A stretch of DNA of 64,000 nucleotides, from contig JAWCLO010000001.1 of NCBI GenBank assembly GCA_038850735.1, positions 142,138 to 206,137 on the forward strand, written 5' to 3'. This DNA is from Methanomassiliicoccales archaeon (lineage in GTDB: Archaea; Thermoplasmatota; Thermoplasmata; Methanomassiliicoccales; JACIVX01). Positions within the stretch are counted from its first letter, which is position 1; each line of letters begins with the position of its first letter. Position numbers and translations under genes: made by a program. The notes beneath the pieces were generated by a model, which saw nothing but the letters and a program-made list of their open reading frames with translations, was not told where the DNA came from and did no database searches. Shown in pieces: positions 1-64,000 of this stretch.

Positions 1-143
1 ATAAATGAGTTCAAAATGCAAATATGATTGGTATTAAACTGGAACTGCAATACCGCATGCGCTTCGACTTTGGTCCCAAAGTATCAAAAACAGGACATCT
101 AGTGAGATAAGGCAATTAAGAGGCAGTCTTCTCAATAAAAATC

Positions 144-151
144 TTATATAG
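144..151 (+). promoter_or_regulatory. Box A (TATA-like) element upstream of the antiporter gene
   Basis: The octamer TTATATAG sits in an A/T-rich stretch about 52 bases before the proposed TTG start of the antiporter gene. A start of transcription about 25 bases further on would leave a short leader that holds the AGAAGGT ribosome-binding sequence. The rest of positions 1-202 shows no convincing gene. Confidence 0.4.
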
Positions 152-202
152 ATTTTGATCATACGCAACCGCTTCAGAGTCACATGGTAGAAGGTTGCGA
201 CT

Positions 203-1408
203 TTGATCGAATTCATCCTACTGCAATTGTTCGTACTCGTACTAATGGCGAGGGTTTTCGCCCAAATTTTCGAAGCGGTGAAAATACCACCGCTAGTAGG
301 TGAAATTCTAGCTGGAATTGTCATTGGAAATACCTTCCTCTATGATTCTTTGCATTTAGAGACAGATATCGAAGTCTTTCGTGTGCTTTCTGAACTCGGT
401 GTAATCTTTTTGCTTTTCACGATCGGTCTTGAGACGCCTTTTTCTGAGCTGAAAAAGGTTGGGCGCACCTCAACCCTTGTCGCATTATTCGGTGTCTTAG
501 TTCCGTTCGCTGCTGGTTATTCTGTTATCATGCTTCTTGGTCATCCTGATGTTGAGGCACTTTTCATCGGAGCGGCAATGGTGGCTACGAGCGTAGGAAT
601 CACCGCCCGGGTTATCAGAGATATGGGGTTGACCCAAACCACCGAGTCTAGAGTGATCATAGGCGCAGCGGTCATAGATGATATTCTTGGTATGATTGTC
701 CTTGCAATAGTCAGCGGAATTGCTGTTGGTGGCACACTCAATATTATTGATACAATAATTGTTGCGGCCCTTGCCGTCTTTTTCGTTCTTGCTGTAATTT
801 TCATAGGAACCGGGGTTATTCCCAAGGCCAGTAGAAAGGTAAAACTTCAAACAAAGAAAAAGCAAAGAAGACTGCTGCGAGTGGGATCAAGTCCACTTGC
901 CCTTGCGATCATCATATGCTTCGGGCTTTCAGCTCTGGCATCATACGTAGGATTAGCGGCGATCATTGGGGCATTCCTCGCTGGGATGGTATTCGCAGAA
1001 TTCAGAGACAGCATGCCTGTTGCGGAAAAGTTCGAACCGATCAACGAATTTCTCGTGCCCTTCTTTTTCTTGTACATAGGAATATCTGTTGACATAGGCG
1101 CCTTTGGCCAAGTTGCCATACTATCCCTTATCATAACTTTACTCGCGATAGTCACTAAATTCATAGGCTGCGGGTTGGGGGCATACAAACTAGGAATGAA
1201 GTCCGCAACTGTCATTGGCGTCGGAATGTCGCCGAGAGGAGAAGTAGGATTAATAGTGGCTTCAGTAGGTCTTGGCATCGGATCGATCTCATCTGGCATG
1301 TTCTCAGTGGTAGTTGCCATGTCTCTCCTTACCACACTCATCGCCCCGTTCCTTCTAACCTATACTTTCAGGCGAATGCATCTCAATGGAAAAAGAGACA
1401 TCAAATAA
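203..1408 (+). CDS. Cation:proton antiporter, CPA2 family
   Basis: Integral membrane antiporter expected to exchange Na+ or K+ for protons and so help control cytoplasmic pH and ion balance. About a dozen hydrophobic segments span its 401 residues. The core signature is the acidic pair in AVIDDILGMIV near residue 155, the ion-binding Asp-Asp seen in NapA/CPA2 exchangers. A conserved SPRGEVGLIVASVG segment lies near residue 340. There is no C-terminal TrkA-N/RCK domain, so it is the short form rather than a KefB/C type. The start is TTG at 203, with AGAAGGT about ten bases upstream; the nearby ATG at 184 is in another frame. The ion carried cannot be read from sequence. Confidence 0.85.
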   Translation: MIEFILLQLFVLVLMARVFAQIFEAVKIPPLVGEILAGIVIGNTFLYDSLHLETDIEVFRVLSELGVIFLLFTIGLETPFSELKKVGRTSTLVALFGVLVPFAAGYSVIMLLGHPDVEALFIGAAMVATSVGITARVIRDMGLTQTTESRVIIGAAVIDDILGMIVLAIVSGIAVGGTLNIIDTIIVAALAVFFVLAVIFIGTGVIPKASRKVKLQTKKKQRRLLRVGSSPLALAIIICFGLSALASYVGLAAIIGAFLAGMVFAEFRDSMPVAEKFEPINEFLVPFFFLYIGISVDIGAFGQVAILSLIITLLAIVTKFIGCGLGAYKLGMKSATVIGVGMSPRGEVGLIVASVGLGIGSISSGMFSVVVAMSLLTTLIAPFLLTYTFRRMHLNGKRDIK

Positions 1409-1526
1409 TAGAAAAAAAACGCAAGAACAACACCCTGTACCTATTTCGAACAATCAGATAGGTCAATGTCAAAATGCAACACCAAGTAATGTCTGGAGGT
1501 GATGTGTTTGGTCAACTTATAATAGA

Positions 1527-2480
1527 TTACACATATTCAAGTGGAATTCTGTTTATGACATTTCCAGATTTGTATGCATTTATTGTTTCTATTGTGGTAG
1601 CGACAATCCTATCTAAAACTTCCTTCGTGTAAAAAGCAGAATGAGGTGTGACAACGAGATTCGGCGCATTAAGTAATACCTCCCGTTCCACATGGTCTTC
1701 ATCTTCCAACACATCTATCCCTGCGCCCCAGAGGTGACCGTCTTCAAGGGCTTCTTTTAGTGCCTTGCTGTCGACCACAGCGCCACGTGACGTGTTGATC
1801 AGTATACTCCCCTTTTTCATTCTCATAATCTTTTCTTTGTCAATCAAGTGATACGTCTTAGGAGTAAGCGGAATATGTAGTGTAACAAAATCGCTTTTGG
1901 AAAGCAGCTCTTCCAGGGGAAGATACGGGAACCCATATTTCGCTTGAAGAGGTTTGTTCTCGATAACATCGTACGCTACAATTCTCATACCGAATCCAGC
2001 GGCAATACCTATCACGGCTGCTCCAATTTTTCCAGTACCGACTACGCCAAGAGTTTTTCCCCTAAGTTCTATTCCCAGGAAGGGTTCAAAATTAAAGACT
2101 CTTTTTTCCTTCACATACGAATCTGCAAAAGGAATTTTTCTTGCAACGGAGAGGAGAAGAGCAAATACGTGCTCAGCAATGACGTGAGACCCATAATCTG
2201 GAACATGACATACAGCAATGCCTCTATCGAGTGCATACTTGGAAGCAATGTGATCAAACCCCACACTCCTAGTTACAATGAGTTGGAGGTTTGGAAGTGC
2301 GTCTAGGACTCTCTCTGTTACTTTCGTATAAATGAACACCGATAGAACTTCGGCATCTCTTGCGAAATCTTGTAACTCCTCTTCCGTCAAAGCTCTTTCG
2401 AAAATGGTGAGCTCATCATCGGGAAAGGCCGATCGAATATCTGTTACATGGCTTTTCAATTCTGTAAATACCATTCTCAT
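1527..2480 (-). CDS. D-2-hydroxyacid dehydrogenase (D-lactate dehydrogenase-like)
   Basis: NAD-dependent reduction of a 2-oxoacid to the D-2-hydroxyacid, or the reverse. The Rossmann motif VGTGKIG is present. The family catalytic residues are in place: Arg in INTSRGAVVD, Glu in DVLEDEDHVE and His in TPHSAFY. The N-terminal catalytic domain carries the LdhA-like stretch DAEVLSVFIYTKV. The open frame extends upstream to 2531, but those residues are hydrophobic and do not resemble the family start. Homologs begin near MVFTELKSHV, so a start at 2480 (or 2474) is preferred. It faces the antiporter gene. Substrate is unproven; D-lactate is the family-based guess, and a GlcD/GlcF-like lactate or glycolate oxidase pair lies 3 kb away. 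Confidence 0.85.
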   Translation of the reverse strand: MRMVFTELKSHVTDIRSAFPDDELTIFERALTEEELQDFARDAEVLSVFIYTKVTERVLDALPNLQLIVTRSVGFDHIASKYALDRGIAVCHVPDYGSHVIAEHVFALLLSVARKIPFADSYVKEKRVFNFEPFLGIELRGKTLGVVGTGKIGAAVIGIAAGFGMRIVAYDVIENKPLQAKYGFPYLPLEELLSKSDFVTLHIPLTPKTYHLIDKEKIMRMKKGSILINTSRGAVVDSKALKEALEDGHLWGAGIDVLEDEDHVEREVLLNAPNLVVTPHSAFYTKEVLDRIVATTIETINAYKSGNVINRIPLEYV

Positions 2481-2713
2481 GGCGAATCCCAAAATCCAAT
2501 AGGCGACGAAGAATGAGATAAAGATATCCATTTCAAGGCAAAAATGTCGCCGGAATTTGATATCTCACAAAGCACGACTATCAGCTTTTGCGCATGACGA
2601 AAAATATATCGGCATGTAATCCAGCGGTAGAATTTGTCTGAACAAACAGAATTTCGGAGAATATATATTACTCCTTTATTTTTTCTACGATATCAAAACT
2701 TAGAATACCTCGG

Positions 2714-3601
2714 ATGAACCTTTCGGAAAATAATATAGGTCATAAGGTATTCCCTGCATGCGGTGACATCATGTGGAAGAATGATGCAAAATGTGCTGTC
2801 TGCTTGACATTCGACTGCGACAGTGACATTTCATGGAAGAATATTATGCGAAGAACGGGAGCTGTAAAGGAGGGTGAACCTTTCAGTCCTGTTGTCTTAT
2901 CTCAGGGACAATACGAAGTCAATGTTGCCATTCCAAGGATACTTAGATTTCTTGACAAACATGAACTCAAGGGATGTTTCTTTGTTCCTGGTTTGCTGGC
3001 TGAGGAGCGACCAGATATTGTAAAGGAAATCAAGAAGAAGAACCATGAAATCGGACATCATGGTTACATGCATCTAAATCCATCTAGACTAAACCCTGAG
3101 CAGGAGCTGAAGGAGTTGGAATTGGGAATGAGGGCCATAGAGGGCGTGATTGGTGAACGACCGAGAGGCTACAGAGCTCCTGCTTTCGATCTCTCACCAA
3201 AAACATTGGAATTCTTATGCGATTATGGATTTGTTTACGAGAGCAGTATGATGGCCTGGGATACACCATACATCCATCATGTAAAAGGTAAGAAGCTCGT
3301 CGAAATTCCATTCAATTGGTTGACTATTGACTGGACGTTTTTTGCATTTAATTTCTTTCCACCACTTGAATACCAAAATGGAATATCGAGCCAGGAAGAC
3401 GTTCTGGAAATCTGGACTGAGGAGTTCGAGGGACTCTACGACGAAGGCGGACTGCTGACTATTGTAATGCATCCCCAAGCAATAGGACGTCCTTCAAGAA
3501 TGAGAATGCTTGAGAGATTAATTAATCACATAAAAAAGAAGAGCAAAGCTTGGATTGCAAAACCTATAGATATTGCGGAGTACTGGTTGGAAGAGCACTA
3601 A
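2714..3601 (+). CDS. Polysaccharide deacetylase family protein (CE4, PgdA/PuuE-like)
   Basis: A NodB-fold metal-dependent hydrolase of 295 residues. The first motif is CLTFDCDSD, near residue 30, with the catalytic base and metal-binding Asp. The metal-binding histidine motif HEIGHHGYMH is near residue 118, followed by RGYRAPAFDLS. A late histidine appears in IVMHPQAIGRPSRM. The layout resembles the cytosolic HP0310/PuuE subgroup, some members of which act on cyclic imides or allantoin rather than glycans. No signal peptide or membrane segment is visible, so it should act in the cytoplasm. Archaea lack murein, so the substrate is unknown. An internal ATG at 2771 (MWKNDAKCAV) is a possible alternative start. 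Confidence 0.8.
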   Translation: MNLSENNIGHKVFPACGDIMWKNDAKCAVCLTFDCDSDISWKNIMRRTGAVKEGEPFSPVVLSQGQYEVNVAIPRILRFLDKHELKGCFFVPGLLAEERPDIVKEIKKKNHEIGHHGYMHLNPSRLNPEQELKELELGMRAIEGVIGERPRGYRAPAFDLSPKTLEFLCDYGFVYESSMMAWDTPYIHHVKGKKLVEIPFNWLTIDWTFFAFNFFPPLEYQNGISSQEDVLEIWTEEFEGLYDEGGLLTIVMHPQAIGRPSRMRMLERLINHIKKKSKAWIAKPIDIAEYWLEEH

Positions 3602-3834
3602 TGAATTTTTATTCCGACACCAGATTTCGAACCTTGCAATCTCAACGATTCAATCATCCTAAAATAGCGAGTGCTAAGCGATCACATTTTCCGAAGACTC
3701 ACGAATAATGTTATAAGACTAGATCATCCAATAGCGCCATATCCAGTATTGAAATCCATTCGTTCTCAAATGGATAAAGTTTGATGATCTTCTAAATATT
3801 CGGGAAGTCCGAAAGTTACTAATATTCTATTTTT

Positions 3835-3843
3835 CTTATATAC
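3835..3843 (+). promoter_or_regulatory. Box A element upstream of glycerol dehydrogenase
   Basis: CTTATATAC follows a T-rich run and lies about 90 bases before the preferred start of the glycerol dehydrogenase gene. Transcription would begin near 3866-3870. The rest of 3602-3888 shows no gene. Confidence 0.45.
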
Positions 3844-3933
3844 ATGCGAGGAAAGTTGTCAGCCCCAACAGATACATTTTAGGGCTGGATGAAGACTTTC
3901 CACAATGAAAAACAGGGGGAGAAAAAGTTGCCG

Positions 3934-5076
3934 ATGTTGAAAACCCGAGTTAAAGTAATGGCCGCTCCAAACCGATATATCATCGGTCCCGGAGCAGTTA
4001 AGGAACTTGGTAGGCGCAAGATATTGCTGGGAAAAAGAGCATTCGTCCTTGGTGGTACCCGTTCGATCGAAAGCGTGGAAAAGGAGATGAAGGAGGACTT
4101 CCAGGAGCACGGTCTCGAAATCGTGCACGTGGAAAAGGGCGTCCGCTACTGCACAGCAAAGGAGATAAACAGGCTTGCTGAGATGGCAAGAGCCAAGGAC
4201 GCTGACTTCGTAGTTGGTGTCGGTGGCGGTTCGATCATGGATCTTGCAAAAGCTGTCGCAAGCAAGGAGTACGGTATCGGCAAGCCTATTGCATTGATCA
4301 ATACCATTCCATCAACGGATGCTCCGTGCAGTGCCCTGTCCGTGCAGTACGATGAGAAACATGTAGTTGAAAAGGTGTTGTTCTACTATAGAAGCCCCGA
4401 TCTCGTCATAGTACCAACAGATAAGACTGTCCAAGCGCCAGCGAAATGGTTGGTTGCTGGGATGGGTGACGCTTTGGCTACAAGGTTTGAAGCCGAAGCT
4501 TGCGCTGAATCGAGATCAGGTAACGCACTCATTGATGGTGGGTTGCCTCCATTTACTGCAACACGGCTTGCACAACTCTGCTACGAGACATTGATCAACT
4601 ACGGATACCAGGCGAAACTCGCCAATGAGGCAAAGGCTGTTACAGAAGCATATGAAAATGTAGCGCAGGCAAACACGCTATTGAGTGGACTTGGATTTGA
4701 GAGCGGTGGTCTTGGTGCAGCGCACGCGATTCATGACGGTTTGACTGCAGCACCTGGAAGAATGAAGGCACCAAAACCAGAGCACGGTGACCTCGTGGCT
4801 ATTGGTACAATAGCACAGTTGATCATGGAAAACAGGCCAAAGGCATTGATCGAAGAAGTCATAAACTTCTGCCTCACAGTTGGCCTGCCTGTGACACTTG
4901 AAGAGATTGGTGCAACATTTGATGATCTGCCGCACTGCATGGCAATTACAACCAACCCGAACCATCCGTATGCTCACAATGAGCCGTTCCCGATGACGCC
5001 TGAGAGATGCATCGATGCGCTCAAGGCGGTTGACGCTCTTGGCAGGGCATACCGCGACAAGTTCATGCGCAGATAA
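3934..5076 (+). CDS. gldA: Glycerol dehydrogenase
   Basis: Zinc-dependent oxidation of glycerol to dihydroxyacetone with NAD+. It belongs to the iron/zinc alcohol dehydrogenase family. Sequence marks are the nucleotide-binding GVGGGSIMDLAKA, the GldA-specific STDAPCSALSV, the metal-binding Asp in GMGDALATRFEAEAC, and metal-binding histidines in GAAHAIHDGL and PEHGDLVAIGT. The open frame extends upstream to an ATG at 3889. A strong GGGGGAG at 3915-3921 favours a start at TTG 3928 or ATG 3934; ATG is given here. It is not the archaeal lipid enzyme glycerol-1-phosphate dehydrogenase, although the folds are related. Base composition looks richer in G/C than its neighbours, suggesting strong codon bias and high expression. 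Confidence 0.9.
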   Translation: MLKTRVKVMAAPNRYIIGPGAVKELGRRKILLGKRAFVLGGTRSIESVEKEMKEDFQEHGLEIVHVEKGVRYCTAKEINRLAEMARAKDADFVVGVGGGSIMDLAKAVASKEYGIGKPIALINTIPSTDAPCSALSVQYDEKHVVEKVLFYYRSPDLVIVPTDKTVQAPAKWLVAGMGDALATRFEAEACAESRSGNALIDGGLPPFTATRLAQLCYETLINYGYQAKLANEAKAVTEAYENVAQANTLLSGLGFESGGLGAAHAIHDGLTAAPGRMKAPKPEHGDLVAIGTIAQLIMENRPKALIEEVINFCLTVGLPVTLEEIGATFDDLPHCMAITTNPNHPYAHNEPFPMTPERCIDALKAVDALGRAYRDKFMRR

Positions 5077-5087
5077 ATAAACTCAAA

Positions 5088-5122
5088 CCATTTTTTATAT
5101 TTATTTTTATTATTGTATTTCT
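5088..5122 (+). terminator. T-rich tract after glycerol dehydrogenase
   Basis: Runs of five and six T separated by A, beginning 12 bases after the stop codon, fit the oligo-T type of archaeal terminator. No hairpin is visible. The remaining bases to 5451 hold no gene or clear repeat that I can support. Confidence 0.4.
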
Positions 5123-5451
5123 GGTAAGTTTCGTATTCATATTTGGTGTCGAGTTTTTTAAGAAATCACGGAAAAATCAAACAGAAAGAAAATTGAGAAA
5201 GTGCATTATTTGTCCATTTCCATTCGAATCAATCAATTCGATAATATAGCATATATGATGTTATTGCGCATCCTCATAATCCTCAAATTGAGGTTCCATA
5301 GTAGTTTACTTTAGCCATTTTTCAGTTCTTTCGAAAACCTGCGGCGCAAATTCGCTGCGCGATGATATTACAAGCGCGTCTCGATTCGAAGGGGGAAACA
5401 TGATATATATCTCCATCAATCCGTGCTCCGCCTTACTCGGAGAGTGCGCAA

Positions 5452-6834
5452 TTGGACGGAAAAATAATTGAGGAGCTTGTAGCGGTCGTTGGTAAGGAAA
5501 ATGCTTCAACGAATCCTGTTGATCTGATATGCTACTCTGTCGATTGTTATGCTATAAAAGAAAGAAAGATGCCAGATATCGTTGTTAGACCTGTTTCCAT
5601 TGCGGAGATACAGGAAATTATGAAGATAGCAGATCGCTATGTGATACCCATCGTCCCGAGAGGTGGCGGTTCGTGCTTGACTGGAGGATGCGTGCCGACT
5701 AGAGGAGGCATTGTTGTAGACCTGCAGAGAATGAACAAAATTCTTGAGGTAAGAAAAGAAGATCTCTCGGCAACGGTGGAAGCTGGTGTTGTTTATTCAC
5801 AACTTAACGCCTACTTAAAAAAATATGGTCTTTTTTTCCCCCCAGATCCAGCAAGCGGAGAAATATGCACAATTGGCGGGATGGTTGCCGCAAACGCTTC
5901 GGGCATGAGGGCTGTTAAATATGGAGTCACTGCAGATTATATAATAGGAATGAAGGTCGTCTTACCAGATGGTAGGTTATTGAAGATCGGTGGCTCCGCA
6001 AGAAAGACCGCATCGGGATACGATCTCATCCACTTGTTCAACAGATCTGAGGGTACTTTAGGTATAATTGCAGAAGTAACGTTGAAACTCCGGCCCCTAC
6101 CGAATTTTGTGATGAGTGCAGTAGCAGAGTTTGATGATCCTGAAGACGCAGGACGCGTTGTTGCTCGAACTATTGCATCGGGAGTGATTCCTGCTGCTAT
6201 CGAAATTCTTGATTCAATTGCACTTGACGTCATGCGCGAAGAAGCACATCTTCCCCTTCCAAAAGTTGGGGCCATGCTTTTCCTCGAATTCCATGGCGAC
6301 GATAAAGCTGAAGTCACGAAGACCTTCAATCGCTTTAGGAAAATTGCACTGGAAGAGCGATGCAAGGAGATAAAAATAGCAACAGATCCAGAAGAAATGG
6401 AGAAGCTATGGGCGGCAAGAAAACGCTTGTTCGCCACGTTGACGCGACTTAAGCCATCGCCAATTGCAACTGATATTGTGGTTCCCTTATCACAGATACC
6501 TGTTGCAATTAAGAAGATAAGAGAAATTTCGGAGAAATATGACATCAAAATCACGACTTATGGACACGCAGGCGACGGCAATGTCCACTCATTGTTGCTT
6601 GCAGATTTGAGAGTTCCAGGCGAGTCCGAAAGAGCTCATAAAGCGCACGATGAGATCAACAGAATGGCTCTTGCCCTTGGTGGAACGATTACTGGAGAAC
6701 ATGGTATAGGTCTTGAGAAGAAGTCCCTCATTGCAGAAGAACATAGCGATGTTGGTGTAGAAATCATGAGACGAATAAAAAAGGCGATCGATCCCAAAGG
6801 GATCATGAATCCAGACAAGATTTTCGAGGTGTAA
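5452..6834 (+). CDS. FAD-linked oxidase, GlcD-like (glycolate/D-lactate dehydrogenase subunit)
   Basis: A 460-residue flavoprotein of the vanillyl-alcohol-oxidase superfamily. The N-terminal FAD-binding domain carries PRGGGSCLTGG near residue 70 and GEICTIGGMVAANASGMRAVKYG near residue 140. The C-terminal substrate domain contains the histidine-rich TTYGHAGDGNVHSLLL near residue 370 and TGEHGIGLEKK near residue 420. Known relatives oxidise D-lactate or glycolate. The start is TTG at 5452. Only three bases separate it from the following Fe-S subunit, so the two are almost certainly one enzyme. The electron acceptor and exact 2-hydroxyacid are unknown. Confidence 0.88.
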   Translation: MDGKIIEELVAVVGKENASTNPVDLICYSVDCYAIKERKMPDIVVRPVSIAEIQEIMKIADRYVIPIVPRGGGSCLTGGCVPTRGGIVVDLQRMNKILEVRKEDLSATVEAGVVYSQLNAYLKKYGLFFPPDPASGEICTIGGMVAANASGMRAVKYGVTADYIIGMKVVLPDGRLLKIGGSARKTASGYDLIHLFNRSEGTLGIIAEVTLKLRPLPNFVMSAVAEFDDPEDAGRVVARTIASGVIPAAIEILDSIALDVMREEAHLPLPKVGAMLFLEFHGDDKAEVTKTFNRFRKIALEERCKEIKIATDPEEMEKLWAARKRLFATLTRLKPSPIATDIVVPLSQIPVAIKKIREISEKYDIKITTYGHAGDGNVHSLLLADLRVPGESERAHKAHDEINRMALALGGTITGEHGIGLEKKSLIAEEHSDVGVEIMRRIKKAIDPKGIMNPDKIFEV

Positions 6835-6837
6835 GAG

Positions 6838-7959
6838 ATGGTTGACGCTTCAAATCTGGAGAAATACAGAGATGCGCTGGAATACTGCATCCGATGCGGA
6901 TTTTGCAAGGCAAATTGTCCTTCGTTCGGAGAAATTGGGTGGGATTCTGCAACTGCTAGAGGAAGGATGACTTTCATTAAAGCGGTACTCGATGGGGACA
7001 TTGAGATCAGTGAAGAGGCAGCAAAACGCCTCTTCACGTGTACTACCTGTGGCGATTGTGAAAAGCGTTGCCCACCAGGGGTTAAAACAGGAGAGATAAT
7101 TGAAGCAGCCAGAGAAGAATTCGCAAAGCGTGGATTCGTGCCAGAAAAGCACAAAAAGCTCCTTGAAAGGATGCGTGCTGAGCATAATCCATATGGGGAA
7201 AAAAATGCTGAGAAGAACAAGTTTAGGAAGTCCAGTGAGAACGCAGATACCCTTTATTTCATGGGTTGCACCGCGGCGTTCAGAAGCCCTGATACTGTCA
7301 TAGCCACAATGGATATATTGGATGCGGCACAAATCGACTACAGAGTACTTGGAGAAGATGAATGGTGCTGCGGGTCTGTGCTCAGAAGGACTGGGTTTAT
7401 CGAAGAAGCTGAAAAGCTAAAGGAACACAATATCAAGATGTTCAAAGAACATGGCGTGAAAACCATCGTTACGTCTTGTGCTGGCTGCTACAGGACATTG
7501 AAGAAAGAGTACCATATGGACGGAATCGAAGTTTTGCACATTACTGAGTTTGTGGATAGATTGTTAGCAGAAGGAAGGTTGAAGGTTAAGAAGAGCCGAG
7601 AAACGATCACTTACCACGATCCCTGCCATTTGGGAAAACACATGGGCGTGTATGAAGCGCCCAGGAGAGTCCTAAGAAGAATGGCAACCCTCATTGAAAT
7701 GGAGCACAGTGGAGAAAACTCCCTCTGCTGCGGTGCCGGCGGCGGGGTAAAAGCTGCATTCGGAGAAGTGGCAAAGGGCATCGGGGCAAAGCGAATGAAG
7801 GAAGCAGAAGACACTGGGGCAAAGCTGGTTGTCACACCATGCCCCTTCTGTAAAACTAATCTCAGTGATGCATCATGCAATTTGCCCGTTGTAGATTTTG
7901 CCGTGTACGTCGCTTCAAAGATCGTAAAGAAAGAAAAGAAGAAAACGGAATGTAATTAA
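6838..7959 (+). CDS. Fe-S oxidoreductase with two CCG domains (GlcF/HdrD/GlpC-like)
   Basis: Electron-transfer partner of the upstream flavoprotein. Two 4Fe-4S ferredoxin motifs stand near the N-terminus, CIRCGFCKANCP and CTTCGDCEKRCP. Two cysteine-rich CCG domains follow, with CCGSVLRRTGF near residue 180 and CCGAGGG near residue 300; other cysteines include SCAGCY and PCPFCKTN. In GlcF, GlpC and HdrD these domains bind Fe-S clusters and pass electrons to quinone or a disulfide. No membrane segment is visible. A second protein of the same build (GlpC) is encoded at 56500-57570, so the organism has at least two flavin plus CCG dehydrogenases. Confidence 0.87.
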   Translation: MVDASNLEKYRDALEYCIRCGFCKANCPSFGEIGWDSATARGRMTFIKAVLDGDIEISEEAAKRLFTCTTCGDCEKRCPPGVKTGEIIEAAREEFAKRGFVPEKHKKLLERMRAEHNPYGEKNAEKNKFRKSSENADTLYFMGCTAAFRSPDTVIATMDILDAAQIDYRVLGEDEWCCGSVLRRTGFIEEAEKLKEHNIKMFKEHGVKTIVTSCAGCYRTLKKEYHMDGIEVLHITEFVDRLLAEGRLKVKKSRETITYHDPCHLGKHMGVYEAPRRVLRRMATLIEMEHSGENSLCCGAGGGVKAAFGEVAKGIGAKRMKEAEDTGAKLVVTPCPFCKTNLSDASCNLPVVDFAVYVASKIVKKEKKKTECN

Positions 7960-8252
7960 GAAAACCAAGGTCAAATCCTTCAACTGCGAATTGCCATTGA
8001 AACAAGTTGGATATTCTAAGTTTGAATCAAAATTACGAGTGGCTGCGATTCCATTTCCAAGGATGCGCTCCTTTTTGTACACATTATCATTTTTTGTATA
8101 TCTCAATGTGGAAAACCATCATACCAGTACATTTCATTCAGTCAATATCGTACCAATACTTCGTATATTGAAGTGCAAATGATGAGTCATATGGCCTAGA
8201 TTTCGAAACATTGATAAGTGCCGAATCAAATTAGGTAATCAGGGGGTAAAAT

Positions 8253-9395
8253 ATGGTAAAAGCCATGGTTTTAACAAAGGCGGGAGGCCCCGAGAATCTT
8301 AAAATGATGGACTTCCCAGTTCCTAAAGCAGCACCAGGTGATATCGTTGCAGATGTGAAACTCTGTGGAGTCTGCGGAACAGACACCCACATTATCTACG
8401 GAAGACTACCTGTACCACTGCCACACATACTTGGACATGAGTGGTTCGGAACAGTTCGCCAACTCGGTAAAGGCGTAAAAGTCGATTACACGGGGAAACC
8501 GCTTGAGGAGGGGGACTACATCGCTACATGCCTTGCAAAGTGCGGCGAGTGCTGGTTCTGCCACAACACGCCAGGTCGTGAGAGCCTGTGCATGAACATG
8601 GATGTTGTAGGGATCAGTACGCATACGGCGAACGATCCACCACACTTGTGGGGTGGATTTGCCGAGATGGTTTACATCCCGAAGCATATGCCAGTTTTCA
8701 AATTCCCACCAGGTTTGACCGAGAAGGAAATGGTACTCGTAGAACCAATGGCTGTGGCAACAAGGACATTCAAGAGAGCGCAGGCAGGTGGAACGGATTG
8801 CGCCCACGCTGGCGAAGGCGTCGATCCATCGCAAACAGTCGTGATCCAGGGTCTTGGCCCAATCGGTCAATGTCACACTGTCGTCAACAACGTGTATGGA
8901 ATGACAAACATTATTGGTATTGACATTGTACCAAGCAGACTGGAGCAGGCAAAGAAGATGGGTGCGACCGAAGTCATCAACATGAAAGAATACGCAACAA
9001 CCGAAGATCGTGTAGAAAGGATCATGGAACTGACCAACGGCATCGGTGCAGATGTCGTAATTGAGGCGACTGGTGTCCCGGCAGCATTTTCTGAAGCTTT
9101 AAAACTCGTAAGACGCGGAGGGACTGTCGTCGAGATGGGTCATTTCACAAACACTGGTGAGACCTCGGTAAACCCACATGTAGATTTCTGCAACAAGGAA
9201 GTAAATGTATTCGGAAGCTGGGGATACTCAAGATTTGAATACAGGACTGCGATGGCCGTAATGTCCAAGGCTAAGAAGATGGGAATTCCATTTGGAGAGA
9301 TTTGTGCAGAAATAGCTCCGCTCGAAGACCTGCCGAACCAGGTCATAAGACAGGAGAAGAAACTCTCACCTGGAAAGATTGCGGTGAGACCTTAA
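8253..9395 (+). CDS. Zinc-dependent alcohol dehydrogenase (MDR family)
   Basis: Medium-chain dehydrogenase of 380 residues. The catalytic zinc site is shown by CGVCGTDTH (Cys) and GHEWFGTV (His-Glu). The structural zinc lobe has four cysteines in CLAKCGECWFCHNTPGRESLC. The NAD(P)-binding motif is GLGPIGQ near residue 210. The family covers threonine, butanediol, sorbitol and other polyol dehydrogenases; the substrate is not fixed by the sequence. A GGGGGT element lies about eight bases before the ATG. Codon use resembles the glycerol dehydrogenase gene, hinting at high expression. A perfect nine-base-pair hairpin follows the stop. The 293 bases before it show no gene. Confidence 0.87.
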   Translation: MVKAMVLTKAGGPENLKMMDFPVPKAAPGDIVADVKLCGVCGTDTHIIYGRLPVPLPHILGHEWFGTVRQLGKGVKVDYTGKPLEEGDYIATCLAKCGECWFCHNTPGRESLCMNMDVVGISTHTANDPPHLWGGFAEMVYIPKHMPVFKFPPGLTEKEMVLVEPMAVATRTFKRAQAGGTDCAHAGEGVDPSQTVVIQGLGPIGQCHTVVNNVYGMTNIIGIDIVPSRLEQAKKMGATEVINMKEYATTEDRVERIMELTNGIGADVVIEATGVPAAFSEALKLVRRGGTVVEMGHFTNTGETSVNPHVDFCNKEVNVFGSWGYSRFEYRTAMAVMSKAKKMGIPFGEICAEIAPLEDLPNQVIRQEKKLSPGKIAVRP

Positions 9396-9405
9396 AGAAT
9401 TTTTG

Positions 9406-9427
9406 GCAGTGGACTCACGTCCACTGC
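9406..9427 (+). terminator. Hairpin after the alcohol dehydrogenase gene
   Basis: A perfect inverted repeat, GCAGTGGAC, loop TCAC, GTCCACTGC, starts 10 bases after the stop codon. It is followed by a short T run at about 9434-9440. It could act as a terminator or a 3' stabilising structure. Confidence 0.6.
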
Positions 9428-9583
9428 TATCCGAATTTTTCAGTCAATTCTAAGGCAGATTCCTTGAGATCATGCTGTAAATTATATTATAGTTCGATAA
9501 AAAAATTAAAAAGACACAATCGCTGAACTATAATAAAGGGAATAAAGTGCGAAATTCTCCGGAAGCGAAGAGAATCCTCGCTA

Positions 9584-9817
9584 TTAGAATTTGAGTGCCT
9601 TCTTTACTTCTTCGTATCTTGCTTTCTGCTCATCGGTGATGTTAGAGTCGCTTTCGATCTTAGAAGATATCTTTCCCCACAGCCACTCCTTATGATTTAC
9701 TGGAACCCTGCTCCATTTCTTTACAACAATATCAATCGGAACTTCTGCCTTCATGATGAATGCAAGTGTCTTTCTTTCTGCTTCATCTTCAAGATGCATA
9801 GACATAAAAGCGCACAT
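9584..9817 (-). CDS. Small hypothetical protein
   Basis: An unrecognised protein of about 77 residues, predicted mainly helical, with a lysine- and glutamate-rich C-terminal half and no cysteine cluster or membrane segment. The frame opens at 9841, but a TTATATG element at 9842-9848 on the same strand overlaps that start, so the internal ATGs at 9817 or 9805 (MSMHLEDEAERK) are preferred. It lies just downstream of the 4-hydroxybutyryl-CoA dehydratase gene on the same strand, separated by a hairpin, so it may be transcribed independently. No function can be assigned. Confidence 0.5.
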   Translation of the reverse strand: MCAFMSMHLEDEAERKTLAFIMKAEVPIDIVVKKWSRVPVNHKEWLWGKISSKIESDSNITDEQKARYEEVKKALKF

Positions 9818-9870
9818 GGTGGCAGGAATTGAGAAAACCACATATAAGGGTTTCGGGAAAGAATATGGTG

Positions 9871-9892
9871 ACGTGCCGCTTCTCAGGCACGT
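9871..9892 (-). terminator. Hairpin after the 4-hydroxybutyryl-CoA dehydratase gene
   Basis: A perfect seven-base-pair inverted repeat (ACGTGCC and GGCACGT around an eight-base loop) begins 14 bases after the stop of the dehydratase gene. A weak T-containing tract follows in the direction of transcription. Termination or mRNA end protection is plausible. Confidence 0.5.
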
Positions 9893-9906
9893 ACTTATGA
9901 GGAAAA

Positions 9907-11382
9907 TTAGTTTCCTCTAATTTTCTTCAAAACCTCGTCATCTTTAATTCCGCATAGGGTCTTGGCATATTCTGCCTTCGCCACAAGATCCCCTTGCCTC
10001 AAGATCATGATTCTTTGAGCTTGCGGCGATCCAGCTCCATGCATCGATTCAATGAGTGCTGTTCCAGTGGAAATGTTTTCAATCAATCTTATCAGTCTTG
10101 CTCTATGCTCCGTTGGCACACCATCTCTTCCCTTGAGATATTTCTCCAAATAAGGCTTGGTTATGGGATTATTGAAATCTTTTTGACTGGGGAGAGTCGC
10201 AACTATTCCCCCTGCGAGATCCTGCGCAATTCGACCGATTTCGTACATAAAACGAGTTACATTCTGCTTAGTGATATTTGCGAGAAGCGGATCTACCATA
10301 TATGCTCCCGACTTTGTCGCAAACCCTTCGCTGGAACATGCAATTGATCCACTATAAAGAGTTTCAGTGAGGTGGATCATTTCTGTGAGCTTCTCGCGTA
10401 CATGGGATGCTTGCTGAATGCCGTGAATATCTGCTAGGGCAGCACTCGCTCCTATGATTACATCGCTAACCCCTGCTTTGCAACCACCGTAATTCTGTCT
10501 ATGATATGATGCAAATCGCTCAACAAGCGTCCCAGAGAACTCGAATTCACCGGCCATAAAGACCCTCTCGTTAGGAATGAATACATCATCGAAAACGACA
10601 AGTGCTTCTCCACCTACGATACCATATGAAATATTCCCTCGATCGAGCGTTTTCTCGTATTTTCTTGTATCGTTCGTCTGCCTGCCCAATATGTGAATGA
10701 CGCCTTTCTCATCTGTTGGAACAGCAAATGACACAGCATAATCTGCGTCGTCAGCAGTCATATTGAGCGTTGGCATTACAAGCATCATATGAGAATTCAC
10801 TGAGCCAGTTTGATGAGCTTTGGCACCTCTCACGATGATTCCATCGTCTCTTTTCTCGACGATGTGCATGAACATATCAGCATCTGCTTGCTGCGACGGG
10901 CGTATTCCCCTATTTCCTTTAACATCCGTCATTGCTCCTCCTATCATCAGATCGTCTTCCTGCACCCTCAGAATGAATTTCTTCAGCCTCTGGAAGTACT
11001 CAGTTCCTAGTTTCTGATCCATTTCATAAGTTGTCGTGTACAAGGCATTCATTGCATCAAGGCCAACGCATCTTTGAAAACAAGATCCAGTCTTACGACC
11101 GAGCAATCTCAACATCTTCACTTTTTTGACAAGATCCTCTGTGCTTTGATGGATATGAGTAAATCGATTGATCGTCTTTCCAGTTAGGTGTGATTTCGCT
11201 GTCATCAATTCTGCATACTGGGGATCGTGTGCCAGCTCGTAGGTCATTGCAACGGCATTGGCATGTTCCCAAGTAAAAGGATGATCAGCCACATTCTCGA
11301 TTCTTTCGCCGAAAACGTACGCTTCCGTCTTCATCTTTCTGAGACTGTCAAGGTACTGCTTTCCATTCATCATAATAATCAA
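9907..11382 (-). CDS. abfD: 4-hydroxybutyryl-CoA dehydratase / vinylacetyl-CoA isomerase
   Basis: Flavin and 4Fe-4S enzyme that dehydrates 4-hydroxybutyryl-CoA to crotonyl-CoA. The protein has 491 residues, the usual length. All four cluster ligands known from the clostridial enzyme (Cys99, Cys103, His292, Cys299) are present at a constant offset of two: Cys101 and Cys105 in SCFQRCVG, and His294 and Cys301 in SYHRQNYGGCKAG. The pathway could be 4-aminobutyrate or succinate-type fermentation, or part of a 4-hydroxybutyrate carbon cycle. No other gene of either pathway is in the window, so direction is open. The cupin gene upstream is divergently transcribed. Confidence 0.92.
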   Translation of the reverse strand: MIIMMNGKQYLDSLRKMKTEAYVFGERIENVADHPFTWEHANAVAMTYELAHDPQYAELMTAKSHLTGKTINRFTHIHQSTEDLVKKVKMLRLLGRKTGSCFQRCVGLDAMNALYTTTYEMDQKLGTEYFQRLKKFILRVQEDDLMIGGAMTDVKGNRGIRPSQQADADMFMHIVEKRDDGIIVRGAKAHQTGSVNSHMMLVMPTLNMTADDADYAVSFAVPTDEKGVIHILGRQTNDTRKYEKTLDRGNISYGIVGGEALVVFDDVFIPNERVFMAGEFEFSGTLVERFASYHRQNYGGCKAGVSDVIIGASAALADIHGIQQASHVREKLTEMIHLTETLYSGSIACSSEGFATKSGAYMVDPLLANITKQNVTRFMYEIGRIAQDLAGGIVATLPSQKDFNNPITKPYLEKYLKGRDGVPTEHRARLIRLIENISTGTALIESMHGAGSPQAQRIMILRQGDLVAKAEYAKTLCGIKDDEVLKKIRGN

Positions 11383-11580
11383 CCCGATTAGTTCTTACAC
11401 TGCTCTAGCAATTTATTTATGTTTCCAAAAAATGATTTTTTTCACATCGAAATCGATAATTTCTGCAATTTCAGAAAGATCATTCAAATCACGCCACTGC
11501 AAATAACAGATTTCATTCAATTGAGCAATAATTACGAATACTTGAAACATATTGGTCGGATAAATTTCAAAGGTGAGAAT

Positions 11581-11904
11581 ATGATAATCAGATCTTCAGC
11601 CACGAAGAGCGTAAATGTATCCGAAAAAATATTAAGAAGGGTCGTAGCGTCCGGCAAGAAATGCCAGATTGTGGAATTTGTCTTGAAGAAGGGTGCTGTG
11701 ATACCGCCGCATAAACACATTCATGAACAAATTGGATTCGTACAGAAGGGGAAGATAAGGATCACAATTGGCGGGGTATCAAATATTCTGAATCAGGGAG
11801 ATGCTTATCAAATCGAGCCGGATCTTGAACATGAAGTCGAGGTTCTTGAGGACTCGATAGCCATTGATGTATTTTCTCCACCCCGGGAAGATTTCATGGC
11901 TTAG
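11581..11904 (+). CDS. Small cupin-domain protein
   Basis: A single-domain cupin of 107 residues. Metal-binding motif 1 is PPHKHIHEQIGFVQKG with three histidines and a glutamate; motif 2 is GDAYQIEPDLEHEVEV with the final histidine. Such proteins bind a divalent metal and may be isomerases, dioxygenases or small-molecule sensors. An open frame extends upstream to 11419, but the good ribosome-binding site AAAGGTGAG and the family-like N-terminus support the ATG at 11581. It is divergent from the 4-hydroxybutyryl-CoA dehydratase gene, with about 200 bases between. Function unknown. Confidence 0.8.
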   Translation: MIIRSSATKSVNVSEKILRRVVASGKKCQIVEFVLKKGAVIPPHKHIHEQIGFVQKGKIRITIGGVSNILNQGDAYQIEPDLEHEVEVLEDSIAIDVFSPPREDFMA

Positions 11905-11980
11905 CGCGCTATCAAATCAGCTACTTTGCGATCATTATTAGATTTTGCATAAGGTCCTTCGAAAACTCTAGACTCGAAAC

Positions 11981-12145
11981 TCATGTCGGAAACAAACGTC
12001 CCAAAAGCTCTACAATGACAATAAGTGCAACCGCCATTCCAATAACAAACCAAGGATTAATCTTTATGGCCTTTTCATCTTCTGATTCAAAGTATCTGAT
12101 GAGACCCGCCGCCGATTGAAACCCATCACTTTTTTTCTTAGGCAT
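11981..12145 (-). CDS. secG: Protein translocase subunit Sec61 beta / SecG
   Basis: A 54-residue tail-anchored subunit of the archaeal SecYEG translocon. It has the family pattern: a basic start MPKKKSDGF, the conserved SAAGLIRYFESEDEKAIKINPW, and one C-terminal membrane span (FVIGMAVALIVIVELLGRLF). The frame extends upstream to 12211, but those residues are unlike the family, so the ATG at 12145 is chosen. It is divergent from lysS, and the shared region of about 140 bases must hold both promoters. Confidence 0.92.
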   Translation of the reverse strand: MPKKKSDGFQSAAGLIRYFESEDEKAIKINPWFVIGMAVALIVIVELLGRLFPT

Positions 12146-12286
12146 TACGGACTTTGATTTGGAATTGTCATATTTATAAGTTGTTGCACAACTGCTTACT
12201 GCTAGGTTCAATGCCTTCTTGCCTAAATACGACCGGAATATCCATAGGTTTATAACTACGACTCAAGATTCTGCCAATCCGGTAGT

Positions 12287-13837
12287 ATGCATTGGGCCGA
12301 TGTTATTGCATCCTCGTTGGCGACCTCGTCTCGTGAACATCTCATCTCGACTGGGATAAGCCCTTCGGGCTTTATTCATGTCGGTAGTTTGAGAGAAGCT
12401 ATCACGGCGAGCGCAATTCGAAAAGCTCTTATGACTTTGGGCAGACATGCGAGGCTTATATATCTAGTTGACTCGTTTGATCCCTTGCGCAAGAAATATC
12501 CGTTTTTGCCAGACGATTTTGAAGTTGAAGTTGGGAAACCCCTTAGCCATATTAGATGCCCCTGTGGTGAGCATAAGAGCTACGCCCATCATTTTATCCA
12601 GCCATTCCTTGACGCACTTGAATTACTTGGAATTAAACCTGAGATCTTCTGGACTCATGAGCTATATGCAAATGGATCATTTGCAGAATCTATTGATAAT
12701 GTCATTAATTCTAGAGAGAAGATTATTGAGATCCTTAAGGAAGTGACGAAAAGGGATGTTTCGGAAGATTACTATCCATACAATCCTCGTTGCAATGCAT
12801 GCGGAAAATTCGCTGATGTCGAGATAATCCGATATGAAAAGCCGTACGTTTTCTACAAATGCCCGTGTGGCAATGAGGGGAAGGCAGATATCCGGAAAGA
12901 CGACGGAAAGATGCCCTGGAGAATTGAGTGGGTGGCAAAGTGGAAGATTTTCGGTGTGACATGCGAACCATTCGGGAAAGATCATGCAGCTGCTGGTGGC
13001 TCATATGATACAGGGATCAGATTTGCCCGTGAGGTTTTCAACATCGAACCTCCCTATCCAGTTCCATATGAATTTGTTCAGCTAAAGGGAAAAGGGCAGC
13101 TGCATAAATCCACAGGGGCTGTAATCACCGGAATCGATGCACTCAGAATCACACCAGCGCCTGTTTTGAGCTTCACGATGCTCAGATATAATCCTGATCG
13201 CCATATTGATTACGATTCAGGACTCGGAATTCTTGACATGGTTGACGAATACGATAGGATAGAGAGGTTATACTATGAGGGGGGCGCAGAAGAGAAAGAA
13301 TTGGATCTCCTGCGAGCATATGAACTCGCACAGCCAAAATTTATCCGCAAGAAAAAGCCTCTTCAGGTTCCATACAGGCACTTGGTGAATGTCGTTCAGA
13401 TTGCTGATTCCTTTGATGCGATAATTGAGATTTTAAAACGCACAGAGCATGTTTCTGATATCTCGCAGATGGATGCTGAGATGTTGTGGGAAAGAGTACA
13501 ATGCGTGAGGTATTGGTTAGAACATTTTGCACCTGAAGAGATTAAATTCTCACTACTGAATGAAACACCGCAATTAGAGATTAGCAACTCCGAAATCTCG
13601 TTCCTCACATGCTTGGCAACTGCTCTCAAAGGCATAAATTGGGAAGCTGATGCCATCCACAATGCTATTTACGGATGCATAAAGACAAGCGGGTTAACCG
13701 CAAATGCTACTTTTCAATTATTATACCAAATATTCATCGGAAGAAAATCAGGCCCGCGCCTTGGATATTTCCTATCAACTTTGGACAAGACATTTGTCCT
13801 ATCCAGAATCGAGGATCTTTTGAGGAAATCATCTTAG
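12287..13837 (+). CDS. lysS: Lysyl-tRNA synthetase, class I
   Basis: Charges tRNA-Lys. This is the class I form typical of many archaea, 516 residues, not the class II enzyme of most bacteria. The HIGH-like motif is SGFIHVGSLREA near residue 25. The KMSKS-like segment lies in KGKGQLHKSTGAV near residue 280. Zinc-type cysteine clusters occur around CPCGEHKSY and CNACGKF...CPCGNEG. A TTTATAAC box A about 35 bases upstream suggests a short leader. The downstream gene is convergent (top6A). Confidence 0.95.
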   Translation: MHWADVIASSLATSSREHLISTGISPSGFIHVGSLREAITASAIRKALMTLGRHARLIYLVDSFDPLRKKYPFLPDDFEVEVGKPLSHIRCPCGEHKSYAHHFIQPFLDALELLGIKPEIFWTHELYANGSFAESIDNVINSREKIIEILKEVTKRDVSEDYYPYNPRCNACGKFADVEIIRYEKPYVFYKCPCGNEGKADIRKDDGKMPWRIEWVAKWKIFGVTCEPFGKDHAAAGGSYDTGIRFAREVFNIEPPYPVPYEFVQLKGKGQLHKSTGAVITGIDALRITPAPVLSFTMLRYNPDRHIDYDSGLGILDMVDEYDRIERLYYEGGAEEKELDLLRAYELAQPKFIRKKKPLQVPYRHLVNVVQIADSFDAIIEILKRTEHVSDISQMDAEMLWERVQCVRYWLEHFAPEEIKFSLLNETPQLEISNSEISFLTCLATALKGINWEADAIHNAIYGCIKTSGLTANATFQLLYQIFIGRKSGPRLGYFLSTLDKTFVLSRIEDLLRKSS

Positions 13838-13894
13838 AGTTTAATGGGCCTGTTTTTATTTTATAGCTCCTGAAACCAGCCTAAAAAGATAGAT

Positions 13895-14992
13895 TCAGAT
13901 TAATCCAAGTTCCGTCAATTTCTCAGGCAGATAAGTCTCCGTAACATAATCCAGGCCATACTTTGCCAGCGCCTGTTGTTCTGCCTTCTTTCCGATCTTG
14001 AGCATCGTCTCGATCTCACTTCTCCAGAATTCGTCGTTAAACCGCGGATCGTTAAGTTCTGCGTTCAAGGCCCTAATATCCATATCAGTCAATTTATCCG
14101 TTGGCAATTCGTACCGTATTATGTCGGTTGCAGTAATCCCAATAAATTCCGCGGTTGGCGTAGCCAAGTACTCCGAGATATGCGCGGTCTTTATTGCCCC
14201 GTATGCAACAGAAGCAAATATCCTGAACGACCAAGGATCGCCATCGGTAAAGACCGCAACCGGAAGTCCCATCTCCGAATTCAATCGCTTGATAAAACGC
14301 CTCGTACTTCTTGCTGGCTGGCCTTTGAGATGAACAAGGATTGCGTCAAATTTTTCATCAAATCGATTTTCCACGAGTCGATCGAACATACCACCTGTTT
14401 CAATGGCAATAACGAACTTCGCACTCGTTTCGAGCAACTCGATCTTTTCCTTTTCTACATTATAGGGAATCGTATAGCCAGAATCTCCGACGTCGTCTCT
14501 ACAGTTTATGCGCTTCGTCCTTCCTTTTCGATCCACTTCCGTTATCGTAAGGTCTCCTAGAATGCTTGCACCATTCTCCTCGGGTCTGAGCTTGAAATCT
14601 TCTCTAAGACATTTTGTAACTATTTCGAGATCTTCCGCCAGGAAATTTGATTCATCTTGGGAGGAAAATTTTGCTTTTCCCCAACCTTCGGATATATAAT
14701 ACATCTCTCTGAGCGTTGAAGATTTATTTTGTGCAATCATATCTTCAATAAATTCAAGTAAAAACATTGTTCGAAGGAGCATTTGCGCTCCTTTTGTTTT
14801 TTTTGCAGATCTTGCACCCATTGCATTCCCGTATTTCCAGACCGCTAGCTTATGATCGAATTTTATATTTCCTTTGGTCCTGAGAGGAATCAACATCTTC
14901 GGGATTTTGCCTTGGGATATCTGGTCATATATAGAATTTGCAATTTCATAAAGCTTGTCAAGTGCCTGGTCATGCCTTTGGTCATTCGTCAT
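13895..14992 (-). CDS. top6A: DNA topoisomerase VI subunit A (Spo11-like)
   Basis: Catalytic subunit that makes the transient double-strand break through a tyrosine-DNA link; the homolog of eukaryotic Spo11. At 365 residues it has the usual size. The catalytic tyrosine is in [11 protein letters not shown], about residues 98-99, and the Toprim metal site is [12 protein letters not shown] near residue 235. Its start overlaps the end of the subunit B gene by 11 bases, so the two are co-transcribed with B first. Presence of Topo VI argues against the Thermoplasma/Picrophilus branch, which lacks it. Confidence 0.95.
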
Positions 14993-16973
14993 TCAAGACC
15001 TCTCCTTCCTCATCGTAATCTATCTCTTCTTCCTCCTGCTCGATTTCAGATTCTTTTTGTGCCTCGATTTCTTCGATTTTCAAAATCTCAAGATCCCAGT
15101 CACCTGGTAGAGGATCTGCTCCAATGACAAATGCCGGATCAATTCCACTCGTGTAAACTTCGTTTTCATCGTACGAATCAGCTTCAAGCCCCTCGAGAAC
15201 AAATCTTATGGTGTACTGCTCGGTAGATAAAATTCGATCAATTTTCCAGGTTATCTTCCCATTATCTCTGATTTCAAGAGGCTCAGGCGAAATGCTCTTT
15301 TTGTTAAGAGCTATGGAAGGTACTGCAATGTGCAGGAAGAAGCTCTGGGCTCTTGGCGTATAATTGTAAATATCGATCTTTACTCGATGTGTTCCGTTTT
15401 CGAAAGTCACGGAATCATCTATCCAGACGACATTCATGATCTTTGTTATTGTGCCTTTTAATGGTGGTACTTCCTTTCCAACAATCTTTGCACATTTCTC
15501 TGCGATTAATGGTAGAATTTCCTGAACAATCTCAAACTTAGCTCGAGTCTTTCCCTTTATTTCTCTTTTATTGAGATGCGTTCTCAGTTTCCTGGCACAT
15601 GCCTTAAGTGCAAGTTGAATTTCATCGTAGAATTCTGGAATATTAGCTATTGCCTCTTTAGCTTCAGAGGTAAATGGTATTTTCGTTGATGCTACATGCA
15701 CCAGTATGATCGCAGGACCGTATGGAATGCCCTCACCGCCCCTTTGTTCAAAACCGTACCGTCGCCAGTCCATCGTCTCTATGGCCTTTGTGATTACACA
15801 CGCTCCTTGTTGATAAAGGAGGGGGACTCTATTTGCGAATCTCAATATGGTAACCGGCTGATCAACGGGTAGATTTCCCCCATACACGATGCCAGCTTCC
15901 ACGACGAAAGGATTACCGGAATAGACTTTTGGTTGCCTCGTCACTGGTGGCGCATAGAATTCTGGTTTATACTCGTCCAGCACATTTCTTAACCCTTTGC
16001 GGATAAGAGTTTCGCCGATTGGAGAGAGACAATCTGTAGGTGGCGGCTGAACGCGAGTTGATGACATGGCAACTAGCAGTTGCTTGAATTCTTCGAGGTT
16101 CAACTCACGTGGATCCATTTCAGGATTGAGCGATGCGTTCTCACAAATTTCCCTCGCTGCTCGTTCGCTGATCCTATTAAATTCGTTTTTAAGAAAATTA
16201 ATTAGCTTCTCTTCGCGCGTCATTTTGGCCATGTTAATAAGAGTGCCCAGTTCAATGCCGGTGGGATGCGGCCGGATCTCTCGGGTTGGTGAAGGAAGTT
16301 TATCGGTCGCCCTTGACATGACATATTTCTTACCATCGGGATCTGTGAATGTTATAGCAGCGTGAGGATTGACTATTGCTGTTTGCTTTAGGTACTCAAG
16401 AACTGACTGCTTTCCTGTTACGTATCGACCGGTCAAAAAAACTTCAATTTTTGTTCCATGCTCCTTTCCTTCCCAAATAACAAATTGTTTATCGATGATA
16501 TCTGGCTCGTTCTTTCTAGTATTTATCTTGATTTCGACCCTCACCGCCGGTTCGTCCTTTTGTGTCTTTGAGGTAATTACTGCAGGTCTCCCAGTGGTGA
16601 TCTGTCCATAAAGCACAACTGCAGATATTCCTATTCCTTGCTGCCCACGAGCCTGTCTAAGAGAGTGAAATCTTGAGCCATAAAGCAATTTACCAAAAAT
16701 ATTAGGCAGAACTCTTGGCGCGATTCCGGGTCCGTTGTCCTCAACAGTAACCTTGAATTCGTTCTGGCCGTTCTTTTCAATCGTAACAACAATATCGGGA
16801 AGAATTCCTGCTTCCTCGCATGCATCAAGGGAATTATCAACTGCTTCCTTCACTGCCATAAGGAGCGATTTTGTAGGAGAATCAAATCCTAATATCTGGC
16901 GATTTCTCTCGAAGAATTCTGAAACAGAAATTTCTCTCTGCTTTTTGGCCAATTGATCAGCAATCGTTACCAT
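14982..16973 (-). CDS. top6B: DNA topoisomerase VI subunit B
   Basis: ATP-binding subunit that gates DNA passage. It is a GHKL ATPase with the Bergerat-fold boxes [14 protein letters not shown] (near residue 45), VEDNGPGI and QGIGIS. The helix-two-turn-helix and transducer regions follow. At 663 residues it is longer than the minimal form; the C-terminal extension contains a predicted immunoglobulin-like region and ends in an acidic tail ([13 protein letters not shown]). Such C-terminal Ig-like extensions are known in euryarchaeal Top6B. It overlaps top6A by 11 bases. Confidence 0.95.
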
Positions 16974-17072
16974 ATTATCTACCCTAGTAAGATGGATGAT
17001 ATGCGAGGTGCATCCCCATTTTTATTAACCAAAAGGAAATAGATAAAAGTTGCCAAAGCCTTAATGAAAATG

Positions 17073-18059
17073 CTATTTTGCATCGAATACCTTGCCACAG
17101 TTCCAGCATTTTGTATCTGAGCTCTTTATTTCTGCACCGCATTCTGAGCAAATCCTTTTCTCTTCTTCTTCAAAAGGCTCACCGCATTGAGGACACTTTT
17201 TTGCATCAGGAGGAACTTCTGCACCGCATTCGGAACAAACAAATTTTTCAGCAACCTTGCCTTTCTCCGTCACCTGTTCCTCCTTATGTTCCTCAGATGA
17301 TTTGCTGGCTCCGTCTTTCTCCTTCTTCAACTGATCCCTGCGGGCCTTTGAAATGTCCATCCACCAGACCAAGAGGATGACAAGGTAGAACAACAATCCA
17401 ATCTGCAAAAATACAACCAAAAGGCGTGAGATAAGTAGCTGCTGGAATAATACATCATCAGGAATGCTCAATGGGCCAAAGCCCCAGTACGTACGTGTAT
17501 CCCCGCAGGAGAACTGATATTCGAAAACCCCCTCCCACAGGGTAAGATCGCTGACAAAAACGTAGCCTTCGTCCGTTTCCGCATAGGGTGACATGTAGAC
17601 TGACAAAGGAGTTCCAGAAGTCCAAAGATCGGTCACATTCAATTGCACTGTGCTGTCATTCGTCCCATTAACCACCGTTATAGAAAAGTGGTAAATCGTT
17701 GTGGCATTTCCGCGGAAAGGAGACACCGTCCCGTTGACTAGAAGTCCATCCTCGGAGCCTACCACATCTCCGCCGTAGCCAATAAAATCATAGTAGGTTT
17801 TTACACCGAATACTATACCCATTATTAGGAAAACGATTATACCAAAAAGTGCAAGTTTCCTTAAATTTGTCAGCCCAAAATACTTGGGCACAGCATAAAT
17901 TGCAAGTGCAATAATGACAGATACGAAACATAGATAGTACCACATATAGATGAGTAGCGCTGTTGAAAGCACTATGGTGATAATCAAGACCAATGGAAGA
18001 GAGAATCTTTTCTTCTTGAAGTTCTGAATCCTTTTTATTAATTCATCGGTTGAACTCAT
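17073..18059 (-). CDS. Membrane protein with two C-terminal zinc ribbons
   Basis: An unrecognised 328-residue protein. After a basic N-terminus there are about three membrane spans (residues 20-95), an outside domain of about 110 residues with several N-glycosylation-type sequons (NGT, NAT, NDS), and another span near residue 225. The cytoplasmic tail has two double-CxxC zinc ribbons, CSECGAEVPPDAKKCPQCGE and CSECGAEIKSSDTKCWNCGK, joined by a charged linker. Similar zinc-ribbon tails occur on many Thermoplasmata membrane proteins of unknown role. It lies 100 bases before top6B on the same strand. Function unknown. Confidence 0.8.
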   Translation of the reverse strand: MSSTDELIKRIQNFKKKRFSLPLVLIITIVLSTALLIYMWYYLCFVSVIIALAIYAVPKYFGLTNLRKLALFGIIVFLIMGIVFGVKTYYDFIGYGGDVVGSEDGLLVNGTVSPFRGNATTIYHFSITVVNGTNDSTVQLNVTDLWTSGTPLSVYMSPYAETDEGYVFVSDLTLWEGVFEYQFSCGDTRTYWGFGPLSIPDDVLFQQLLISRLLVVFLQIGLLFYLVILLVWWMDISKARRDQLKKEKDGASKSSEEHKEEQVTEKGKVAEKFVCSECGAEVPPDAKKCPQCGEPFEEEEKRICSECGAEIKSSDTKCWNCGKVFDAK

Positions 18060-18307
18060 TGAGTCATGATATAAAACGAGGCTATTTTAGGTTTCCCTGC
18101 CTATTAGAGGGTAGTTGCGTCTTTCCAAATACCAAATGACTTAGTAATGGGATACTATCGTGCAGATTTCTCATGGCATTTACTATATGAAACAATTACC
18201 AATCCCACGCTATTCAAAAAAGAGAAAGACCCAAAGCTTAGAGGACTTCGATAACTAATAAATAAAAAATCAGTTATGGGAATGCCCGCATAATAAAGGG
18301 GTTGTAC

Positions 18308-19258
18308 ATGGAAACAGCAGTCGTTGCTATAGGAGGCAATGCCATTCTGAGAGCTGGAGAGGAAGCTTCTGTAGAAAATCAAATGAATAATTTAAGAATA
18401 ACATGTTCCAGCCTTGCTAGAATCATAAAGAAAGGATATAATTTGACAATCACACATGGAAACGGGCCACAAATCGGAAATATTCTTTTGCAGAATGAAC
18501 TGATGAGGGACGATGTCCCTCCCATGCCTATTGATGTATGCGTAGCCGAATCTCAAGGTCTTTTAGGATACTTGATTCAGCAAGCCCTTACTGAGGCACT
18601 TAAGAAAGAGAGTATAGATAAGACCGTTGTAACAATTTTGACCAGAGTGCTCGTGGATTCCAACGATGATGCATTCCTGACTCCTACAAAACCTATAGGA
18701 CCATTTTACTCAGAAGAGGAGGCCGAAGAGCTTAGGAGAATAAAGGGATGGATGTTTGTAGAAGATATCAAAAGGGGTGGATACAGGCGTGTTGTTCCCT
18801 CGCCATACCCCATTAGTATAATCGAGTCTGATGCGATCAAAAGAACGATCCTCGGAGACGGCACCAAGAGAAATATCGTGATCGCTGCTGGGGGAGGAGG
18901 AATACCTGTCATGCAGAAAGGTCACGGTCTTGTTGGCGTCGAGGCTGTTGTTGACAAAGACTATGCAGCTTCTGTCCTTGCACGGGAGTTGGGAGAAGAA
19001 TTGCTAATATTTGTCACCGATGTTGACCATGTATATCTGGATTTTGGAAAACCCCATTCCCAAGCAATTGGGGAGATCTCCCTTCGAGAGATGGAAGCCT
19101 ATTTAAAAGAGGGACAGTTTCCGTCCGGAACCATGGGACCGAAAATCGAGGCCGCTATAGACTTCCTTAAGGGTGGAGGAAGGCGTGTTATAATAACCTC
19201 ACCATATTTGCTGGAAAGAGCATTAGATAACAAAATTGGAACTCGCATTTACCGCTAA
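18308..19258 (+). CDS. arcC: Carbamate kinase
   Basis: Interconverts carbamoyl phosphate plus ADP with carbamate plus ATP. The 316-residue protein has the amino-acid-kinase start AIGGNAIL, the THGNGPQIGNI substrate loop, an AAGGGGIPV segment near residue 200, and the DKDYAASVLARELGEE and FVTDVD segments typical of ArcC. TTG at 18302 is in frame, but AAAGGGG spaced six bases before ATG 18308 supports the latter. Neither arginine deiminase nor ornithine carbamoyltransferase is adjacent, so the source of carbamoyl phosphate is unknown. It is followed after 11 bases by the Drg GTPase gene. The 248 bases before it show no gene. Confidence 0.92.
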   Translation: METAVVAIGGNAILRAGEEASVENQMNNLRITCSSLARIIKKGYNLTITHGNGPQIGNILLQNELMRDDVPPMPIDVCVAESQGLLGYLIQQALTEALKKESIDKTVVTILTRVLVDSNDDAFLTPTKPIGPFYSEEEAEELRRIKGWMFVEDIKRGGYRRVVPSPYPISIIESDAIKRTILGDGTKRNIVIAAGGGGIPVMQKGHGLVGVEAVVDKDYAASVLARELGEELLIFVTDVDHVYLDFGKPHSQAIGEISLREMEAYLKEGQFPSGTMGPKIEAAIDFLKGGGRRVIITSPYLLERALDNKIGTRIYR

Positions 19259-19269
19259 AGAGGTGATTC

Positions 19270-20403
19270 ATGGCTAGCACGATTGAAGAGCAAATCAAGG
19301 CAATCGAAGAAGAAATCGCATCTACCGACTATAACAAAGCAACGCAGCAACATATCGGAAGATTGAAAGCAAAATTGGCTAAGCTAAGGGGTGAACTGGA
19401 GAAACGAAGGGCAAAATCGTTAGCAGGTCAAGGATATGCTGTGAGAAAATCGGGGAACGCAACAGTAGCGATTATTGGTTTTCCGAGTGTCGGAAAATCA
19501 ACTCTTTTGAACAAACTCACCAACGCGCGAAGCGAGGTAGGCGATTACCAATTCACTACATTAGACGTGGTTCCAGGTATGCTTTATTATAGGGGAGCTA
19601 AGATCCAAATCTTGGATTTGCCTGGTTTAATCAAGGATGCTTCAAAGGGAAGAGGCAGGGGAAGGGAAGTGTTATCAGTTGTAAGAGCAGCAGATCTCAT
19701 ACTTTTTCTTGTTGATGTTTATGAATCTCGCGCCGATGTCCTCATTCGAGAACTTGAAAATGCAGGCATAAGGATAAATCAAGCTCCACCAGATGTTGTA
19801 ATTTCCAAGCTTGAAAGAGGTGGAGTGACAGTTAAATCTACAATCAAACTGTCAAGAATTGATGAGGAAACTGCAAGAATCATCGTATCTGAATACGGAT
19901 ATGTGAACGCTGAGGTGATCATAAGGGAGGACATCACTCCTGATCAGCTCATCGATGTGCTAGCCGGAAACAGGGTGTATTTAAAGGCAATCCTAGCCGT
20001 TAACAAAGTCGATCTTGCGAGTGAGGAAGAAATTGAGAATATTAGAAAAGAAATGGCCCACCTATCTCCCATTTTTATTTCAGCAGAGAAGGGTATCGGC
20101 TTGGACGCTTTGAAGGACAAAATCTACGAGAGCCTCGACCTTATTAGGATTTATCTGAAACCCCAGGGTGGTGAGCCTGATTTTTCCGAGCCGCTTGTAA
20201 TCAGAAAGGGTAGTACAGTAGGCGACGTGTGCGATCACATTCATCGAACCTTTCGCACAAATTTTAGATACGCAAATGTATGGGGAAAAAGCGCCAAATT
20301 CCCGGGTCAGATGGTAGGACTTGAACATCGACTCGTGGACGAAGATATACTTACAATAGTCATCGCGAGAACTGGAGACAAAAAAACCAATAAGGAGCGC
20401 TAG
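19270..20403 (+). CDS. Drg-family GTPase with TGS domain
   Basis: Translation-associated GTPase of the Obg superfamily. A coiled, charged N-terminal segment (residues 1-60) precedes the G domain. G1 is GFPSVGKST near residue 73, G3 is LDLPGLI near residue 117 and G4 is NKVD near residue 242. The insertion between G3 and G4 is characteristic of Drg/Rbg proteins. The C-terminal TGS domain covers about residues 300-370. Eukaryotic Drg proteins bind ribosomes and ease stalled elongation; the archaeal role is probably similar. It sits 11 bases after carbamate kinase, likely in the same transcript. Confidence 0.93.
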   Translation: MASTIEEQIKAIEEEIASTDYNKATQQHIGRLKAKLAKLRGELEKRRAKSLAGQGYAVRKSGNATVAIIGFPSVGKSTLLNKLTNARSEVGDYQFTTLDVVPGMLYYRGAKIQILDLPGLIKDASKGRGRGREVLSVVRAADLILFLVDVYESRADVLIRELENAGIRINQAPPDVVISKLERGGVTVKSTIKLSRIDEETARIIVSEYGYVNAEVIIREDITPDQLIDVLAGNRVYLKAILAVNKVDLASEEEIENIRKEMAHLSPIFISAEKGIGLDALKDKIYESLDLIRIYLKPQGGEPDFSEPLVIRKGSTVGDVCDHIHRTFRTNFRYANVWGKSAKFPGQMVGLEHRLVDEDILTIVIARTGDKKTNKER

Positions 20404-20456
20404 ATGCCGAGAATTTCTGGCATCCATTGAGAATAGAAATTAAATCTCTAGCGCTC
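20395..20456 (+). promoter_or_regulatory. Structured inverted repeat between the Drg GTPase and PLP enzyme genes
   Basis: GAGCGCTAGA at 20395-20404 and TCTAGCGCTC at 20447-20456 form a perfect ten-base-pair inverted repeat. Inside it GATGCC (20403-20408) pairs with GGCATC (20419-20424); the two stems share two bases, so they may be alternatives. The structure starts in the last codons of the GTPase gene and ends 40 bases before the PLP enzyme gene. It could be a terminator, a 5' leader element or an operator. Confidence 0.45.
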
Positions 20457-20496
20457 ATATCTCAGATTTGCCTACAATTCGAAGAGGTTATCCAAT

Positions 20497-21681
20497 ATGG
20501 AAAAAAGTAAGAGAAATTTATCGACATTAGCTGTCCACGCAGGTGAGAAAAAGGAAAGAACATTTGGGGCTGTAACACCACCGATATTTCAAACTTCGAC
20601 ATTCTACTTCCCAACTGACGATGAGCAAACTTGGGAAGGAATCGTTCCTGAGGGCTCGTACATTTACACGAGACATGGCAACCCCACTCTCAGAATGGCT
20701 GAAGATAAAATTGCGGTTCTCGAGGGTGCGGAAAGAGGATTGGTATTTTCGTCAGGAATGGCATCAATAGCTACGACTCTCATTACCTTTTTGGAAAAGA
20801 ATGATGTCGTCGTATCTATAAGGGATGTATATGGTGGCACCCATTCATTAATGAAGCGTGAACTTCCACGCATGGGAATTCGCGTTGTCTTCGTTGATTC
20901 AGCCAATACGGAAGAGATTCTTGAAACGGTTGAAAAATATTCACCAAAGGTGCTCTATCTCGAGTCTCCGACAAATCCGATGCTGAAAATCGTTGATATT
21001 CCCAAAGTCACGAGGAAAGCCCATGAGTTGGGAACAATCGTGATCATTGACAATACATTTGCCACCCCAGTGAATCAGAATCCGATCGACATGGGTGTAG
21101 ATATCGTAATCCATAGTTGCACAAAATACCTCAACGGCCATTCGGATCTGATTGCTGGAGCCGTCGTTGGGAAAAGTAAGCATATGGAGGAGATAGCAAA
21201 GAGGCGAATTGTTTTTGGTGGCGTACTGGATCCATTTGGAGCGTTCCTTCTTTTGAGGGGATTAAAGACGCTTGCCGTAAGAATGCAGAAACACAACGAA
21301 AACGGGAAAATAATAGCTGAATACCTTGAATCAAATAAATCAGTAGAGCGTGTTTATTATCCTGGACTCGCTAGCCATCCCCAGCATAATTTGGCAAAAT
21401 CTCTGTTAAGAGGGTTTGGCGGCATGGTAAGCTTCGAAATCGCAGGAGGAAGAAGGGAAGCCGAGAGAATGCTGAAAACCCTACGCTTGATAAAATTAGC
21501 AACGAGCCTTGGCGGGGTAGAATCGCTAGCGAGCATGCCGTTCAATACATCCCATGCCTCACTCTCTCAACAGGAGAGGGAACAACTTGGTATAAAAGAC
21601 ACTCTTATTCGCCTCTCCATCGGGATCGAAGACAGCGAAGATATTGTGAGAGATCTTGATCAGGCGATCAGAATCGTATAG
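20497..21681 (+). CDS. Trans-sulfuration PLP enzyme (cystathionine gamma-synthase/lyase family)
   Basis: Cys/Met-metabolism PLP enzyme, 394 residues. Family marks are YTRHGNPT, SGMASIATTL, the YLESPTNPMLKIVDI segment with the PLP-ring Asp in VIIDNTFATP, and the Schiff-base lysine in HSCTKYLNGHSDLIAG near residue 210. Members may be cystathionine gamma-synthase, gamma-lyase, O-acetylhomoserine sulfhydrylase or methionine gamma-lyase, and motifs visible by eye do not separate these. A structured inverted repeat lies in its leader. hisS follows after 55 bases on the same strand. Confidence 0.88.
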   Translation: MEKSKRNLSTLAVHAGEKKERTFGAVTPPIFQTSTFYFPTDDEQTWEGIVPEGSYIYTRHGNPTLRMAEDKIAVLEGAERGLVFSSGMASIATTLITFLEKNDVVVSIRDVYGGTHSLMKRELPRMGIRVVFVDSANTEEILETVEKYSPKVLYLESPTNPMLKIVDIPKVTRKAHELGTIVIIDNTFATPVNQNPIDMGVDIVIHSCTKYLNGHSDLIAGAVVGKSKHMEEIAKRRIVFGGVLDPFGAFLLLRGLKTLAVRMQKHNENGKIIAEYLESNKSVERVYYPGLASHPQHNLAKSLLRGFGGMVSFEIAGGRREAERMLKTLRLIKLATSLGGVESLASMPFNTSHASLSQQEREQLGIKDTLIRLSIGIEDSEDIVRDLDQAIRIV

Positions 21682-21736
21682 CATGCATGTGGATGCGTGA
21701 GAAATCATTATTATATGCCTTTTCAATGGGGACGAG

Positions 21737-23011
21737 ATGATTCAGCGACCCAGAGGTACGAGGGATTTCGGACCTGATGAAATGGAAAGAAGGCGCCACT
21801 ACGAAGGTATAATGAGGAGAGAAGCTGAAATCTTTGGTTTTAGAGAAATTGCAACGCCGATCTTTGAGCACGCTGAGCTTTTCACGATAAAATCTGGACC
21901 GGGTATTCTTGAGGAAATGTATGTGTTCGAAGATAAGAGCGGCCGCCAGCTCACCCTGAGACCAGAACTCACCGCGCCTGTTATACGCTTCTTTATCAAC
22001 GAACTTTCAGATCTGCCCCGTCCATTAAAATTATTCTACATCGGCCCGTGTTTCAGGTATGAAAGACCGCAGAGCGGTAGATTCCGCGAGTTTTACCAAT
22101 TTGGCGCCGAGTTAATAGGTGTCAAGAATCCTGAATCCGACGCGGAGGTTATTGCCCTTGCGCATTCAATCATTTCAAGAATAGGACTTGAAGGTTATAG
22201 AATAAGGATCGGGCATATAGGCATTTTAAGGGATCTTTTGAAAAGAAATGGCATTGATGGTGATGATGCTGCCCTGATCCTGCAGAAGCTTGACAAGAAA
22301 TCATACGATGAAGCACGCCAACTCATGCAACAAAAGAAAATCAATGAAGACTCCATTCGTGAAATTATCGAGATAACATCGATCTCAGGATCTCCAGACA
22401 TACTCAAGCAAACCAGGCATTTGCGGGGAGAGGCGATTGAATATCTGCAAGACCTGGTGGACATACTCGAAATCATGGGCGTCACGAATATCACAATAGA
22501 TCTTGGTGTTGTTCGCGGACTCGATTACTACACTGGTATGGTGTTTGAGATAGAAGTACCATCTCTTGGCACAGAAAAGCAAGTTTGCGGCGGGGGATCG
22601 TATTCTCTTGCCGAACTTTTCGGAGGCGAGAAAGTTTTTTCGACTGGTTTCGCCATAGGATTTGATCGGACATTGCTTGCCCTGGAAAAGCAAGGCGCAA
22701 AAATATCAAGGAAGCGAATTGATGTTTTTGTGATTCCACTTCATGAAGACTTGAGGCTGAAAGGTTTTGAAATTGTCACTAAATTGCGAAAAGAGGGGAT
22801 TTCTGCAGATATCGATTTAATGAGAAGATCATTGCAAAAAAATCTAAAGTACGCATCGTCTACAGGCGCTCGCTATTCGATTCTCCTGGGTCCCAAAGAG
22901 CTGCAGGAAAATTCAATTATTTTGAGGAACATGGACACAGGCGTGCAGCGCCAAATTAGAATTGAAGAAATTGCAACAGAAATAAGGAGTGAAAGACCCG
23001 AGAGCGTCTGA
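21737..23011 (+). CDS. hisS: Histidyl-tRNA synthetase
   Basis: Class II synthetase that charges tRNA-His, 424 residues. Motif 1 surrounds RPRGTRDFGPDEM at the N-terminus. Motif 2 is FYIGPCFRYERPQSGRFREFYQFG near residue 108. The histidine-binding signature is GLDYYTGMVFE near residue 260, and motif 3 is GFAIGFDRTL near residue 305. A C-terminal anticodon-binding domain completes it. The ATG at 21737 gives the conserved start MIQRPRGTRDF. Confidence 0.95.
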   Translation: MIQRPRGTRDFGPDEMERRRHYEGIMRREAEIFGFREIATPIFEHAELFTIKSGPGILEEMYVFEDKSGRQLTLRPELTAPVIRFFINELSDLPRPLKLFYIGPCFRYERPQSGRFREFYQFGAELIGVKNPESDAEVIALAHSIISRIGLEGYRIRIGHIGILRDLLKRNGIDGDDAALILQKLDKKSYDEARQLMQQKKINEDSIREIIEITSISGSPDILKQTRHLRGEAIEYLQDLVDILEIMGVTNITIDLGVVRGLDYYTGMVFEIEVPSLGTEKQVCGGGSYSLAELFGGEKVFSTGFAIGFDRTLLALEKQGAKISRKRIDVFVIPLHEDLRLKGFEIVTKLRKEGISADIDLMRRSLQKNLKYASSTGARYSILLGPKELQENSIILRNMDTGVQRQIRIEEIATEIRSERPESV

Positions 23012-23186
23012 TGATATATTTTGAGAGGCATGGAACTCTCAGGAGGAGATTTCTTCATCCTCAGGCTCGTGTTTCGCGATCGGCAGCCATCAATTTCACA
23101 ATAGGCCACCGTTTTGGTACAAACCATTTAATATATTGAGAAATCGGCGTAGTCTCACTAAATGAAATTCTTGAGATCTTCAAATT

Positions 23187-23612
23187 TTAATGGTTCTTTG
23201 TGGTAGAATTTCGTTCACGCGCATCGAGCGCCATATTAACAAGCCTATCGGCACGAGAGATCATCGGATCTTCTCTCCTGACTGCTGCTATCAACACCTC
23301 ATCGAAATTCCTCATGAGCTCAAATGCTTCTCCAGCCAATGGAATCAAGTTAGATGCTCGAATGGCGTACTCTCTCAGCAATTGTTTTGCGATGAGCTCA
23401 CTATCAACGAATAACCTTATCTTCTTAGCACCGAACTTCGTGGCCTCTCTTAGACCAGCGATAACTCCTCTATATTCAGCTTCGTTGTTCGTTGCTCTGC
23501 CAACATACTGGGAGAATTCCCTTAAGATCTCACCGCGCTCACCTTCGATGATAACGGCGTAAGCAGCAGGTCCTGGGTTACCCCGTGAGCCACCATCAGT
23601 ATAAACATTCAA
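23187..23612 (-). CDS. rnhA: Ribonuclease HI
   Basis: Cuts RNA in RNA-DNA hybrids. The 141-residue protein has the acidic active site: Asp in VYTDGGSRGNPG, Glu in ATNNEAEYRGV, Asp in LFVDSELIAKQL and Asp in SRADRLVNMALD. It is the compact form without the N-terminal hybrid-binding domain and resembles the archaeal/bacterial single-domain RNase HI. RNase HII is also encoded in this window (50886-51539). Confidence 0.93.
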   Translation of the reverse strand: MNVYTDGGSRGNPGPAAYAVIIEGERGEILREFSQYVGRATNNEAEYRGVIAGLREATKFGAKKIRLFVDSELIAKQLLREYAIRASNLIPLAGEAFELMRNFDEVLIAAVRREDPMISRADRLVNMALDARERNSTTKNH

Positions 23613-23773
23613 AGCGATGATCTCCCTCCGATCAGGTAGATAGCTTCCTATATCATTTAAGTTTCTTGATTCCCAACGTCGGCTAGTTTGCGCGAGGATT
23701 CAACGATGTGACTTCTACATGGACAAATGTTCTCGAAACAAATAAAGCTTAGATTAATGCATAAAAGATTCTA

Positions 23774-24115
23774 CTATGAGTATCTGATAAAACGATTTTC
23801 ATCGTCTACAATAACAACCTTTGGTTCTACAGGCGCATTAGTGACTTCAAATGCCATAATAATGATTTTATCACCAACACTCACAAGTCGTGCTGCTGCC
23901 CCCTTAACAGCAATAATACCAGAGCCTGCTCTCTCTCTAACTACATAAGTTTCAAACCGCGCGCCGTTATTTATGTCTGAAATGAGGACTTTTTCTCCCT
24001 CCCATATATCGGCTTTTTCTAAAAGGAATTCATCAATGCCGATACTTCCAGTATACTCTGGTTCTACATTAGTGACGGTCGCACGATGTATCTTTGCGTG
24101 CAATAGTTCTCGCAT
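23774..24115 (-). CDS. panD: Aspartate 1-decarboxylase, pyruvoyl type
   Basis: Makes beta-alanine from L-aspartate for pantothenate and CoA. The proenzyme has 113 residues and the self-cleavage site EYTGSIGID, where the Gly-Ser bond is split and the Ser becomes the pyruvoyl group; the conserved Lys/His segment MRELLHAKIHRATVT precedes it. This is the bacterial pyruvoyl enzyme. Most archaea are thought to use a PLP-dependent decarboxylase instead, so lateral gain is likely. No panB, panC or other pantothenate gene is adjacent. Processing helper PanM/PanZ is not expected outside enterobacteria. Confidence 0.92.
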   Translation of the reverse strand: MRELLHAKIHRATVTNVEPEYTGSIGIDEFLLEKADIWEGEKVLISDINNGARFETYVVRERAGSGIIAVKGAAARLVSVGDKIIIMAFEVTNAPVEPKVVIVDDENRFIRYS

Positions 24116-24313
24116 AGGCTCCCGATTGATAAGCAGGGTTCAATAAACTTTTCGTTACTAGGGATCGTCATCTTTGACAAATAAATGGAATTGGGAACAG
24201 TCTTTAAGGAATGAGCTTTAGGATCTCTATATTTCACATATGAAAATTAAATCTCTGGCTTCGTTTCGCTACAAAACATCTAATATCGTAGACGGTATTT
24301 CGATAAGGCTAAG

Positions 24314-24652
24314 GTGAGTCATCTGGTTTCAAGAGTCCTTGTCGACATGGATCTATGTGCTCACAGAACAGTCATAGAAGTAAGGGACAATGGCGATGGA
24401 GTTCTTTCGATCAGAATAGATTCTTCGTGTGCTCACGTCGTTGATTATGCAAGGCTTTTAACTGCCGTGACTATGGAAGATATATGCATATTGAAGGGGT
24501 CGAAGATTATCGATCTCGCTTCAAATGCGCGTTTGACTCCTACATGCCTCGTGCCATCAGGCGTTTTCAATGCATGTTGGCTTGAAACTGGCATGATATC
24601 AAGGAACCTTGTGAAATCTCGGCCAAAAATTTGCATAAATTTTCTCGATTGA
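24314..24652 (+). CDS. Small cysteine-containing protein, possibly DUF6951-like
   Basis: A protein of up to 112 residues, conserved-looking but without known role. Cysteines occur in DLCAHRTVIEV, SSCAHVV, ICILKG, TPTCLVPSGVFNACW and KICINF. The order (Cys-x-His, beta strands, then a Cys-x-VPSG motif) resembles small proteins of Methanomassiliicoccales and relatives that carry a DUF6951-type domain; this match is from memory. The start may be GTG 24314, which overlaps the AAGGTGAG sequence, or ATG 24347. It precedes the giant surface protein gene on the same strand. Confidence 0.55.
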   Translation: MSHLVSRVLVDMDLCAHRTVIEVRDNGDGVLSIRIDSSCAHVVDYARLLTAVTMEDICILKGSKIIDLASNARLTPTCLVPSGVFNACWLETGMISRNLVKSRPKICINFLD

Positions 24653-24715
24653 CCGCAAAAACACAAACAATTTAATCTGTTGATTGCTATCTTTTTCCAA
24701 AGGAGAATTCAACGG

Positions 24716-27700
24716 ATGAAGTTGGGTCTGGCGAACCCTCTATGTGCACTCTTAGCGGTCTTAATACTATTTACTGGATTAAATGCACCTGGAACGAATG
24801 ACCACGTCGTATCTACAGACGTTGTTTCCAAAAATTTAGAGGTCACTATTGATTTGGGACAGTATGAAGTTTGGACAGCCACTCTAGATGTGAATGAACA
24901 TATGAATGATGTTTTTTGGAAGGTAAACGAATATGGCATAATGTTTCCATGCAAAAGTATCAACATTTTGCTTCCACCGGATGCAATATTTCTCGACTAT
25001 CGGTATGAAACGGTAAGTCCTATTTGGATCAGGCAAAATTCATGGGCTACAAATTTTGGAAAAATATATCCAATCAATGATACCAATAAGTATGAATTAA
25101 AAGAATCATTGCCTGCAGTCCTTGCAAGACTTCCAGGCGTTCAAGTTGAATTCGGTGGAGTTCATCGCCTTGAGGGTTTGCCTGTGGCAACTTTTTGCGT
25201 TTGTCCAGTATCATTTGAATTAACAAACAACTCCGTGATTTTTTCGAAAATGATGAAAATAAGATGCATTTTGGAGTCAATCAATGTTGAAAGGGATGAT
25301 AGGAACGAAAACATTCTCGGTTGGATCTCCGATGATCTGAGACAACGCATTGAGAATCCGGACATGTTGGACAGATACTTTGACCCTTATAGCACGTATT
25401 TACCCGCAAAAAATCTGGATACGTCGGAATATGTAATCATTACAGACGAAAATATGAAAGGTGCTTTCCTGACATTAAAAGAATGGAAGGAATCAAGAGG
25501 ATCCGTAAATCCGCGATTAAGAAATCTGACCACAAGGATCGTCACTGTCGAATGGATCAAATCAAGTAGGGTCTTCTGGGGAGATCCAGAATCACATAGC
25601 GAACATGGAAATGACACTCAGACCAAAATAAGGAACTTCATTAAATTTGCGCATTATAACTGGGCCACAAAATACGTGCTTCTTGGAGGTGACGATGAGC
25701 TCTTACCTTGCAGGAAAGTCTTCGTGAAAAATGGGTTGTACCAAGCGCAGATACCGGCAGACATCTATTATGCAGGATTAGACGGGGAGTGGGATAACGA
25801 TGGAGATGGTGTATACGGCGAAGGTGATGGAGATGGTGGGGGGGCAAACGGAGAAGAGGCGGATCTTCTCGCGGAAGTGTATGTTGGGAGGGCTCCTGTA
25901 AGCACCGTATATGAAGCACACAATTTTGTTTCGAAAACCATTGCCTATGAAACCTCACAGTGTGATGATTGGCTTAACAGAATTGTTCTTGTAGGCAACA
26001 AACTTGACAATTATCCAACCTGGGGAGGGGATTATAAGGATGAAGTTGCTGAAAGTACTTTCCCTGCTAGCGATCCCGATTTGGATATCTTGAGGCTTTA
26101 CGAAAGAGATAGGTCGTTCTCAACTTATGCCTTGACAAATGCGATTAACCAAGGCATACACATTTTGAACCATATAGGACACGGCAGCGTCACTAGCTTT
26201 GCAGATCTGGATATCAACGATGTTCGCGCCCTGACTAATAACCGTTACTTTTTGCTATACACCCAAGCATGTGACGTCGGGGCCTTCGATCTAGAAAAAG
26301 GCGGCGAGACAGACTCGATTGTAGAGCACTTTGTTGCGGGTACACATGGAGCGTTTGCAGCGATTGCGAACTCACGCTATGGGTGGTATACTCAGGGGAG
26401 TACAGAAGGGCCTTCCCAGAAATTTGATATTGAGTTCTTTGACTCGATCTTCAATGAGCGCATAAGGAATCTTGGGCATGCTCTTGCGGATTCGAAAGAG
26501 GATCTTCTTGCGGCGGTGGCGAGCACTGGACCATATAGATGGGCATACATGTCGCTTAATTTACTAGGTGATCCAGAAACAGAAGTTCATTTCGTTGAGT
26601 CGAGGAGTCACGACATAGCAATTACCGGGATTCAATGCGATGAGTGCTATGTGGGTGAGAAGTGCAATATCACCGCAATAGTGACTAATCTCGGTTCCAA
26701 CACCGAATTTAATTTACCGATTGAACTCATCGTTGATGGCGAATTGATCGCTGCAAATTTCCTCAACCTCTCTCCACAATCATCTAGTATATTGTCATTT
26801 TCATGGACTTGCAATATGTATTCCCCAGTCCTGATTCAGATAAGAGCGAACGCAACGTTTGATAAATGGAAAGCAAATGACGAGATGAGCAGCTGGTGCA
26901 TTCCAACATTGAAGATAAAAGAAAATTATAGCATCCTAAACGAAAACGTCACCCTTTCCTGCAATGTGTTAGTTGAGGAAACTGGACAATTCTATGTGGA
27001 GAATTCCACCATTATGTTTTCGTGGAATCGTACTCACGAATTCACGATTCTTGTATGCGGCATGTTTGTCGTGGAGAATTCCAAGCTTACCACGGGTGGA
27101 TTTGCATTTTATTCCATTTCGACAACTGGGAATTCAGACGTTTCATTTTTAAATTCTACAATTAGGGGGTTTTCTAGCTGCTCGGGAAGAAGTGGTATTG
27201 AAATCGAGGGGTCCCTTATAATTAATCATTGCATTCTGGAATCACCCGATGGATCGGTTAACATCAACAATACATCTCATGCTGTGGTAGCAAATACAAT
27301 AATTCTGGGATCAGAGAATGGCATTTCCATGAGTAATTCTACGGGATCGGCCATTTTGAATATTACCTCAGAAGTGAAACTCACTGGGATCGAAATCAAG
27401 AATTCTTCAGGCATAGCTGTAATTGGATGCGTGATTTCTGGAAGCTCTTTTGGGATAGTTCTATCCTATTCAAAGAACCTTAGTTTAATTGATAACAAAG
27501 TAAGCAACAATAAATACGATTTTATTATTTATGGATCTTCAAGAGATCACTTTATTCATAATCTATCTGGAAATTTCATCACTTCAGGACCTTTGACCTA
27601 CCTCTACGAAGAGAAAAATAAAGAATTTAATCCAGATAAACTAGAAAGTGGTGCATTCATTATTATTGATTGCACCAATCTTTCAATTGAATCTTTCACA

Positions 27701-30025
27701 TTCTCGCATAATGGGTTTGGTGCGCTCATTATTAATTCGATTGGTATCAAGATCAGCAATTGTTCATTTCATCACAATCTTTTTGGAATAAGATCTATAA
27801 ACAGCGCTGATTGCTTCTTTTTCAGAAATGACTTTTGCATGAATGAAATAAGCGCAATGGATAATGGTAACAATCACTACAATCTAGAATATCCCCTAGG
27901 AGGTAACTATTGGGATGACTACAGGGAATTAGATCTCAAAAGTGGGCCACAACAAAACATAAATGGGAGTGATGGCATAGGTGATACTCCCAAATATATC
28001 TCAGGCGGATTATGTGCTGACCAATATCCATTTCTCACTCCGCTAACAGATGCATCTGCTCCTCCAATAGTATCCTTTTTTTGGTCTCCCTCGGAACCCA
28101 CCACTTTTGAAATCGTAAGATTTTTCGATGAATCGACAGACCATGATGGGACCATTGTGAACTGGACATGGGATTTCGGAGATGGGGTCTTTTCATACGA
28201 CAGAAATCCCATGCATATCTATTCGCGAAGTGGAGTTTACAATGTTACATTAAGAGTGCGAGATAACGAGGCAATCGAAGTCTTTGAAATCGAAAAAGTC
28301 AAAATTAGAAACACTCCTCCCGTAGCGGATTTCTCATATAGCCCCGATTCCCCTCGGATGAATGAGACTGTCGTTTTTGCACAACGCTCCTATGACCTAG
28401 ATGGATATATTGAGGCATTCACATGGGATTTTGGCGATGGTGGTAATTCTACTAATCCTTCACCGATTCATGTTTATCAGAAAAGAGGCGTGTACAATGT
28501 GACACTATCTGTAATGGACAATGATGGTGAATCTTCATTCTTGGTGAGGGCAATAGCAGTCGGCAATGTGAAACCTGTGGCAAGAATTAACTGCTCTTCG
28601 TTCAAGGCAACTATTAACAATGCCATCCAATTCATAGATGAATCATTTGATATCGATGGAACAGTAATTAAAAGATCGTGGGATTTTGGCGACGGTTCAA
28701 CCTCGATTGACAAGAACCCCCTTCACCTATACTCAGCAAAAGGGATTTTCTGCGTAACACTCACTGTTTGGGACGATATGGGTGCAAGCAACACGAGTGG
28801 ATTAATCGTATCAATCGAGAACCTCCCACCATCCGCGCTCTTTTCCTGGTTTCCTGAGTCACCCTGTGGCGGAGCTGATGTTTTTTTTATTGACAAATCA
28901 TATGATCCAGATGGATACATAACTAGTTATTATTGGGAATTTGGAGATGGCATATCCTCATCATTGAGGAATCCATCGCATCGATACAATAGACCAGGCG
29001 AATTCGTGATTTACCTCACAGTTGTTGACGATTCAGGTGCTCAATCAAAAATCAATTTTACTATAACTGTGAAGAACTCGCCGCCAATTGCTCAATTCGA
29101 AATCGACCCATTGGATGCGAAGAGCTTACAGCCAATTCACTTCTACGATTTCTCAATAGACCCAGATGGTTACATCATAGAGTGGAAATGGTCGTTTGGC
29201 GATGGAACTTATAGCTCTGAAAGAAATTCTACACATGTTTATCTTTCTCCAGGAAGATATGAAATCACGCTATTTGTCAAAGACGATCTTGGCAGGACCA
29301 ATTCCTCATTTTCTGAAATCATCGTACGCAACCTTCCTCCCGTCTGCGATTTTGGTTGGCAAATAATCGATATGAAACATCCAACAACAATCACATTCAC
29401 CGACTTGAGTTACGATCCGGACGGTTTGATCACTTCTTACAAATGGCATTTTGGCGACGGATCAACATCACTTGATGCCACTCCAATACACACATATTCA
29501 AAGGAAGGAGAGTACAGAGTCCGATTGACGATTACAGATAATTTCAATGAATCTCGATTTCTTGAGCAATTAGTACAAGTAAAAATACCAGATTTGATTA
29601 TTTTTTCAGCGATCGAGATCTTTCCGAATTACCCAGAGAGAGGAGAGGATATCAGTATTACAGTTTATGTAAGGAATGCTGGTATTTACGATCTGCATAA
29701 CATTTCGCTGTCGTTTATGGTGGACGATTATGTCTTCAGAGAATTGAGAATCAACATGCAGGCAAACGATACAAGAGCGATAGTTGTAACCTGGACTTCA
29801 ACTGAAGGGGCGCATTTCCTGAAGATCACCGTAGACGGCGAAAACGCAGTCGCTGAGATCTCGGAGTTCAATAATGTTGTATCAACCAGAATAATTGTGA
29901 AGCCTGGCACGGAGATAGCATCTTACAGATTAGAGGTGTGGCATGTCCTGATAGCAGCAACTAGTTTTTTGATTCTATTCGCATTTATATATACATTTAA
30001 ACGGAAAGGTAAAGGAAAAAAATAA
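24716..30025 (+). CDS. Giant surface protein: C25 peptidase, beta-helix, six PKD domains, CARDB, membrane anchor
   Basis: A 1,769-residue exported protein. A signal peptide (about residues 1-24) is followed by a prodomain and a peptidase C25 (gingipain-like) domain at about 240-625. The catalytic His is in LNHIGHGSV (near 488) and the Cys in YTQACDVGAFD (near 518). An acidic Asp/Gly-rich loop near 365-385 may bind calcium. An adhesion-like domain leads to a parallel beta-helix (about 730-1060) with many N-glycosylation sequons. Six PKD domains (about 1117-1623), each with a W-x-FGDG core, and one CARDB domain follow. One membrane span (near 1742-1761) ends in KRKGKGKK. ATG 24716, with AGGAG ten bases upstream, is preferred over an upstream TTG. 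Confidence 0.88.
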   Translation: MKLGLANPLCALLAVLILFTGLNAPGTNDHVVSTDVVSKNLEVTIDLGQYEVWTATLDVNEHMNDVFWKVNEYGIMFPCKSINILLPPDAIFLDYRYETVSPIWIRQNSWATNFGKIYPINDTNKYELKESLPAVLARLPGVQVEFGGVHRLEGLPVATFCVCPVSFELTNNSVIFSKMMKIRCILESINVERDDRNENILGWISDDLRQRIENPDMLDRYFDPYSTYLPAKNLDTSEYVIITDENMKGAFLTLKEWKESRGSVNPRLRNLTTRIVTVEWIKSSRVFWGDPESHSEHGNDTQTKIRNFIKFAHYNWATKYVLLGGDDELLPCRKVFVKNGLYQAQIPADIYYAGLDGEWDNDGDGVYGEGDGDGGGANGEEADLLAEVYVGRAPVSTVYEAHNFVSKTIAYETSQCDDWLNRIVLVGNKLDNYPTWGGDYKDEVAESTFPASDPDLDILRLYERDRSFSTYALTNAINQGIHILNHIGHGSVTSFADLDINDVRALTNNRYFLLYTQACDVGAFDLEKGGETDSIVEHFVAGTHGAFAAIANSRYGWYTQGSTEGPSQKFDIEFFDSIFNERIRNLGHALADSKEDLLAAVASTGPYRWAYMSLNLLGDPETEVHFVESRSHDIAITGIQCDECYVGEKCNITAIVTNLGSNTEFNLPIELIVDGELIAANFLNLSPQSSSILSFSWTCNMYSPVLIQIRANATFDKWKANDEMSSWCIPTLKIKENYSILNENVTLSCNVLVEETGQFYVENSTIMFSWNRTHEFTILVCGMFVVENSKLTTGGFAFYSISTTGNSDVSFLNSTIRGFSSCSGRSGIEIEGSLIINHCILESPDGSVNINNTSHAVVANTIILGSENGISMSNSTGSAILNITSEVKLTGIEIKNSSGIAVIGCVISGSSFGIVLSYSKNLSLIDNKVSNNKYDFIIYGSSRDHFIHNLSGNFITSGPLTYLYEEKNKEFNPDKLESGAFIIIDCTNLSIESFTFSHNGFGALIINSIGIKISNCSFHHNLFGIRSINSADCFFFRNDFCMNEISAMDNGNNHYNLEYPLGGNYWDDYRELDLKSGPQQNINGSDGIGDTPKYISGGLCADQYPFLTPLTDASAPPIVSFFWSPSEPTTFEIVRFFDESTDHDGTIVNWTWDFGDGVFSYDRNPMHIYSRSGVYNVTLRVRDNEAIEVFEIEKVKIRNTPPVADFSYSPDSPRMNETVVFAQRSYDLDGYIEAFTWDFGDGGNSTNPSPIHVYQKRGVYNVTLSVMDNDGESSFLVRAIAVGNVKPVARINCSSFKATINNAIQFIDESFDIDGTVIKRSWDFGDGSTSIDKNPLHLYSAKGIFCVTLTVWDDMGASNTSGLIVSIENLPPSALFSWFPESPCGGADVFFIDKSYDPDGYITSYYWEFGDGISSSLRNPSHRYNRPGEFVIYLTVVDDSGAQSKINFTITVKNSPPIAQFEIDPLDAKSLQPIHFYDFSIDPDGYIIEWKWSFGDGTYSSERNSTHVYLSPGRYEITLFVKDDLGRTNSSFSEIIVRNLPPVCDFGWQIIDMKHPTTITFTDLSYDPDGLITSYKWHFGDGSTSLDATPIHTYSKEGEYRVRLTITDNFNESRFLEQLVQVKIPDLIIFSAIEIFPNYPERGEDISITVYVRNAGIYDLHNISLSFMVDDYVFRELRINMQANDTRAIVVTWTSTEGAHFLKITVDGENAVAEISEFNNVVSTRIIVKPGTEIASYRLEVWHVLIAATSFLILFAFIYTFKRKGKGKK

Positions 30026-30121
30026 CGTATACCTTTAAAGAATGCCCAAATCTTATTCTTTATCTAATATTTCTATATGAATAAGACTTCATTCAGTATT
30101 CTAGCGTAAGAAAATACCCAG

Positions 30122-30214
30122 CGCCCCGGCCGGGATTTGAACCCGAGTCCCGGGCTTTCTGTTTCCTCGGCGGAAACGACAGGCCCGGATGATAGGCCAC
30201 TACACTACCGGGGC
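30122..30214 (-). tRNA. tRNA-Asp (GTC) with a 20-base intron
   Basis: Acceptor stem GCCCCGG/CCGGGGC, T-loop TTCAAAT and discriminator G, all fitting tRNA-Asp. The anticodon-loop region is 20 bases too long. It folds into a canonical bulge-helix-bulge: outer stem CGGGC/GCCCG, central helix CTGT/ACAG, three-base bulges CGT and AAA, distal helix TTCC/GGAA. Cleavage two bases into each bulge removes 30157-30176 and leaves loop CTGTCGA with anticodon GTC, the intron lying at the usual 37/38 site. Exons are 30177-30214 and 30122-30156. CCA is not encoded. An A/T-rich element about 30 bases upstream on the minus strand may be its box A. Confidence 0.93.
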
Positions 30215-30288
30215 ATCGTGCAGAAAACCCACAATAAGTATGATATATTTATCCCTTAGGTCAACCGTATGTGCAAGTGCCCGTTATA

Positions 30289-30304
30289 GTTTCCCGTTGG
30301 AAAC
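30289..30304 (+). repeat. Perfect hairpin in the leader of the CBS-ParB gene
   Basis: GTTTCC, loop CGTT, GGAAAC. The same GTTTCC/GGAAAC stem occurs in the tRNA-Asp gene 120 bases away (30161-30177). There is no T run after it, so it is not an obvious terminator. Confidence 0.35.
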
Positions 30305-30367
30305 GCTAAAAGAGGCTGCACAATCACATGACGCGGGTATGTATGCACAAATCATGGGCTGATTAAA

Positions 30368-31165
30368 ATGGATAAGAAAATCAAGGTTGAAGACTACATG
30401 ATAAGAAATGTTGTGTCTTTACCTCCAGACATCAGTGTAGAAGAGGCAACAAAGAGATTGATTTCGACGGAATTTCATGGATTACCAGTCTCAGAAAATG
30501 GAAAGCTTGTTGGTTTCATCACGGCTAAAGAATTGCTTAGAGCAGCATCCAAGCCGGCGGCGAGAATAAAAGACATCATCAGAAAGGGAACAATCAGCGT
30601 ACCACCAGAGATGGATATCGATGATGCTGCGAGAATTCTTTTCAGATATGGTCTGAGAAATCTACCAGTAGTGGACAAAGAAGGCAAACTAATAGGAATG
30701 ATTTCAAACATCGATATCGTCAGATCTCATATCGAACGCGCCACGCCTAGTAAGGTGATGATGATCAAGGCTTTCCTCGAATCAAAGCACAAAATTAGAA
30801 TCAACGTGAAGAGGAGAGTTATACCCATTGAATCCTTGCGGCCTACTCAGCACGAGGTTTATGCGGATGAACTTCGAGGGCGTCAATATGAAATCAAGAG
30901 AGGGCTCGTTGAGCCAATTATCGTTGTGCAGAAGAAGGATCACTACCTGCTTATTGATGGACATCATCGGGTTTTGGCAGCAAAGGCCATGGGAGTCAGG
31001 CAGTTCACAGCATTCGTTCTTGAGCCGAGCATCGATGTTGAGCTGGGCCTTGAGAAAACAGCCACTGGAAGAGGATTATTTACAATGGATGATGTGAAAA
31101 TAATTGAAGGGTCTCACCATCCTCTCGTCGAAGTAACGACACGATTACTCCAGGAGGGAGGTTAA
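30368..31165 (+). CDS. CBS-pair protein with a ParB/sulfiredoxin-fold domain (candidate serine kinase)
   Basis: 265 residues. Two CBS domains (about 1-120; KVEDYMIRNVVSLPPDISVEEA and IRKGTISVPPEMDIDDAARIL) form a nucleotide-sensing pair. A ParB/Srx-like domain (about 150-265) has LLIDGHHRVLAAKAMG. The DGHHR motif is shared by ParB, sulfiredoxin and SerK, the ADP-dependent free-serine kinase characterised in Thermococcus, whose relatives are often labelled ParB-like. No HTH DNA-binding region of a true ParB is present, so partitioning is unlikely. The kinase role, with CBS domains sensing adenylates, is inference. It converges on the PEP synthase gene. Confidence 0.8.
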   Translation: MDKKIKVEDYMIRNVVSLPPDISVEEATKRLISTEFHGLPVSENGKLVGFITAKELLRAASKPAARIKDIIRKGTISVPPEMDIDDAARILFRYGLRNLPVVDKEGKLIGMISNIDIVRSHIERATPSKVMMIKAFLESKHKIRINVKRRVIPIESLRPTQHEVYADELRGRQYEIKRGLVEPIIVVQKKDHYLLIDGHHRVLAAKAMGVRQFTAFVLEPSIDVELGLEKTATGRGLFTMDDVKIIEGSHHPLVEVTTRLLQEGG

Positions 31166-31203
31166 TCCCCATTGAAGTCAGTTTCTGATGGGTTTCTATT
31201 TCT

Positions 31204-33537
31204 TCATTTCCTGATCGATTCCAATATGATCTTTTGTTCAACCTGGGCCACCAAACTGATTGTATCAATAACTGTATCAGGATTGAGGCTTATGCTGTCA
31301 ATTCCCTGGCGAACAAGAAATTCCGTAAACTCAGGGTACACGGAAGGAGCTTGTCCGCAAATCGAAACGGTCTTTCCTTTTTTGTGCGCTGCCCCTATCA
31401 AATGAGCAATGGCCCTCTTGATCGCTTCATTCCTCTCATCAAAATACCCCATTTTTCCGAGAATATCTGAGTCCCTGTCTGCACCCATGATGAGCTGAGT
31501 TAGATCATTGCTTCCGATTGAAAAGCCGTCACAGTAATCTGCAAATTCATCCGCCATGAAGATGTTGCAAGGAACTTCTGCCATAAGGTAAAGCTTGAGA
31601 TCATTGCCACGTTCGAGTCCTATCTCTTCCATCATTTTATTGATTTTCTTTAACTCTTCAACGGTTCTGACGAAGGGAAGCATTATCCAAATATTTTTCA
31701 GACCCATTTCTTCTCTCACTTTCTTAATAGCCAGCAATTCGAGTTTGAATGCTTCTCGGTACTGCTCAGAAACGTACCTAGAACAACCTCGCCATCCGAT
31801 CATCGGATTCGATTCGTGAGGTTCGAATTTTTCCCCACCTTTCATTTCGCGATACTCGTTTGTCTTAAAATCGGATGTTCTTACAAGAACGGGTCTCGGA
31901 TAAAATGCCCGCCCTACAATCGATATGCCCTCGGCGAGTTTTTCGACGAATTCATTGGCCCGACCCTGCTCCATCATCGCAAGAGGATGTTCATTGATAT
32001 AGCTGGTGAATATGAATTCAATCCTCATTAGACCCACGCCCTGAACTGGTAATTTTGAGTATTCTTCTGCTTTCTGAGGTACGCCTATATTCACTAGGAT
32101 CTTTGTTCCAGTTATGGGAACAGGCCTTCCAATCTGGGACGTCAATTGAACTTCCTTTTTTTCACTCAATGATACTGCTCCTTCATAAACTACGCCCATC
32201 TTTCCATCTACAGTAACGATCATCCCATTTTTGAGCACCTTTGTCGCGTTATTTGCACCAACGACGCATGGTATCCCCAGTTCACGGGCAACAATCGCAG
32301 CATGGCAAGTCATTCCACCCTCATCAGTCACAATAGCAGAAGCCCTTGCCATTGCTGGAACCATATCTGGAGTTGTCATAACGGTGACAAGAACGTCACC
32401 GTCCTTCACAACGTCAAGACTCATCGTCTCCTCATATATCCTTACAGGTCCCTGCGCTACACCGGGACTTGCTGCCAATCCCCTCACAAGAACCTTTTGA
32501 CCCGATATTTCCACTTCGACTTGTTCTTGCATCGAACCAGCTCCGGTAATTTCCTCCTCAACGCTTCCTGTTACTGAGGCAAGCGTAGTAACAGGTCTTG
32601 CCTGCACTATATAGATCCTGCCTCTTTCAATACACCACTCGATATCCATCGGTGTATTATAATGCAGCTCGATCTGTCTTCCAATCTCAGCAAGAGTGAG
32701 AATCTGCTCATCTGAGAGTTTCTGGATTGATGCCATTTCCTCACTTACATCTTGCTTCTTACTTTCTCCATTATCACCTTTTACAAGCTTCCACGTCTGC
32801 TTTGCCACGCGCTTATTTATGATCTTCCTGTGAAACTTATCGACAACATATGTATCTGGTGTGACCCTTCCTCCAACCATCGCTTCTCCTAGGCCGTAAC
32901 CAGCCTCTATGATAATATGTGGAAGCTCAGAATTTGGATCCACAGTAAACATTATCCCAGAGACTTCCGAGTTAACCATTTTCTGGACGACGACTGCGAG
33001 CTTAACTTGGTCATGAGCGAATCCTTTGCTCACTCGATACGCAATCGCCCTAGGGGTAAAAAGCGATGACCAGCATTTCTTGACTTTATCAAGAAGCTCT
33101 TCAGATCCGCTTACATTCAAGAACGTATCCTGCTGCCCTGCGAAACTCGCCGTCGGAAGATCCTCAGCAGTTGCACTCGAACGCACTGCAACCGAACACT
33201 CGAAACTCTCCTTTTTGATAAGTCTCTTATATGCTGCCAAGATTTCCTCTGAAAGATCCCTCGGAATGGCCGCCTCATCGAATGCATTTCTAATTTTATG
33301 TGAAACATCTTGCAGATTCTTGTCATCTGAGATATTTAGATGTGACAGTGCAGATTCAATTATTGTCATAAGACTGTTCACTTCAACAAAATAGTCAAAA
33401 GCCTCCGTCGTTAGAACAAATCCTGGGGGGACATTGAAACCAGCGTTTACTAATTCCCCTAAGTTCGCTGCCTTTCCACCTGCTATGTTGATATCTTTTG
33501 ATGTAAGTTCCGATATATCCAATATCCTCGCAGCCAT
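31204..33537 (-). CDS. ppsA: Phosphoenolpyruvate synthase (pyruvate, water dikinase)
   Basis: Converts pyruvate, ATP and water to PEP, AMP and phosphate, the gluconeogenic entry step. The 777-residue protein has the usual three domains. The N-terminal ATP-binding part contains GGKAANLGEL and VAVRSSATAEDLPTASFAGQQDTFLN. The swivelling phosphohistidine domain has GGMTCHAAIVARELGIPCVVGA. The C-terminal PEP/pyruvate barrel has the SIGSNDLTQL and GKTVSICGQAPS segments. It is divergent from the 2-oxoacid:ferredoxin oxidoreductase operon, an arrangement that suggests joint control of acetyl-CoA to PEP flux. Confidence 0.95.
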   Translation of the reverse strand: MAARILDISELTSKDINIAGGKAANLGELVNAGFNVPPGFVLTTEAFDYFVEVNSLMTIIESALSHLNISDDKNLQDVSHKIRNAFDEAAIPRDLSEEILAAYKRLIKKESFECSVAVRSSATAEDLPTASFAGQQDTFLNVSGSEELLDKVKKCWSSLFTPRAIAYRVSKGFAHDQVKLAVVVQKMVNSEVSGIMFTVDPNSELPHIIIEAGYGLGEAMVGGRVTPDTYVVDKFHRKIINKRVAKQTWKLVKGDNGESKKQDVSEEMASIQKLSDEQILTLAEIGRQIELHYNTPMDIEWCIERGRIYIVQARPVTTLASVTGSVEEEITGAGSMQEQVEVEISGQKVLVRGLAASPGVAQGPVRIYEETMSLDVVKDGDVLVTVMTTPDMVPAMARASAIVTDEGGMTCHAAIVARELGIPCVVGANNATKVLKNGMIVTVDGKMGVVYEGAVSLSEKKEVQLTSQIGRPVPITGTKILVNIGVPQKAEEYSKLPVQGVGLMRIEFIFTSYINEHPLAMMEQGRANEFVEKLAEGISIVGRAFYPRPVLVRTSDFKTNEYREMKGGEKFEPHESNPMIGWRGCSRYVSEQYREAFKLELLAIKKVREEMGLKNIWIMLPFVRTVEELKKINKMMEEIGLERGNDLKLYLMAEVPCNIFMADEFADYCDGFSIGSNDLTQLIMGADRDSDILGKMGYFDERNEAIKRAIAHLIGAAHKKGKTVSICGQAPSVYPEFTEFLVRQGIDSISLNPDTVIDTISLVAQVEQKIILESIRK

Positions 33538-34013
33538 TCCATTCCCTACCTCATTTCGTGGGCAGCCATCCGTTATCTGCCTCTGGGAACTTGTATAGTG
33601 TTATCCCGTTTAAATCCTGCGGTTTTTTCGAGGAGCAATTACCAAATGATGAGTAAGGATCGTGGTTATCGAAGCATAATAGCGAAATCCAAGAAACAAT
33701 GCCTGTCAACATAAATTGGGCTAAATCTCGCAAATCTCAAAGCAAAAGAGTGTTCACCTGTATGCAACGTGAATACTAGACGAGCCGACTGCCAACTCCT
33801 TGGCGCAAAGAATCGAAGGAACCCATTTTATGAGAAATGAAGAGACAAGTATCTGAGGTGTCAATCCCCAAATGTTTTTTGACCGATTAGTGAAGTCGGT
33901 CGTTAAATGTTCGAATACTCTTTCACGAAAGACGACTATTTGAAAATCAAAGGGAATTGAAATAGGGAAATAGAATAATATATTGTAACATCATGACGCG
34001 TCGGGTGTAATAG
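33538..34013. promoter_or_regulatory. Divergent control region between ppsA and the por operon
   Basis: No gene is evident in these 476 bases. AATATATT at 33977-33984 is a good box A for the oxidoreductase operon, about 30 bases before its first ATG. GACCGA (33881-33886) and TCGGTC (33896-33901) make a short inverted repeat next to a T6 run. Confidence 0.4.
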
Positions 34014-34598
34014 ATGTCATCAGCGCATCAACACATAAATAGGATGGTAGAAATTCGATGGCACGGAAGAGGAGGCCAAGGAATCGTGACGGCAAATGAA
34101 ATCTTAGCTGGTGCAGCTCTTCTCGAGGGCAAATACATCAAGGCTTTCCCCGAATTCGGACCAGAAAGAATGGGGGCACCGATCAGGGCATTTGCGAGGA
34201 TTTCAGATAAACCGATAACTATTCACAGTCAAGTGTATCATCCAGATTTTGTCGTCGTTGTTGACTCAACGCTTCTAGGACAAATAGATGTAACTGAAGG
34301 ATTGAAGCCGGATGGTGCGATCATTGCGAATTATTCAGAATCTCCAGAGAAATTGAAAACGATCATCGGTGGCAATTTTGAAGTACACACTGTTGACGCG
34401 ACGAGAATAGCCATGGAAGAAATTGGAAGACCACTGGCAAACACAGCAATGCTTGGGGCACTTTCGAAAATAACTCGTGTGGTAGCTCTTGAAAGTGTCG
34501 TGAAAGAGTTGCAGCGCAAATTTTCTGGAAAATTCACGTCAGAGGTTACTTCGAAGAACATCAGAAGCGTAGAAAGGGCATATAACGAGGTGGTATGA
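34014..34598 (+). CDS. porC: Pyruvate/2-oxoacid:ferredoxin oxidoreductase, gamma subunit
   Basis: Gamma subunit of the four-subunit enzyme that splits a 2-oxoacid to acyl-CoA, CO2 and reduced ferredoxin. The family signature RWHGRGGQGIVTANE stands at the N-terminus, followed by FPEFGPERMGAPIRAF. ATG 34014 has GGTG seven bases upstream; the internal ATG 34044 (MVEIRWHGRGGQ) matches many homologs and is an alternative. The gene overlaps the delta-subunit gene by four bases. Gene order gamma-delta-alpha-beta is the classic archaeal POR/VOR arrangement. Pyruvate is the likely substrate given the adjacent PEP synthase, but branched 2-oxoacids are possible. Confidence 0.92.
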   Translation: MSSAHQHINRMVEIRWHGRGGQGIVTANEILAGAALLEGKYIKAFPEFGPERMGAPIRAFARISDKPITIHSQVYHPDFVVVVDSTLLGQIDVTEGLKPDGAIIANYSESPEKLKTIIGGNFEVHTVDATRIAMEEIGRPLANTAMLGALSKITRVVALESVVKELQRKFSGKFTSEVTSKNIRSVERAYNEVV

Positions 34599-34885
34599 TG
34601 GCAGATTCTGAGGCAAAGGCTAAGGATCTTCCAGAGGGTGGAATTATTGAAGAGGCGGGAAGCGCTAGAAAATACAAGACAGGAGATTGGCGCTCTCAGA
34701 AGCCTGAGGTTGACAAAGAGAAATGCATAAACTGCCTTTGGTGCTGGGTATATTGTCCCGATAATTGCGTACTTGTTGAGGAGGGTAAAATGGTTGGATT
34801 TCGATACTCCCACTGCAAGGGATGTGGAATCTGTGCGAATGAATGTCCTAAAAAGGCAATCACGATGAAAAGGGAGGGAAAATAA
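34595..34885 (+). CDS. porD: Pyruvate/2-oxoacid:ferredoxin oxidoreductase, delta subunit
   Basis: Ferredoxin-like subunit of 96 residues that carries two 4Fe-4S clusters and passes electrons to external ferredoxin. The cluster motifs are CINCLWCWVYCPDNC and CKGCGICANECPKKA. The GDWRSQKPEVDKEKC lead is usual for the family. It overlaps the gamma gene (ATGA) and abuts the alpha gene (TAATG). Confidence 0.94.
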   Translation: MMADSEAKAKDLPEGGIIEEAGSARKYKTGDWRSQKPEVDKEKCINCLWCWVYCPDNCVLVEEGKMVGFRYSHCKGCGICANECPKKAITMKREGK

Positions 34886-36045
34886 TGCAAACCGTAGCAA
34901 TGAACGGCGATCAGGCAATCGCCTATGCTTGGAAGCAAATCAATCCAGATGTTGTTGCTGCTTATCCAATTACTCCTCAGACGATCATTGTTGAGGCATT
35001 TTCAGAGTATGTTGCTGATGGATTGGTAGATACTGAATTCGTTTGCGCTGAGTCCGAGCACAGTGCACTGAGTCTTTGCATCGGTGCGGCAGCTGCTGGC
35101 GCAAGAACTTGCACCGCCACGGCTTCTGCAGGGCTCGCATTTATGTGGGAAATGCTTTACATTGCAGCTTCGATGAGATTGCCAATTGTCATGGCCGTTG
35201 CAAATAGGGCGCTCAGCGGGCCTATTAATATACACTGCGATCACAGCGATGCCATGGGCGCACGGGATTCTGGATGGCTTCAGATGTTTAGTGAGAATGC
35301 ACAGGAGGCGTATGACAATTCAATCATGGCATTCAAGATAGCCGAACATCTGGACCTTCGGCTTCCAGTTATGACAAATCTAGATGGATTTGTAACAACG
35401 CATTCTCTTGAGAATCTGAAACTGCTTGAGGATGAAGTAGTGAAAGGATTTGTAGGCGAATACAAACCGATCAAGCCACTATTAGATTATAGAAACCCAG
35501 TAACCTACGGACCCTTTGATCCTCCAGATTTTTACTTCGAGCATAAATATCAGCAGGTTGCCGCTATGGGGCGTGCACTCAAGGTGATTAAACAAGTTTC
35601 GGAAGACTATGCAAAGACAAGCGGTCGATACTATGACATTCTTGAGCCATATCACGTAGATGATGCTGATTTTGTGGTCATGGCAGCAGGATCAACTGCC
35701 GGCACACTTAAGGGTGTGGTTGATGAACTTAGGGCAGAAGGTATGAAGGTAGGAAGTCTAAAACTCCGAGTATTTAGGCCTTTTCCGGCGAATGAAATCG
35801 CTAAAATGTTAGAAGGAAAGAAAGCAGTTGCGATTCTTGATCGGGCGGTAAGCTTCGGAGCAGCTGGTCCAATTTTCCCAGAAGTTAGATCTGCTCTATA
35901 TGACTCACGCGATAAACCGAAGTTGGTCAACTATATCTACGGACTTGGTGGCAGAGACGTTTCCATGGATGAATTAAAGTCTGTGTACAAGGCATTAGCC
36001 AAGAATCAGGCCGAACTCATTAACTATTTGGGGGTGAGAATCTGA
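34885..36045 (+). CDS. porA: Pyruvate/2-oxoacid:ferredoxin oxidoreductase, alpha subunit
   Basis: Alpha subunit, 386 residues. The conserved start MNGDQAIAYAWKQINPDVVAAYPITPQT and the ESEHSALSLCIGAAAAGARTCTATASAGLAFM segment form part of the thiamine-diphosphate and CoA-binding face. SGPINIHCDHSDAMGARDSGWLQMFSEN is the usual middle signature. Its stop TGA (36043-36045) overlaps the proposed CTG start of the beta subunit. Confidence 0.94.
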   Translation: MQTVAMNGDQAIAYAWKQINPDVVAAYPITPQTIIVEAFSEYVADGLVDTEFVCAESEHSALSLCIGAAAAGARTCTATASAGLAFMWEMLYIAASMRLPIVMAVANRALSGPINIHCDHSDAMGARDSGWLQMFSENAQEAYDNSIMAFKIAEHLDLRLPVMTNLDGFVTTHSLENLKLLEDEVVKGFVGEYKPIKPLLDYRNPVTYGPFDPPDFYFEHKYQQVAAMGRALKVIKQVSEDYAKTSGRYYDILEPYHVDDADFVVMAAGSTAGTLKGVVDELRAEGMKVGSLKLRVFRPFPANEIAKMLEGKKAVAILDRAVSFGAAGPIFPEVRSALYDSRDKPKLVNYIYGLGGRDVSMDELKSVYKALAKNQAELINYLGVRI

Positions 36046-36980
36046 ATCTGAAAGAACTGTCGAAGAAACCATCAGCGATCACTGAGGGACATAGGCTGTG
36101 CGCCGGTTGCGCAGAGCCCATCATCGTTAGACAGATCTTGATGGCCACAGACAAGCCGGTCATAGTGGGAAATGCTACTGGGTGTTTGGAGGTTTCGACC
36201 ACAGTATATCCATATACGGCATGGGCTGTTCCGTGGATACACAGCGCCTTTGAGAATGCCGCGGCGACGATAACAGGTGTGGAAAGCGCATACAGGGCAC
36301 TAAGAAGAAAAGGCATAATCAAAGATGAGATAAGGTTTGCAGCGTTCGGAGGCGACGGTGGCACGTACGACATAGGATTTCAATCACTATCAGGGGCTAT
36401 TGAAAGAGGACATCAGTTTGTCTACGTATGTCTCAACAATGAGGCGTACATGAACACTGGCATTCAGAGATCTGGAGCTACTTGGAAAGGGGCTAGCACT
36501 ACAACTTGTCCAGCAGGAGAATGCATTCCCGGTAAGAAAGAGTATCCAAAAGATCTTACTAAGATCATAATTGCACATGAGCTCCCGTATGCTGCTCAAG
36601 CATCTCCGCACAACTGGAAAGATCTTATCGATAAGGCTTCGAAGGCATTTGAAATCGGCGGCCCTGCTTTTATCAATGTCGTCGCTCCCTGCCCAAGAGG
36701 GTGGAGGTTTGATTCAGCTCAGACAATTCAAATTGCGAGACTTGCTGTGGAAACCTGTATATGGCCACTATACGAATACGAAAGAGGCAAATGGAGGCTT
36801 ACAGGAGATAGCAAAAGAATTGCGGAAGGAAAAAAGGAGAAACTCCCAATCACCGATTGGTTGAAATCTCAAGGACGCTTTAGGCATCTCCTAAGTGATA
36901 AATGGAAGCACATTGTGGATGAAATTCAAGCTGAAGTTGATAGAAAATGGGAGGAATTGAGGAGACTTTGCGCGGAGTGA
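36042..36980 (+). CDS. porB: Pyruvate/2-oxoacid:ferredoxin oxidoreductase, beta subunit, apparent CTG start
   Basis: Thiamine-diphosphate-binding subunit. The diphosphate motif is FGGDGGTYDIGF, followed by VCLNNEAYMNTGIQRSG. Cluster cysteines are in HRLCAGCAEP and near residues 85 and 228 (PCPRG). The longest ATG/GTG/TTG frame begins only at 36138 and would lose CAGC. Reading back in frame gives NLKELSKKPSAITEGHRLCAGC, a normal PorB N-terminus, with no standard start codon. CTG at 36042 has GGGGGTGAG ending three bases before it, and the GGAGG-equivalent core sits seven bases away, an ideal spacing. I therefore propose a CTG start giving 312 residues. A base error (A read as C) is the main alternative. 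Confidence 0.88.
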   Translation: MNLKELSKKPSAITEGHRLCAGCAEPIIVRQILMATDKPVIVGNATGCLEVSTTVYPYTAWAVPWIHSAFENAAATITGVESAYRALRRKGIIKDEIRFAAFGGDGGTYDIGFQSLSGAIERGHQFVYVCLNNEAYMNTGIQRSGATWKGASTTTCPAGECIPGKKEYPKDLTKIIIAHELPYAAQASPHNWKDLIDKASKAFEIGGPAFINVVAPCPRGWRFDSAQTIQIARLAVETCIWPLYEYERGKWRLTGDSKRIAEGKKEKLPITDWLKSQGRFRHLLSDKWKHIVDEIQAEVDRKWEELRRLCAE

Positions 36981-37092
36981 TTCCTTTTTCCTCTCATATT
37001 AACATTTATTTATTGTCTTAATAGAGCTTCCATTTCGTTGAATTTCCCGCGATTATCAAATTATATCTTGATTTTCAGAACACTTTGATTAT

Positions 37093-37839
37093 TCATTTGA
37101 ATCTTTCATAAACAGTCAAAGTGGAAAGACCTTCGAATTCTGACTGGATTATCCTCATCCTCCTTCGGCCAAGCGATGCAACAGATTTGCAGTGCATAGG
37201 TGTATCTAGAAAGAGGACCTCTGGTTTTATTTCATTGCAGAAATCAACAAACCCTGGCACTTCCTTTAGATTTTCCTCAATTAAAGTGATCACCATGTAG
37301 AAGCGACCATTATAGTGCTTTCTTATTGATTGAATTTGATCAAGAATATCGGTGATAGATATCCCTCGATGGGGCTCATTTATCGTTTTGAAAATGACGT
37401 CAGTAACGGCATCCAGCTTCGCAATAATAAAATTGAGTCCTGCGACTTCGTTCCGTGAAAGAAGGTCATCTAACAATGTTGCGTTCGTGATGATACCCAA
37501 TTCCAGATCACAAATTGATCTAATGACGTCAACAATTTCCCCAAAATTTAATGCTAATGTTGGCTCACCTGTTCCGGCAAAAATAAGCGAGTCAGAGCTA
37601 GGAAACTTTCTGAGAGCAAGCGACAGTTCCTCCGAAATAATCTTCGATGAAGCAAATTTCGTCCTTGCATTCATGAGGATTCCTTTACGCCCTAGGCGGC
37701 AATATATACAATTGAAATTGCAGACCTTTGGCTCTGTTCCGATAGGATCGATTCCGATCGATCTCTCAGAAAGCCATGACCTCAATGGTCCATAAACGTG
37801 ACGCATGAATTCGCTACCACAATCACAAAAGGGGAACAT
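37093..37839 (-). CDS. Radical SAM protein (COG0731-like)
   Basis: A 248-residue radical SAM enzyme of unknown reaction. The S-adenosylmethionine cluster motif is CNFNCIYCRLG near residue 38, preceded by SIGIDPIGTEPKVC, typical of the COG0731 group that also contains the wyosine enzyme Taw1. Later come FAGTGEPTLALNF (glycine-rich SAM contact) and the barrel segment LGIITNATLL. Two extra cysteines lie at the N-terminus in FCDCGSEF. It is shorter than Taw1, so tRNA wyosine synthesis is not assumed. It is transcribed away from the pseudogene that follows. Confidence 0.8.
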   Translation of the reverse strand: MFPFCDCGSEFMRHVYGPLRSWLSERSIGIDPIGTEPKVCNFNCIYCRLGRKGILMNARTKFASSKIISEELSLALRKFPSSDSLIFAGTGEPTLALNFGEIVDVIRSICDLELGIITNATLLDDLLSRNEVAGLNFIIAKLDAVTDVIFKTINEPHRGISITDILDQIQSIRKHYNGRFYMVITLIEENLKEVPGFVDFCNEIKPEVLFLDTPMHCKSVASLGRRRMRIIQSEFEGLSTLTVYERFK

Positions 37840-37928
37840 CTCTGTAATAATACCTATGTATAACTCAATGTAACTGGAAAGAATGTGGATAAAACCAATT
37901 CGATATATGCGAACAATATCATTTCAGG

Positions 37929-38470
37929 TGGAATTCAAATCTGAGATATGCATGGTATTTGGCAGTACCACTCCAGAGTACGACCGATGGTACAGAGAAA
38001 ATATCGGAATCAACGTGTTAGGGTGCGAGGCCGCAAGAAGGCTCGACCAATAGGGATTTGGTATTGAAATAGGAATTAGAAACTGCAAATATCGCTAAGA
38101 GCGCAAATGTTGATATCAGCATCGATCCTTAATTTGATATGCTAAGATCTTATGAAAAAAAATGCTTAACTTTTTGCGGCATTGGGGAAGCGCTACTTTT
38201 TTTTGTATTTATCCTCCCTGCAAATACCTGCTTTTTGCTTTGTCCAAAATCCGTCAAAAGATGTTGAGGGGGCTCGCAGTGTACTTAAGAAAAACGGGAG
38301 TATCGCGGTATACGATTCCCTAAGGACTTAATCTGCGAAAAATATTATACAAAAAAGGCTGGGATGAGTCATCTATTTATCGCCATGCGCAATTCTTCAG
38401 TTACGAAGAAATTGATGTTTCACACTTGAGTATGGCCATTTTGTTATTGATCGTAGAGTCTCAATAATCA
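37929..38470 (+). pseudogene. Decayed class I SAM-dependent methyltransferase
   Basis: Fragments in three frames line up in family order. They are an N-terminal piece with FGSTTPEYDRWYRENIG then a TAG near 38051; GFGIEIGIRN (the SAM-binding glycine motif, partly ruined); IDP-x-FDMLR (motif II); GIGEALLFF; NPSKDVEGARSVLKKNGSIAVYDSL; and SSIYRHAQFFSYEEIDVSHL. Intact homologs read roughly the same in one frame. At least three frameshifts and several stops make it inactive. The T-rich and A-rich runs within it are likely slippage sites. Confidence 0.8.
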
Positions 38471-38573
38471 ATTATTCAACCTTCCAAAATCCGCGAGTAG
38501 AGCGGGCATTAGCTGGAAGTCCGAACGGCGGATTTTACGTTCGTCCGCGTCAAAAAATCCTGAAGTCCGAATT

Positions 38574-38789
38574 TTAAGATTGTGCAAGTACTTCATCCCA
38601 AAGTCTTAAGGTCTCTTTTGCTTCCTCTTCATCAACTGTTTGTATTGCAAACCCAGCATGCACGACAACCCAATCTCCCACTTTGACGTCAACGAGTGAA
38701 ATATTGACCTTTCTCAGCACGCCACCAAATTCGACCTCAGCCATATTCTCCTCGATGGAGCAGACTTTCCCGGGAATTGCCAGACACAT
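38574..38789 (-). CDS. hypC: Hydrogenase maturation chaperone HypC
   Basis: Small OB-fold chaperone that, with HypD, carries the Fe(CN)2CO group to NiFe hydrogenase precursors. The essential N-terminal Met-Cys is in MCLAIPGKV, and the family's HAGFAIQTVDEEEAKETL tail is present; 71 residues. The frame opens at 38801, but Cys must be residue 2, so ATG 38789 is chosen; GGTGATG lies upstream on the minus strand. No hydrogenase or other hyp gene is in the window, so the target lies elsewhere. It follows nac by eight bases. Confidence 0.93.
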   Translation of the reverse strand: MCLAIPGKVCSIEENMAEVEFGGVLRKVNISLVDVKVGDWVVVHAGFAIQTVDEEEAKETLRLWDEVLAQS

Positions 38790-38797
38790 CTCATGCA

Positions 38798-39166
38798 TCA
38801 CCGCGAGGACATAATCTTTAAAATTGCTTCTGCAGGTTGACCGTCACATTCGATAAGAGCTTTCAAGGCTTCCTCCTCAGAACACCCTGTCTGCTCCACG
38901 ACAAGTTTAATGTCCTCCTGTGGCACGCTAGGCTCCGATTTGCCTGCTATGCTTTTCTCATGAATTTCGAATTCACCAGCGACTTGGAATACTTTCTGGC
39001 CCTGCATCTCCATCAAAGTGACTGCTGCCTCCTTTACTACATATTCCTTTGTTTTGGTTTTGATGATGACTTCTTCTACATTTTCAATTTCCTCGGCTTT
39101 AATGCCAAGTCGCTTCATTGCCTGTTTTAACTGTCGCGGATTGACTCGTCCGATACCGGGCATCAT
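38798..39166 (-). CDS. nac: Nascent polypeptide-associated complex protein
   Basis: Archaeal NAC, a homodimeric ribosome-bound chaperone. The NAC domain covers about residues 20-75 (GIKAEEIENVEEVIIKTKTK... and VFQVAGEFEIHE). A C-terminal UBA domain starts near residue 83 (VPQEDIKLVVEQTGCSEEEALKALIECDGQPAEAILKI). The frame opens at 39193; homologs begin MxPGxGxxNPRQLKQAM, so the ATG at 39166 (or 39163) is preferred, with GGTG upstream. Confidence 0.93.
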   Translation of the reverse strand: MMPGIGRVNPRQLKQAMKRLGIKAEEIENVEEVIIKTKTKEYVVKEAAVTLMEMQGQKVFQVAGEFEIHEKSIAGKSEPSVPQEDIKLVVEQTGCSEEEALKALIECDGQPAEAILKIMSSR

Positions 39167-39255
39167 GCGATCAACACCCGTCATTGGCGTCATGAAGTTA
39201 AATATTTTGAGTCAATTGAGCTGCTACGTCTAGGAATGAAGAGCTATAGCTGATA

Positions 39256-40608
39256 TTACAAGGACTTCAGATATTTTGCAATTTCCCAATCTGTGACCTG
39301 CGTTCTATATTCGTCCCACTCTTTGCCTTTTATATGGAGGTAATGGGTGAATATATGCTCGCCGAGCGTTTCTTTCATAAGTGGGCTCTTGCTCATGATC
39401 TCCAAAGCCTCTCCGAGACTTTCTGGTAAACTCTGAATCCCATGCTTTTCTCTTTCCTCTCTACTCATATGGTATACGTCCTTTTCAACGGGCTCGGGAG
39501 GATCAATATTTCTGTCAATTCCATCAAGACCCGCAGCAAGCATTACGGCAAATTGGAGATAAGGATTGCCAGCGGGATCTGGATTTCTCAATTCGATTCT
39601 TGCCTTTGCACCTCTCCCAGCAGGAACTCTGATAAGTGCGCTGCGGTTTCTATTCGCCCATGAAATGTAACAGGGAGCCTCATAGCCTGGGACGAGACGT
39701 TTGTAAGAGTTTACATAGGAAGCGAGCACGGCACAGGTTTCCCTTGCATGCCTTATCAGGCCGCCTATATACTTGAGCGCTATTTCACTTAGTCCATAGC
39801 GACCAGATGGATCATCGAATGCATTTGATCCATCTAACCTTGAAAGGGACTGATGCGTGTGCATACCCGAGCCATTACAACCATAAAATGGTTTAGGCAT
39901 GAACGTAGCATGCAATCCATGCCGCAAAGCGATGGTCTTTATACCGAATTTCAATGTTATCATTCGATCGGCAATCGTCAATGCGTCGTCATATCTTAGG
40001 TCAATCTCATGCTGACCTGGTGCAACCTCATGATGAGAGGCTTCCATGTTGAATTTCATTGCATCGAAATTCATCATGATGTCCTTTCTAACGACCTCAC
40101 CAGTATCAAGAGGCATGAGATCAAAATACCCCCCAAAATCATTGGGAATGGGCCGTGGACTTGTGTCTTCAGCGACTTTTAGAAGGAAGAATTCAAATTC
40201 TGGGCCGACGTTAAATATATATCCTTTTTCCCTAGCTTTGGCCATCATCCGCTCCAGGACACAACGGGGATCGCCCTTGAATCGATTACCGTTATGATCA
40301 TAGATCTTGCACATGAATCGCGCAGTCGTCATCCAGCTATCACGAGTCCAAGGATAAACAAGAAATGAGTTGAGAATTGGAACGGCCCTCATATCGGATT
40401 CTTCAATTGTAGCATATCCCAAAATCGACGAGCCGTCAATAAAAACACCCTCGTCGATTGCTTTTTCTAGTCGTTCAACTGGTATAGAAACGCTCTTGAC
40501 AGTTCCCAAAATATCTGAAAACTGCATTTCCACGAATCGAACATTCTCTTGTTTCACAATGTTTAGTATGTTCTCCTTTAATTCGGATTCGCTCGTATCC
40601 GGATTCAT
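39256..40608 (-). CDS. glnA: Glutamine synthetase, type I
   Basis: Makes glutamine from glutamate, ammonia and ATP. The 450-residue GSI has the beta-grasp N-terminus FVEMQFSDILGTVKSVSIP and the FIDGSSILGY segment. Metal and glutamate sites are in FNVGPEFEFFLL and EASHHEVAPGQHEIDLRYDDAL. The ATP/glutamate loop is NGSGMHTHQSL, and the N-x-x-SALIRVP segment follows. The adenylylation-tyrosine region of enterobacterial enzymes is not evident, fitting the GSI-alpha type. The frame runs upstream to 40701, but homologs start near MNPDTSESELKEN, so ATG 40608 is used. Confidence 0.95.
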   Translation of the reverse strand: MNPDTSESELKENILNIVKQENVRFVEMQFSDILGTVKSVSIPVERLEKAIDEGVFIDGSSILGYATIEESDMRAVPILNSFLVYPWTRDSWMTTARFMCKIYDHNGNRFKGDPRCVLERMMAKAREKGYIFNVGPEFEFFLLKVAEDTSPRPIPNDFGGYFDLMPLDTGEVVRKDIMMNFDAMKFNMEASHHEVAPGQHEIDLRYDDALTIADRMITLKFGIKTIALRHGLHATFMPKPFYGCNGSGMHTHQSLSRLDGSNAFDDPSGRYGLSEIALKYIGGLIRHARETCAVLASYVNSYKRLVPGYEAPCYISWANRNRSALIRVPAGRGAKARIELRNPDPAGNPYLQFAVMLAAGLDGIDRNIDPPEPVEKDVYHMSREEREKHGIQSLPESLGEALEIMSKSPLMKETLGEHIFTHYLHIKGKEWDEYRTQVTDWEIAKYLKSL

Positions 40609-40696
40609 GGAAATGCCGTATAAGACAATTATATAATAAGCATTTCGTCTGATATAAGTTTGTTTGAGAAAATATAAACAAAATATATGAGCATAT

Positions 40697-40751
40697 ACCA
40701 TATGAACGAATTATATACATACTGATTATTTAATTTAATAATTCATATGGT
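40697..40751. promoter_or_regulatory. Long-spaced perfect inverted repeat upstream of glnA
   Basis: ACCATATGAA (40697-40706) and TTCATATGGT (40742-40751) are exact reverse complements 35 bases apart in very A/T-rich DNA, about 90 bases upstream of the glnA start. Each arm contains the palindrome CATATG. It may be a paired operator for a dimeric or tetrameric regulator of Lrp type. It does not match the GGAA-N6-TTCC pattern known for NrpR. Confidence 0.45.
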
Positions 40752-40796
40752 AAAGACGGAATCTGAAATCTCATATGCTAAAATCACCCAAGCAGC

Positions 40797-41999
40797 TCAT
40801 ACATCGATCATTCTCAGGTTAGATTTGACGCTAGCGACTAGTTCATATACAATTTCTTCACTGTTTTCAGATCCAGATACTCCACCTGAAGCGAAGTTTT
40901 TTTGACCCCCGCCCTTACCGCCGAATCTAGAAATGCAGTTGTTAAGAATTTGAGAGCAGTCAATTTTCACATTTTTCCCTGCTGCCAAGATTACAAAGAT
41001 TCTGTCGTTTTTCGATGCCAGAATAACAATTGAATCATCGTCCTCGATGAGTCGGCTTGATTCCTCTATAAGAATCCGCCTGTCTCCTCCTTCGATCACA
41101 TCTGAAAAAATCTTGTAAGAACCATAGTGTTCTGGTTTCAAGGACATGAGTCTCCATCTCAGACACTTTTTCAGCGATTCCTTTGTTGCAAAAAGATCGT
41201 GTTTCATATTCATAATCGCACTTACGAGGTTTTCAGTTTGTGCGCCTGCAATCTCTGAGGCCTGCAATGCAACTAACCCTAATTCCGCAGATGATTTAAT
41301 CGCCTTTCTACCTATTTCGAAAAAAATTTCAAGGTCACCAACAGGTTTGGCAGAAACCACCTTTGTTATGAAAATCATGCCGATCTCAGCAGTGTTCCGC
41401 ACGTGAAGTCCGGCACATGCCGCGGCGTCAAATTCACCTATTTTGACAACCCTTATTCTTTCGTCGGCAATTCTGTCCAATTTGGCCCTAATCCCCGATG
41501 CTTCTACATCATTCCTATTCAGCCAACATTCAGTTACATGAAGTCCGCGCATCACAATGTCGTTGGCCAAGGATTGAGCCCTTGCAATCTGAGACCATTC
41601 AATAGTACCCTTGACAATAAAACTTTTCTTGGTTGGTGAAATCTGGATCTTCACGATTTCAATACCGGGTGATTCTCTGCGCAGAGAGGAAAAAAGAATA
41701 TGCTCGCCCGTATGCCCTTTCATGAGATCATATCTGCGTTCCCAGTCAATTTTGCAACTAACCCGTTGACCGGCCTTGAAGGATTGCTCTTTGACGCGAT
41801 GGTATACGGTATCACCTTTGATCCTGACTTCAAGTACTGGGATGTCATCAATAGTGCCCAAATCGCAGTCTTGCCCTCCGCCACCTGGAAAAAAGGCCGT
41901 GCGATCGAGGATCACACAATCCTTGTCGATGCCCTCAACTTCCGCTTCGAAGTCGCAGATGTATTGATCAGTTGCATAAAGAAGATTGCTCATTGTCAA
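40797..41999 (-). CDS. AlaX-type alanyl-tRNA editing protein with DHHA1 domain
   Basis: Trans-editing factor expected to remove serine or glycine wrongly attached to tRNA-Ala. The 400-residue protein lacks the AlaRS catalytic core. It begins with the beta-barrel part (RTAFFPGGGGQDCDLGTI). The editing zinc site is HTGEH near residue 96 and CAGLH near residue 197. The C-terminal DHHA1 domain (about 250-395) carries the glycine-rich RFGGKGGGQKNFASGG seen in full AlaRS. This matches the longer AlaX forms. It lies upstream of glnA on the same strand, 188 bases away. Confidence 0.88.
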   Translation of the reverse strand: MTMSNLLYATDQYICDFEAEVEGIDKDCVILDRTAFFPGGGGQDCDLGTIDDIPVLEVRIKGDTVYHRVKEQSFKAGQRVSCKIDWERRYDLMKGHTGEHILFSSLRRESPGIEIVKIQISPTKKSFIVKGTIEWSQIARAQSLANDIVMRGLHVTECWLNRNDVEASGIRAKLDRIADERIRVVKIGEFDAAACAGLHVRNTAEIGMIFITKVVSAKPVGDLEIFFEIGRKAIKSSAELGLVALQASEIAGAQTENLVSAIMNMKHDLFATKESLKKCLRWRLMSLKPEHYGSYKIFSDVIEGGDRRILIEESSRLIEDDDSIVILASKNDRIFVILAAGKNVKIDCSQILNNCISRFGGKGGGQKNFASGGVSGSENSEEIVYELVASVKSNLRMIDV

Positions 42000-42249
42000 G
42001 AGCCAATTCGATCGTACTTAATAAAACTATCAATGAAATGCGAACATGCCATATCATTAATGGCAAATCTTGGGGTTATTCCCCTATCAGAAAAAACCTT
42101 TGTGAATTCCGCATGGAGGTAACAATAAAAACTTGAACCCTCCGTTAACGAGGCACAAAAATATGCATTTATTAGGAAGTCGTTACTGGAAAAGGAAATA
42201 TATTGCCAGAGTTGATGGTACTCAATGGTAAAAATTGGCGGGTGAAGAT

Positions 42250-42732
42250 TTGCCAGAAAATATTGACGATCTAGACATGAAGATAATAGAGGAGCTCTGC
42301 AAGTCCAGTCAGGGCTCCTACCGTCAGATAGCGAAACGTTTAGGAATCCATCCTGCGACTCTTATCCAACGCGTCAAGAGTCTTGAAGAACGCCGGATAA
42401 TCAGGGGGTATAGAGCAAATGTAGATTATCTGAAGCTTGGCTATGAATTTATGGCCATTGTCCATATTTATGTCGAGGGCGACTTGCTAGAAGTCCAGAA
42501 GAGGATTAGGAGCATAAAAAATGTAGTCGCTGTCTTTGACGTGACTGGGGAATGCGACTCAATTGCATGGATCGCGTGCAGAAACAGAGAGGAATTCAGT
42601 AATGTGATTAAAGGAATGCTGCAGATGCCAGGAGTAAAGAAGACCAGTACTTACGTTGTGCTCAATGTAATTAAGGATCCCTATGAATTCATGCCTGATT
42701 TTCACAAACAAGACGCTATGTTAGGTGAGTAA
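42250..42732 (+). CDS. Lrp/AsnC-family transcription regulator
   Basis: A 160-residue regulator. The N-terminal winged HTH (about 1-55) has DDLDMKIIEELCKSSQGSYRQIAKRLGIHPATLIQRVKSLEERRII. The C-terminal RAM ligand-binding domain (about 65-140) has VVAVFDVTGECDSIAWIACRNREEF. TTG at 42235 is the longest frame, but GCGGGTGA six bases before TTG 42250 gives the better start. It may control nearby nitrogen genes such as glnA; that is inferred only from proximity. Confidence 0.9.
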   Translation: MPENIDDLDMKIIEELCKSSQGSYRQIAKRLGIHPATLIQRVKSLEERRIIRGYRANVDYLKLGYEFMAIVHIYVEGDLLEVQKRIRSIKNVVAVFDVTGECDSIAWIACRNREEFSNVIKGMLQMPGVKKTSTYVVLNVIKDPYEFMPDFHKQDAMLGE

Positions 42733-42772
42733 ACTGGGCTGCTAGTTTCAATTGATATAATCAAATAAGATA

Positions 42773-42795
42773 TCCAGAAAATCAAGTTTTCTGGA
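42773..42795 (+). terminator. Hairpin after the Lrp gene
   Basis: Perfect nine-base-pair stem TCCAGAAAA / TTTTCTGGA with loop TCAAG, 40 bases after the Lrp stop, followed by ATTTTC. It could be a terminator or an operator; the aspS start is 177 bases further on. Confidence 0.5.
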
Positions 42796-42972
42796 TTTTC
42801 GATAAAATTATAGAAAAACGGCAAGATTTTTCGCGAAATGAATGAATATTTTGCAGAAATTTCTATCAAAATTCAGCAATTTTCTGATAAGAATTATCGG
42901 AATAGGGCAAAATGTTTAATACGATGCTGTATTTAGAGCCTACACCCCTGAAAATATAAGAGAGGAAACACA

Positions 42973-44799
42973 ATGATTCGGACACACAACTGTGGCCAAC
43001 TGAGGTCTGACGATATCGGAAAACACGTCAAGATTGCAGGATGGGTCAGATTTTCTAGAGATCACGGTGGTGTCAAATTCATTGATTTAGCTGACTCGTA
43101 TGGTATAAGCCAGGTAGTTTTTGATCCTGCCTCGATACAATCGGGAGTTGATACGGAATCCCTTTCGAAGAAAATCGATTCCCTCACAAGAGAATCCGTT
43201 ATAGTGGTCAGTGGCGTCGTTAGAGAAAGGGTACCCGGCACTGAAGATCCTAGAAATCCAACCGGTATGGTTGAGGTGCTCATCGAAGATTTGACTATTA
43301 TCAGCAAGGCCAAGCCTATTCCGTTCGAAATTGCAGATCAGAAAAAATCTTTGCTGCCGAGCGAAGATCTCCGATTGAAATTCAGATATCTCGACCTTCG
43401 ACGTGCAGAAATGATCAGGAATTTGAGATTCAGACATCAACTTGTCGCTGCTGCACGTGAATTTTTTAACGCCGAGGGATTCATAGAGATAGAGACACCT
43501 GTTCTTACGAGAAGTACTCCAGAAGGAGCGAGAGACTTCATCGTGCCTTCAAGAACCATGCCGGGTAGATTTTATGCCTTACCACAAAGCCCTCAATTAT
43601 ACAAACAGATGTTGATGGTAGCTGGCATCGACAGATACTATCAGATCGCGCGTTGTTTTCGTGATGAAGATTCTCGAGCAGATAGGCAACCTGAGTTCAC
43701 ACAAATTGACCTGGAGATGTCCTTTGTCGAAGAAAAAGATATTCAAAATACCGTGGAGAAATTATTGTCACATATCTGGCATATATTATACAATGAGGCT
43801 CTCGAAACGCCTTTCCCGCGCGTGAAATACAAGGATGCGATTAATAAATTTGGGACCGATGCACCAGACATAAGATTTGGGCTTGAAATCATTAACGTTA
43901 CGGATGCGGTTATTGATTCTACTTATGACGTATTTCGAAAGGTCATTCGGAATGGCGGGATCATTCTGGGTATTAACCTGCGATCCTCCCTTCTGTCATC
44001 TTCGAAATCTGAATCAATCCAGCTGGGAAGAAGAGAAGTAGATCGGCTTATAGAATGGGCAAAATTGGAAGGAATAGGGGGGCTTACATGGATGAGGGTA
44101 ACGAAAGAGGGGCTTAGCTCAAACATAGTGAAGTATTTTCCTAATGAAATTAGACAGCGCATCATGCGTATGATGGATGCGGATATCGGCGATCTTCTTC
44201 TCTTTATCGGTGGTCCAGAAGCACAGACGAGGAAGACAGCTGGAGCGCTGAGAATGAAGTTAGCGAGAGATTTGGAACTTCTTGAAGGAAAGAACCATCA
44301 ATTTGTGTGGATCGTCGAGTGTCCCCTCTTCATTAGAGATCCACTTACGGGAAGTCTCGAACCCTTCCACCATCCCTTTGTCATGCCTGAGAACGGGTGT
44401 ATTAATGATGGAGATGATGTTGAGGAAATAATAGGGCTTTCCTATGATATTGTCCTCGACGGATGCGAAATCGGAAGTGGTTCGGTTAGGATACATGATC
44501 CAGAACTGCAAAGAAAAGTATTTAAGTTACTTGGCATGACAAATGAAGAAATTCAAAGGAAATTTGGATTCTTCCTGGAAGCACTAAGCTACGGAACGCC
44601 TCCGCATGGTGGAATAGCATTAGGTCTGGATAGGCTCGTTTCTATTCTCATGGGTTGTGAAACAATTAGGGAAGTTATTGCATTTCCAAAGAATAAGCGC
44701 TTTCAATCACCATTGGACGACTCACCAGCGCCGATTGAGGATGCAAAATTAGCGGAACTGCAGTTGCTGTCACTTGCACCCAATAAAGAGGACGATTAG
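42973..44799 (+). CDS. aspS: Aspartyl-tRNA synthetase, bacterial type with GAD insertion
   Basis: A 608-residue class II synthetase. The N-terminal OB anticodon-binding domain (IRTHNCGQLRSDDIGKHVKIAGWVRFSRDHGG) is clearly bacterial. Motif 2 is around RCFRDEDSRADRQPEFTQID, and motif 3 is GIALGLDRLVSILMG near residue 560. Between them lies a GAD domain (about 290-410; GLEIINVTDAVIDSTYDVFRKVIR), absent from the shorter archaeal AspRS of about 430 residues. With gatCAB directly opposite, it is probably the non-discriminating form that also makes Asp-tRNA-Asn. The start ATG follows GAGAGGAAACACA. Confidence 0.93.
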   Translation: MIRTHNCGQLRSDDIGKHVKIAGWVRFSRDHGGVKFIDLADSYGISQVVFDPASIQSGVDTESLSKKIDSLTRESVIVVSGVVRERVPGTEDPRNPTGMVEVLIEDLTIISKAKPIPFEIADQKKSLLPSEDLRLKFRYLDLRRAEMIRNLRFRHQLVAAAREFFNAEGFIEIETPVLTRSTPEGARDFIVPSRTMPGRFYALPQSPQLYKQMLMVAGIDRYYQIARCFRDEDSRADRQPEFTQIDLEMSFVEEKDIQNTVEKLLSHIWHILYNEALETPFPRVKYKDAINKFGTDAPDIRFGLEIINVTDAVIDSTYDVFRKVIRNGGIILGINLRSSLLSSSKSESIQLGRREVDRLIEWAKLEGIGGLTWMRVTKEGLSSNIVKYFPNEIRQRIMRMMDADIGDLLLFIGGPEAQTRKTAGALRMKLARDLELLEGKNHQFVWIVECPLFIRDPLTGSLEPFHHPFVMPENGCINDGDDVEEIIGLSYDIVLDGCEIGSGSVRIHDPELQRKVFKLLGMTNEEIQRKFGFFLEALSYGTPPHGGIALGLDRLVSILMGCETIREVIAFPKNKRFQSPLDDSPAPIEDAKLAELQLLSLAPNKEDD

Positions 44800-44817
44800 G
44801 AACGACATTTCTGCGCA

Positions 44818-46173
44818 TCACTGCGAAGCTCTTTTGTCCATTTCCTCAAACACGATCTTAGCAATCTCCTCTGAAGGTATCTTTCCGCGATAGATCTTCA
44901 TAAGTTGCCCTACAATGAAATTTGCCGCCCTCTTGTTTTCCGCATAATCCCTCAGCACCTCTGGTCGCTTGCGGATAATTGCATCCACCTGCTCAACGAT
45001 TTTTTCTCTATCAAAATCAGTGCCACCTTGCATGAATTCTGTGCCTCTCAGGTAAGAGACAAGCATTCTTCTACCATCAGCGGATGGGAGGGCTCCAGAG
45101 AGAATAGCTTCAATTATTTCTCCAAGTTTGCCTACAGCATCATCAGTGATGCGCTTTTCAAAAGATGACCAGTTTGGGATAATTTGTTCGAAAAGCAGAG
45201 TAAGAACCTCTTGCTTAGAAAATTTAGCGACCGCTTCTTGAAAGATACTAGCAAGAACCGGCGATTTGCCAATGATTTTGGCTTTTTCAAATGGCAACTC
45301 AAATTCCCTTGAAATCCGTTCCGCCCGCATCAGTGGGGTCTCGCAAAGGACAAGTGTCTCAGCGAGTTCTTTGATATTAAATACACCAAGGTCTGGTTCA
45401 AGAATATAGCCGTAATCCTCTTCAAATTCCTTTTCACGCGCAGGCAATGTAACTTTGCGTTCTTCGTCATAACGCCTAGTTTCCCTTAAGACCTTTTTAC
45501 CAGCCTTGATGAGCTTTGATTGTCTGGCATATTCAAATTCCAGAGCATTCTCAAGGTTTTTGAGTCCCAAGATATTCTTGACCTCTACGCGCTCTTCAGC
45601 AACAGAGATATTTGCATCGACTCTCACCGATTGCTCGTCCTCACCCGAAATACCGACTAAACTCCTGATGTCATCTAGTAGTACCGCAATGAAGTCCCTT
45701 GCTTCTTTGGGCGAACTTATGTCCGGGGCGGTAACAATTTCCACAAGCGGAATTCCACTCCGGTTGTAATCAATCAGCGATATTTCCTCGCTTGGTTTAC
45801 CAACGCGTTTAATCTTTCCAGGATCTTCTTCTAAATGTACCCTCTGAATGTGTATGATTTTCCCGTTGTTAACAAATTGTCCGTCGATTCCGAGAGGCGA
45901 CTCATATTGCGTAATCTGGAAGTTCTTCGGCAAATCAGGATAGAAGTAAGTTTTTCTTGAAAACCACGTGACATCAGGAATTTTGCACTGAAGTCTTTTT
46001 GCGATCATCAATGCAAGCGTGAATGCTTTCTTATTAAGACTAGGTCGAGAACCTGGAAATCCTAAACATGTCGGGCATATCGATTCATTTGGCTCAGAGG
46101 CTTTTGTTGGGCACGAACAGAAAAGCTTTGTTAACGTAGGTAGCTGAAAGTGAATTTCCAAACCGATCTTCAT
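44818..46173 (-). CDS. gatB: Asp/Glu-tRNA amidotransferase subunit B
   Basis: Binds and phosphorylates the misacylated tRNA aminoacyl group before amidation. It has 451 residues. The N-terminal cradle domain contains MKIGLEIHFQLPTLTKLFCSCP with zinc-type cysteines continuing in ICPTCLGFPGSRP. HLEEDPGK and DYNRSGIPLVEIVT are core signatures. The C-terminal YqeY/tail helix domain ends in NFIVGQLMKIYRGKIPSEE. The frame opens at 46251, but ATG 46173 overlaps the gatA stop by four bases and gives the family start. Confidence 0.95.
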   Translation of the reverse strand: MKIGLEIHFQLPTLTKLFCSCPTKASEPNESICPTCLGFPGSRPSLNKKAFTLALMIAKRLQCKIPDVTWFSRKTYFYPDLPKNFQITQYESPLGIDGQFVNNGKIIHIQRVHLEEDPGKIKRVGKPSEEISLIDYNRSGIPLVEIVTAPDISSPKEARDFIAVLLDDIRSLVGISGEDEQSVRVDANISVAEERVEVKNILGLKNLENALEFEYARQSKLIKAGKKVLRETRRYDEERKVTLPAREKEFEEDYGYILEPDLGVFNIKELAETLVLCETPLMRAERISREFELPFEKAKIIGKSPVLASIFQEAVAKFSKQEVLTLLFEQIIPNWSSFEKRITDDAVGKLGEIIEAILSGALPSADGRRMLVSYLRGTEFMQGGTDFDREKIVEQVDAIIRKRPEVLRDYAENKRAANFIVGQLMKIYRGKIPSEEIAKIVFEEMDKRASQ

Positions 46174-47510
46174 GAGATCCCCTCTGGGAATTTGTAAGAA
46201 AACACCTCCTCCCATAATTTTGCAAAATGGATAAGGCGTTCTTCTTCCCAAAATGGCGCGATTAATTGAAATCCTGCCGGGATTCCATCAGGATAGCCAC
46301 ATGGCATAGAAATATGAGGAAGACCGACGAGATTTGGTGGAATCGTAAGGAAATCTGCCTTGTACACTTCCAGAGGTTTCATTTTCTCAATCTCTGAGAA
46401 GCGGGGAGCTTTGAATGGCATTGTGGGAGTCATAACTAAATCATATTCACAGAATAATTTTTTGAACTCTTTCCTAATCATTTGTCTGACAGCTAGCGCC
46501 TTGAGATAATAGCGATCTCTAAATCCCACGCGCCTACAATGGGTGCCAAGCAGAATTCTCCTCTTTGCCTCTTTGCCGAATAATTCTGATCTTATTTCTG
46601 AAAAGAACTTGTTGAAATGCTCATTGGTTGCATCGCTAATGACGCCAAACCTCATGCCAGAATAGCGCGCAAGATTCGTTGAGGCTTCTGATGTTGCGAG
46701 TACATAGTAAGCGGGCAAGGCGAATTTTAGGGATGGCATATCAACCTCTTCAACATCTATTGCCAACTGTTCACGAATGATTTCAATTGCCACTTCAAGG
46801 GCAGATTCAATGTCATTATCAATTCCTTCAAGCGCTGCACTAGGTATACACATTCTCTTGATACGGGGTTTCTTGGGTTTATATACTGGCTGACAACATG
46901 AAGTAGGATCATGCGAATCAGGACCCATTATTATGGGGAGATACTTCTCCAGGTCAGACGCGGAGCGACAAATCAAGCCAACTTTATCGAGGGAATTAGC
47001 ATAGTCAATCAATCCATAACGTGAAACTCTTCCATAGGTTGGCGTTATGCCAATCACACCACAAAAACACGCAGGGCAGGAAATAGAGCCACCCGTCGAA
47101 ACAGCCAGAGCCACATGTTCATTAATTAGGCTCACTGCAGCGGCAGCACCACCACTCGATCCACCACAACTTCTTTCGGGATCGAATGGATTTAACGGTA
47201 CACCATAAGATGAATTCATACAAAAACTTCCAAAGCCAAATTCGTCCATGTTTGTTTTTCCGATCAACAAACCACCGCTTTCTCTAAGTCTTTTCACAGG
47301 AGTGGCATCGAATGGCGGTCTGTAACCATCAAGAATTTTCGATCCGGCTCGAGTTTGAAAGTCTATTGTACAGAGGTTGTCTTTCGCGGAGAAATGAAAT
47401 TTAAATCCTTTCTTTATTTTCTGAAGTTGCTCTTCGCTGATCAGTTCTGAAAATATATGGAATTTTTCGTTCAATCGACGAATTGTGAGAATATCGAATC
47501 CCTGTGTCAA
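46170..47510 (-). CDS. gatA: Asp/Glu-tRNA amidotransferase subunit A
   Basis: Glutaminase subunit that frees ammonia from glutamine for GatB. It is an amidase-signature enzyme of 446 residues. The Ser-cisSer-Lys triad is visible: Lys in FSAKDNLC (near 42), cis-Ser in STGGSISCPA and nucleophile region in RSCGGSSGGAAAAV. The N-terminus is slightly shorter and less typical than in bacterial GatA. The ATG overlaps the gatC stop by four bases. Confidence 0.94.
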   Translation of the reverse strand: MTQGFDILTIRRLNEKFHIFSELISEEQLQKIKKGFKFHFSAKDNLCTIDFQTRAGSKILDGYRPPFDATPVKRLRESGGLLIGKTNMDEFGFGSFCMNSSYGVPLNPFDPERSCGGSSGGAAAAVSLINEHVALAVSTGGSISCPACFCGVIGITPTYGRVSRYGLIDYANSLDKVGLICRSASDLEKYLPIIMGPDSHDPTSCCQPVYKPKKPRIKRMCIPSAALEGIDNDIESALEVAIEIIREQLAIDVEEVDMPSLKFALPAYYVLATSEASTNLARYSGMRFGVISDATNEHFNKFFSEIRSELFGKEAKRRILLGTHCRRVGFRDRYYLKALAVRQMIRKEFKKLFCEYDLVMTPTMPFKAPRFSEIEKMKPLEVYKADFLTIPPNLVGLPHISMPCGYPDGIPAGFQLIAPFWEEERLIHFAKLWEEVFSYKFPEGIS

Positions 47511-47779
47511 ACCAATCGTGGCCCCCTTACAAAGCCTTCGACCGTTTTCATAGATTTTCTCAGGAGCTCTGCATCAAACGCTTTGCAGATTTCATCTTCT
47601 CGAAATATGTTCTCGATGGGGACTGGGGTCAATGTAAAGTCCTCTATCGTTGGTGCCTCATCTAGGATTGAAAAATAGTTAAAAATATCTTCAAGGTCCC
47701 TTGAGAATTCTTCAATTTCATCATCAGTGAGCACCAATCTTGCAATCTTAGCTACATCCTTGACTTCCTTTACCTCCAT
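47507..47779 (-). CDS. gatC: Asp/Glu-tRNA amidotransferase subunit C
   Basis: Small stabilising subunit of 90 residues that wraps the GatA-GatB interface. Family pattern: VKDVAKIARLVLTDDEIEEFSRDLEDIFNYFSILDE followed by an extended tail with TPVPIENIFRED. The frame opens at 47815, but GGAGGAAGATTC directly before ATG 47779 fixes the start. It is first of a gatC-gatA-gatB operon that ends facing aspS. Confidence 0.93.
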   Translation of the reverse strand: MEVKEVKDVAKIARLVLTDDEIEEFSRDLEDIFNYFSILDEAPTIEDFTLTPVPIENIFREDEICKAFDAELLRKSMKTVEGFVRGPRLV

Positions 47780-48021
47780 ATGAATCTTCCTCCGGTGGTT
47801 ATATCGAATGATCATGGGTTATACCATTGATGTAGTTCGCGTTTATTTGTGATATCCCATATATAGCATTCCACATTTAATAGAATATCAATTTATCAAG
47901 GGCATCCTGCTCGATTGACAGTGCTTGGAAGAGTTCTCAATTTGATAATAAAGACTACATAAACGATTACGAATGGGAAAACATTTATCTTCATATCGGA
48001 ACTTACACGGTTGGTGCATTC

Positions 48022-48513
48022 ATGGATGAAGCGGATAAACTTGTGAAACAAGGTTTCCAGCTGCTGAACGAGGGCGAGTATGCGCAGGCATTATCGAAAT
48101 TCGAGAAAGCAATAAAACTCAACCCGAAAAACGCTGAAGCTTATTTTGGAAAAGCAGAAGCGGGCCTTTGTGTGACCAAAATGAGTTCTGAAGAGATTCT
48201 CGAATCATACAAAAAAGCCGTTGAACTCGATCCACAAAACGCGTATTACCTAACTTCATTGGCGTCTTTCTGTTTAGACGTGGGCAAACTAAACGAGGCG
48301 GAATCAGCTTACAACAAGGCTGCTGAGATCGACCCAGATAACGCTGCTTATTACTATTCCGAGTTTGGGGTGGAGTATTCAAAAAAAGCTCCAGAAATCT
48401 ATGAGCAATTTTTAGATGAAAAGACTAGGGAAATCATCTTGAAGAAATCTTTAAAATACCTACTCAAAGCTATCAATCTCGATGAGGATAAAGCCAAGAA
48501 GCTTCTGTGCTAG
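48022..48513 (+). CDS. Tetratricopeptide repeat protein
   Basis: A 163-residue protein made mostly of TPR helices. Three repeats are clear: residues 1-37 (FQLLNEGEYAQALSKFEKAIKLNPKNAEAYFGKAEA), about 50-78 (AVELDPQNAYYLTSLASFC) and about 80-115 (VGKLNEAESAYNKAAEIDPDNAAYYY). A helical tail follows. It has no signal peptide or enzyme domain, and probably acts as a protein-binding scaffold. Partner unknown. It is divergent from gatC. Confidence 0.85.
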   Translation: MDEADKLVKQGFQLLNEGEYAQALSKFEKAIKLNPKNAEAYFGKAEAGLCVTKMSSEEILESYKKAVELDPQNAYYLTSLASFCLDVGKLNEAESAYNKAAEIDPDNAAYYYSEFGVEYSKKAPEIYEQFLDEKTREIILKKSLKYLLKAINLDEDKAKKLLC

Positions 48514-48564
48514 TGAGCATCGGGCCCGATTTCGCTTCGGTCGCTATGATCGCCATTTCATTTA

Positions 48565-48744
48565 CTAAGTCATTAGGTACTTTATCTTGTCACTCCAATC
48601 GTCTAAACGTTTGGTCTTTTTATAGCAGCGATCACACACCCCTTCTCTCTGATGGTAATGTTTGGCGCAAACAAGCTGACCACAAATGACACACGTATAT
48701 CCCGCTAATCCACCGCAGACAGTACATTGCCCGAGGATACGCAT
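48565..48744 (-). CDS. Small zinc-finger protein (HIT/B-box-like cysteine pattern)
   Basis: A 59-residue gene starting MRILGQCTVCGGLAGYTC. The metal pattern is C7-x2-C10, C18-x2-C21, C26, H29 or H31, C37-x2-C40, which fits a cross-brace finger of the zf-HIT/B-box sort. A basic helix follows (KKTKRLDDWSDKIKY). The regular cysteine spacing on one strand and lack of another gene in this 290-base gap support it. Its short length explains why it could be missed. Role unknown; zf-HIT proteins in eukaryotes act in assembly of RNA-protein complexes. Confidence 0.75.
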   Translation of the reverse strand: MRILGQCTVCGGLAGYTCVICGQLVCAKHYHQREGVCDRCYKKTKRLDDWSDKIKYLMT

Positions 48745-48806
48745 GTCAATTTAATAGTTCATACAAAGGTAAATCTCTAACGGTCAGGGCAAGGCGGACG
48801 GCCTCT

Positions 48807-49472
48807 TCACAGAATTCCGAGCCAATTCAGCCCTTCTATAACACCATCTGCGTGGGGCTTTTCGCAAACGTAATCCGCAGCACGCTTTGCGGCCTCCGAT
48901 GCATTTGACACTGCTATCCCGATACCACAATGCTCGAGCATTGAAACATCATTGTCGGAATCACCGATTGCAACCACGTCTTCAACACCAATCCCGATGA
49001 GCTCTGAAGCTTTCCTAACCCCGTTCATCTTGCTGTGTCCTGGCTCCATGATGTGAATTGCAAATCCCGTTGCCTCGAGCTTTACGTTCCATTCCATCAG
49101 TAAAGCTCTAATTTCTTCCAGATCCACGGTTCTTTTTAATGCTACCTCCGTTTCTCTCCATTTATCGGTAAATAGCCTTTCAACGGGGAGTTTTTTTCTC
49201 AAGTACTCATACGCTCTGAGAGGCTGTTCGATAGAATTGAGCTTATGAATCGTATCGCGAAAACTCACAATGCCACCGTTTTCCGCAATAATCGGGCCAT
49301 TTACGCCTATAAAGATCGCGAGTCCATAAGCTACGGGAAGGACATTGCCACTTGCAATCATGACGACATATCCCTTTTCCTGAACAAACCGTAGCGCTTC
49401 TATACCCTGCGGCTGTATTCTTCTTTGAGAATCTGTCAATGTACCGTCGACGTCTACAACGATTGCCTTCAT
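48807..49472 (-). CDS. Phosphoglycolate phosphatase, archaeal HAD type
   Basis: HAD subfamily IIB phosphatase of 221 residues, similar to the Thermoplasma acidophilum TA0175 enzyme. The nucleophile motif is VDVDGTLTDSQRRI at the N-terminus. Motif II is MIASGNVLP, and motif IV is VVAIGDSDNDVSMLEHCGIGIAVSNA near residue 165. It would remove 2-phosphoglycolate or related sugar phosphates. It is 47 bases downstream of the GTP cyclohydrolase gene on the same strand. Confidence 0.87.
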   Translation of the reverse strand: MKAIVVDVDGTLTDSQRRIQPQGIEALRFVQEKGYVVMIASGNVLPVAYGLAIFIGVNGPIIAENGGIVSFRDTIHKLNSIEQPLRAYEYLRKKLPVERLFTDKWRETEVALKRTVDLEEIRALLMEWNVKLEATGFAIHIMEPGHSKMNGVRKASELIGIGVEDVVAIGDSDNDVSMLEHCGIGIAVSNASEAAKRAADYVCEKPHADGVIEGLNWLGIL

Positions 49473-49519
49473 GGTTTTTCCCTCACTGAATATAATCCAT
49501 CAGGGGATGAACCGCTCAT

Positions 49520-50365
49520 TCAAAGGTCTGATTCTTGATCCCTTTTGAGTTCTTTTAGAGTCGTGACGCGCTCCGCAAATGCATTGTGTTTGTGAATTGA
49601 TTCCTCGCTTTCACTTCTAACGGTCACTAGAACGTCATCGGGAAGGTGTCCGTACTTGGCAAGAATTCTTGCCAAAATCTCTCTTACAACATCCTCAACA
49701 AATTTTGGATTTCTGTGCGCGTTGAGAACGATTCTCGCTTCATCTGACCTTTTCAAGATCTCATAAGTGGGACTGCTGAAAGAACTTTCAACGATATCGA
49801 TCAGATCGTTAGCTTCGATGTCTAACTCCTCTGGGACTTCAATCATGACAGTGGTAATATTCCTTTGGTTATGAGTAATAGTTGGCAGCATCGAGTCGCA
49901 TGATTGTTGTGACTTCAAGAATTCTTCCTGTATTGTTTCCATTGCACATGGACATGCAGTCATGCCAGTAACCTTGACACCAATCATCTTTTTCACATTT
50001 CCGTCTCTTTGACATACTGCCCGGGCCATCAATTCATATGATTCCATCGTTTTTTTGCCGCTTGGCGCCTTTCTTTCGAGAAAATAATCTGCATAAACAT
50101 GTACTTCAGAATATGTAGCGTATTCATGACGATCCAAAAGCGACCTACAAATCTGGCCGCTTAGCATCTCTATGCCGGTCACTGGTTCTCTCACACTCTG
50201 ATCAACGATCTCCGATACAACTTCGAGATTTCTCGAGAGATGGGAGCCCTTCTGATTAGAAGGCAAGTCTACGAAAATATCAAATCTGCAAGTGAGCGTC
50301 AAGGTTTTATCTCCACGCCTTACAATCACCGGCTTCTTAACATTCGTAACACCAACTCTCGTCAA
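49520..50365 (-). CDS. mptA: GTP cyclohydrolase MptA/FolE2-like, start uncertain
   Basis: First enzyme of archaeal pterin (tetrahydromethanopterin-type) synthesis, opening GTP. It has 281 residues from TTG 50365. Metal-site signatures are GVKVTGMTACPCAMETIQ and SEVHVYADYFLERKAPSGKKTMESYE. Homology does not end at the TTG: the same frame upstream reads IDCQNTRIPNGFRLTRVGVTNVKKPV, the usual FolE2 lead-in, and stays open to 50443 without ATG, GTG or TTG. GGTGAT lies at 50417-50422. Translation may start at a rare codon such as ATC 50413 or ATA 50404, or a sequence error hides the start. Confidence 0.87.
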   Translation of the reverse strand: MTRVGVTNVKKPVIVRRGDKTLTLTCRFDIFVDLPSNQKGSHLSRNLEVVSEIVDQSVREPVTGIEMLSGQICRSLLDRHEYATYSEVHVYADYFLERKAPSGKKTMESYELMARAVCQRDGNVKKMIGVKVTGMTACPCAMETIQEEFLKSQQSCDSMLPTITHNQRNITTVMIEVPEELDIEANDLIDIVESSFSSPTYEILKRSDEARIVLNAHRNPKFVEDVVREILARILAKYGHLPDDVLVTVRSESEESIHKHNAFAERVTTLKELKRDQESDL

Positions 50366-50885
50366 TCTGAACCCGTTTGGAATGCGTGTATTCTGGCAAT
50401 CTATTCTGGCGATACGATCACCGATCCTCGATAGGACCTTTAATTAAAAAAATAAGCCTTCAACCAAATATTTAGTAATTCCTGAAGAAAATTGTTTAAT
50501 TGTTGATATCTTGAATACATTTGGTATAAAGATAACTAACTTTTTGAAAAAAAAGACTGCAAAAATTCTGATAGACGAGATAGATATATCGACTCATATC
50601 CCTGCGAGTAGGTTTTGACGACATGTTGTTCGGTATTAGCCATGAAAGAATAGTTCGAGATTCGTGCCACTTGTGGTGGCATTTCAAAAGACCTACGCGG
50701 ACAACTCCCCTTTAATTCAAGCAAATGATGATACGAGTGTTTTGACAAGGGGCAGAATGATTCGGAAACTATTTGAGCGATGTCAAAAGAGCAGAAATGA
50801 TAAGACCTCTCTCGATTATAGCATACAAATTGAAGGGCAATATACTCGACATCAACTTATAACCCCTTGCTGATGATCGGTAGAA
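50366..50885. other. Intergenic region without supported gene
   Basis: Apart from the likely N-terminal coding extension of mptA (to about 50413), these 520 bases are A/T-rich. I see one five-base-pair hairpin (GCCAC, TTGTG, GTGGC, near 50669) and a 69-residue frame at 50664-50873 with no recognisable features. A small RNA gene is possible but not supported. Confidence 0.3.
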
Positions 50886-51539
50886 ATGCTTTGCGGAATT
50901 GATGAGGCGGGAAGGGGACCCATCATTGGACCGATGGTGATTGCTGCGGTCTGTGTAGATAACGATTTGCAGCTAGTTCGATTGAATGTCAACGATTCAA
51001 AGAAGCTATCTCCTTCCAGAAGACTGAAACTTGCTGAAGCAATTCGACAAATTTCGATTGTACGAATCATAATTGTTAATGAGGATGAGATCGACAGCGC
51101 AGTGGAAAGACACCAGCTGAATGGCCTAGAAGCGGCTAAATTTTCTGAATTAATCAATGAACTGCGACCGAGAAACGCGTTCATTGATGCGGCCGACGCC
51201 AATCCGGAGCGCTTCAAACACCTGATCTGCAATAATCTGGCGTGCAATACGAATCTCATTTGTGAGCACAAGGCAGATGAAAGATACCCAGTTGTCTCCG
51301 CGGCATCAATAATTGCCAAAGCTAAGCGTGATGAACTAGTGAAGACTATTGAAATGGAAATAGGGGAGCCAATAGGTAGCGGCTATGCCTCTGATCCTGC
51401 CACAAGAACATTTTTAATGAAGTGGGTTCAGGAAAAAAAAGAACTCCCACCCCATGTTAGACGCTCTTGGATCACCTCCAAAAACATATTATTTCAGTTA
51501 AGAAATTCGAAAATCGATATGTGGGCTGATAAACCATGA
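50886..51539 (+). CDS. rnhB: Ribonuclease HII
   Basis: Removes ribonucleotides and RNA primers from DNA. The 217-residue protein has GIDEAGRGPIIGP at the N-terminus with the catalytic Asp-Glu, a third acidic residue in AFIDAADANPERF, and Asp in the KADERYPVVSAASIIAKAKRDE segment with the family Ser/Ala-rich helix. Length and order match archaeal RnhB. It overlaps the next gene by four bases. Confidence 0.94.
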   Translation: MLCGIDEAGRGPIIGPMVIAAVCVDNDLQLVRLNVNDSKKLSPSRRLKLAEAIRQISIVRIIIVNEDEIDSAVERHQLNGLEAAKFSELINELRPRNAFIDAADANPERFKHLICNNLACNTNLICEHKADERYPVVSAASIIAKAKRDELVKTIEMEIGEPIGSGYASDPATRTFLMKWVQEKKELPPHVRRSWITSKNILFQLRNSKIDMWADKP

Positions 51540-51877
51540 CTCTTAGAGAACTTTTGAACGAGACCGTATCTAAATTTAATAAAAAAATTCTTGAAGACGA
51601 AAAACTACGTCAGGAACTTGTTGGTATCAAAAAGCGTGTGCTGATAGATCTTGGAGAAGAAAAATATAATTTCATGCTCGAAAACTGCATGATATCTCAA
51701 GTTATTGAGGGTGAAATTCCTGAACCTGATATCACAGTTATTTCTGATCCGGTAACTTTTGAGGGCGTATTGACTCGGAAAATAAAACCGATGAAAGCTT
51801 GGGCGCTGAGAAAGATCGTTTTCAAAGGATCGATTGAAGATTTGATGCATCTCAGAAGTCTCCTTCAATTTAATTGA
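51536..51877 (+). CDS. SCP2 sterol-binding-fold protein
   Basis: A 113-residue protein that looks like the SCP-2/sterol-transfer fold: an N-terminal helix (LRELLNETVSKFNKKI), then alternating strands (RVLIDLGEEKYNFMLENCM... PDITVISDPVTFEGVLTRKIKP) and a C-terminal helix. Such archaeal proteins probably bind hydrophobic ligands; none has a defined role in this context. ATG overlaps the RNase HII stop, so the pair is co-translated. Assignment rests on pattern, not on a motif. Confidence 0.6.
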   Translation: MTLRELLNETVSKFNKKILEDEKLRQELVGIKKRVLIDLGEEKYNFMLENCMISQVIEGEIPEPDITVISDPVTFEGVLTRKIKPMKAWALRKIVFKGSIEDLMHLRSLLQFN

Positions 51878-51897
51878 TCTTTTTTGATTATACAAAA

Positions 51898-51909
51898 CTT
51901 TTATTTAAG
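51898..51909 (+). promoter_or_regulatory. Box A of the initiator tRNA gene
   Basis: CTTTTATTTAAG lies about 30 bases upstream of the mature tRNA 5' end, the normal archaeal distance. Confidence 0.6.
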
Positions 51910-51935
51910 AGACTAATGTTAAGAGTCTCACCAAA

Positions 51936-52010
51936 AGCGGGGTGGGGTAGCCAGGACATCCCGTCGGGCTCATAACCCGGAGATCGGTCGTTCAAATCGA
52001 CCCCCCGCTA
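51936..52010 (+). tRNA. Initiator tRNA-Met (CAT)
   Basis: Acceptor stem AGCGGGG/CCCCGCT with the A1-T72 pair of archaeal initiators, anticodon CAT at 51971-51973 in loop CTCATAA, and an anticodon stem with three G-C pairs next to the loop (GGG/CCC), the hallmark of initiator tRNA. T-loop is TTCAAAT and discriminator A. CCA is not encoded and there is no intron. Confidence 0.95.
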
Positions 52011-52142
52011 CTTCTCATTGAAGAAGATGGATCAAAATTATGGTTTTGTATAGCATTGGTTAAAAGAAGAATTTAATGGATTACGAAGATCAAAACGAAA
52101 ATATTCCGTGAAGTGCATACAATAACAATTGGGGACGATTTG

Positions 52143-53651
52143 ATGGGAGGATTTGTCGGCGCAATCGATCAAGGGACTACTGGAACGAGGTTTGCACTTT
52201 TCGATCACGCAGGCAATCTGATTGCCTCTTCTTATGAAGAACATACACAGATATTTCCAAAACCAGGTTGGGTTGAACACAACCCTGTTGAAATCTGGCA
52301 AAAGACAAAAAAAGTCATGCGAGATGTTTTTCAGAATACTGGCATCAGCATAAAAGAACTCGATGCGATTGGGATCACCAATCAGCGTGAAACAACTGTT
52401 ATATGGGATCGCAAAACGGGCTTGCCGTTGTACAACGCGATTGTATGGCAATGTCGCCGAACCTCGGAGATGTGTGATGAGCTCATAAAGAACGGCTATC
52501 TCGAAATGATAAGAGAAAGAACTGGTCTCGTCGTTGATTCTTATTTTTCTGCGACGAAAATAAGGTGGTTAATGGATAATGTGAATAGCATCGCTGAGAA
52601 AGCAAAAAAAGGTGATGTCCTTTTTGGAAATGTCGATACTTGGTTGATATGGAATTTGACTAAAAATCACATAACTGATTACTCTAACGCATCTCGAACT
52701 ATGCTTTTTAACATTTCAAAATGCAGGTGGGATGAAGAGATTCTGGAAATACTCAAAATACCTGAGGAAATCCTTCCTGAGGTTCGGCCCTCAAGTGATC
52801 CCCAAACGTATGGCACGACGACTCCTTCTGAATTCATGGGTGCGAGCATACCGATATCTGGGGATCTTGGTGACCAACAAGCAGCCCTTTTCGGACAGGC
52901 GTGTTTTGAACCTGGGGAAACCAAGAATACCTATGGAACCGGATGTTTCATGCTTATGAACACAGGTCCATCGATCACGAGATCAAGAAGTGGACTTCTA
53001 ACTACGATTGCTTATAAAATCGGAAACGACCCTGTTAAATACGCACTGGAAGGGTCCATATTCATTGCTGGGGCTGCGATCCAGTGGCTGAGAGACGGTT
53101 TGAAAATCATAGAAAAAGCATCCGACACTGAAAAACTGGCAAAATGTGTGGAGGACTCGGGTGGCGTTTATTTCGTGCCAGCATTCGTGGGACTTGGAGC
53201 TCCACACTGGGATCCATATGCGAGGGGGTTGATCATAGGCATTACAGGCGGTACAAGGAGGGAGCATATTGTCCGAGCGACACTTGAAGCAATTTGTTAT
53301 CAGACGAAGGAAGTGCTCGATACTATGAACAAGGAATCCGGTATCCCATTAAAAGCGCTGAAGGTCGATGGTGGAGCAGTGAAGAATAACTTCCTGTGTC
53401 AGCTTCAAGCGAACATACTCGGCGTTCAAGTGTTGAGGCCGATTGTCCAGGAAACAACGGCGTTGGGAGCGGCTTATGCCGCAGGTCTTGCAGTTGGATT
53501 CTGGAAAGACATAGACGAACTTAGGAATAATTGGATAATTGATAGGACATTCGTTCCGATGGTCAATGAGGCCGATAGGGAAAAAGGATATGCCTGTTGG
53601 AAGCAAGCCGTTGATAGATCCAAGAGATGGATGGTTCCAGAATCATTCTGA
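52143..53651 (+). CDS. glpK: Glycerol kinase
   Basis: Phosphorylates glycerol to sn-glycerol 3-phosphate. The 502-residue FGGY kinase begins [20 protein letters not shown] (phosphate 1 motif). Other signatures are [54 protein letters not shown] near residue 240 and [22 protein letters not shown] near residue 405. The frame opens at GTG 52113, but ATG 52143, preceded by GGGGACG, gives the family start. It is first of a glpK-glpA-glpB-glpC operon with gaps of 9, -29 and 3 bases. No glycerol facilitator gene is present. Confidence 0.96.
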
Positions 53652-53660
53652 GGCTGTGAG

Positions 53661-55247
53661 ATGTTTAAAACTGAAGTACTGGTAATAGGCGGAGGAGCTA
53701 CAGGAGCCGGGATTGCCAGAGATCTTGCGCTTCGCGGTGCTGAAGTCACTCTGATTGAAGGGTCTGATTTTGCGTTCGGGGCCTCGGGACGTTGTCATGG
53801 CATGTTGCACAGCGGAGCTCGTTATGCCGTAACTGATCCTATATCAGCTTCTGAATGTGCAATAGAGAATAAAATTCTGAAAAGAATAGCAGACTTCTGC
53901 ATAGAAGACACTGGCGGTTTTTTTATAGGCTTACCGAACGATGACGAATGCTATCCAGATCTTTTTATGTCAGCATGCAGAAAAGCGGGGGTAGATGCAA
54001 TAGAGATTTCGGTTAATGAAGCTTTCAAAGAGGAACCACTACTTTCTGAGAATATCGTTGCTTCAATTGATGTTCCTGACGCGTCTATCGATCCATTTAT
54101 GCTAGTACTCGGAAATATTGAGTCGGCCAGAAGCGCTGGAAGTACTGCTCTTAATTATCACCTTGTCAGGAAGTTTGACGTACGAGAAAGTAGAATAGAG
54201 AAAGTTTATGTTGAAAATTTGAGAAATGGTAGCATCGATGAGTATAGACCTGAAATTGTTATAAATGCAACTGGTGCGTGGGCCAATCACATCGCCGCTC
54301 TAGCTGGAGTCAGCATCGATCTTACGATGGACAAGGGTTCGATGGTCGTTCTCGGAAGAAGATTTACACATAGGTTGATAAACAGATTAAGAAAACCGTC
54401 AAATGGGGATATAGTAGTTCCGAATTACTCTTCATCGATAATAGGTACAACCTCAATTACAGTATCGTCACCGACATCAACGTCAGTATCGGAACAAGAA
54501 GTCGATCTACTTATGCGCGAAGCTGCAATGATGATGCCCCCGATAAATGCATCCAGGGCTATACGTGCTTACGCAGGAATCAGACCGCTAGTTAGCAGAA
54601 AAGGGGGAGATTCAAGAGAGATAAGTAGAACTTTTCAGTTAATTGATCATTCAGAAAAGGGCATCGAAAATCTCATTAGCGTAATAGGAGGAAAACTAAC
54701 AACGTATAGACTTATGGCCGAGAAGGTGTCAGACATCGTGTGTTCTAGACTTGGGATTTCTGCTTCTTGTCGGACTTCATTAGAGCCTCTTTCCATTCCA
54801 TATGGAGAAATGCACAACAAGATGATCGGCAGAGGTTCGCCGACAGTTGAAATCCAAACTCATGAAAATAATGGGGAATTGAGACGCGACGAAGTCGTAT
54901 GTTCCTGTGAGAAAATTAAGAGGCAGGAAGTGGAATTTTGGGCTTCGCATCCCGACGTCAGGGGGTTATCGGATGTCATGCGACGGACAAGAGCGGGAAT
55001 GGGCTACTGTCAGTCAGGGCTCTGCGTCTTCAATCTCTTGACCATGCTTATAGAGTACAGCGACACTGACCCACTATATTTGCTCACAGAGTATTTGAAG
55101 GAACGAGAAAAAGGGATCAAACCTGTTTTGCTTAAGGGGCAGATTGTCGAGGAGATTTTCAAAGAATGCCTGCTGAATGGTGTTTATCATATCTCTGATC
55201 TTGCAGAGGCGCTTCGGAATGAAGAAAATGCTGAAGGCAGAAACTGA
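53661..55247 (+). CDS. glpA: Anaerobic glycerol-3-phosphate dehydrogenase, subunit A
   Basis: FAD subunit that oxidises glycerol 3-phosphate to dihydroxyacetone phosphate. The 528-residue protein starts with the FAD motif VIGGGATGAGIARDLALRG and the GlpA/GlpD-type GASGRCHGMLHSGARYAV. The C-terminal BFD-like 2Fe-2S region has VVCSCEKIKRQEV and GMGYCQSGLCVFN, four cysteines in the GlpA pattern. It lies nine bases after glpK and overlaps glpB. Confidence 0.94.
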   Translation: MFKTEVLVIGGGATGAGIARDLALRGAEVTLIEGSDFAFGASGRCHGMLHSGARYAVTDPISASECAIENKILKRIADFCIEDTGGFFIGLPNDDECYPDLFMSACRKAGVDAIEISVNEAFKEEPLLSENIVASIDVPDASIDPFMLVLGNIESARSAGSTALNYHLVRKFDVRESRIEKVYVENLRNGSIDEYRPEIVINATGAWANHIAALAGVSIDLTMDKGSMVVLGRRFTHRLINRLRKPSNGDIVVPNYSSSIIGTTSITVSSPTSTSVSEQEVDLLMREAAMMMPPINASRAIRAYAGIRPLVSRKGGDSREISRTFQLIDHSEKGIENLISVIGGKLTTYRLMAEKVSDIVCSRLGISASCRTSLEPLSIPYGEMHNKMIGRGSPTVEIQTHENNGELRRDEVVCSCEKIKRQEVEFWASHPDVRGLSDVMRRTRAGMGYCQSGLCVFNLLTMLIEYSDTDPLYLLTEYLKEREKGIKPVLLKGQIVEEIFKECLLNGVYHISDLAEALRNEENAEGRN

Positions 55248-56496
55248 TGTTTTGGTGATCGGAAGCGGCGCCGCCGGATTGCTTGCTGGTACCATACTAT
55301 CCAATTTAGGCAATAATGTCATTATTGCTGGCACTGGCGCAACGATGACTTCCATTTCAACGGGCAATATTATTTTTCTGAACGATATTTGTGCGATTTC
55401 GAATGATAAGAAGCCGCTGAGAATTAAGGATTATCTGAAATTTGAGCTACCGGGGGTTTTTGACAGAGTAGATTTGGATAAAATCAGACCAGAGATTTGC
55501 AGAATGCTATCGTTCCTTGTCCCGAGATTAGATGGTGCCGGTTTAGCAATGATGGGGGACTTGCAGAAGAAATATCTTATTCCATCGAACACTGGCTTTA
55601 CATATTCATGCGAATTGGCGCAGTATTTTGCCTCGCAGGGAAATCTCGAAGATATCTCACACGGGTCCGTTGCCCTATTAGGACTCGTCGGCTATTCAGA
55701 TTTTGATCCTGACTTAGCATCAAGAATACTCATGAGGACCAGCGGTTTGAGCACAAAAGCTTTTTGGACACAGATGCAAGACATAGGAAGAAGGGGAGAG
55801 ATGCACGCTACGGAAATTGCTTTTCTTTCCCGTAATACAGGATTTCAAGAATCGATTGCAGAAGCGATAAAGGATATAGATTGCGACACCGTAGGCATAC
55901 CGCCGATCTATCCTCTGCAAGATTATCACAAAAAGATGGAGCTTTTGCAAAAAGAGACAGGAAGAAGGATATTCGAAGTCGTCACTCCTCTATCGTTGCC
56001 AGGTTTGCGGCTCCAAGAAGCAATGGAATCTATCGCTAGAAATGAAGGAGTTAAATTATGTCCTGGTCTTATAGCAACGAGACTGAAGACTTTTGGAAAT
56101 AGGGCTGAATCAATCGTACTAAAGGGGAAATACATAGAAACTGAAGTGAAATTTCGATGTCTCATTGCAAGCACTGGCGGAATGTTTGGGAGGGCGATAA
56201 CAAACAGCGATAATGGCATGAGAGATATTCTTAATGCATTCGAGATTTCCAATATTGACGGTCTGGATGATGCCGTTGCACAAAGCAGATATAGAGAATC
56301 CATTCAGATCATTAGCAGAATGGGGTTGCGCTGTGATAATATGCTAAGAATTTTCCTAAGAGGTGGTAAAGTTGCTGAAAATGTTTTTGGCGCAGGTTCA
56401 TGTCTTGAGGGGCTTTCTTTCGCATCTGGCTATGGTCTCGGTACCGCATTCTTTACAGCCTGGCTATCGGCGATGAATGCGATGGAGGTGTTATAG
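55219..56496 (+). CDS. glpB: Anaerobic glycerol-3-phosphate dehydrogenase, subunit B
   Basis: Second flavin subunit, 425 residues. The dinucleotide motif is DVLVIGSGAAGLLAGTILSNLGNNV at the N-terminus. The C-terminal FAD segment GAGSCLEGLSFASGYGLGTAFFTAW is typical of GlpB. The frame opens at 55177, but ATG 55219 (or 55228) removes a hydrophobic run that overlaps glpA coding and gives the family-like start. The sequence is more diverged from bacterial GlpB than GlpA and GlpK are from theirs. Confidence 0.87.
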   Translation: MKKMLKAETDVLVIGSGAAGLLAGTILSNLGNNVIIAGTGATMTSISTGNIIFLNDICAISNDKKPLRIKDYLKFELPGVFDRVDLDKIRPEICRMLSFLVPRLDGAGLAMMGDLQKKYLIPSNTGFTYSCELAQYFASQGNLEDISHGSVALLGLVGYSDFDPDLASRILMRTSGLSTKAFWTQMQDIGRRGEMHATEIAFLSRNTGFQESIAEAIKDIDCDTVGIPPIYPLQDYHKKMELLQKETGRRIFEVVTPLSLPGLRLQEAMESIARNEGVKLCPGLIATRLKTFGNRAESIVLKGKYIETEVKFRCLIASTGGMFGRAITNSDNGMRDILNAFEISNIDGLDDAVAQSRYRESIQIISRMGLRCDNMLRIFLRGGKVAENVFGAGSCLEGLSFASGYGLGTAFFTAWLSAMNAMEVL

Positions 56497-56499
56497 ATC

Positions 56500-57570
56500 A
56501 TGTTTTTCCAATCGAATATCGGCAACTGCATAAAATGCAACGCATGCACAATGGCATGTCCTGTTGTTTCGATTGAGGGGATATCTGTTTTTTCAGGACC
56601 TCGAAATCTCTGTGTTGACACAGCAAGGTATGGTAACGCAGCAGCTATTCTCCCTTCGGATGTATACCGGTGCACAACATGTTGGAAATGCGAGGAATTA
56701 TGCCCTCAATCCCTTCCTTTGGCTGAAACTATCTTGGAATTGCGTAAATCTATTTTTGATTTCAACGTTCTCTCAGATGGACATAAAAAGATCATTGAAA
56801 ATATCGATAAATACGGAAGATCCATCGTTCCAATAACCCAGGAAAGAAAGAAATACAAAGTGAAAAAAGCACCGCTTCTGTATTTCCCTGGATGCATAAG
56901 CGAGATGCGAATTACCTCAATCTTCGATTCAACAATAAGACTTCTTGAAAGGAGCGGTGTCAAATTTGGAATTCCAGATGAATGGGTATGTTGTGGTGCT
57001 CCACTAGAAAAACTTGGAGACTCAGAAAGGCTCGAATTCCTGAGAGATCGGAACCTAGACTATTTCGACGGCTTCGAAGATATTGTAACCTCATGTCCAG
57101 GATGCGCAACACATTTTCTGAAATACTATGATAAGGATCCGCTTCATACCATCGAAATTGTGTGGGAGATGATGAGAAAAAGAAAATTGGTGTTTAAGTC
57201 TCGCAAAAAAGGTCTGCGGGTGGCGCTACATCATCCATGTCACCTCAATCGCACGATAGGTCCGCAAATAATTGATCAGGCGTATGACATTCTCCAATGT
57301 GTAGAGGGTATAGAAATAATCGATCTGGACAAACCAGACGCCTGTTGCGGTGGCGGGGGTGCCGTGGTTGCTGGCTTTCCAGAATTAGCCCTAAAGCTCG
57401 CTACCGAAAAGATGCTAGATGCTCTTCACCACGATGTAGGCCTTCTACTTGCACCATGCCCCTTTTGCGTGCTGAATTTGCGAAGGCCAGGCATAGGAAA
57501 AGTAGAAGATTTCGCCACTTTTATAGAGAGGAATTTGGCATGTAAAAAAGAAGGAGACAAGAAGAAATAA
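56500..57570 (+). CDS. glpC: Anaerobic glycerol-3-phosphate dehydrogenase, Fe-S subunit C
   Basis: Electron-transfer subunit of 356 residues. Two 4Fe-4S motifs (CIKCNACTMACP and CTTCWKCEELCP) are followed by two CCG domains (CCGAPLEKLG near residue 165 and CCGGGGAVVAG near residue 285). In bacteria GlpC carries electrons to membrane quinones; in archaea with HdrD-like partners the acceptor might be a different carrier. No membrane anchor is visible. It closes the glp operon. Confidence 0.93.
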   Translation: MFFQSNIGNCIKCNACTMACPVVSIEGISVFSGPRNLCVDTARYGNAAAILPSDVYRCTTCWKCEELCPQSLPLAETILELRKSIFDFNVLSDGHKKIIENIDKYGRSIVPITQERKKYKVKKAPLLYFPGCISEMRITSIFDSTIRLLERSGVKFGIPDEWVCCGAPLEKLGDSERLEFLRDRNLDYFDGFEDIVTSCPGCATHFLKYYDKDPLHTIEIVWEMMRKRKLVFKSRKKGLRVALHHPCHLNRTIGPQIIDQAYDILQCVEGIEIIDLDKPDACCGGGGAVVAGFPELALKLATEKMLDALHHDVGLLLAPCPFCVLNLRRPGIGKVEDFATFIERNLACKKEGDKKK

Positions 57571-57618
57571 GCATAAAATAGAAAATCATCAGCTCCTCTA
57601 TAATGAGAAGGTATAAAC

Positions 57619-57834
57619 ATGAATGAGAAACCTCTGTGTTTTTCCTGCCTCTTCCTTGAGGAGAGGCCAGAAGTAGGGGTGAACAATAGACTTATATATT
57701 GTAGAAAGAAAGATAAAATCTTAAGACCAAAATCGAGCTGTGAGTTCTACATTTTAGCTACCGAAGAAAATCGAAATGAGTTACAAAGCCAGCTGTACGG
57801 AGTTTTCTTCGAGGATGAATTCGAAGGAGAATAA
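57619..57834 (+). CDS. Small cysteine-motif protein
   Basis: A 71-residue protein starting MNEKPLCFSCLFLEERPE, with later cysteines in LIYCRKKDKI and KSSCEFYIL. The C-x2-C ... C-x11-C spacing suggests one metal site. The C-terminus is acidic (FFEDEFEGE). AGAAGG eight bases before the ATG is a good ribosome-binding site. It sits between glpC (same strand, 48 bases away) and the convergent GvpD-like pair. Function unknown. Confidence 0.65.
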   Translation: MNEKPLCFSCLFLEERPEVGVNNRLIYCRKKDKILRPKSSCEFYILATEENRNELQSQLYGVFFEDEFEGE

Positions 57835-57838
57835 TATT

Positions 57839-58525
57839 TCATTGCCCCCATTCGAGAAGTGTGATTCTCGATACATCTTGAAGTTGTTTGATTTCAAAAG
57901 GTATCCACTGCGATGATGTGAGCTGTCCTCGCATATGCCTAATCCTCATCTTTCTGTTCAAATGTTCGTCAAATTTCAATTCAATTACACCATCGGCCAT
58001 AGCCATTAGATGATTAACTGTCCTGTCATCATGGACTCCATCATGAACGGTGAAAACAGCCATTCCGACTTCAGATCGTATCCTTGATGATGATATCTGG
58101 AAGAACTTCAAAACAACATTTGCCTGATTGTAAAGGAATAACGTAGATAACGAGTGGACAAATACTTTCAGAGATGTACCTACCTGTTCTGATATTCCCA
58201 GAAGGTTGAACATAATCCCTTCAATATCAGAAACTCTCCGAATAGCCACGTCGTCACATTTAGAGCGAATATCTGCTCCACCAAGGAGACTCGAATGATA
58301 ATCGACGATGAAGAGATTTGTCCCCAATACGTCATGCGGATCGACGCCAAAGGATTCTAGAAGACTCAACAAGTCGCTTGGAAGACAGTCGATTGTCACG
58401 AACACCACTTTTTCCCCTTTTTCAAGATATTTCTGAGCTAGCCCTACATTGAATTCCAGAAGTCCGATGCCTGGACTCCCTATCATAAGGATTGACGAGT
58501 TCTTGGGGAGCTCAAATCGCGCCAT
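57839..58525 (-). CDS. Degenerate RecA/KaiC-like ATPase-fold protein
   Basis: A 228-residue protein with the RecA/KaiC architecture but a broken P-loop: SILMIGSPGIGLLEFNVGLAQKYL keeps the fold yet lacks Gly-Lys-Ser/Thr. KVVFVTIDCLPSDLLSLLESFGV and LKVFVHSLSTLFLY (Walker B-like, no acidic residue) follow in the expected order. It probably cannot bind or hydrolyse ATP normally. The longest frame starts at 58603 inside the upstream gene; ATG 58525 with GAGGT before it is preferred, 12 bases after that gene's stop. Most likely a partner or inhibitor of the upstream ATPase. Confidence 0.72.
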   Translation of the reverse strand: MARFELPKNSSILMIGSPGIGLLEFNVGLAQKYLEKGEKVVFVTIDCLPSDLLSLLESFGVDPHDVLGTNLFIVDYHSSLLGGADIRSKCDDVAIRRVSDIEGIMFNLLGISEQVGTSLKVFVHSLSTLFLYNQANVVLKFFQISSSRIRSEVGMAVFTVHDGVHDDRTVNHLMAMADGVIELKFDEHLNRKMRIRHMRGQLTSSQWIPFEIKQLQDVSRITLLEWGQ

Positions 58526-58536
58526 AGCAACCTCAC

Positions 58537-60048
58537 TCACACAATTGGAACTAGGGAAATTGGACTGCCTTCCGTCTTTTCCTCGAATTCCAAGCCATAG
58601 CATGCTGTAAAAGGTTTCTCACCATATACAACAACTGTTCCCCTGATTGTATCGATTCTGATATGTACCGTTGCTAAATCTGCTATGCGTCTCAGAGATG
58701 AAGCTGAGGAGGGTGCCATGCCAACGAAGATGGCATTATTCTTTCTCACTGCGGTGAGATGATCAGTCAGCTGATCAACCACTTTGTCCCCGTAAATTGA
58801 TTCAAGTGTGTCAAATCCCATTAGAGACAATAAAGGCATAGATGATGTTTGGAGTGCATAGGTGAGATTTTGCCAGCTAAGATCATGCGCTGCAGATTCA
58901 CCTTCGATGGGAAGTAGGTATTTCTGGAGAGTGTTTATATGAGTGGCTTTTTCTGGAATCCTTACGTGTTCATCAAATTCCACTTCACCAACGGAAGTGG
59001 ATAATCGATTCCTCAGAGTTTCAGCGCTCGCCTTCCGCATTGGCATCCAAATCACCCCCCTACCTTGTGAAACGAAGTTAAATACCAGAGCTTTTTCAAT
59101 TGCCAAACTCACGCTCGTCGGAATTCCGTATCCAAACTCAATAAGCACGATTGACCCTTTTTCAACTCCACCTCCAAGCAACCGATCCATGTCTCCTATG
59201 CCGAAAGATATGAGCCCATTCGAATCTTTAATCGATTTCCACTTGATCCGTTCTGAAAGGTCAAAATAATACGCTGTGCCGAAAGTCCTTACTCGACCTC
59301 CTGAAAGGGAAAATAGGCAGTGTGTATGCTCTATCTCAAATCCCCTCAATTTCTTTATCTCGATCTCCCTGATTCTCCTCATTCGGTAATCTAACAATTT
59401 TAATAACACAACACCGTCTGCGAGGTAATCCAATTGAGTGTCAGCGCTTTCTAGCACGAACAGGACACTCACGCCACGGCATTCCACAAAATCTGATTGA
59501 ATTGTTGTAATCAAATCAGCACAAGTTTTCCCGTACCTTTGTGCAAGTGCATCAATGCTATCGATGATAATGAGGACTTTTTCCTTTTCATACCTATTAA
59601 TTATGTCACGGAGAATTTCCACTTCCTCGAGATCATTACCAATCTTCAGAACAACATGCTTCTTTGAAATCTCGGAAATACCGGCAGATTCAAGAGTCAC
59701 TCTATCGGACCCGTTTTCGTCACTTGTCGTCTTTCCATGTCCTTCTTTTGCATGATGCGCTGCATAGAGCGCTATGCTACCCTCAAGTATTTTCTCTTTA
59801 AGCCATGGAAATTGAGATATCAAAGAAGCATCGGAAACTCGAGTGGAAAGATAGAAGCATTTTTCCTCTGCTCTCAATTCTTCTACTAATTGAAGAGCAA
59901 GTGTAGTTTTGCCTGTGCCAGCATTCCCTCGCAGTATCATTGATCGACCGCCTTTCTCTGCTAAAAAGGCGAGTATTTCTGAAGGAAGTCTGGAATTTCT
60001 TTTCAAGATTCCATCAGACGCAAATGCCGACTTGGCGGCGCTGTTCAT
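58537..60048 (-). CDS. GvpD-like double RecA-domain P-loop ATPase
   Basis: A 503-residue protein. Domain 1 (about 20-235) has an intact Walker A, RGNAGTGKTTLALQLVEEL, a sensor-like CFYLSTRVSDASLISQFPWL, and Walker B KVLIIIDSIDALAQ. This order resembles archaeal GvpD proteins, named after the gas-vesicle repressor but widespread in archaea without gas vesicles. Domain 2 (about 255-490) starts GIGDMDRLLGGGVEKGSIVLIEFGYGIPTSV, a KaiC-like fold with no Lys-Ser/Thr. Together with the downstream gene there are three RecA-like domains and one working P-loop. It is divergent from the glmU-like gene. Confidence 0.78.
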   Translation of the reverse strand: MNSAAKSAFASDGILKRNSRLPSEILAFLAEKGGRSMILRGNAGTGKTTLALQLVEELRAEEKCFYLSTRVSDASLISQFPWLKEKILEGSIALYAAHHAKEGHGKTTSDENGSDRVTLESAGISEISKKHVVLKIGNDLEEVEILRDIINRYEKEKVLIIIDSIDALAQRYGKTCADLITTIQSDFVECRGVSVLFVLESADTQLDYLADGVVLLKLLDYRMRRIREIEIKKLRGFEIEHTHCLFSLSGGRVRTFGTAYYFDLSERIKWKSIKDSNGLISFGIGDMDRLLGGGVEKGSIVLIEFGYGIPTSVSLAIEKALVFNFVSQGRGVIWMPMRKASAETLRNRLSTSVGEVEFDEHVRIPEKATHINTLQKYLLPIEGESAAHDLSWQNLTYALQTSSMPLLSLMGFDTLESIYGDKVVDQLTDHLTAVRKNNAIFVGMAPSSASSLRRIADLATVHIRIDTIRGTVVVYGEKPFTACYGLEFEEKTEGSPISLVPIV

Positions 60049-60202
60049 TAGTTCTTTATCCGATTGATACCAAATAAAATTTGTTCAGATATTTTCATTT
60101 GCGATAGCAAGAAACAAAATGACTTAATGCTATGGATAACTATCAATGCAAAAAAAGTATAAAGAAGGAGAATTTGAATCAAACCTGCAGGAGGATGCAT
60201 TC

Positions 60203-61393
60203 ATGAAAGCCGTTGTCTTAGCAGCTGGGGAGGGGACAAGACTCCGCCCATTTACAAACTCACGTCCGAAACCTATGCTGCCAGTTGGGAATAAACCTAT
60301 TATGGAATACATTATTGAATCACTTGCTTCAAATGGCATTAAGGACATTATTGTCGTAGTTGGATATAAAAAAGAAAAAATCATGTCTTATTTCCAGGAT
60401 GGGATGAAATTTGGTGTAGACATTCATTACGTTCATCAGGAGAAGCAAATAGGCACATCACATGCACTACTTTGCGCGAAAGAATTGCTCGATGATGATT
60501 TTATCGTTCTGGCTGGGGACAATATTATCGATGCTAACAGCATCGGAGATCTGCTCAAATATCACAAAATCCCATCAGTACTTGTTACTGAAAGCGATAA
60601 TCCATCAAAATACGGAGTTGTTGAGATCCACAACGGTAAAATAACAGGTCTAATCGAAAAGCCCGCAGTTGCGCCTGGAAATTTGATAAGCACTGGCATA
60701 TATCTATTCAGTCCTGATATTCTGAAAAGGATTGAGAGAGAAATGAATGACGGTGCCCTTGGCATTTCAAATGCAATGCAGAAGATGCTCAATGAAATTG
60801 AGATTTTTGCAGTAAAGACTCATGGAAAATGGGCAGATGTTGTTTATCCATGGCAAATAATTGAGGTTAATTCGGCAATTCTCAAATTCAAAGGACAGAC
60901 AACGTCAGGGACGATTGAAGATCATGTCGTTATAAAGGGGCCAGTAGTTGTAGGCGCAGGCACAACAATTAGATCCGGAACCTATATTAACGGACCGGTT
61001 TTAATTGGAGAGGGTTGCGAAATTGGTCCAAATGCAACTATTTTACCAGCATCGAGTATTGGCAAAAACGTACAGATTGGATCTTACACCCTCATCAGCA
61101 ATTCGGTCATAATGGATAATGTGTTCATTGATTCTCATTCTCATATATCGAATTCAGTCATCGATGAGGGGACAAAAGCATCACCAAGTCTCATGTGCAT
61201 ATCTGGTAAGTCCTTCGTCAGAATTGGCGAGGAGTTTCATAAATTAGACAATGTAGGTGCCCTGATAGGTCAAAACGCAATCATCGGATCTCATGTCTCA
61301 ATAGCGCCGGGAATAGTCGTAGGTGCTGGCGTCACCATCAAAGACGGAGTGAGAGTTACTGAGAATCTTGAAAACGGCTGCGTAGTGGTCTGA
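60203..61393 (+). CDS. Bifunctional sugar-1-phosphate nucleotidylyltransferase/acetyltransferase (GlmU-like)
   Basis: Expected to acetylate glucosamine 1-phosphate and couple it to UTP, giving UDP-GlcNAc. The 396-residue protein begins with the nucleotidyltransferase motif LAAGEGTRLRPFTNSRPKPMLPVGNKPI; ADVVYPWQIIEVN closes that domain. The C-terminal left-handed beta-helix has hexapeptide repeats (VVIKGPVVVGAGTTIRSGTYINGPVLIGEGCEIG) from about residue 245. The frame opens at 60146; GGAGGATG before ATG 60203 fixes the start. One base separates its stop from the glmS ATG region, so the two act in one pathway. Confidence 0.92.
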   Translation: MKAVVLAAGEGTRLRPFTNSRPKPMLPVGNKPIMEYIIESLASNGIKDIIVVVGYKKEKIMSYFQDGMKFGVDIHYVHQEKQIGTSHALLCAKELLDDDFIVLAGDNIIDANSIGDLLKYHKIPSVLVTESDNPSKYGVVEIHNGKITGLIEKPAVAPGNLISTGIYLFSPDILKRIEREMNDGALGISNAMQKMLNEIEIFAVKTHGKWADVVYPWQIIEVNSAILKFKGQTTSGTIEDHVVIKGPVVVGAGTTIRSGTYINGPVLIGEGCEIGPNATILPASSIGKNVQIGSYTLISNSVIMDNVFIDSHSHISNSVIDEGTKASPSLMCISGKSFVRIGEEFHKLDNVGALIGQNAIIGSHVSIAPGIVVGAGVTIKDGVRVTENLENGCVVV

Positions 61394-63184
61394 ATGTGCG
61401 GCATTGTAGGGTATACAGGTTCCAGGGAGGCATCTGGAATTCTGATTGATGCCTTGAAGAGACTTGAGTATCGAGGATACGATTCAGCGGGTATTGCGGT
61501 CACCGGGGGTAAAATCCAGATTGCTAAAGACAAAGGCGAAATATCTCGTCTGGAAAAGACGTTGCCGAAGCTCAGTGGCAAGGTAGGTATAGGCCACACA
61601 AGATGGGCTACATGCGGCAAACCATCGCAAAACAACGCCCACCCCTTTCTTGATTGCTCAGGCAGATTCGCATTAGTACACAACGGTATAATTGAGAATC
61701 ACAGAGAGCTGCGCAAACAACTCGAAGCTGATGGACATGTATTCACATCCGAAACAGATACAGAAGTGCTTGTCCACCTCGTCGAACGTTTTTCCGAGAA
61801 CGGAGCTGACGATGGGTTGCGAAAGGCGCTTAGATACGTCAAGGGTACCTATGCCATTGCGTTAATTGAAAGAGGATCCGATAGAATTGTTGCTGCGCGC
61901 AAAGAAAACCCACTAATAATCGGATTGGGCGTGGGGGAGAACTTTGTCGCATCTGATGTCACGGCGATACTCAATCATACAAATAAAGTCATCTACATGA
62001 TGGATGGAGAACTAGCGATAGTAACGCCCAACAAGGTTGAGTTGTATGACGAAACTGGTACTGGAATCACAAGAAAACCCGAGTTTGTAAATTGGAATGT
62101 CGAAGATGCTGAACGAGGCGGATTTGAGCATTTCATGCTCAAGGAGATTTTTGAACAACCATCCTCAATTCACAATTCCCTGCTCGGTATTCTGGACAAC
62201 ATAGAGGAAGAGGAGTTTCTCCAGAATGTCGATTTCAATTCGATAAAGATAATCGCCTGTGGGTCCTCCTATTACGCTGGGATGACGGGAAAATATATCA
62301 TTGAAGCTCTTTCTGAAATTCCAGTTACATTAGAGTTAGCATCGGAATACAGATATTCCTGTGGAACTTACGAGAAGCCGCTTGTAATCCTCGTCAGCCA
62401 AAGCGGTGAGACCGCAGATACGCTCGCAGCAGCGAGGGAAGCTAAGAAAAGAGGATGCCGCACGGTCGCGGTAACGAATGTCGTAGGCAGTACAATCACA
62501 AGGGAGGTAGACGAGGTTTTCTATACAAGAGCAGGGCCAGAGATAGGAGTGGCTGCCACAAAGTCGTTTGTTACGCAACTTGTCTCACTATATCTAATTG
62601 GAATACGTATTGGGTTACTGCAAGGGAAGCTATCTTACGAGAAGCTTCGATCATTGAAGGAAGAATTGAGATCCATGCCAAAACATGTCAATATGGTTTT
62701 GGATAAGAAGAGTGAAATAGAACAAAATGCAGAATTACTCGTTGACGCTCAAAGTGTTTTCTACATCGGAAGGAACATCAACTATCCAATTATGCTAGAG
62801 GGCGCCCTGAAATTGAAAGAGATCTCTTACATTCACGCAGAGGGTTATGCAGCAGGTGAATTGAAACATGGTCCGCTCGCCCTTCTCGATAGGAAAACGC
62901 CTGTTGTCGCTTCTTGCGTTAGAGATCATACTTTTGAGAAGATGATTTCAAACATCTCCGAAGTAGCAGCAAGGGATAGCCCTGTGCTCGCCATCGGATT
63001 TACTGATGATCGCGATGTTATGGCGGTTGTGGATCGATTTATCGGAATACCAAGGGTCGATCCGCTCTTCACGCCAATTCCGATCACAGTTGTGCTACAA
63101 CTTCTTGCATATTATACAGCGAAGAAAAAAGGATGCTCAATTGATAAGCCTCGGAATCTTGCCAAAAGCGTGACCGTTGAATGA
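61394..63184 (+). CDS. glmS: Glutamine-fructose-6-phosphate aminotransferase (isomerizing)
   Basis: Makes glucosamine 6-phosphate from fructose 6-phosphate and glutamine. The 596-residue protein starts MCGIVGYTGS, with Cys2 the glutaminase nucleophile; GIGHTRWATCGKPSQNNAHP and HNGIIENH follow. The two SIS domains contain IACGSSYYAGMTGKYIIE near residue 290 and VSQSGETADTLAA near residue 335. The C-terminal signature DKPRNLAKSVTVE is complete. With the upstream gene it supplies UDP-GlcNAc for glycoprotein or surface sugar synthesis; GlmM must lie elsewhere. Confidence 0.96.
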   Translation: MCGIVGYTGSREASGILIDALKRLEYRGYDSAGIAVTGGKIQIAKDKGEISRLEKTLPKLSGKVGIGHTRWATCGKPSQNNAHPFLDCSGRFALVHNGIIENHRELRKQLEADGHVFTSETDTEVLVHLVERFSENGADDGLRKALRYVKGTYAIALIERGSDRIVAARKENPLIIGLGVGENFVASDVTAILNHTNKVIYMMDGELAIVTPNKVELYDETGTGITRKPEFVNWNVEDAERGGFEHFMLKEIFEQPSSIHNSLLGILDNIEEEEFLQNVDFNSIKIIACGSSYYAGMTGKYIIEALSEIPVTLELASEYRYSCGTYEKPLVILVSQSGETADTLAAAREAKKRGCRTVAVTNVVGSTITREVDEVFYTRAGPEIGVAATKSFVTQLVSLYLIGIRIGLLQGKLSYEKLRSLKEELRSMPKHVNMVLDKKSEIEQNAELLVDAQSVFYIGRNINYPIMLEGALKLKEISYIHAEGYAAGELKHGPLALLDRKTPVVASCVRDHTFEKMISNISEVAARDSPVLAIGFTDDRDVMAVVDRFIGIPRVDPLFTPIPITVVLQLLAYYTAKKKGCSIDKPRNLAKSVTVE

Positions 63185-64000
63185 TCAGGCAAGTTTTTCG
63201 GGACAAATTGTTCTTCTCGAGCAAGAAAGGCACTTATTTATTCTTCTGTGATTTCTGTGCGCAATACCCTCATTTATTATTTTTTTCATCTCATCAAGCT
63301 TCTCGATAACTAGATTCTTCAATAATTCGTCATAATCGATTTCAAATTCTGCGTCATTGTATCTCAGGAGACCCCGCGTAACCTTTGCGCCAGTTTCCTC
63401 CAAAAGGAGGCAGTAGGCTCCGATTTTGATGATGTGAGAAAAAAGCGGACCGCGCGGTGTGCGACCTGTCTTGACCTCGACGGGCACAGATTCGCCGTCA
63501 ACTTCAATTACATAATTCGGTTTTCCGGAAAGACCGTACCTTTCGGATCTGAAAGATTTGGTGTTCTCGGTACCAACAAAGAGTATTTTTCCATGAATCT
63601 GCTGCTTATTTCGCTTTGAAGATGCAATATTGATAGACTTTAGATAGATGTAAAGAGCTACACTCGCGGCAATGAGCCAAACAAGCGCTAACACCTCATA
63701 AATCAAGGCAATTCTAGGCTCTATGCCTAGTATCGTCACAGCATTTATGACGATAATCATTGCGATGATAGCCGCCAAAACCGTAAGCTGTTGATACTTG
63801 AGCTTGATGTTCTCTTCAGCAGCAAACGCCGAACGGTAGAACGAGACTATGCCCATAATAATCCATGGTATAGATAGAAGACCGAGTATCCCCCTCCATT
63901 CCTCCGCGTTTTGCAGCGGTCGAAATAGAGCACCACTTATGGCTAATATCGTTGCTGTTACAGCAAACCAAGCAACTACCCTCTCCCAGACGCTTGCTTT
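63185..64000 (-). CDS. Membrane-anchored Cas4-like PD-(D/E)xK protein, partial at right edge
   Basis: A stand-alone Cas4/Dna2-type nuclease-fold domain behind membrane spans. The frame stays open through the window edge: upstream of the ATG at 63856 it reads on for 48 more codons with another hydrophobic span (WFAVTATILAISGALF), so the true start is beyond 64000. The nuclease core is SERYGLSGKPNYVIEVDGESVPVEVKTGRTPRGPLFSHIIKIGAYCLLLEE. Relatives normally have GKPDY; here the metal-binding Asp is Asn. Glu and Lys of VEVKTG remain. Three C-terminal cysteines (CLSCSRRTIC) suggest a residual Fe-S site. No CRISPR array or cas gene is near. Confidence 0.8.
   Translation of the reverse strand, partial: KASVWERVVAWFAVTATILAISGALFRPLQNAEEWRGILGLLSIPWIIMGIVSFYRSAFAAEENIKLKYQQLTVLAAIIAMIIVINAVTILGIEPRIALIYEVLALVWLIAASVALYIYLKSINIASSKRNKQQIHGKILFVGTENTKSFRSERYGLSGKPNYVIEVDGESVPVEVKTGRTPRGPLFSHIIKIGAYCLLLEETGAKVTRGLLRYNDAEFEIDYDELLKNLVIEKLDEMKKIINEGIAHRNHRRINKCLSCSRRTICPEKLA

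Follow-up and report, generated by a model that had tools for sequence, protein, structure and literature searches.

A conserved archaeal gene pair joining a GvpD-like ATPase to a KaiC-like pseudo-ATPase: a probable nucleotide-dependent gene-control switch

Two adjacent genes in the window (the whole 64,000-nucleotide stretch of DNA analysed), here called A and B, form an old pair that has been kept together and that probably acts as a nucleotide-dependent gene-control switch. The host genome is 1.66 Mb long at 98% completeness. Both genes lie on the minus strand, A first and then B, and across them are three KaiC/RecA-like folds with a single complete P-loop, in domain 1 of A. The two-gene unit of three RecA folds and one complete P-loop proposed in the original prediction was found at its place, as were the motifs it listed: the intact Walker A and the Walker B of A domain 1, a second domain without Lys-Ser/Thr, and the altered loop of B. 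The spacing, given there as 12 bases, is 11 from the A stop to the B ATG. The first mechanical start of B, at 58603, would overlap A, and the start at 58525 matches the ortholog length. The features are as follows.

58537..60048, minus strand: gene A, GvpD-like, two KaiC/RecA folds, 503 aa (ORF, profile matches, structure model)
59902..59931, minus strand: intact Walker A of A domain 1, RGNAGTGKTT (K47 and T48 in 28/28 alignment rows)
59557..59574, minus strand: Walker B of A domain 1, LIIIDS, in the context LIIIDSID (D163 and S164 in 28/28 rows)
59113..59145, minus strand: dead P-loop of A domain 2, LIEFGYGIPTS (E304 in 27/28, G306 in 28/28, P310 in 27/28)
58807..58830, minus strand: Walker-B-like strand of A domain 2, LSLMGFDT, Asp413 kept (28/28)
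58526..58536, minus strand: A-B gap of 11 bases, holding GAGGT, a Shine-Dalgarno-like run (read from the sequence)
57839..58525, minus strand: gene B, single KaiC/RecA fold, putative pseudo-ATPase, 228 aa (profile matches, structure model)
58451..58480, minus strand: dead P-loop of B, GSPGIGLLEF (G16, P18, G19, G21 and E24 in 34/34)
58142..58168, minus strand: Walker B strand of B without Asp, HSLST (alignment of 34 B sequences)

Both proteins match known profiles far above chance. GvpD_P-loop (PF07088) matches A at 8.6e-15 (55.6 bits against a cut-off of 24), and GvpD_bR2 (PF20440) scores 47.5 bits against 27.9, but through profile positions 1-98 of 254 only. The KaiC profile PF06745, with a cut-off of 26.6 bits, matches A (6.4e-12, 45.8 bits) and B (2.4e-14, 53.7 bits). 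The same check, suggested with the original prediction, left the narrower models below their cut-offs: the NCBIfam KaiC equivalog far below (A 43.7 and B 27.7 of 408 bits), ArlH NF052589 (A 21.1 and B 19 of 215 bits) and RadB (A 17 of 278 bits in one model and 15.9 of 172.4 in another; B not among the listed matches), and identities as ArlH, RadB or clock KaiC were rejected on these scores. A role in anti-phage defence was also rejected, as PADLOC touched only the P-loop stretch of A (25.4 bits) and gave nothing for B. DUF7504 and DUF7090, domains of unknown function, resemble the B rows by profile, each matching all 29 B rows of alignment A1 at E 0.01 or better; the B of the window matches DUF7504 above cut-off over profile positions 101-179 only, and DUF7090 below cut-off. 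Another protein in this genome, of 655 aa (L153:5071-7074, contig C6), has a C-terminal DUF7504/KaiC-like domain and weak N-terminal matches, and proteins of its size class match in many relatives.

The structure models agree with these assignments. That of B (pLDDT 84.4) finds its best match in PH0284 (2dr3; Z 24.2, 2.0 A over 202 residues), and that of A (503 aa, pLDDT 82.9) has two RecA-like domains and matches double-domain KaiC over residues 19-503 with Z about 21, the domains being turned differently (the rmsd is about 18 for the full match and 2.6 when domain 1 is taken by itself). All three domains thus share the fold of KaiC and of archaeal KaiC-like ATPases (PF06745; PH0284, PH0186, SSO2452), and A shares the double-domain layout of KaiC, but two of the three sites in the pair are dead and A lies far below the NCBIfam KaiC cut-off. 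KaiC has a catalytic Glu pair; A domain 1 likely lacks it and reads T-R after the second strand, a reading taken from position, since the profile alignment did not reach the stretch where the pair would fall.

The live and the dead sites are both conserved. Conservation was counted over 28 rows for A (alignment A2) and 34 sequences for B. The Walker A of A domain 1 is also kept in 46/46 rows of a larger alignment that includes near-duplicate loci, while the rows shown for A domain 2 lack Lys-Ser/Thr and keep G306 and D413 throughout. Walker A Lys and Ser/Thr are absent from all 34 B sequences: the Lys position holds L in 17, M in 15, V in 1 and S in 1, and the next position L in 33 and P in 1. 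The Walker B Asp is likewise lost in every one (H 25, Y 6, N 2, Q 1), and in alignment to 2dr3 B reads D-L in place of the Glu-Glu of that KaiC-like relative. B is best read as a pseudo-ATPase from which the canonical phosphate-binding residues have gone. The invariant loop residues indicate that the site was lost before the families split and that its shape is still constrained; Asp46 is invariant as well (34/34). With a mean identity of 0.89, against 0.69 for B as a whole, the dead loop ranks 23rd among 219 windows of ten residues; it is one of the better-conserved stretches of the protein, which points to a kept role. Along one edge of B, R194, R196 and M198 are found in 34/34 and R199 in 32/34 (K in the other 2), and the equivalent edge of A, K233-L-R235-G, keeps K, R and G in 28/28; the edge of B is less well kept in families f8 and f24. 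Local decay, with B a pseudogene on its way out of this genome, might be suspected from f8, where B is degenerate and divergent or missing in some genomes, but orthologs 52-71% identical to the B of the window (28 rows) carry the same dead motif with its invariant residues, 34/34 in all. Intact P-loops in close homologs, which would have pointed to decay, did not appear, and for this order we give that explanation practically no credence.

A and B are close to inseparable in the genomes where B occurs. We searched 101 genomes including this one, taking E 7.6e-40 or better as a strong match to B and 1e-30 or better as a strong match to A. B has strong matches in 38 (43 with weak matches included) and A in 44; for A, weak matches, which are short and lie in family f2, add 14 genomes and bring the number to 58. 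All 38 strong-B genomes fall within the 44. Most named relatives with the pair bear the label of Methanomassiliicoccales or of taxa within it, and some only that of Euryarchaeota or Thermoplasmatota. Homologs usually lying apart would have spoken against a unit; A lies directly upstream of 37 of the 38 distinct B ORFs in the loci examined, the exception being at a contig end. The neighbour survey finds A and B adjacent in Methanomassiliicoccales and, outside that order, in families f8/f24, in two different settings. In Methanomassiliicoccales the stretch glpABC-small-B-A-glmU-glmS is conserved, with glmU-like and glmS genes divergent from A in 24/25 testable loci and a glp or small gene convergent on B in 24/27; in f8/f24, purH is near A in 10/10 loci. 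The small protein gene (57619-57834) goes with the glp genes by strand and spacing, not with A-B. It is kept beside them across the order, its four cysteines (CxxC, C, C) are present in 16/16 true-frame members, and a Pfam search with it gave no match. Passive synteny, with A and B functioning separately, would account for a whole stretch kept in order; it is very improbable, given that the two genes stay adjacent in f8/f24 despite the different context and that, among the rows compared, the dead B copies are only those adjoining A.

In 300 sampled genomes of the class, B-like proteins are found in 67 (E 1e-12) and A-like proteins in 223 (E 1e-20). The P-loops of B relatives form a series GK[TS]E, GK[LF], G[LM]LE: family f13 reads GPPG[SA]GK[TS]E, families f19, f23, f27 and f31 keep Lys in GP[PS]GVGK[LF], and B of Methanomassiliicoccales and f8/f24 has neither Lys nor Ser/Thr. 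On a tree of 38 hand-picked B-family rows and 4 KaiC-like outgroup rows the three states need 3 changes, against a shuffled mean of 16.1, and all dead rows fall on one side of a weakly supported branch (69/49). Lys is lost in 24/24 rows adjoining A and kept in 14/14 not adjoining A, the latter judged by the absence of A within loci of 5-7.5 kb. The independent events are few, and the association of adjacency to A with loss of Lys is suggestive only.

Elsewhere the relatives of A adjoin a different gene, H, whose best Pfam match is the winged-helix family HTH_20 (above cut-off in 2/3 proteins scanned). Thirty complete A loci were chosen by us from the nearer A clades (A' paralogs of the same order, f8, f24, f13, f19, f23, f25, f27, f28, f31), and H is on the strand of A in all 30, within about 300 bp in 29 and 2.1 kb off in one. 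The gene order in f8/f24 is H-A-B in 6 loci and H-A in 3; H-A without B in the f8 loci L147-L149 indicates that B is dispensable there, and the f24 locus L119, which ends at a contig end inside A, cannot be judged for H. Across genomes, H is found in 47/101, in 44/44 of those with a strong A match and 3/57 of the others, a co-occurrence confounded by family f2, nearly all of which lacks H. Two groups depart from this arrangement. Type-3 A paralogs of the same order (L134-L137) have a live domain 1 and neither B nor H beside them (0/4). In a distant A clade H adjoins A in 0/8 loci and a Roadblock/LC7-type gene is directly upstream in 5/8, four of these above the Pfam cut-off; it takes the place of the winged-helix gene at L173, L174, L175, L177 and L180, from other Thermoplasmata families.

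In this genome no H gene lies beside the pair within the window, and its three H genes are on other contigs. No H gene lies within the 13-15 kb of L144-L146. Assigning one of the two H genes on contigs C16 and C9 to A-B was considered and set aside, as on the H tree both fall in an unresolved fork together with the H linked to A' and that of f8/f24. One H gene of this genome (L159:2988-3350) immediately precedes, on the same strand, a gene resembling PAS-PAS histidine kinases. A second GvpD-like paralog of this genome, A' (L004:6086-7711, contig C3), stands in an operon-like row that also holds SRP54, a methyltransferase, a DUF7121 protein and a single winged-helix gene; most relatives have two winged-helix genes at this place. 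The row is divergent from purB, an arrangement of purB and A' seen in 8/8 complete A' loci and also in the two loci of f13. Purine genes were rejected as targets, as purB and purH are not found in the other A loci examined and may reflect lineage synteny.

The tree of A sequences makes the f8/f24 group and the A-B group of Methanomassiliicoccales sisters (100/97), and the latter also contains the type-3 genes without B. In the simplest scenario A-H came first, and B took its place next to A in an ancestor shared by the f8/f24 and Methanomassiliicoccales groups. H would then have left the Methanomassiliicoccales locus, and B would have been lost in some f8 genomes and beside type 3.

The likeness to GvpD extends beyond the P-loop. 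GvpD of Halobacterium aligns with 96% of the length of A (tblastn 4e-20 to 5e-16), at an identity of only 22-23%; it (L112) and a Haloplanus homolog (L113) have, as A does, a live domain 1, an STRV motif and a dead domain 2. This shared layout makes the dead site of A domain 2 an old trait of the GvpD superfamily, much older than the loss in B, whose site decayed apparently stepwise in lineages with B beside A. The original prediction had spoken of one built-in loss of two sites; two losses of different age fit better. It had also held that the GvpD label says little about the role, which was too modest, as gvpD adjoins gvpE and the A relatives likewise travel with winged-helix regulators. The partner gene of this A is B and not a regulator gene, A matches only part of the GvpD_bR2 profile, and the genes beside A are B, glmU-like, glmS and glp, not gvpE or gas vesicle genes. 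A search of the genome for gas vesicle PF00741 gave no match, but neither did its control, so absence is not shown. GvpE scores as a PadR-type winged helix (5.3e-7), and H was rejected as a demonstrated GvpE homolog (hhalign E 0.15).

A plausible scenario, to which we assign a probability of about 0.5, is that A and B form one regulatory complex in which domain 1 of A is a nucleotide switch controlling a winged-helix factor in the manner of GvpD. A and B would be co-translated and be partners in one assembly of KaiC-like folds, with A domain 1 its sole canonical nucleotide-binding site. A domain 2 and B, which keep the fold and the shape of the glycine loop and lack the phosphate-binding residues, would for that reason offer binding surfaces, stand as neighbours in a ring or form a cap. 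Binding or hydrolysis of ATP in A domain 1 would alter the hold on a winged-helix transcription factor of the H family, perhaps the product of the displaced H gene, by analogy with GvpD acting on GvpE, B being a non-catalytic partner. According to PMC4390858, GvpD oligomerises, and its Walker motif and an Arg-rich region are needed for it to bring about loss of the activator GvpE. The regulatory switch with dead partner domains that was originally proposed thus stands as the best reading, with conserved losses and genes that are nearly always neighbours; the single built-in loss does not.

In KaiC a Lys-x-Arg edge forms a trans finger that reaches the ATP site of the neighbour. The residues kept along the corresponding edge of B suggest that it may complete the live site of A, and the weaker edge in f8/f24 argues against this as a general rule. 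Tentatively, B may have started as an active ATPase that was captured by a regulator of the GvpD type. Once beside A it would have given up its own site (GK[TS]E to GK[LF] to G[LM]LE), and as a subunit of a mixed KaiC-like ring it would lend the conserved Arg of M-R-G to the one live site in A.

Two other explanations accept the pairing and differ on what it does. The complex may be real and its target not a transcription factor, B having replaced H so that the pair switches an enzyme or assembly directly (for example near glmU-glmS or glpABC). B does adjoin A in Methanomassiliicoccales where other lineages have H, L144-L146 are devoid of H, and the glmU-glmS and glpABC neighbours are conserved; but these neighbours are on the opposite strand and so not co-transcribed, their synteny may be passive, and H genes persist elsewhere in every strong-A relative. 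We regard this explanation as doubtful. B might instead bind a nucleotide or other ligand non-canonically through its glycine loop and the invariant Glu24 and Asp46, and the constancy of G16, P18, G19, G21, E24 and D46 (34/34) would suit such a role. With Lys, Ser/Thr, the Walker B Asp and the Glu-Glu pair all missing, and the Lys position hydrophobic in 33/34, non-canonical binding is unlikely.

Archaeal KaiC-like proteins as proposed regulators, with GvpD counted in their superfamily, are already in print (PMC4858521). No description of the A-B pair was found in the literature searched, and part of it may already have been published; this analysis adds a pseudo-ATPase that has kept its fold as the partner of a GvpD-like regulator and, in the related lineages sampled, the placing of A-like genes beside winged-helix regulators. 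Archaeal KaiC-like ATPases have been proposed as signalling hubs, mostly without known partners, and the pair supplies one by name. How this partner lost catalysis can be traced stepwise across lineages, and the winged-helix regulators beside A-like genes are a likely class of targets. Methanomassiliicoccus is a cultured member of the order. If B is indeed a captured ATPase, the pair would make up a signalling ring, in archaea, whose ratio of live to dead subunits is built in. The A-like genes and their neighbours carry the gvpD-gvpE theme beyond gas vesicles, to a module found across Thermoplasmata.
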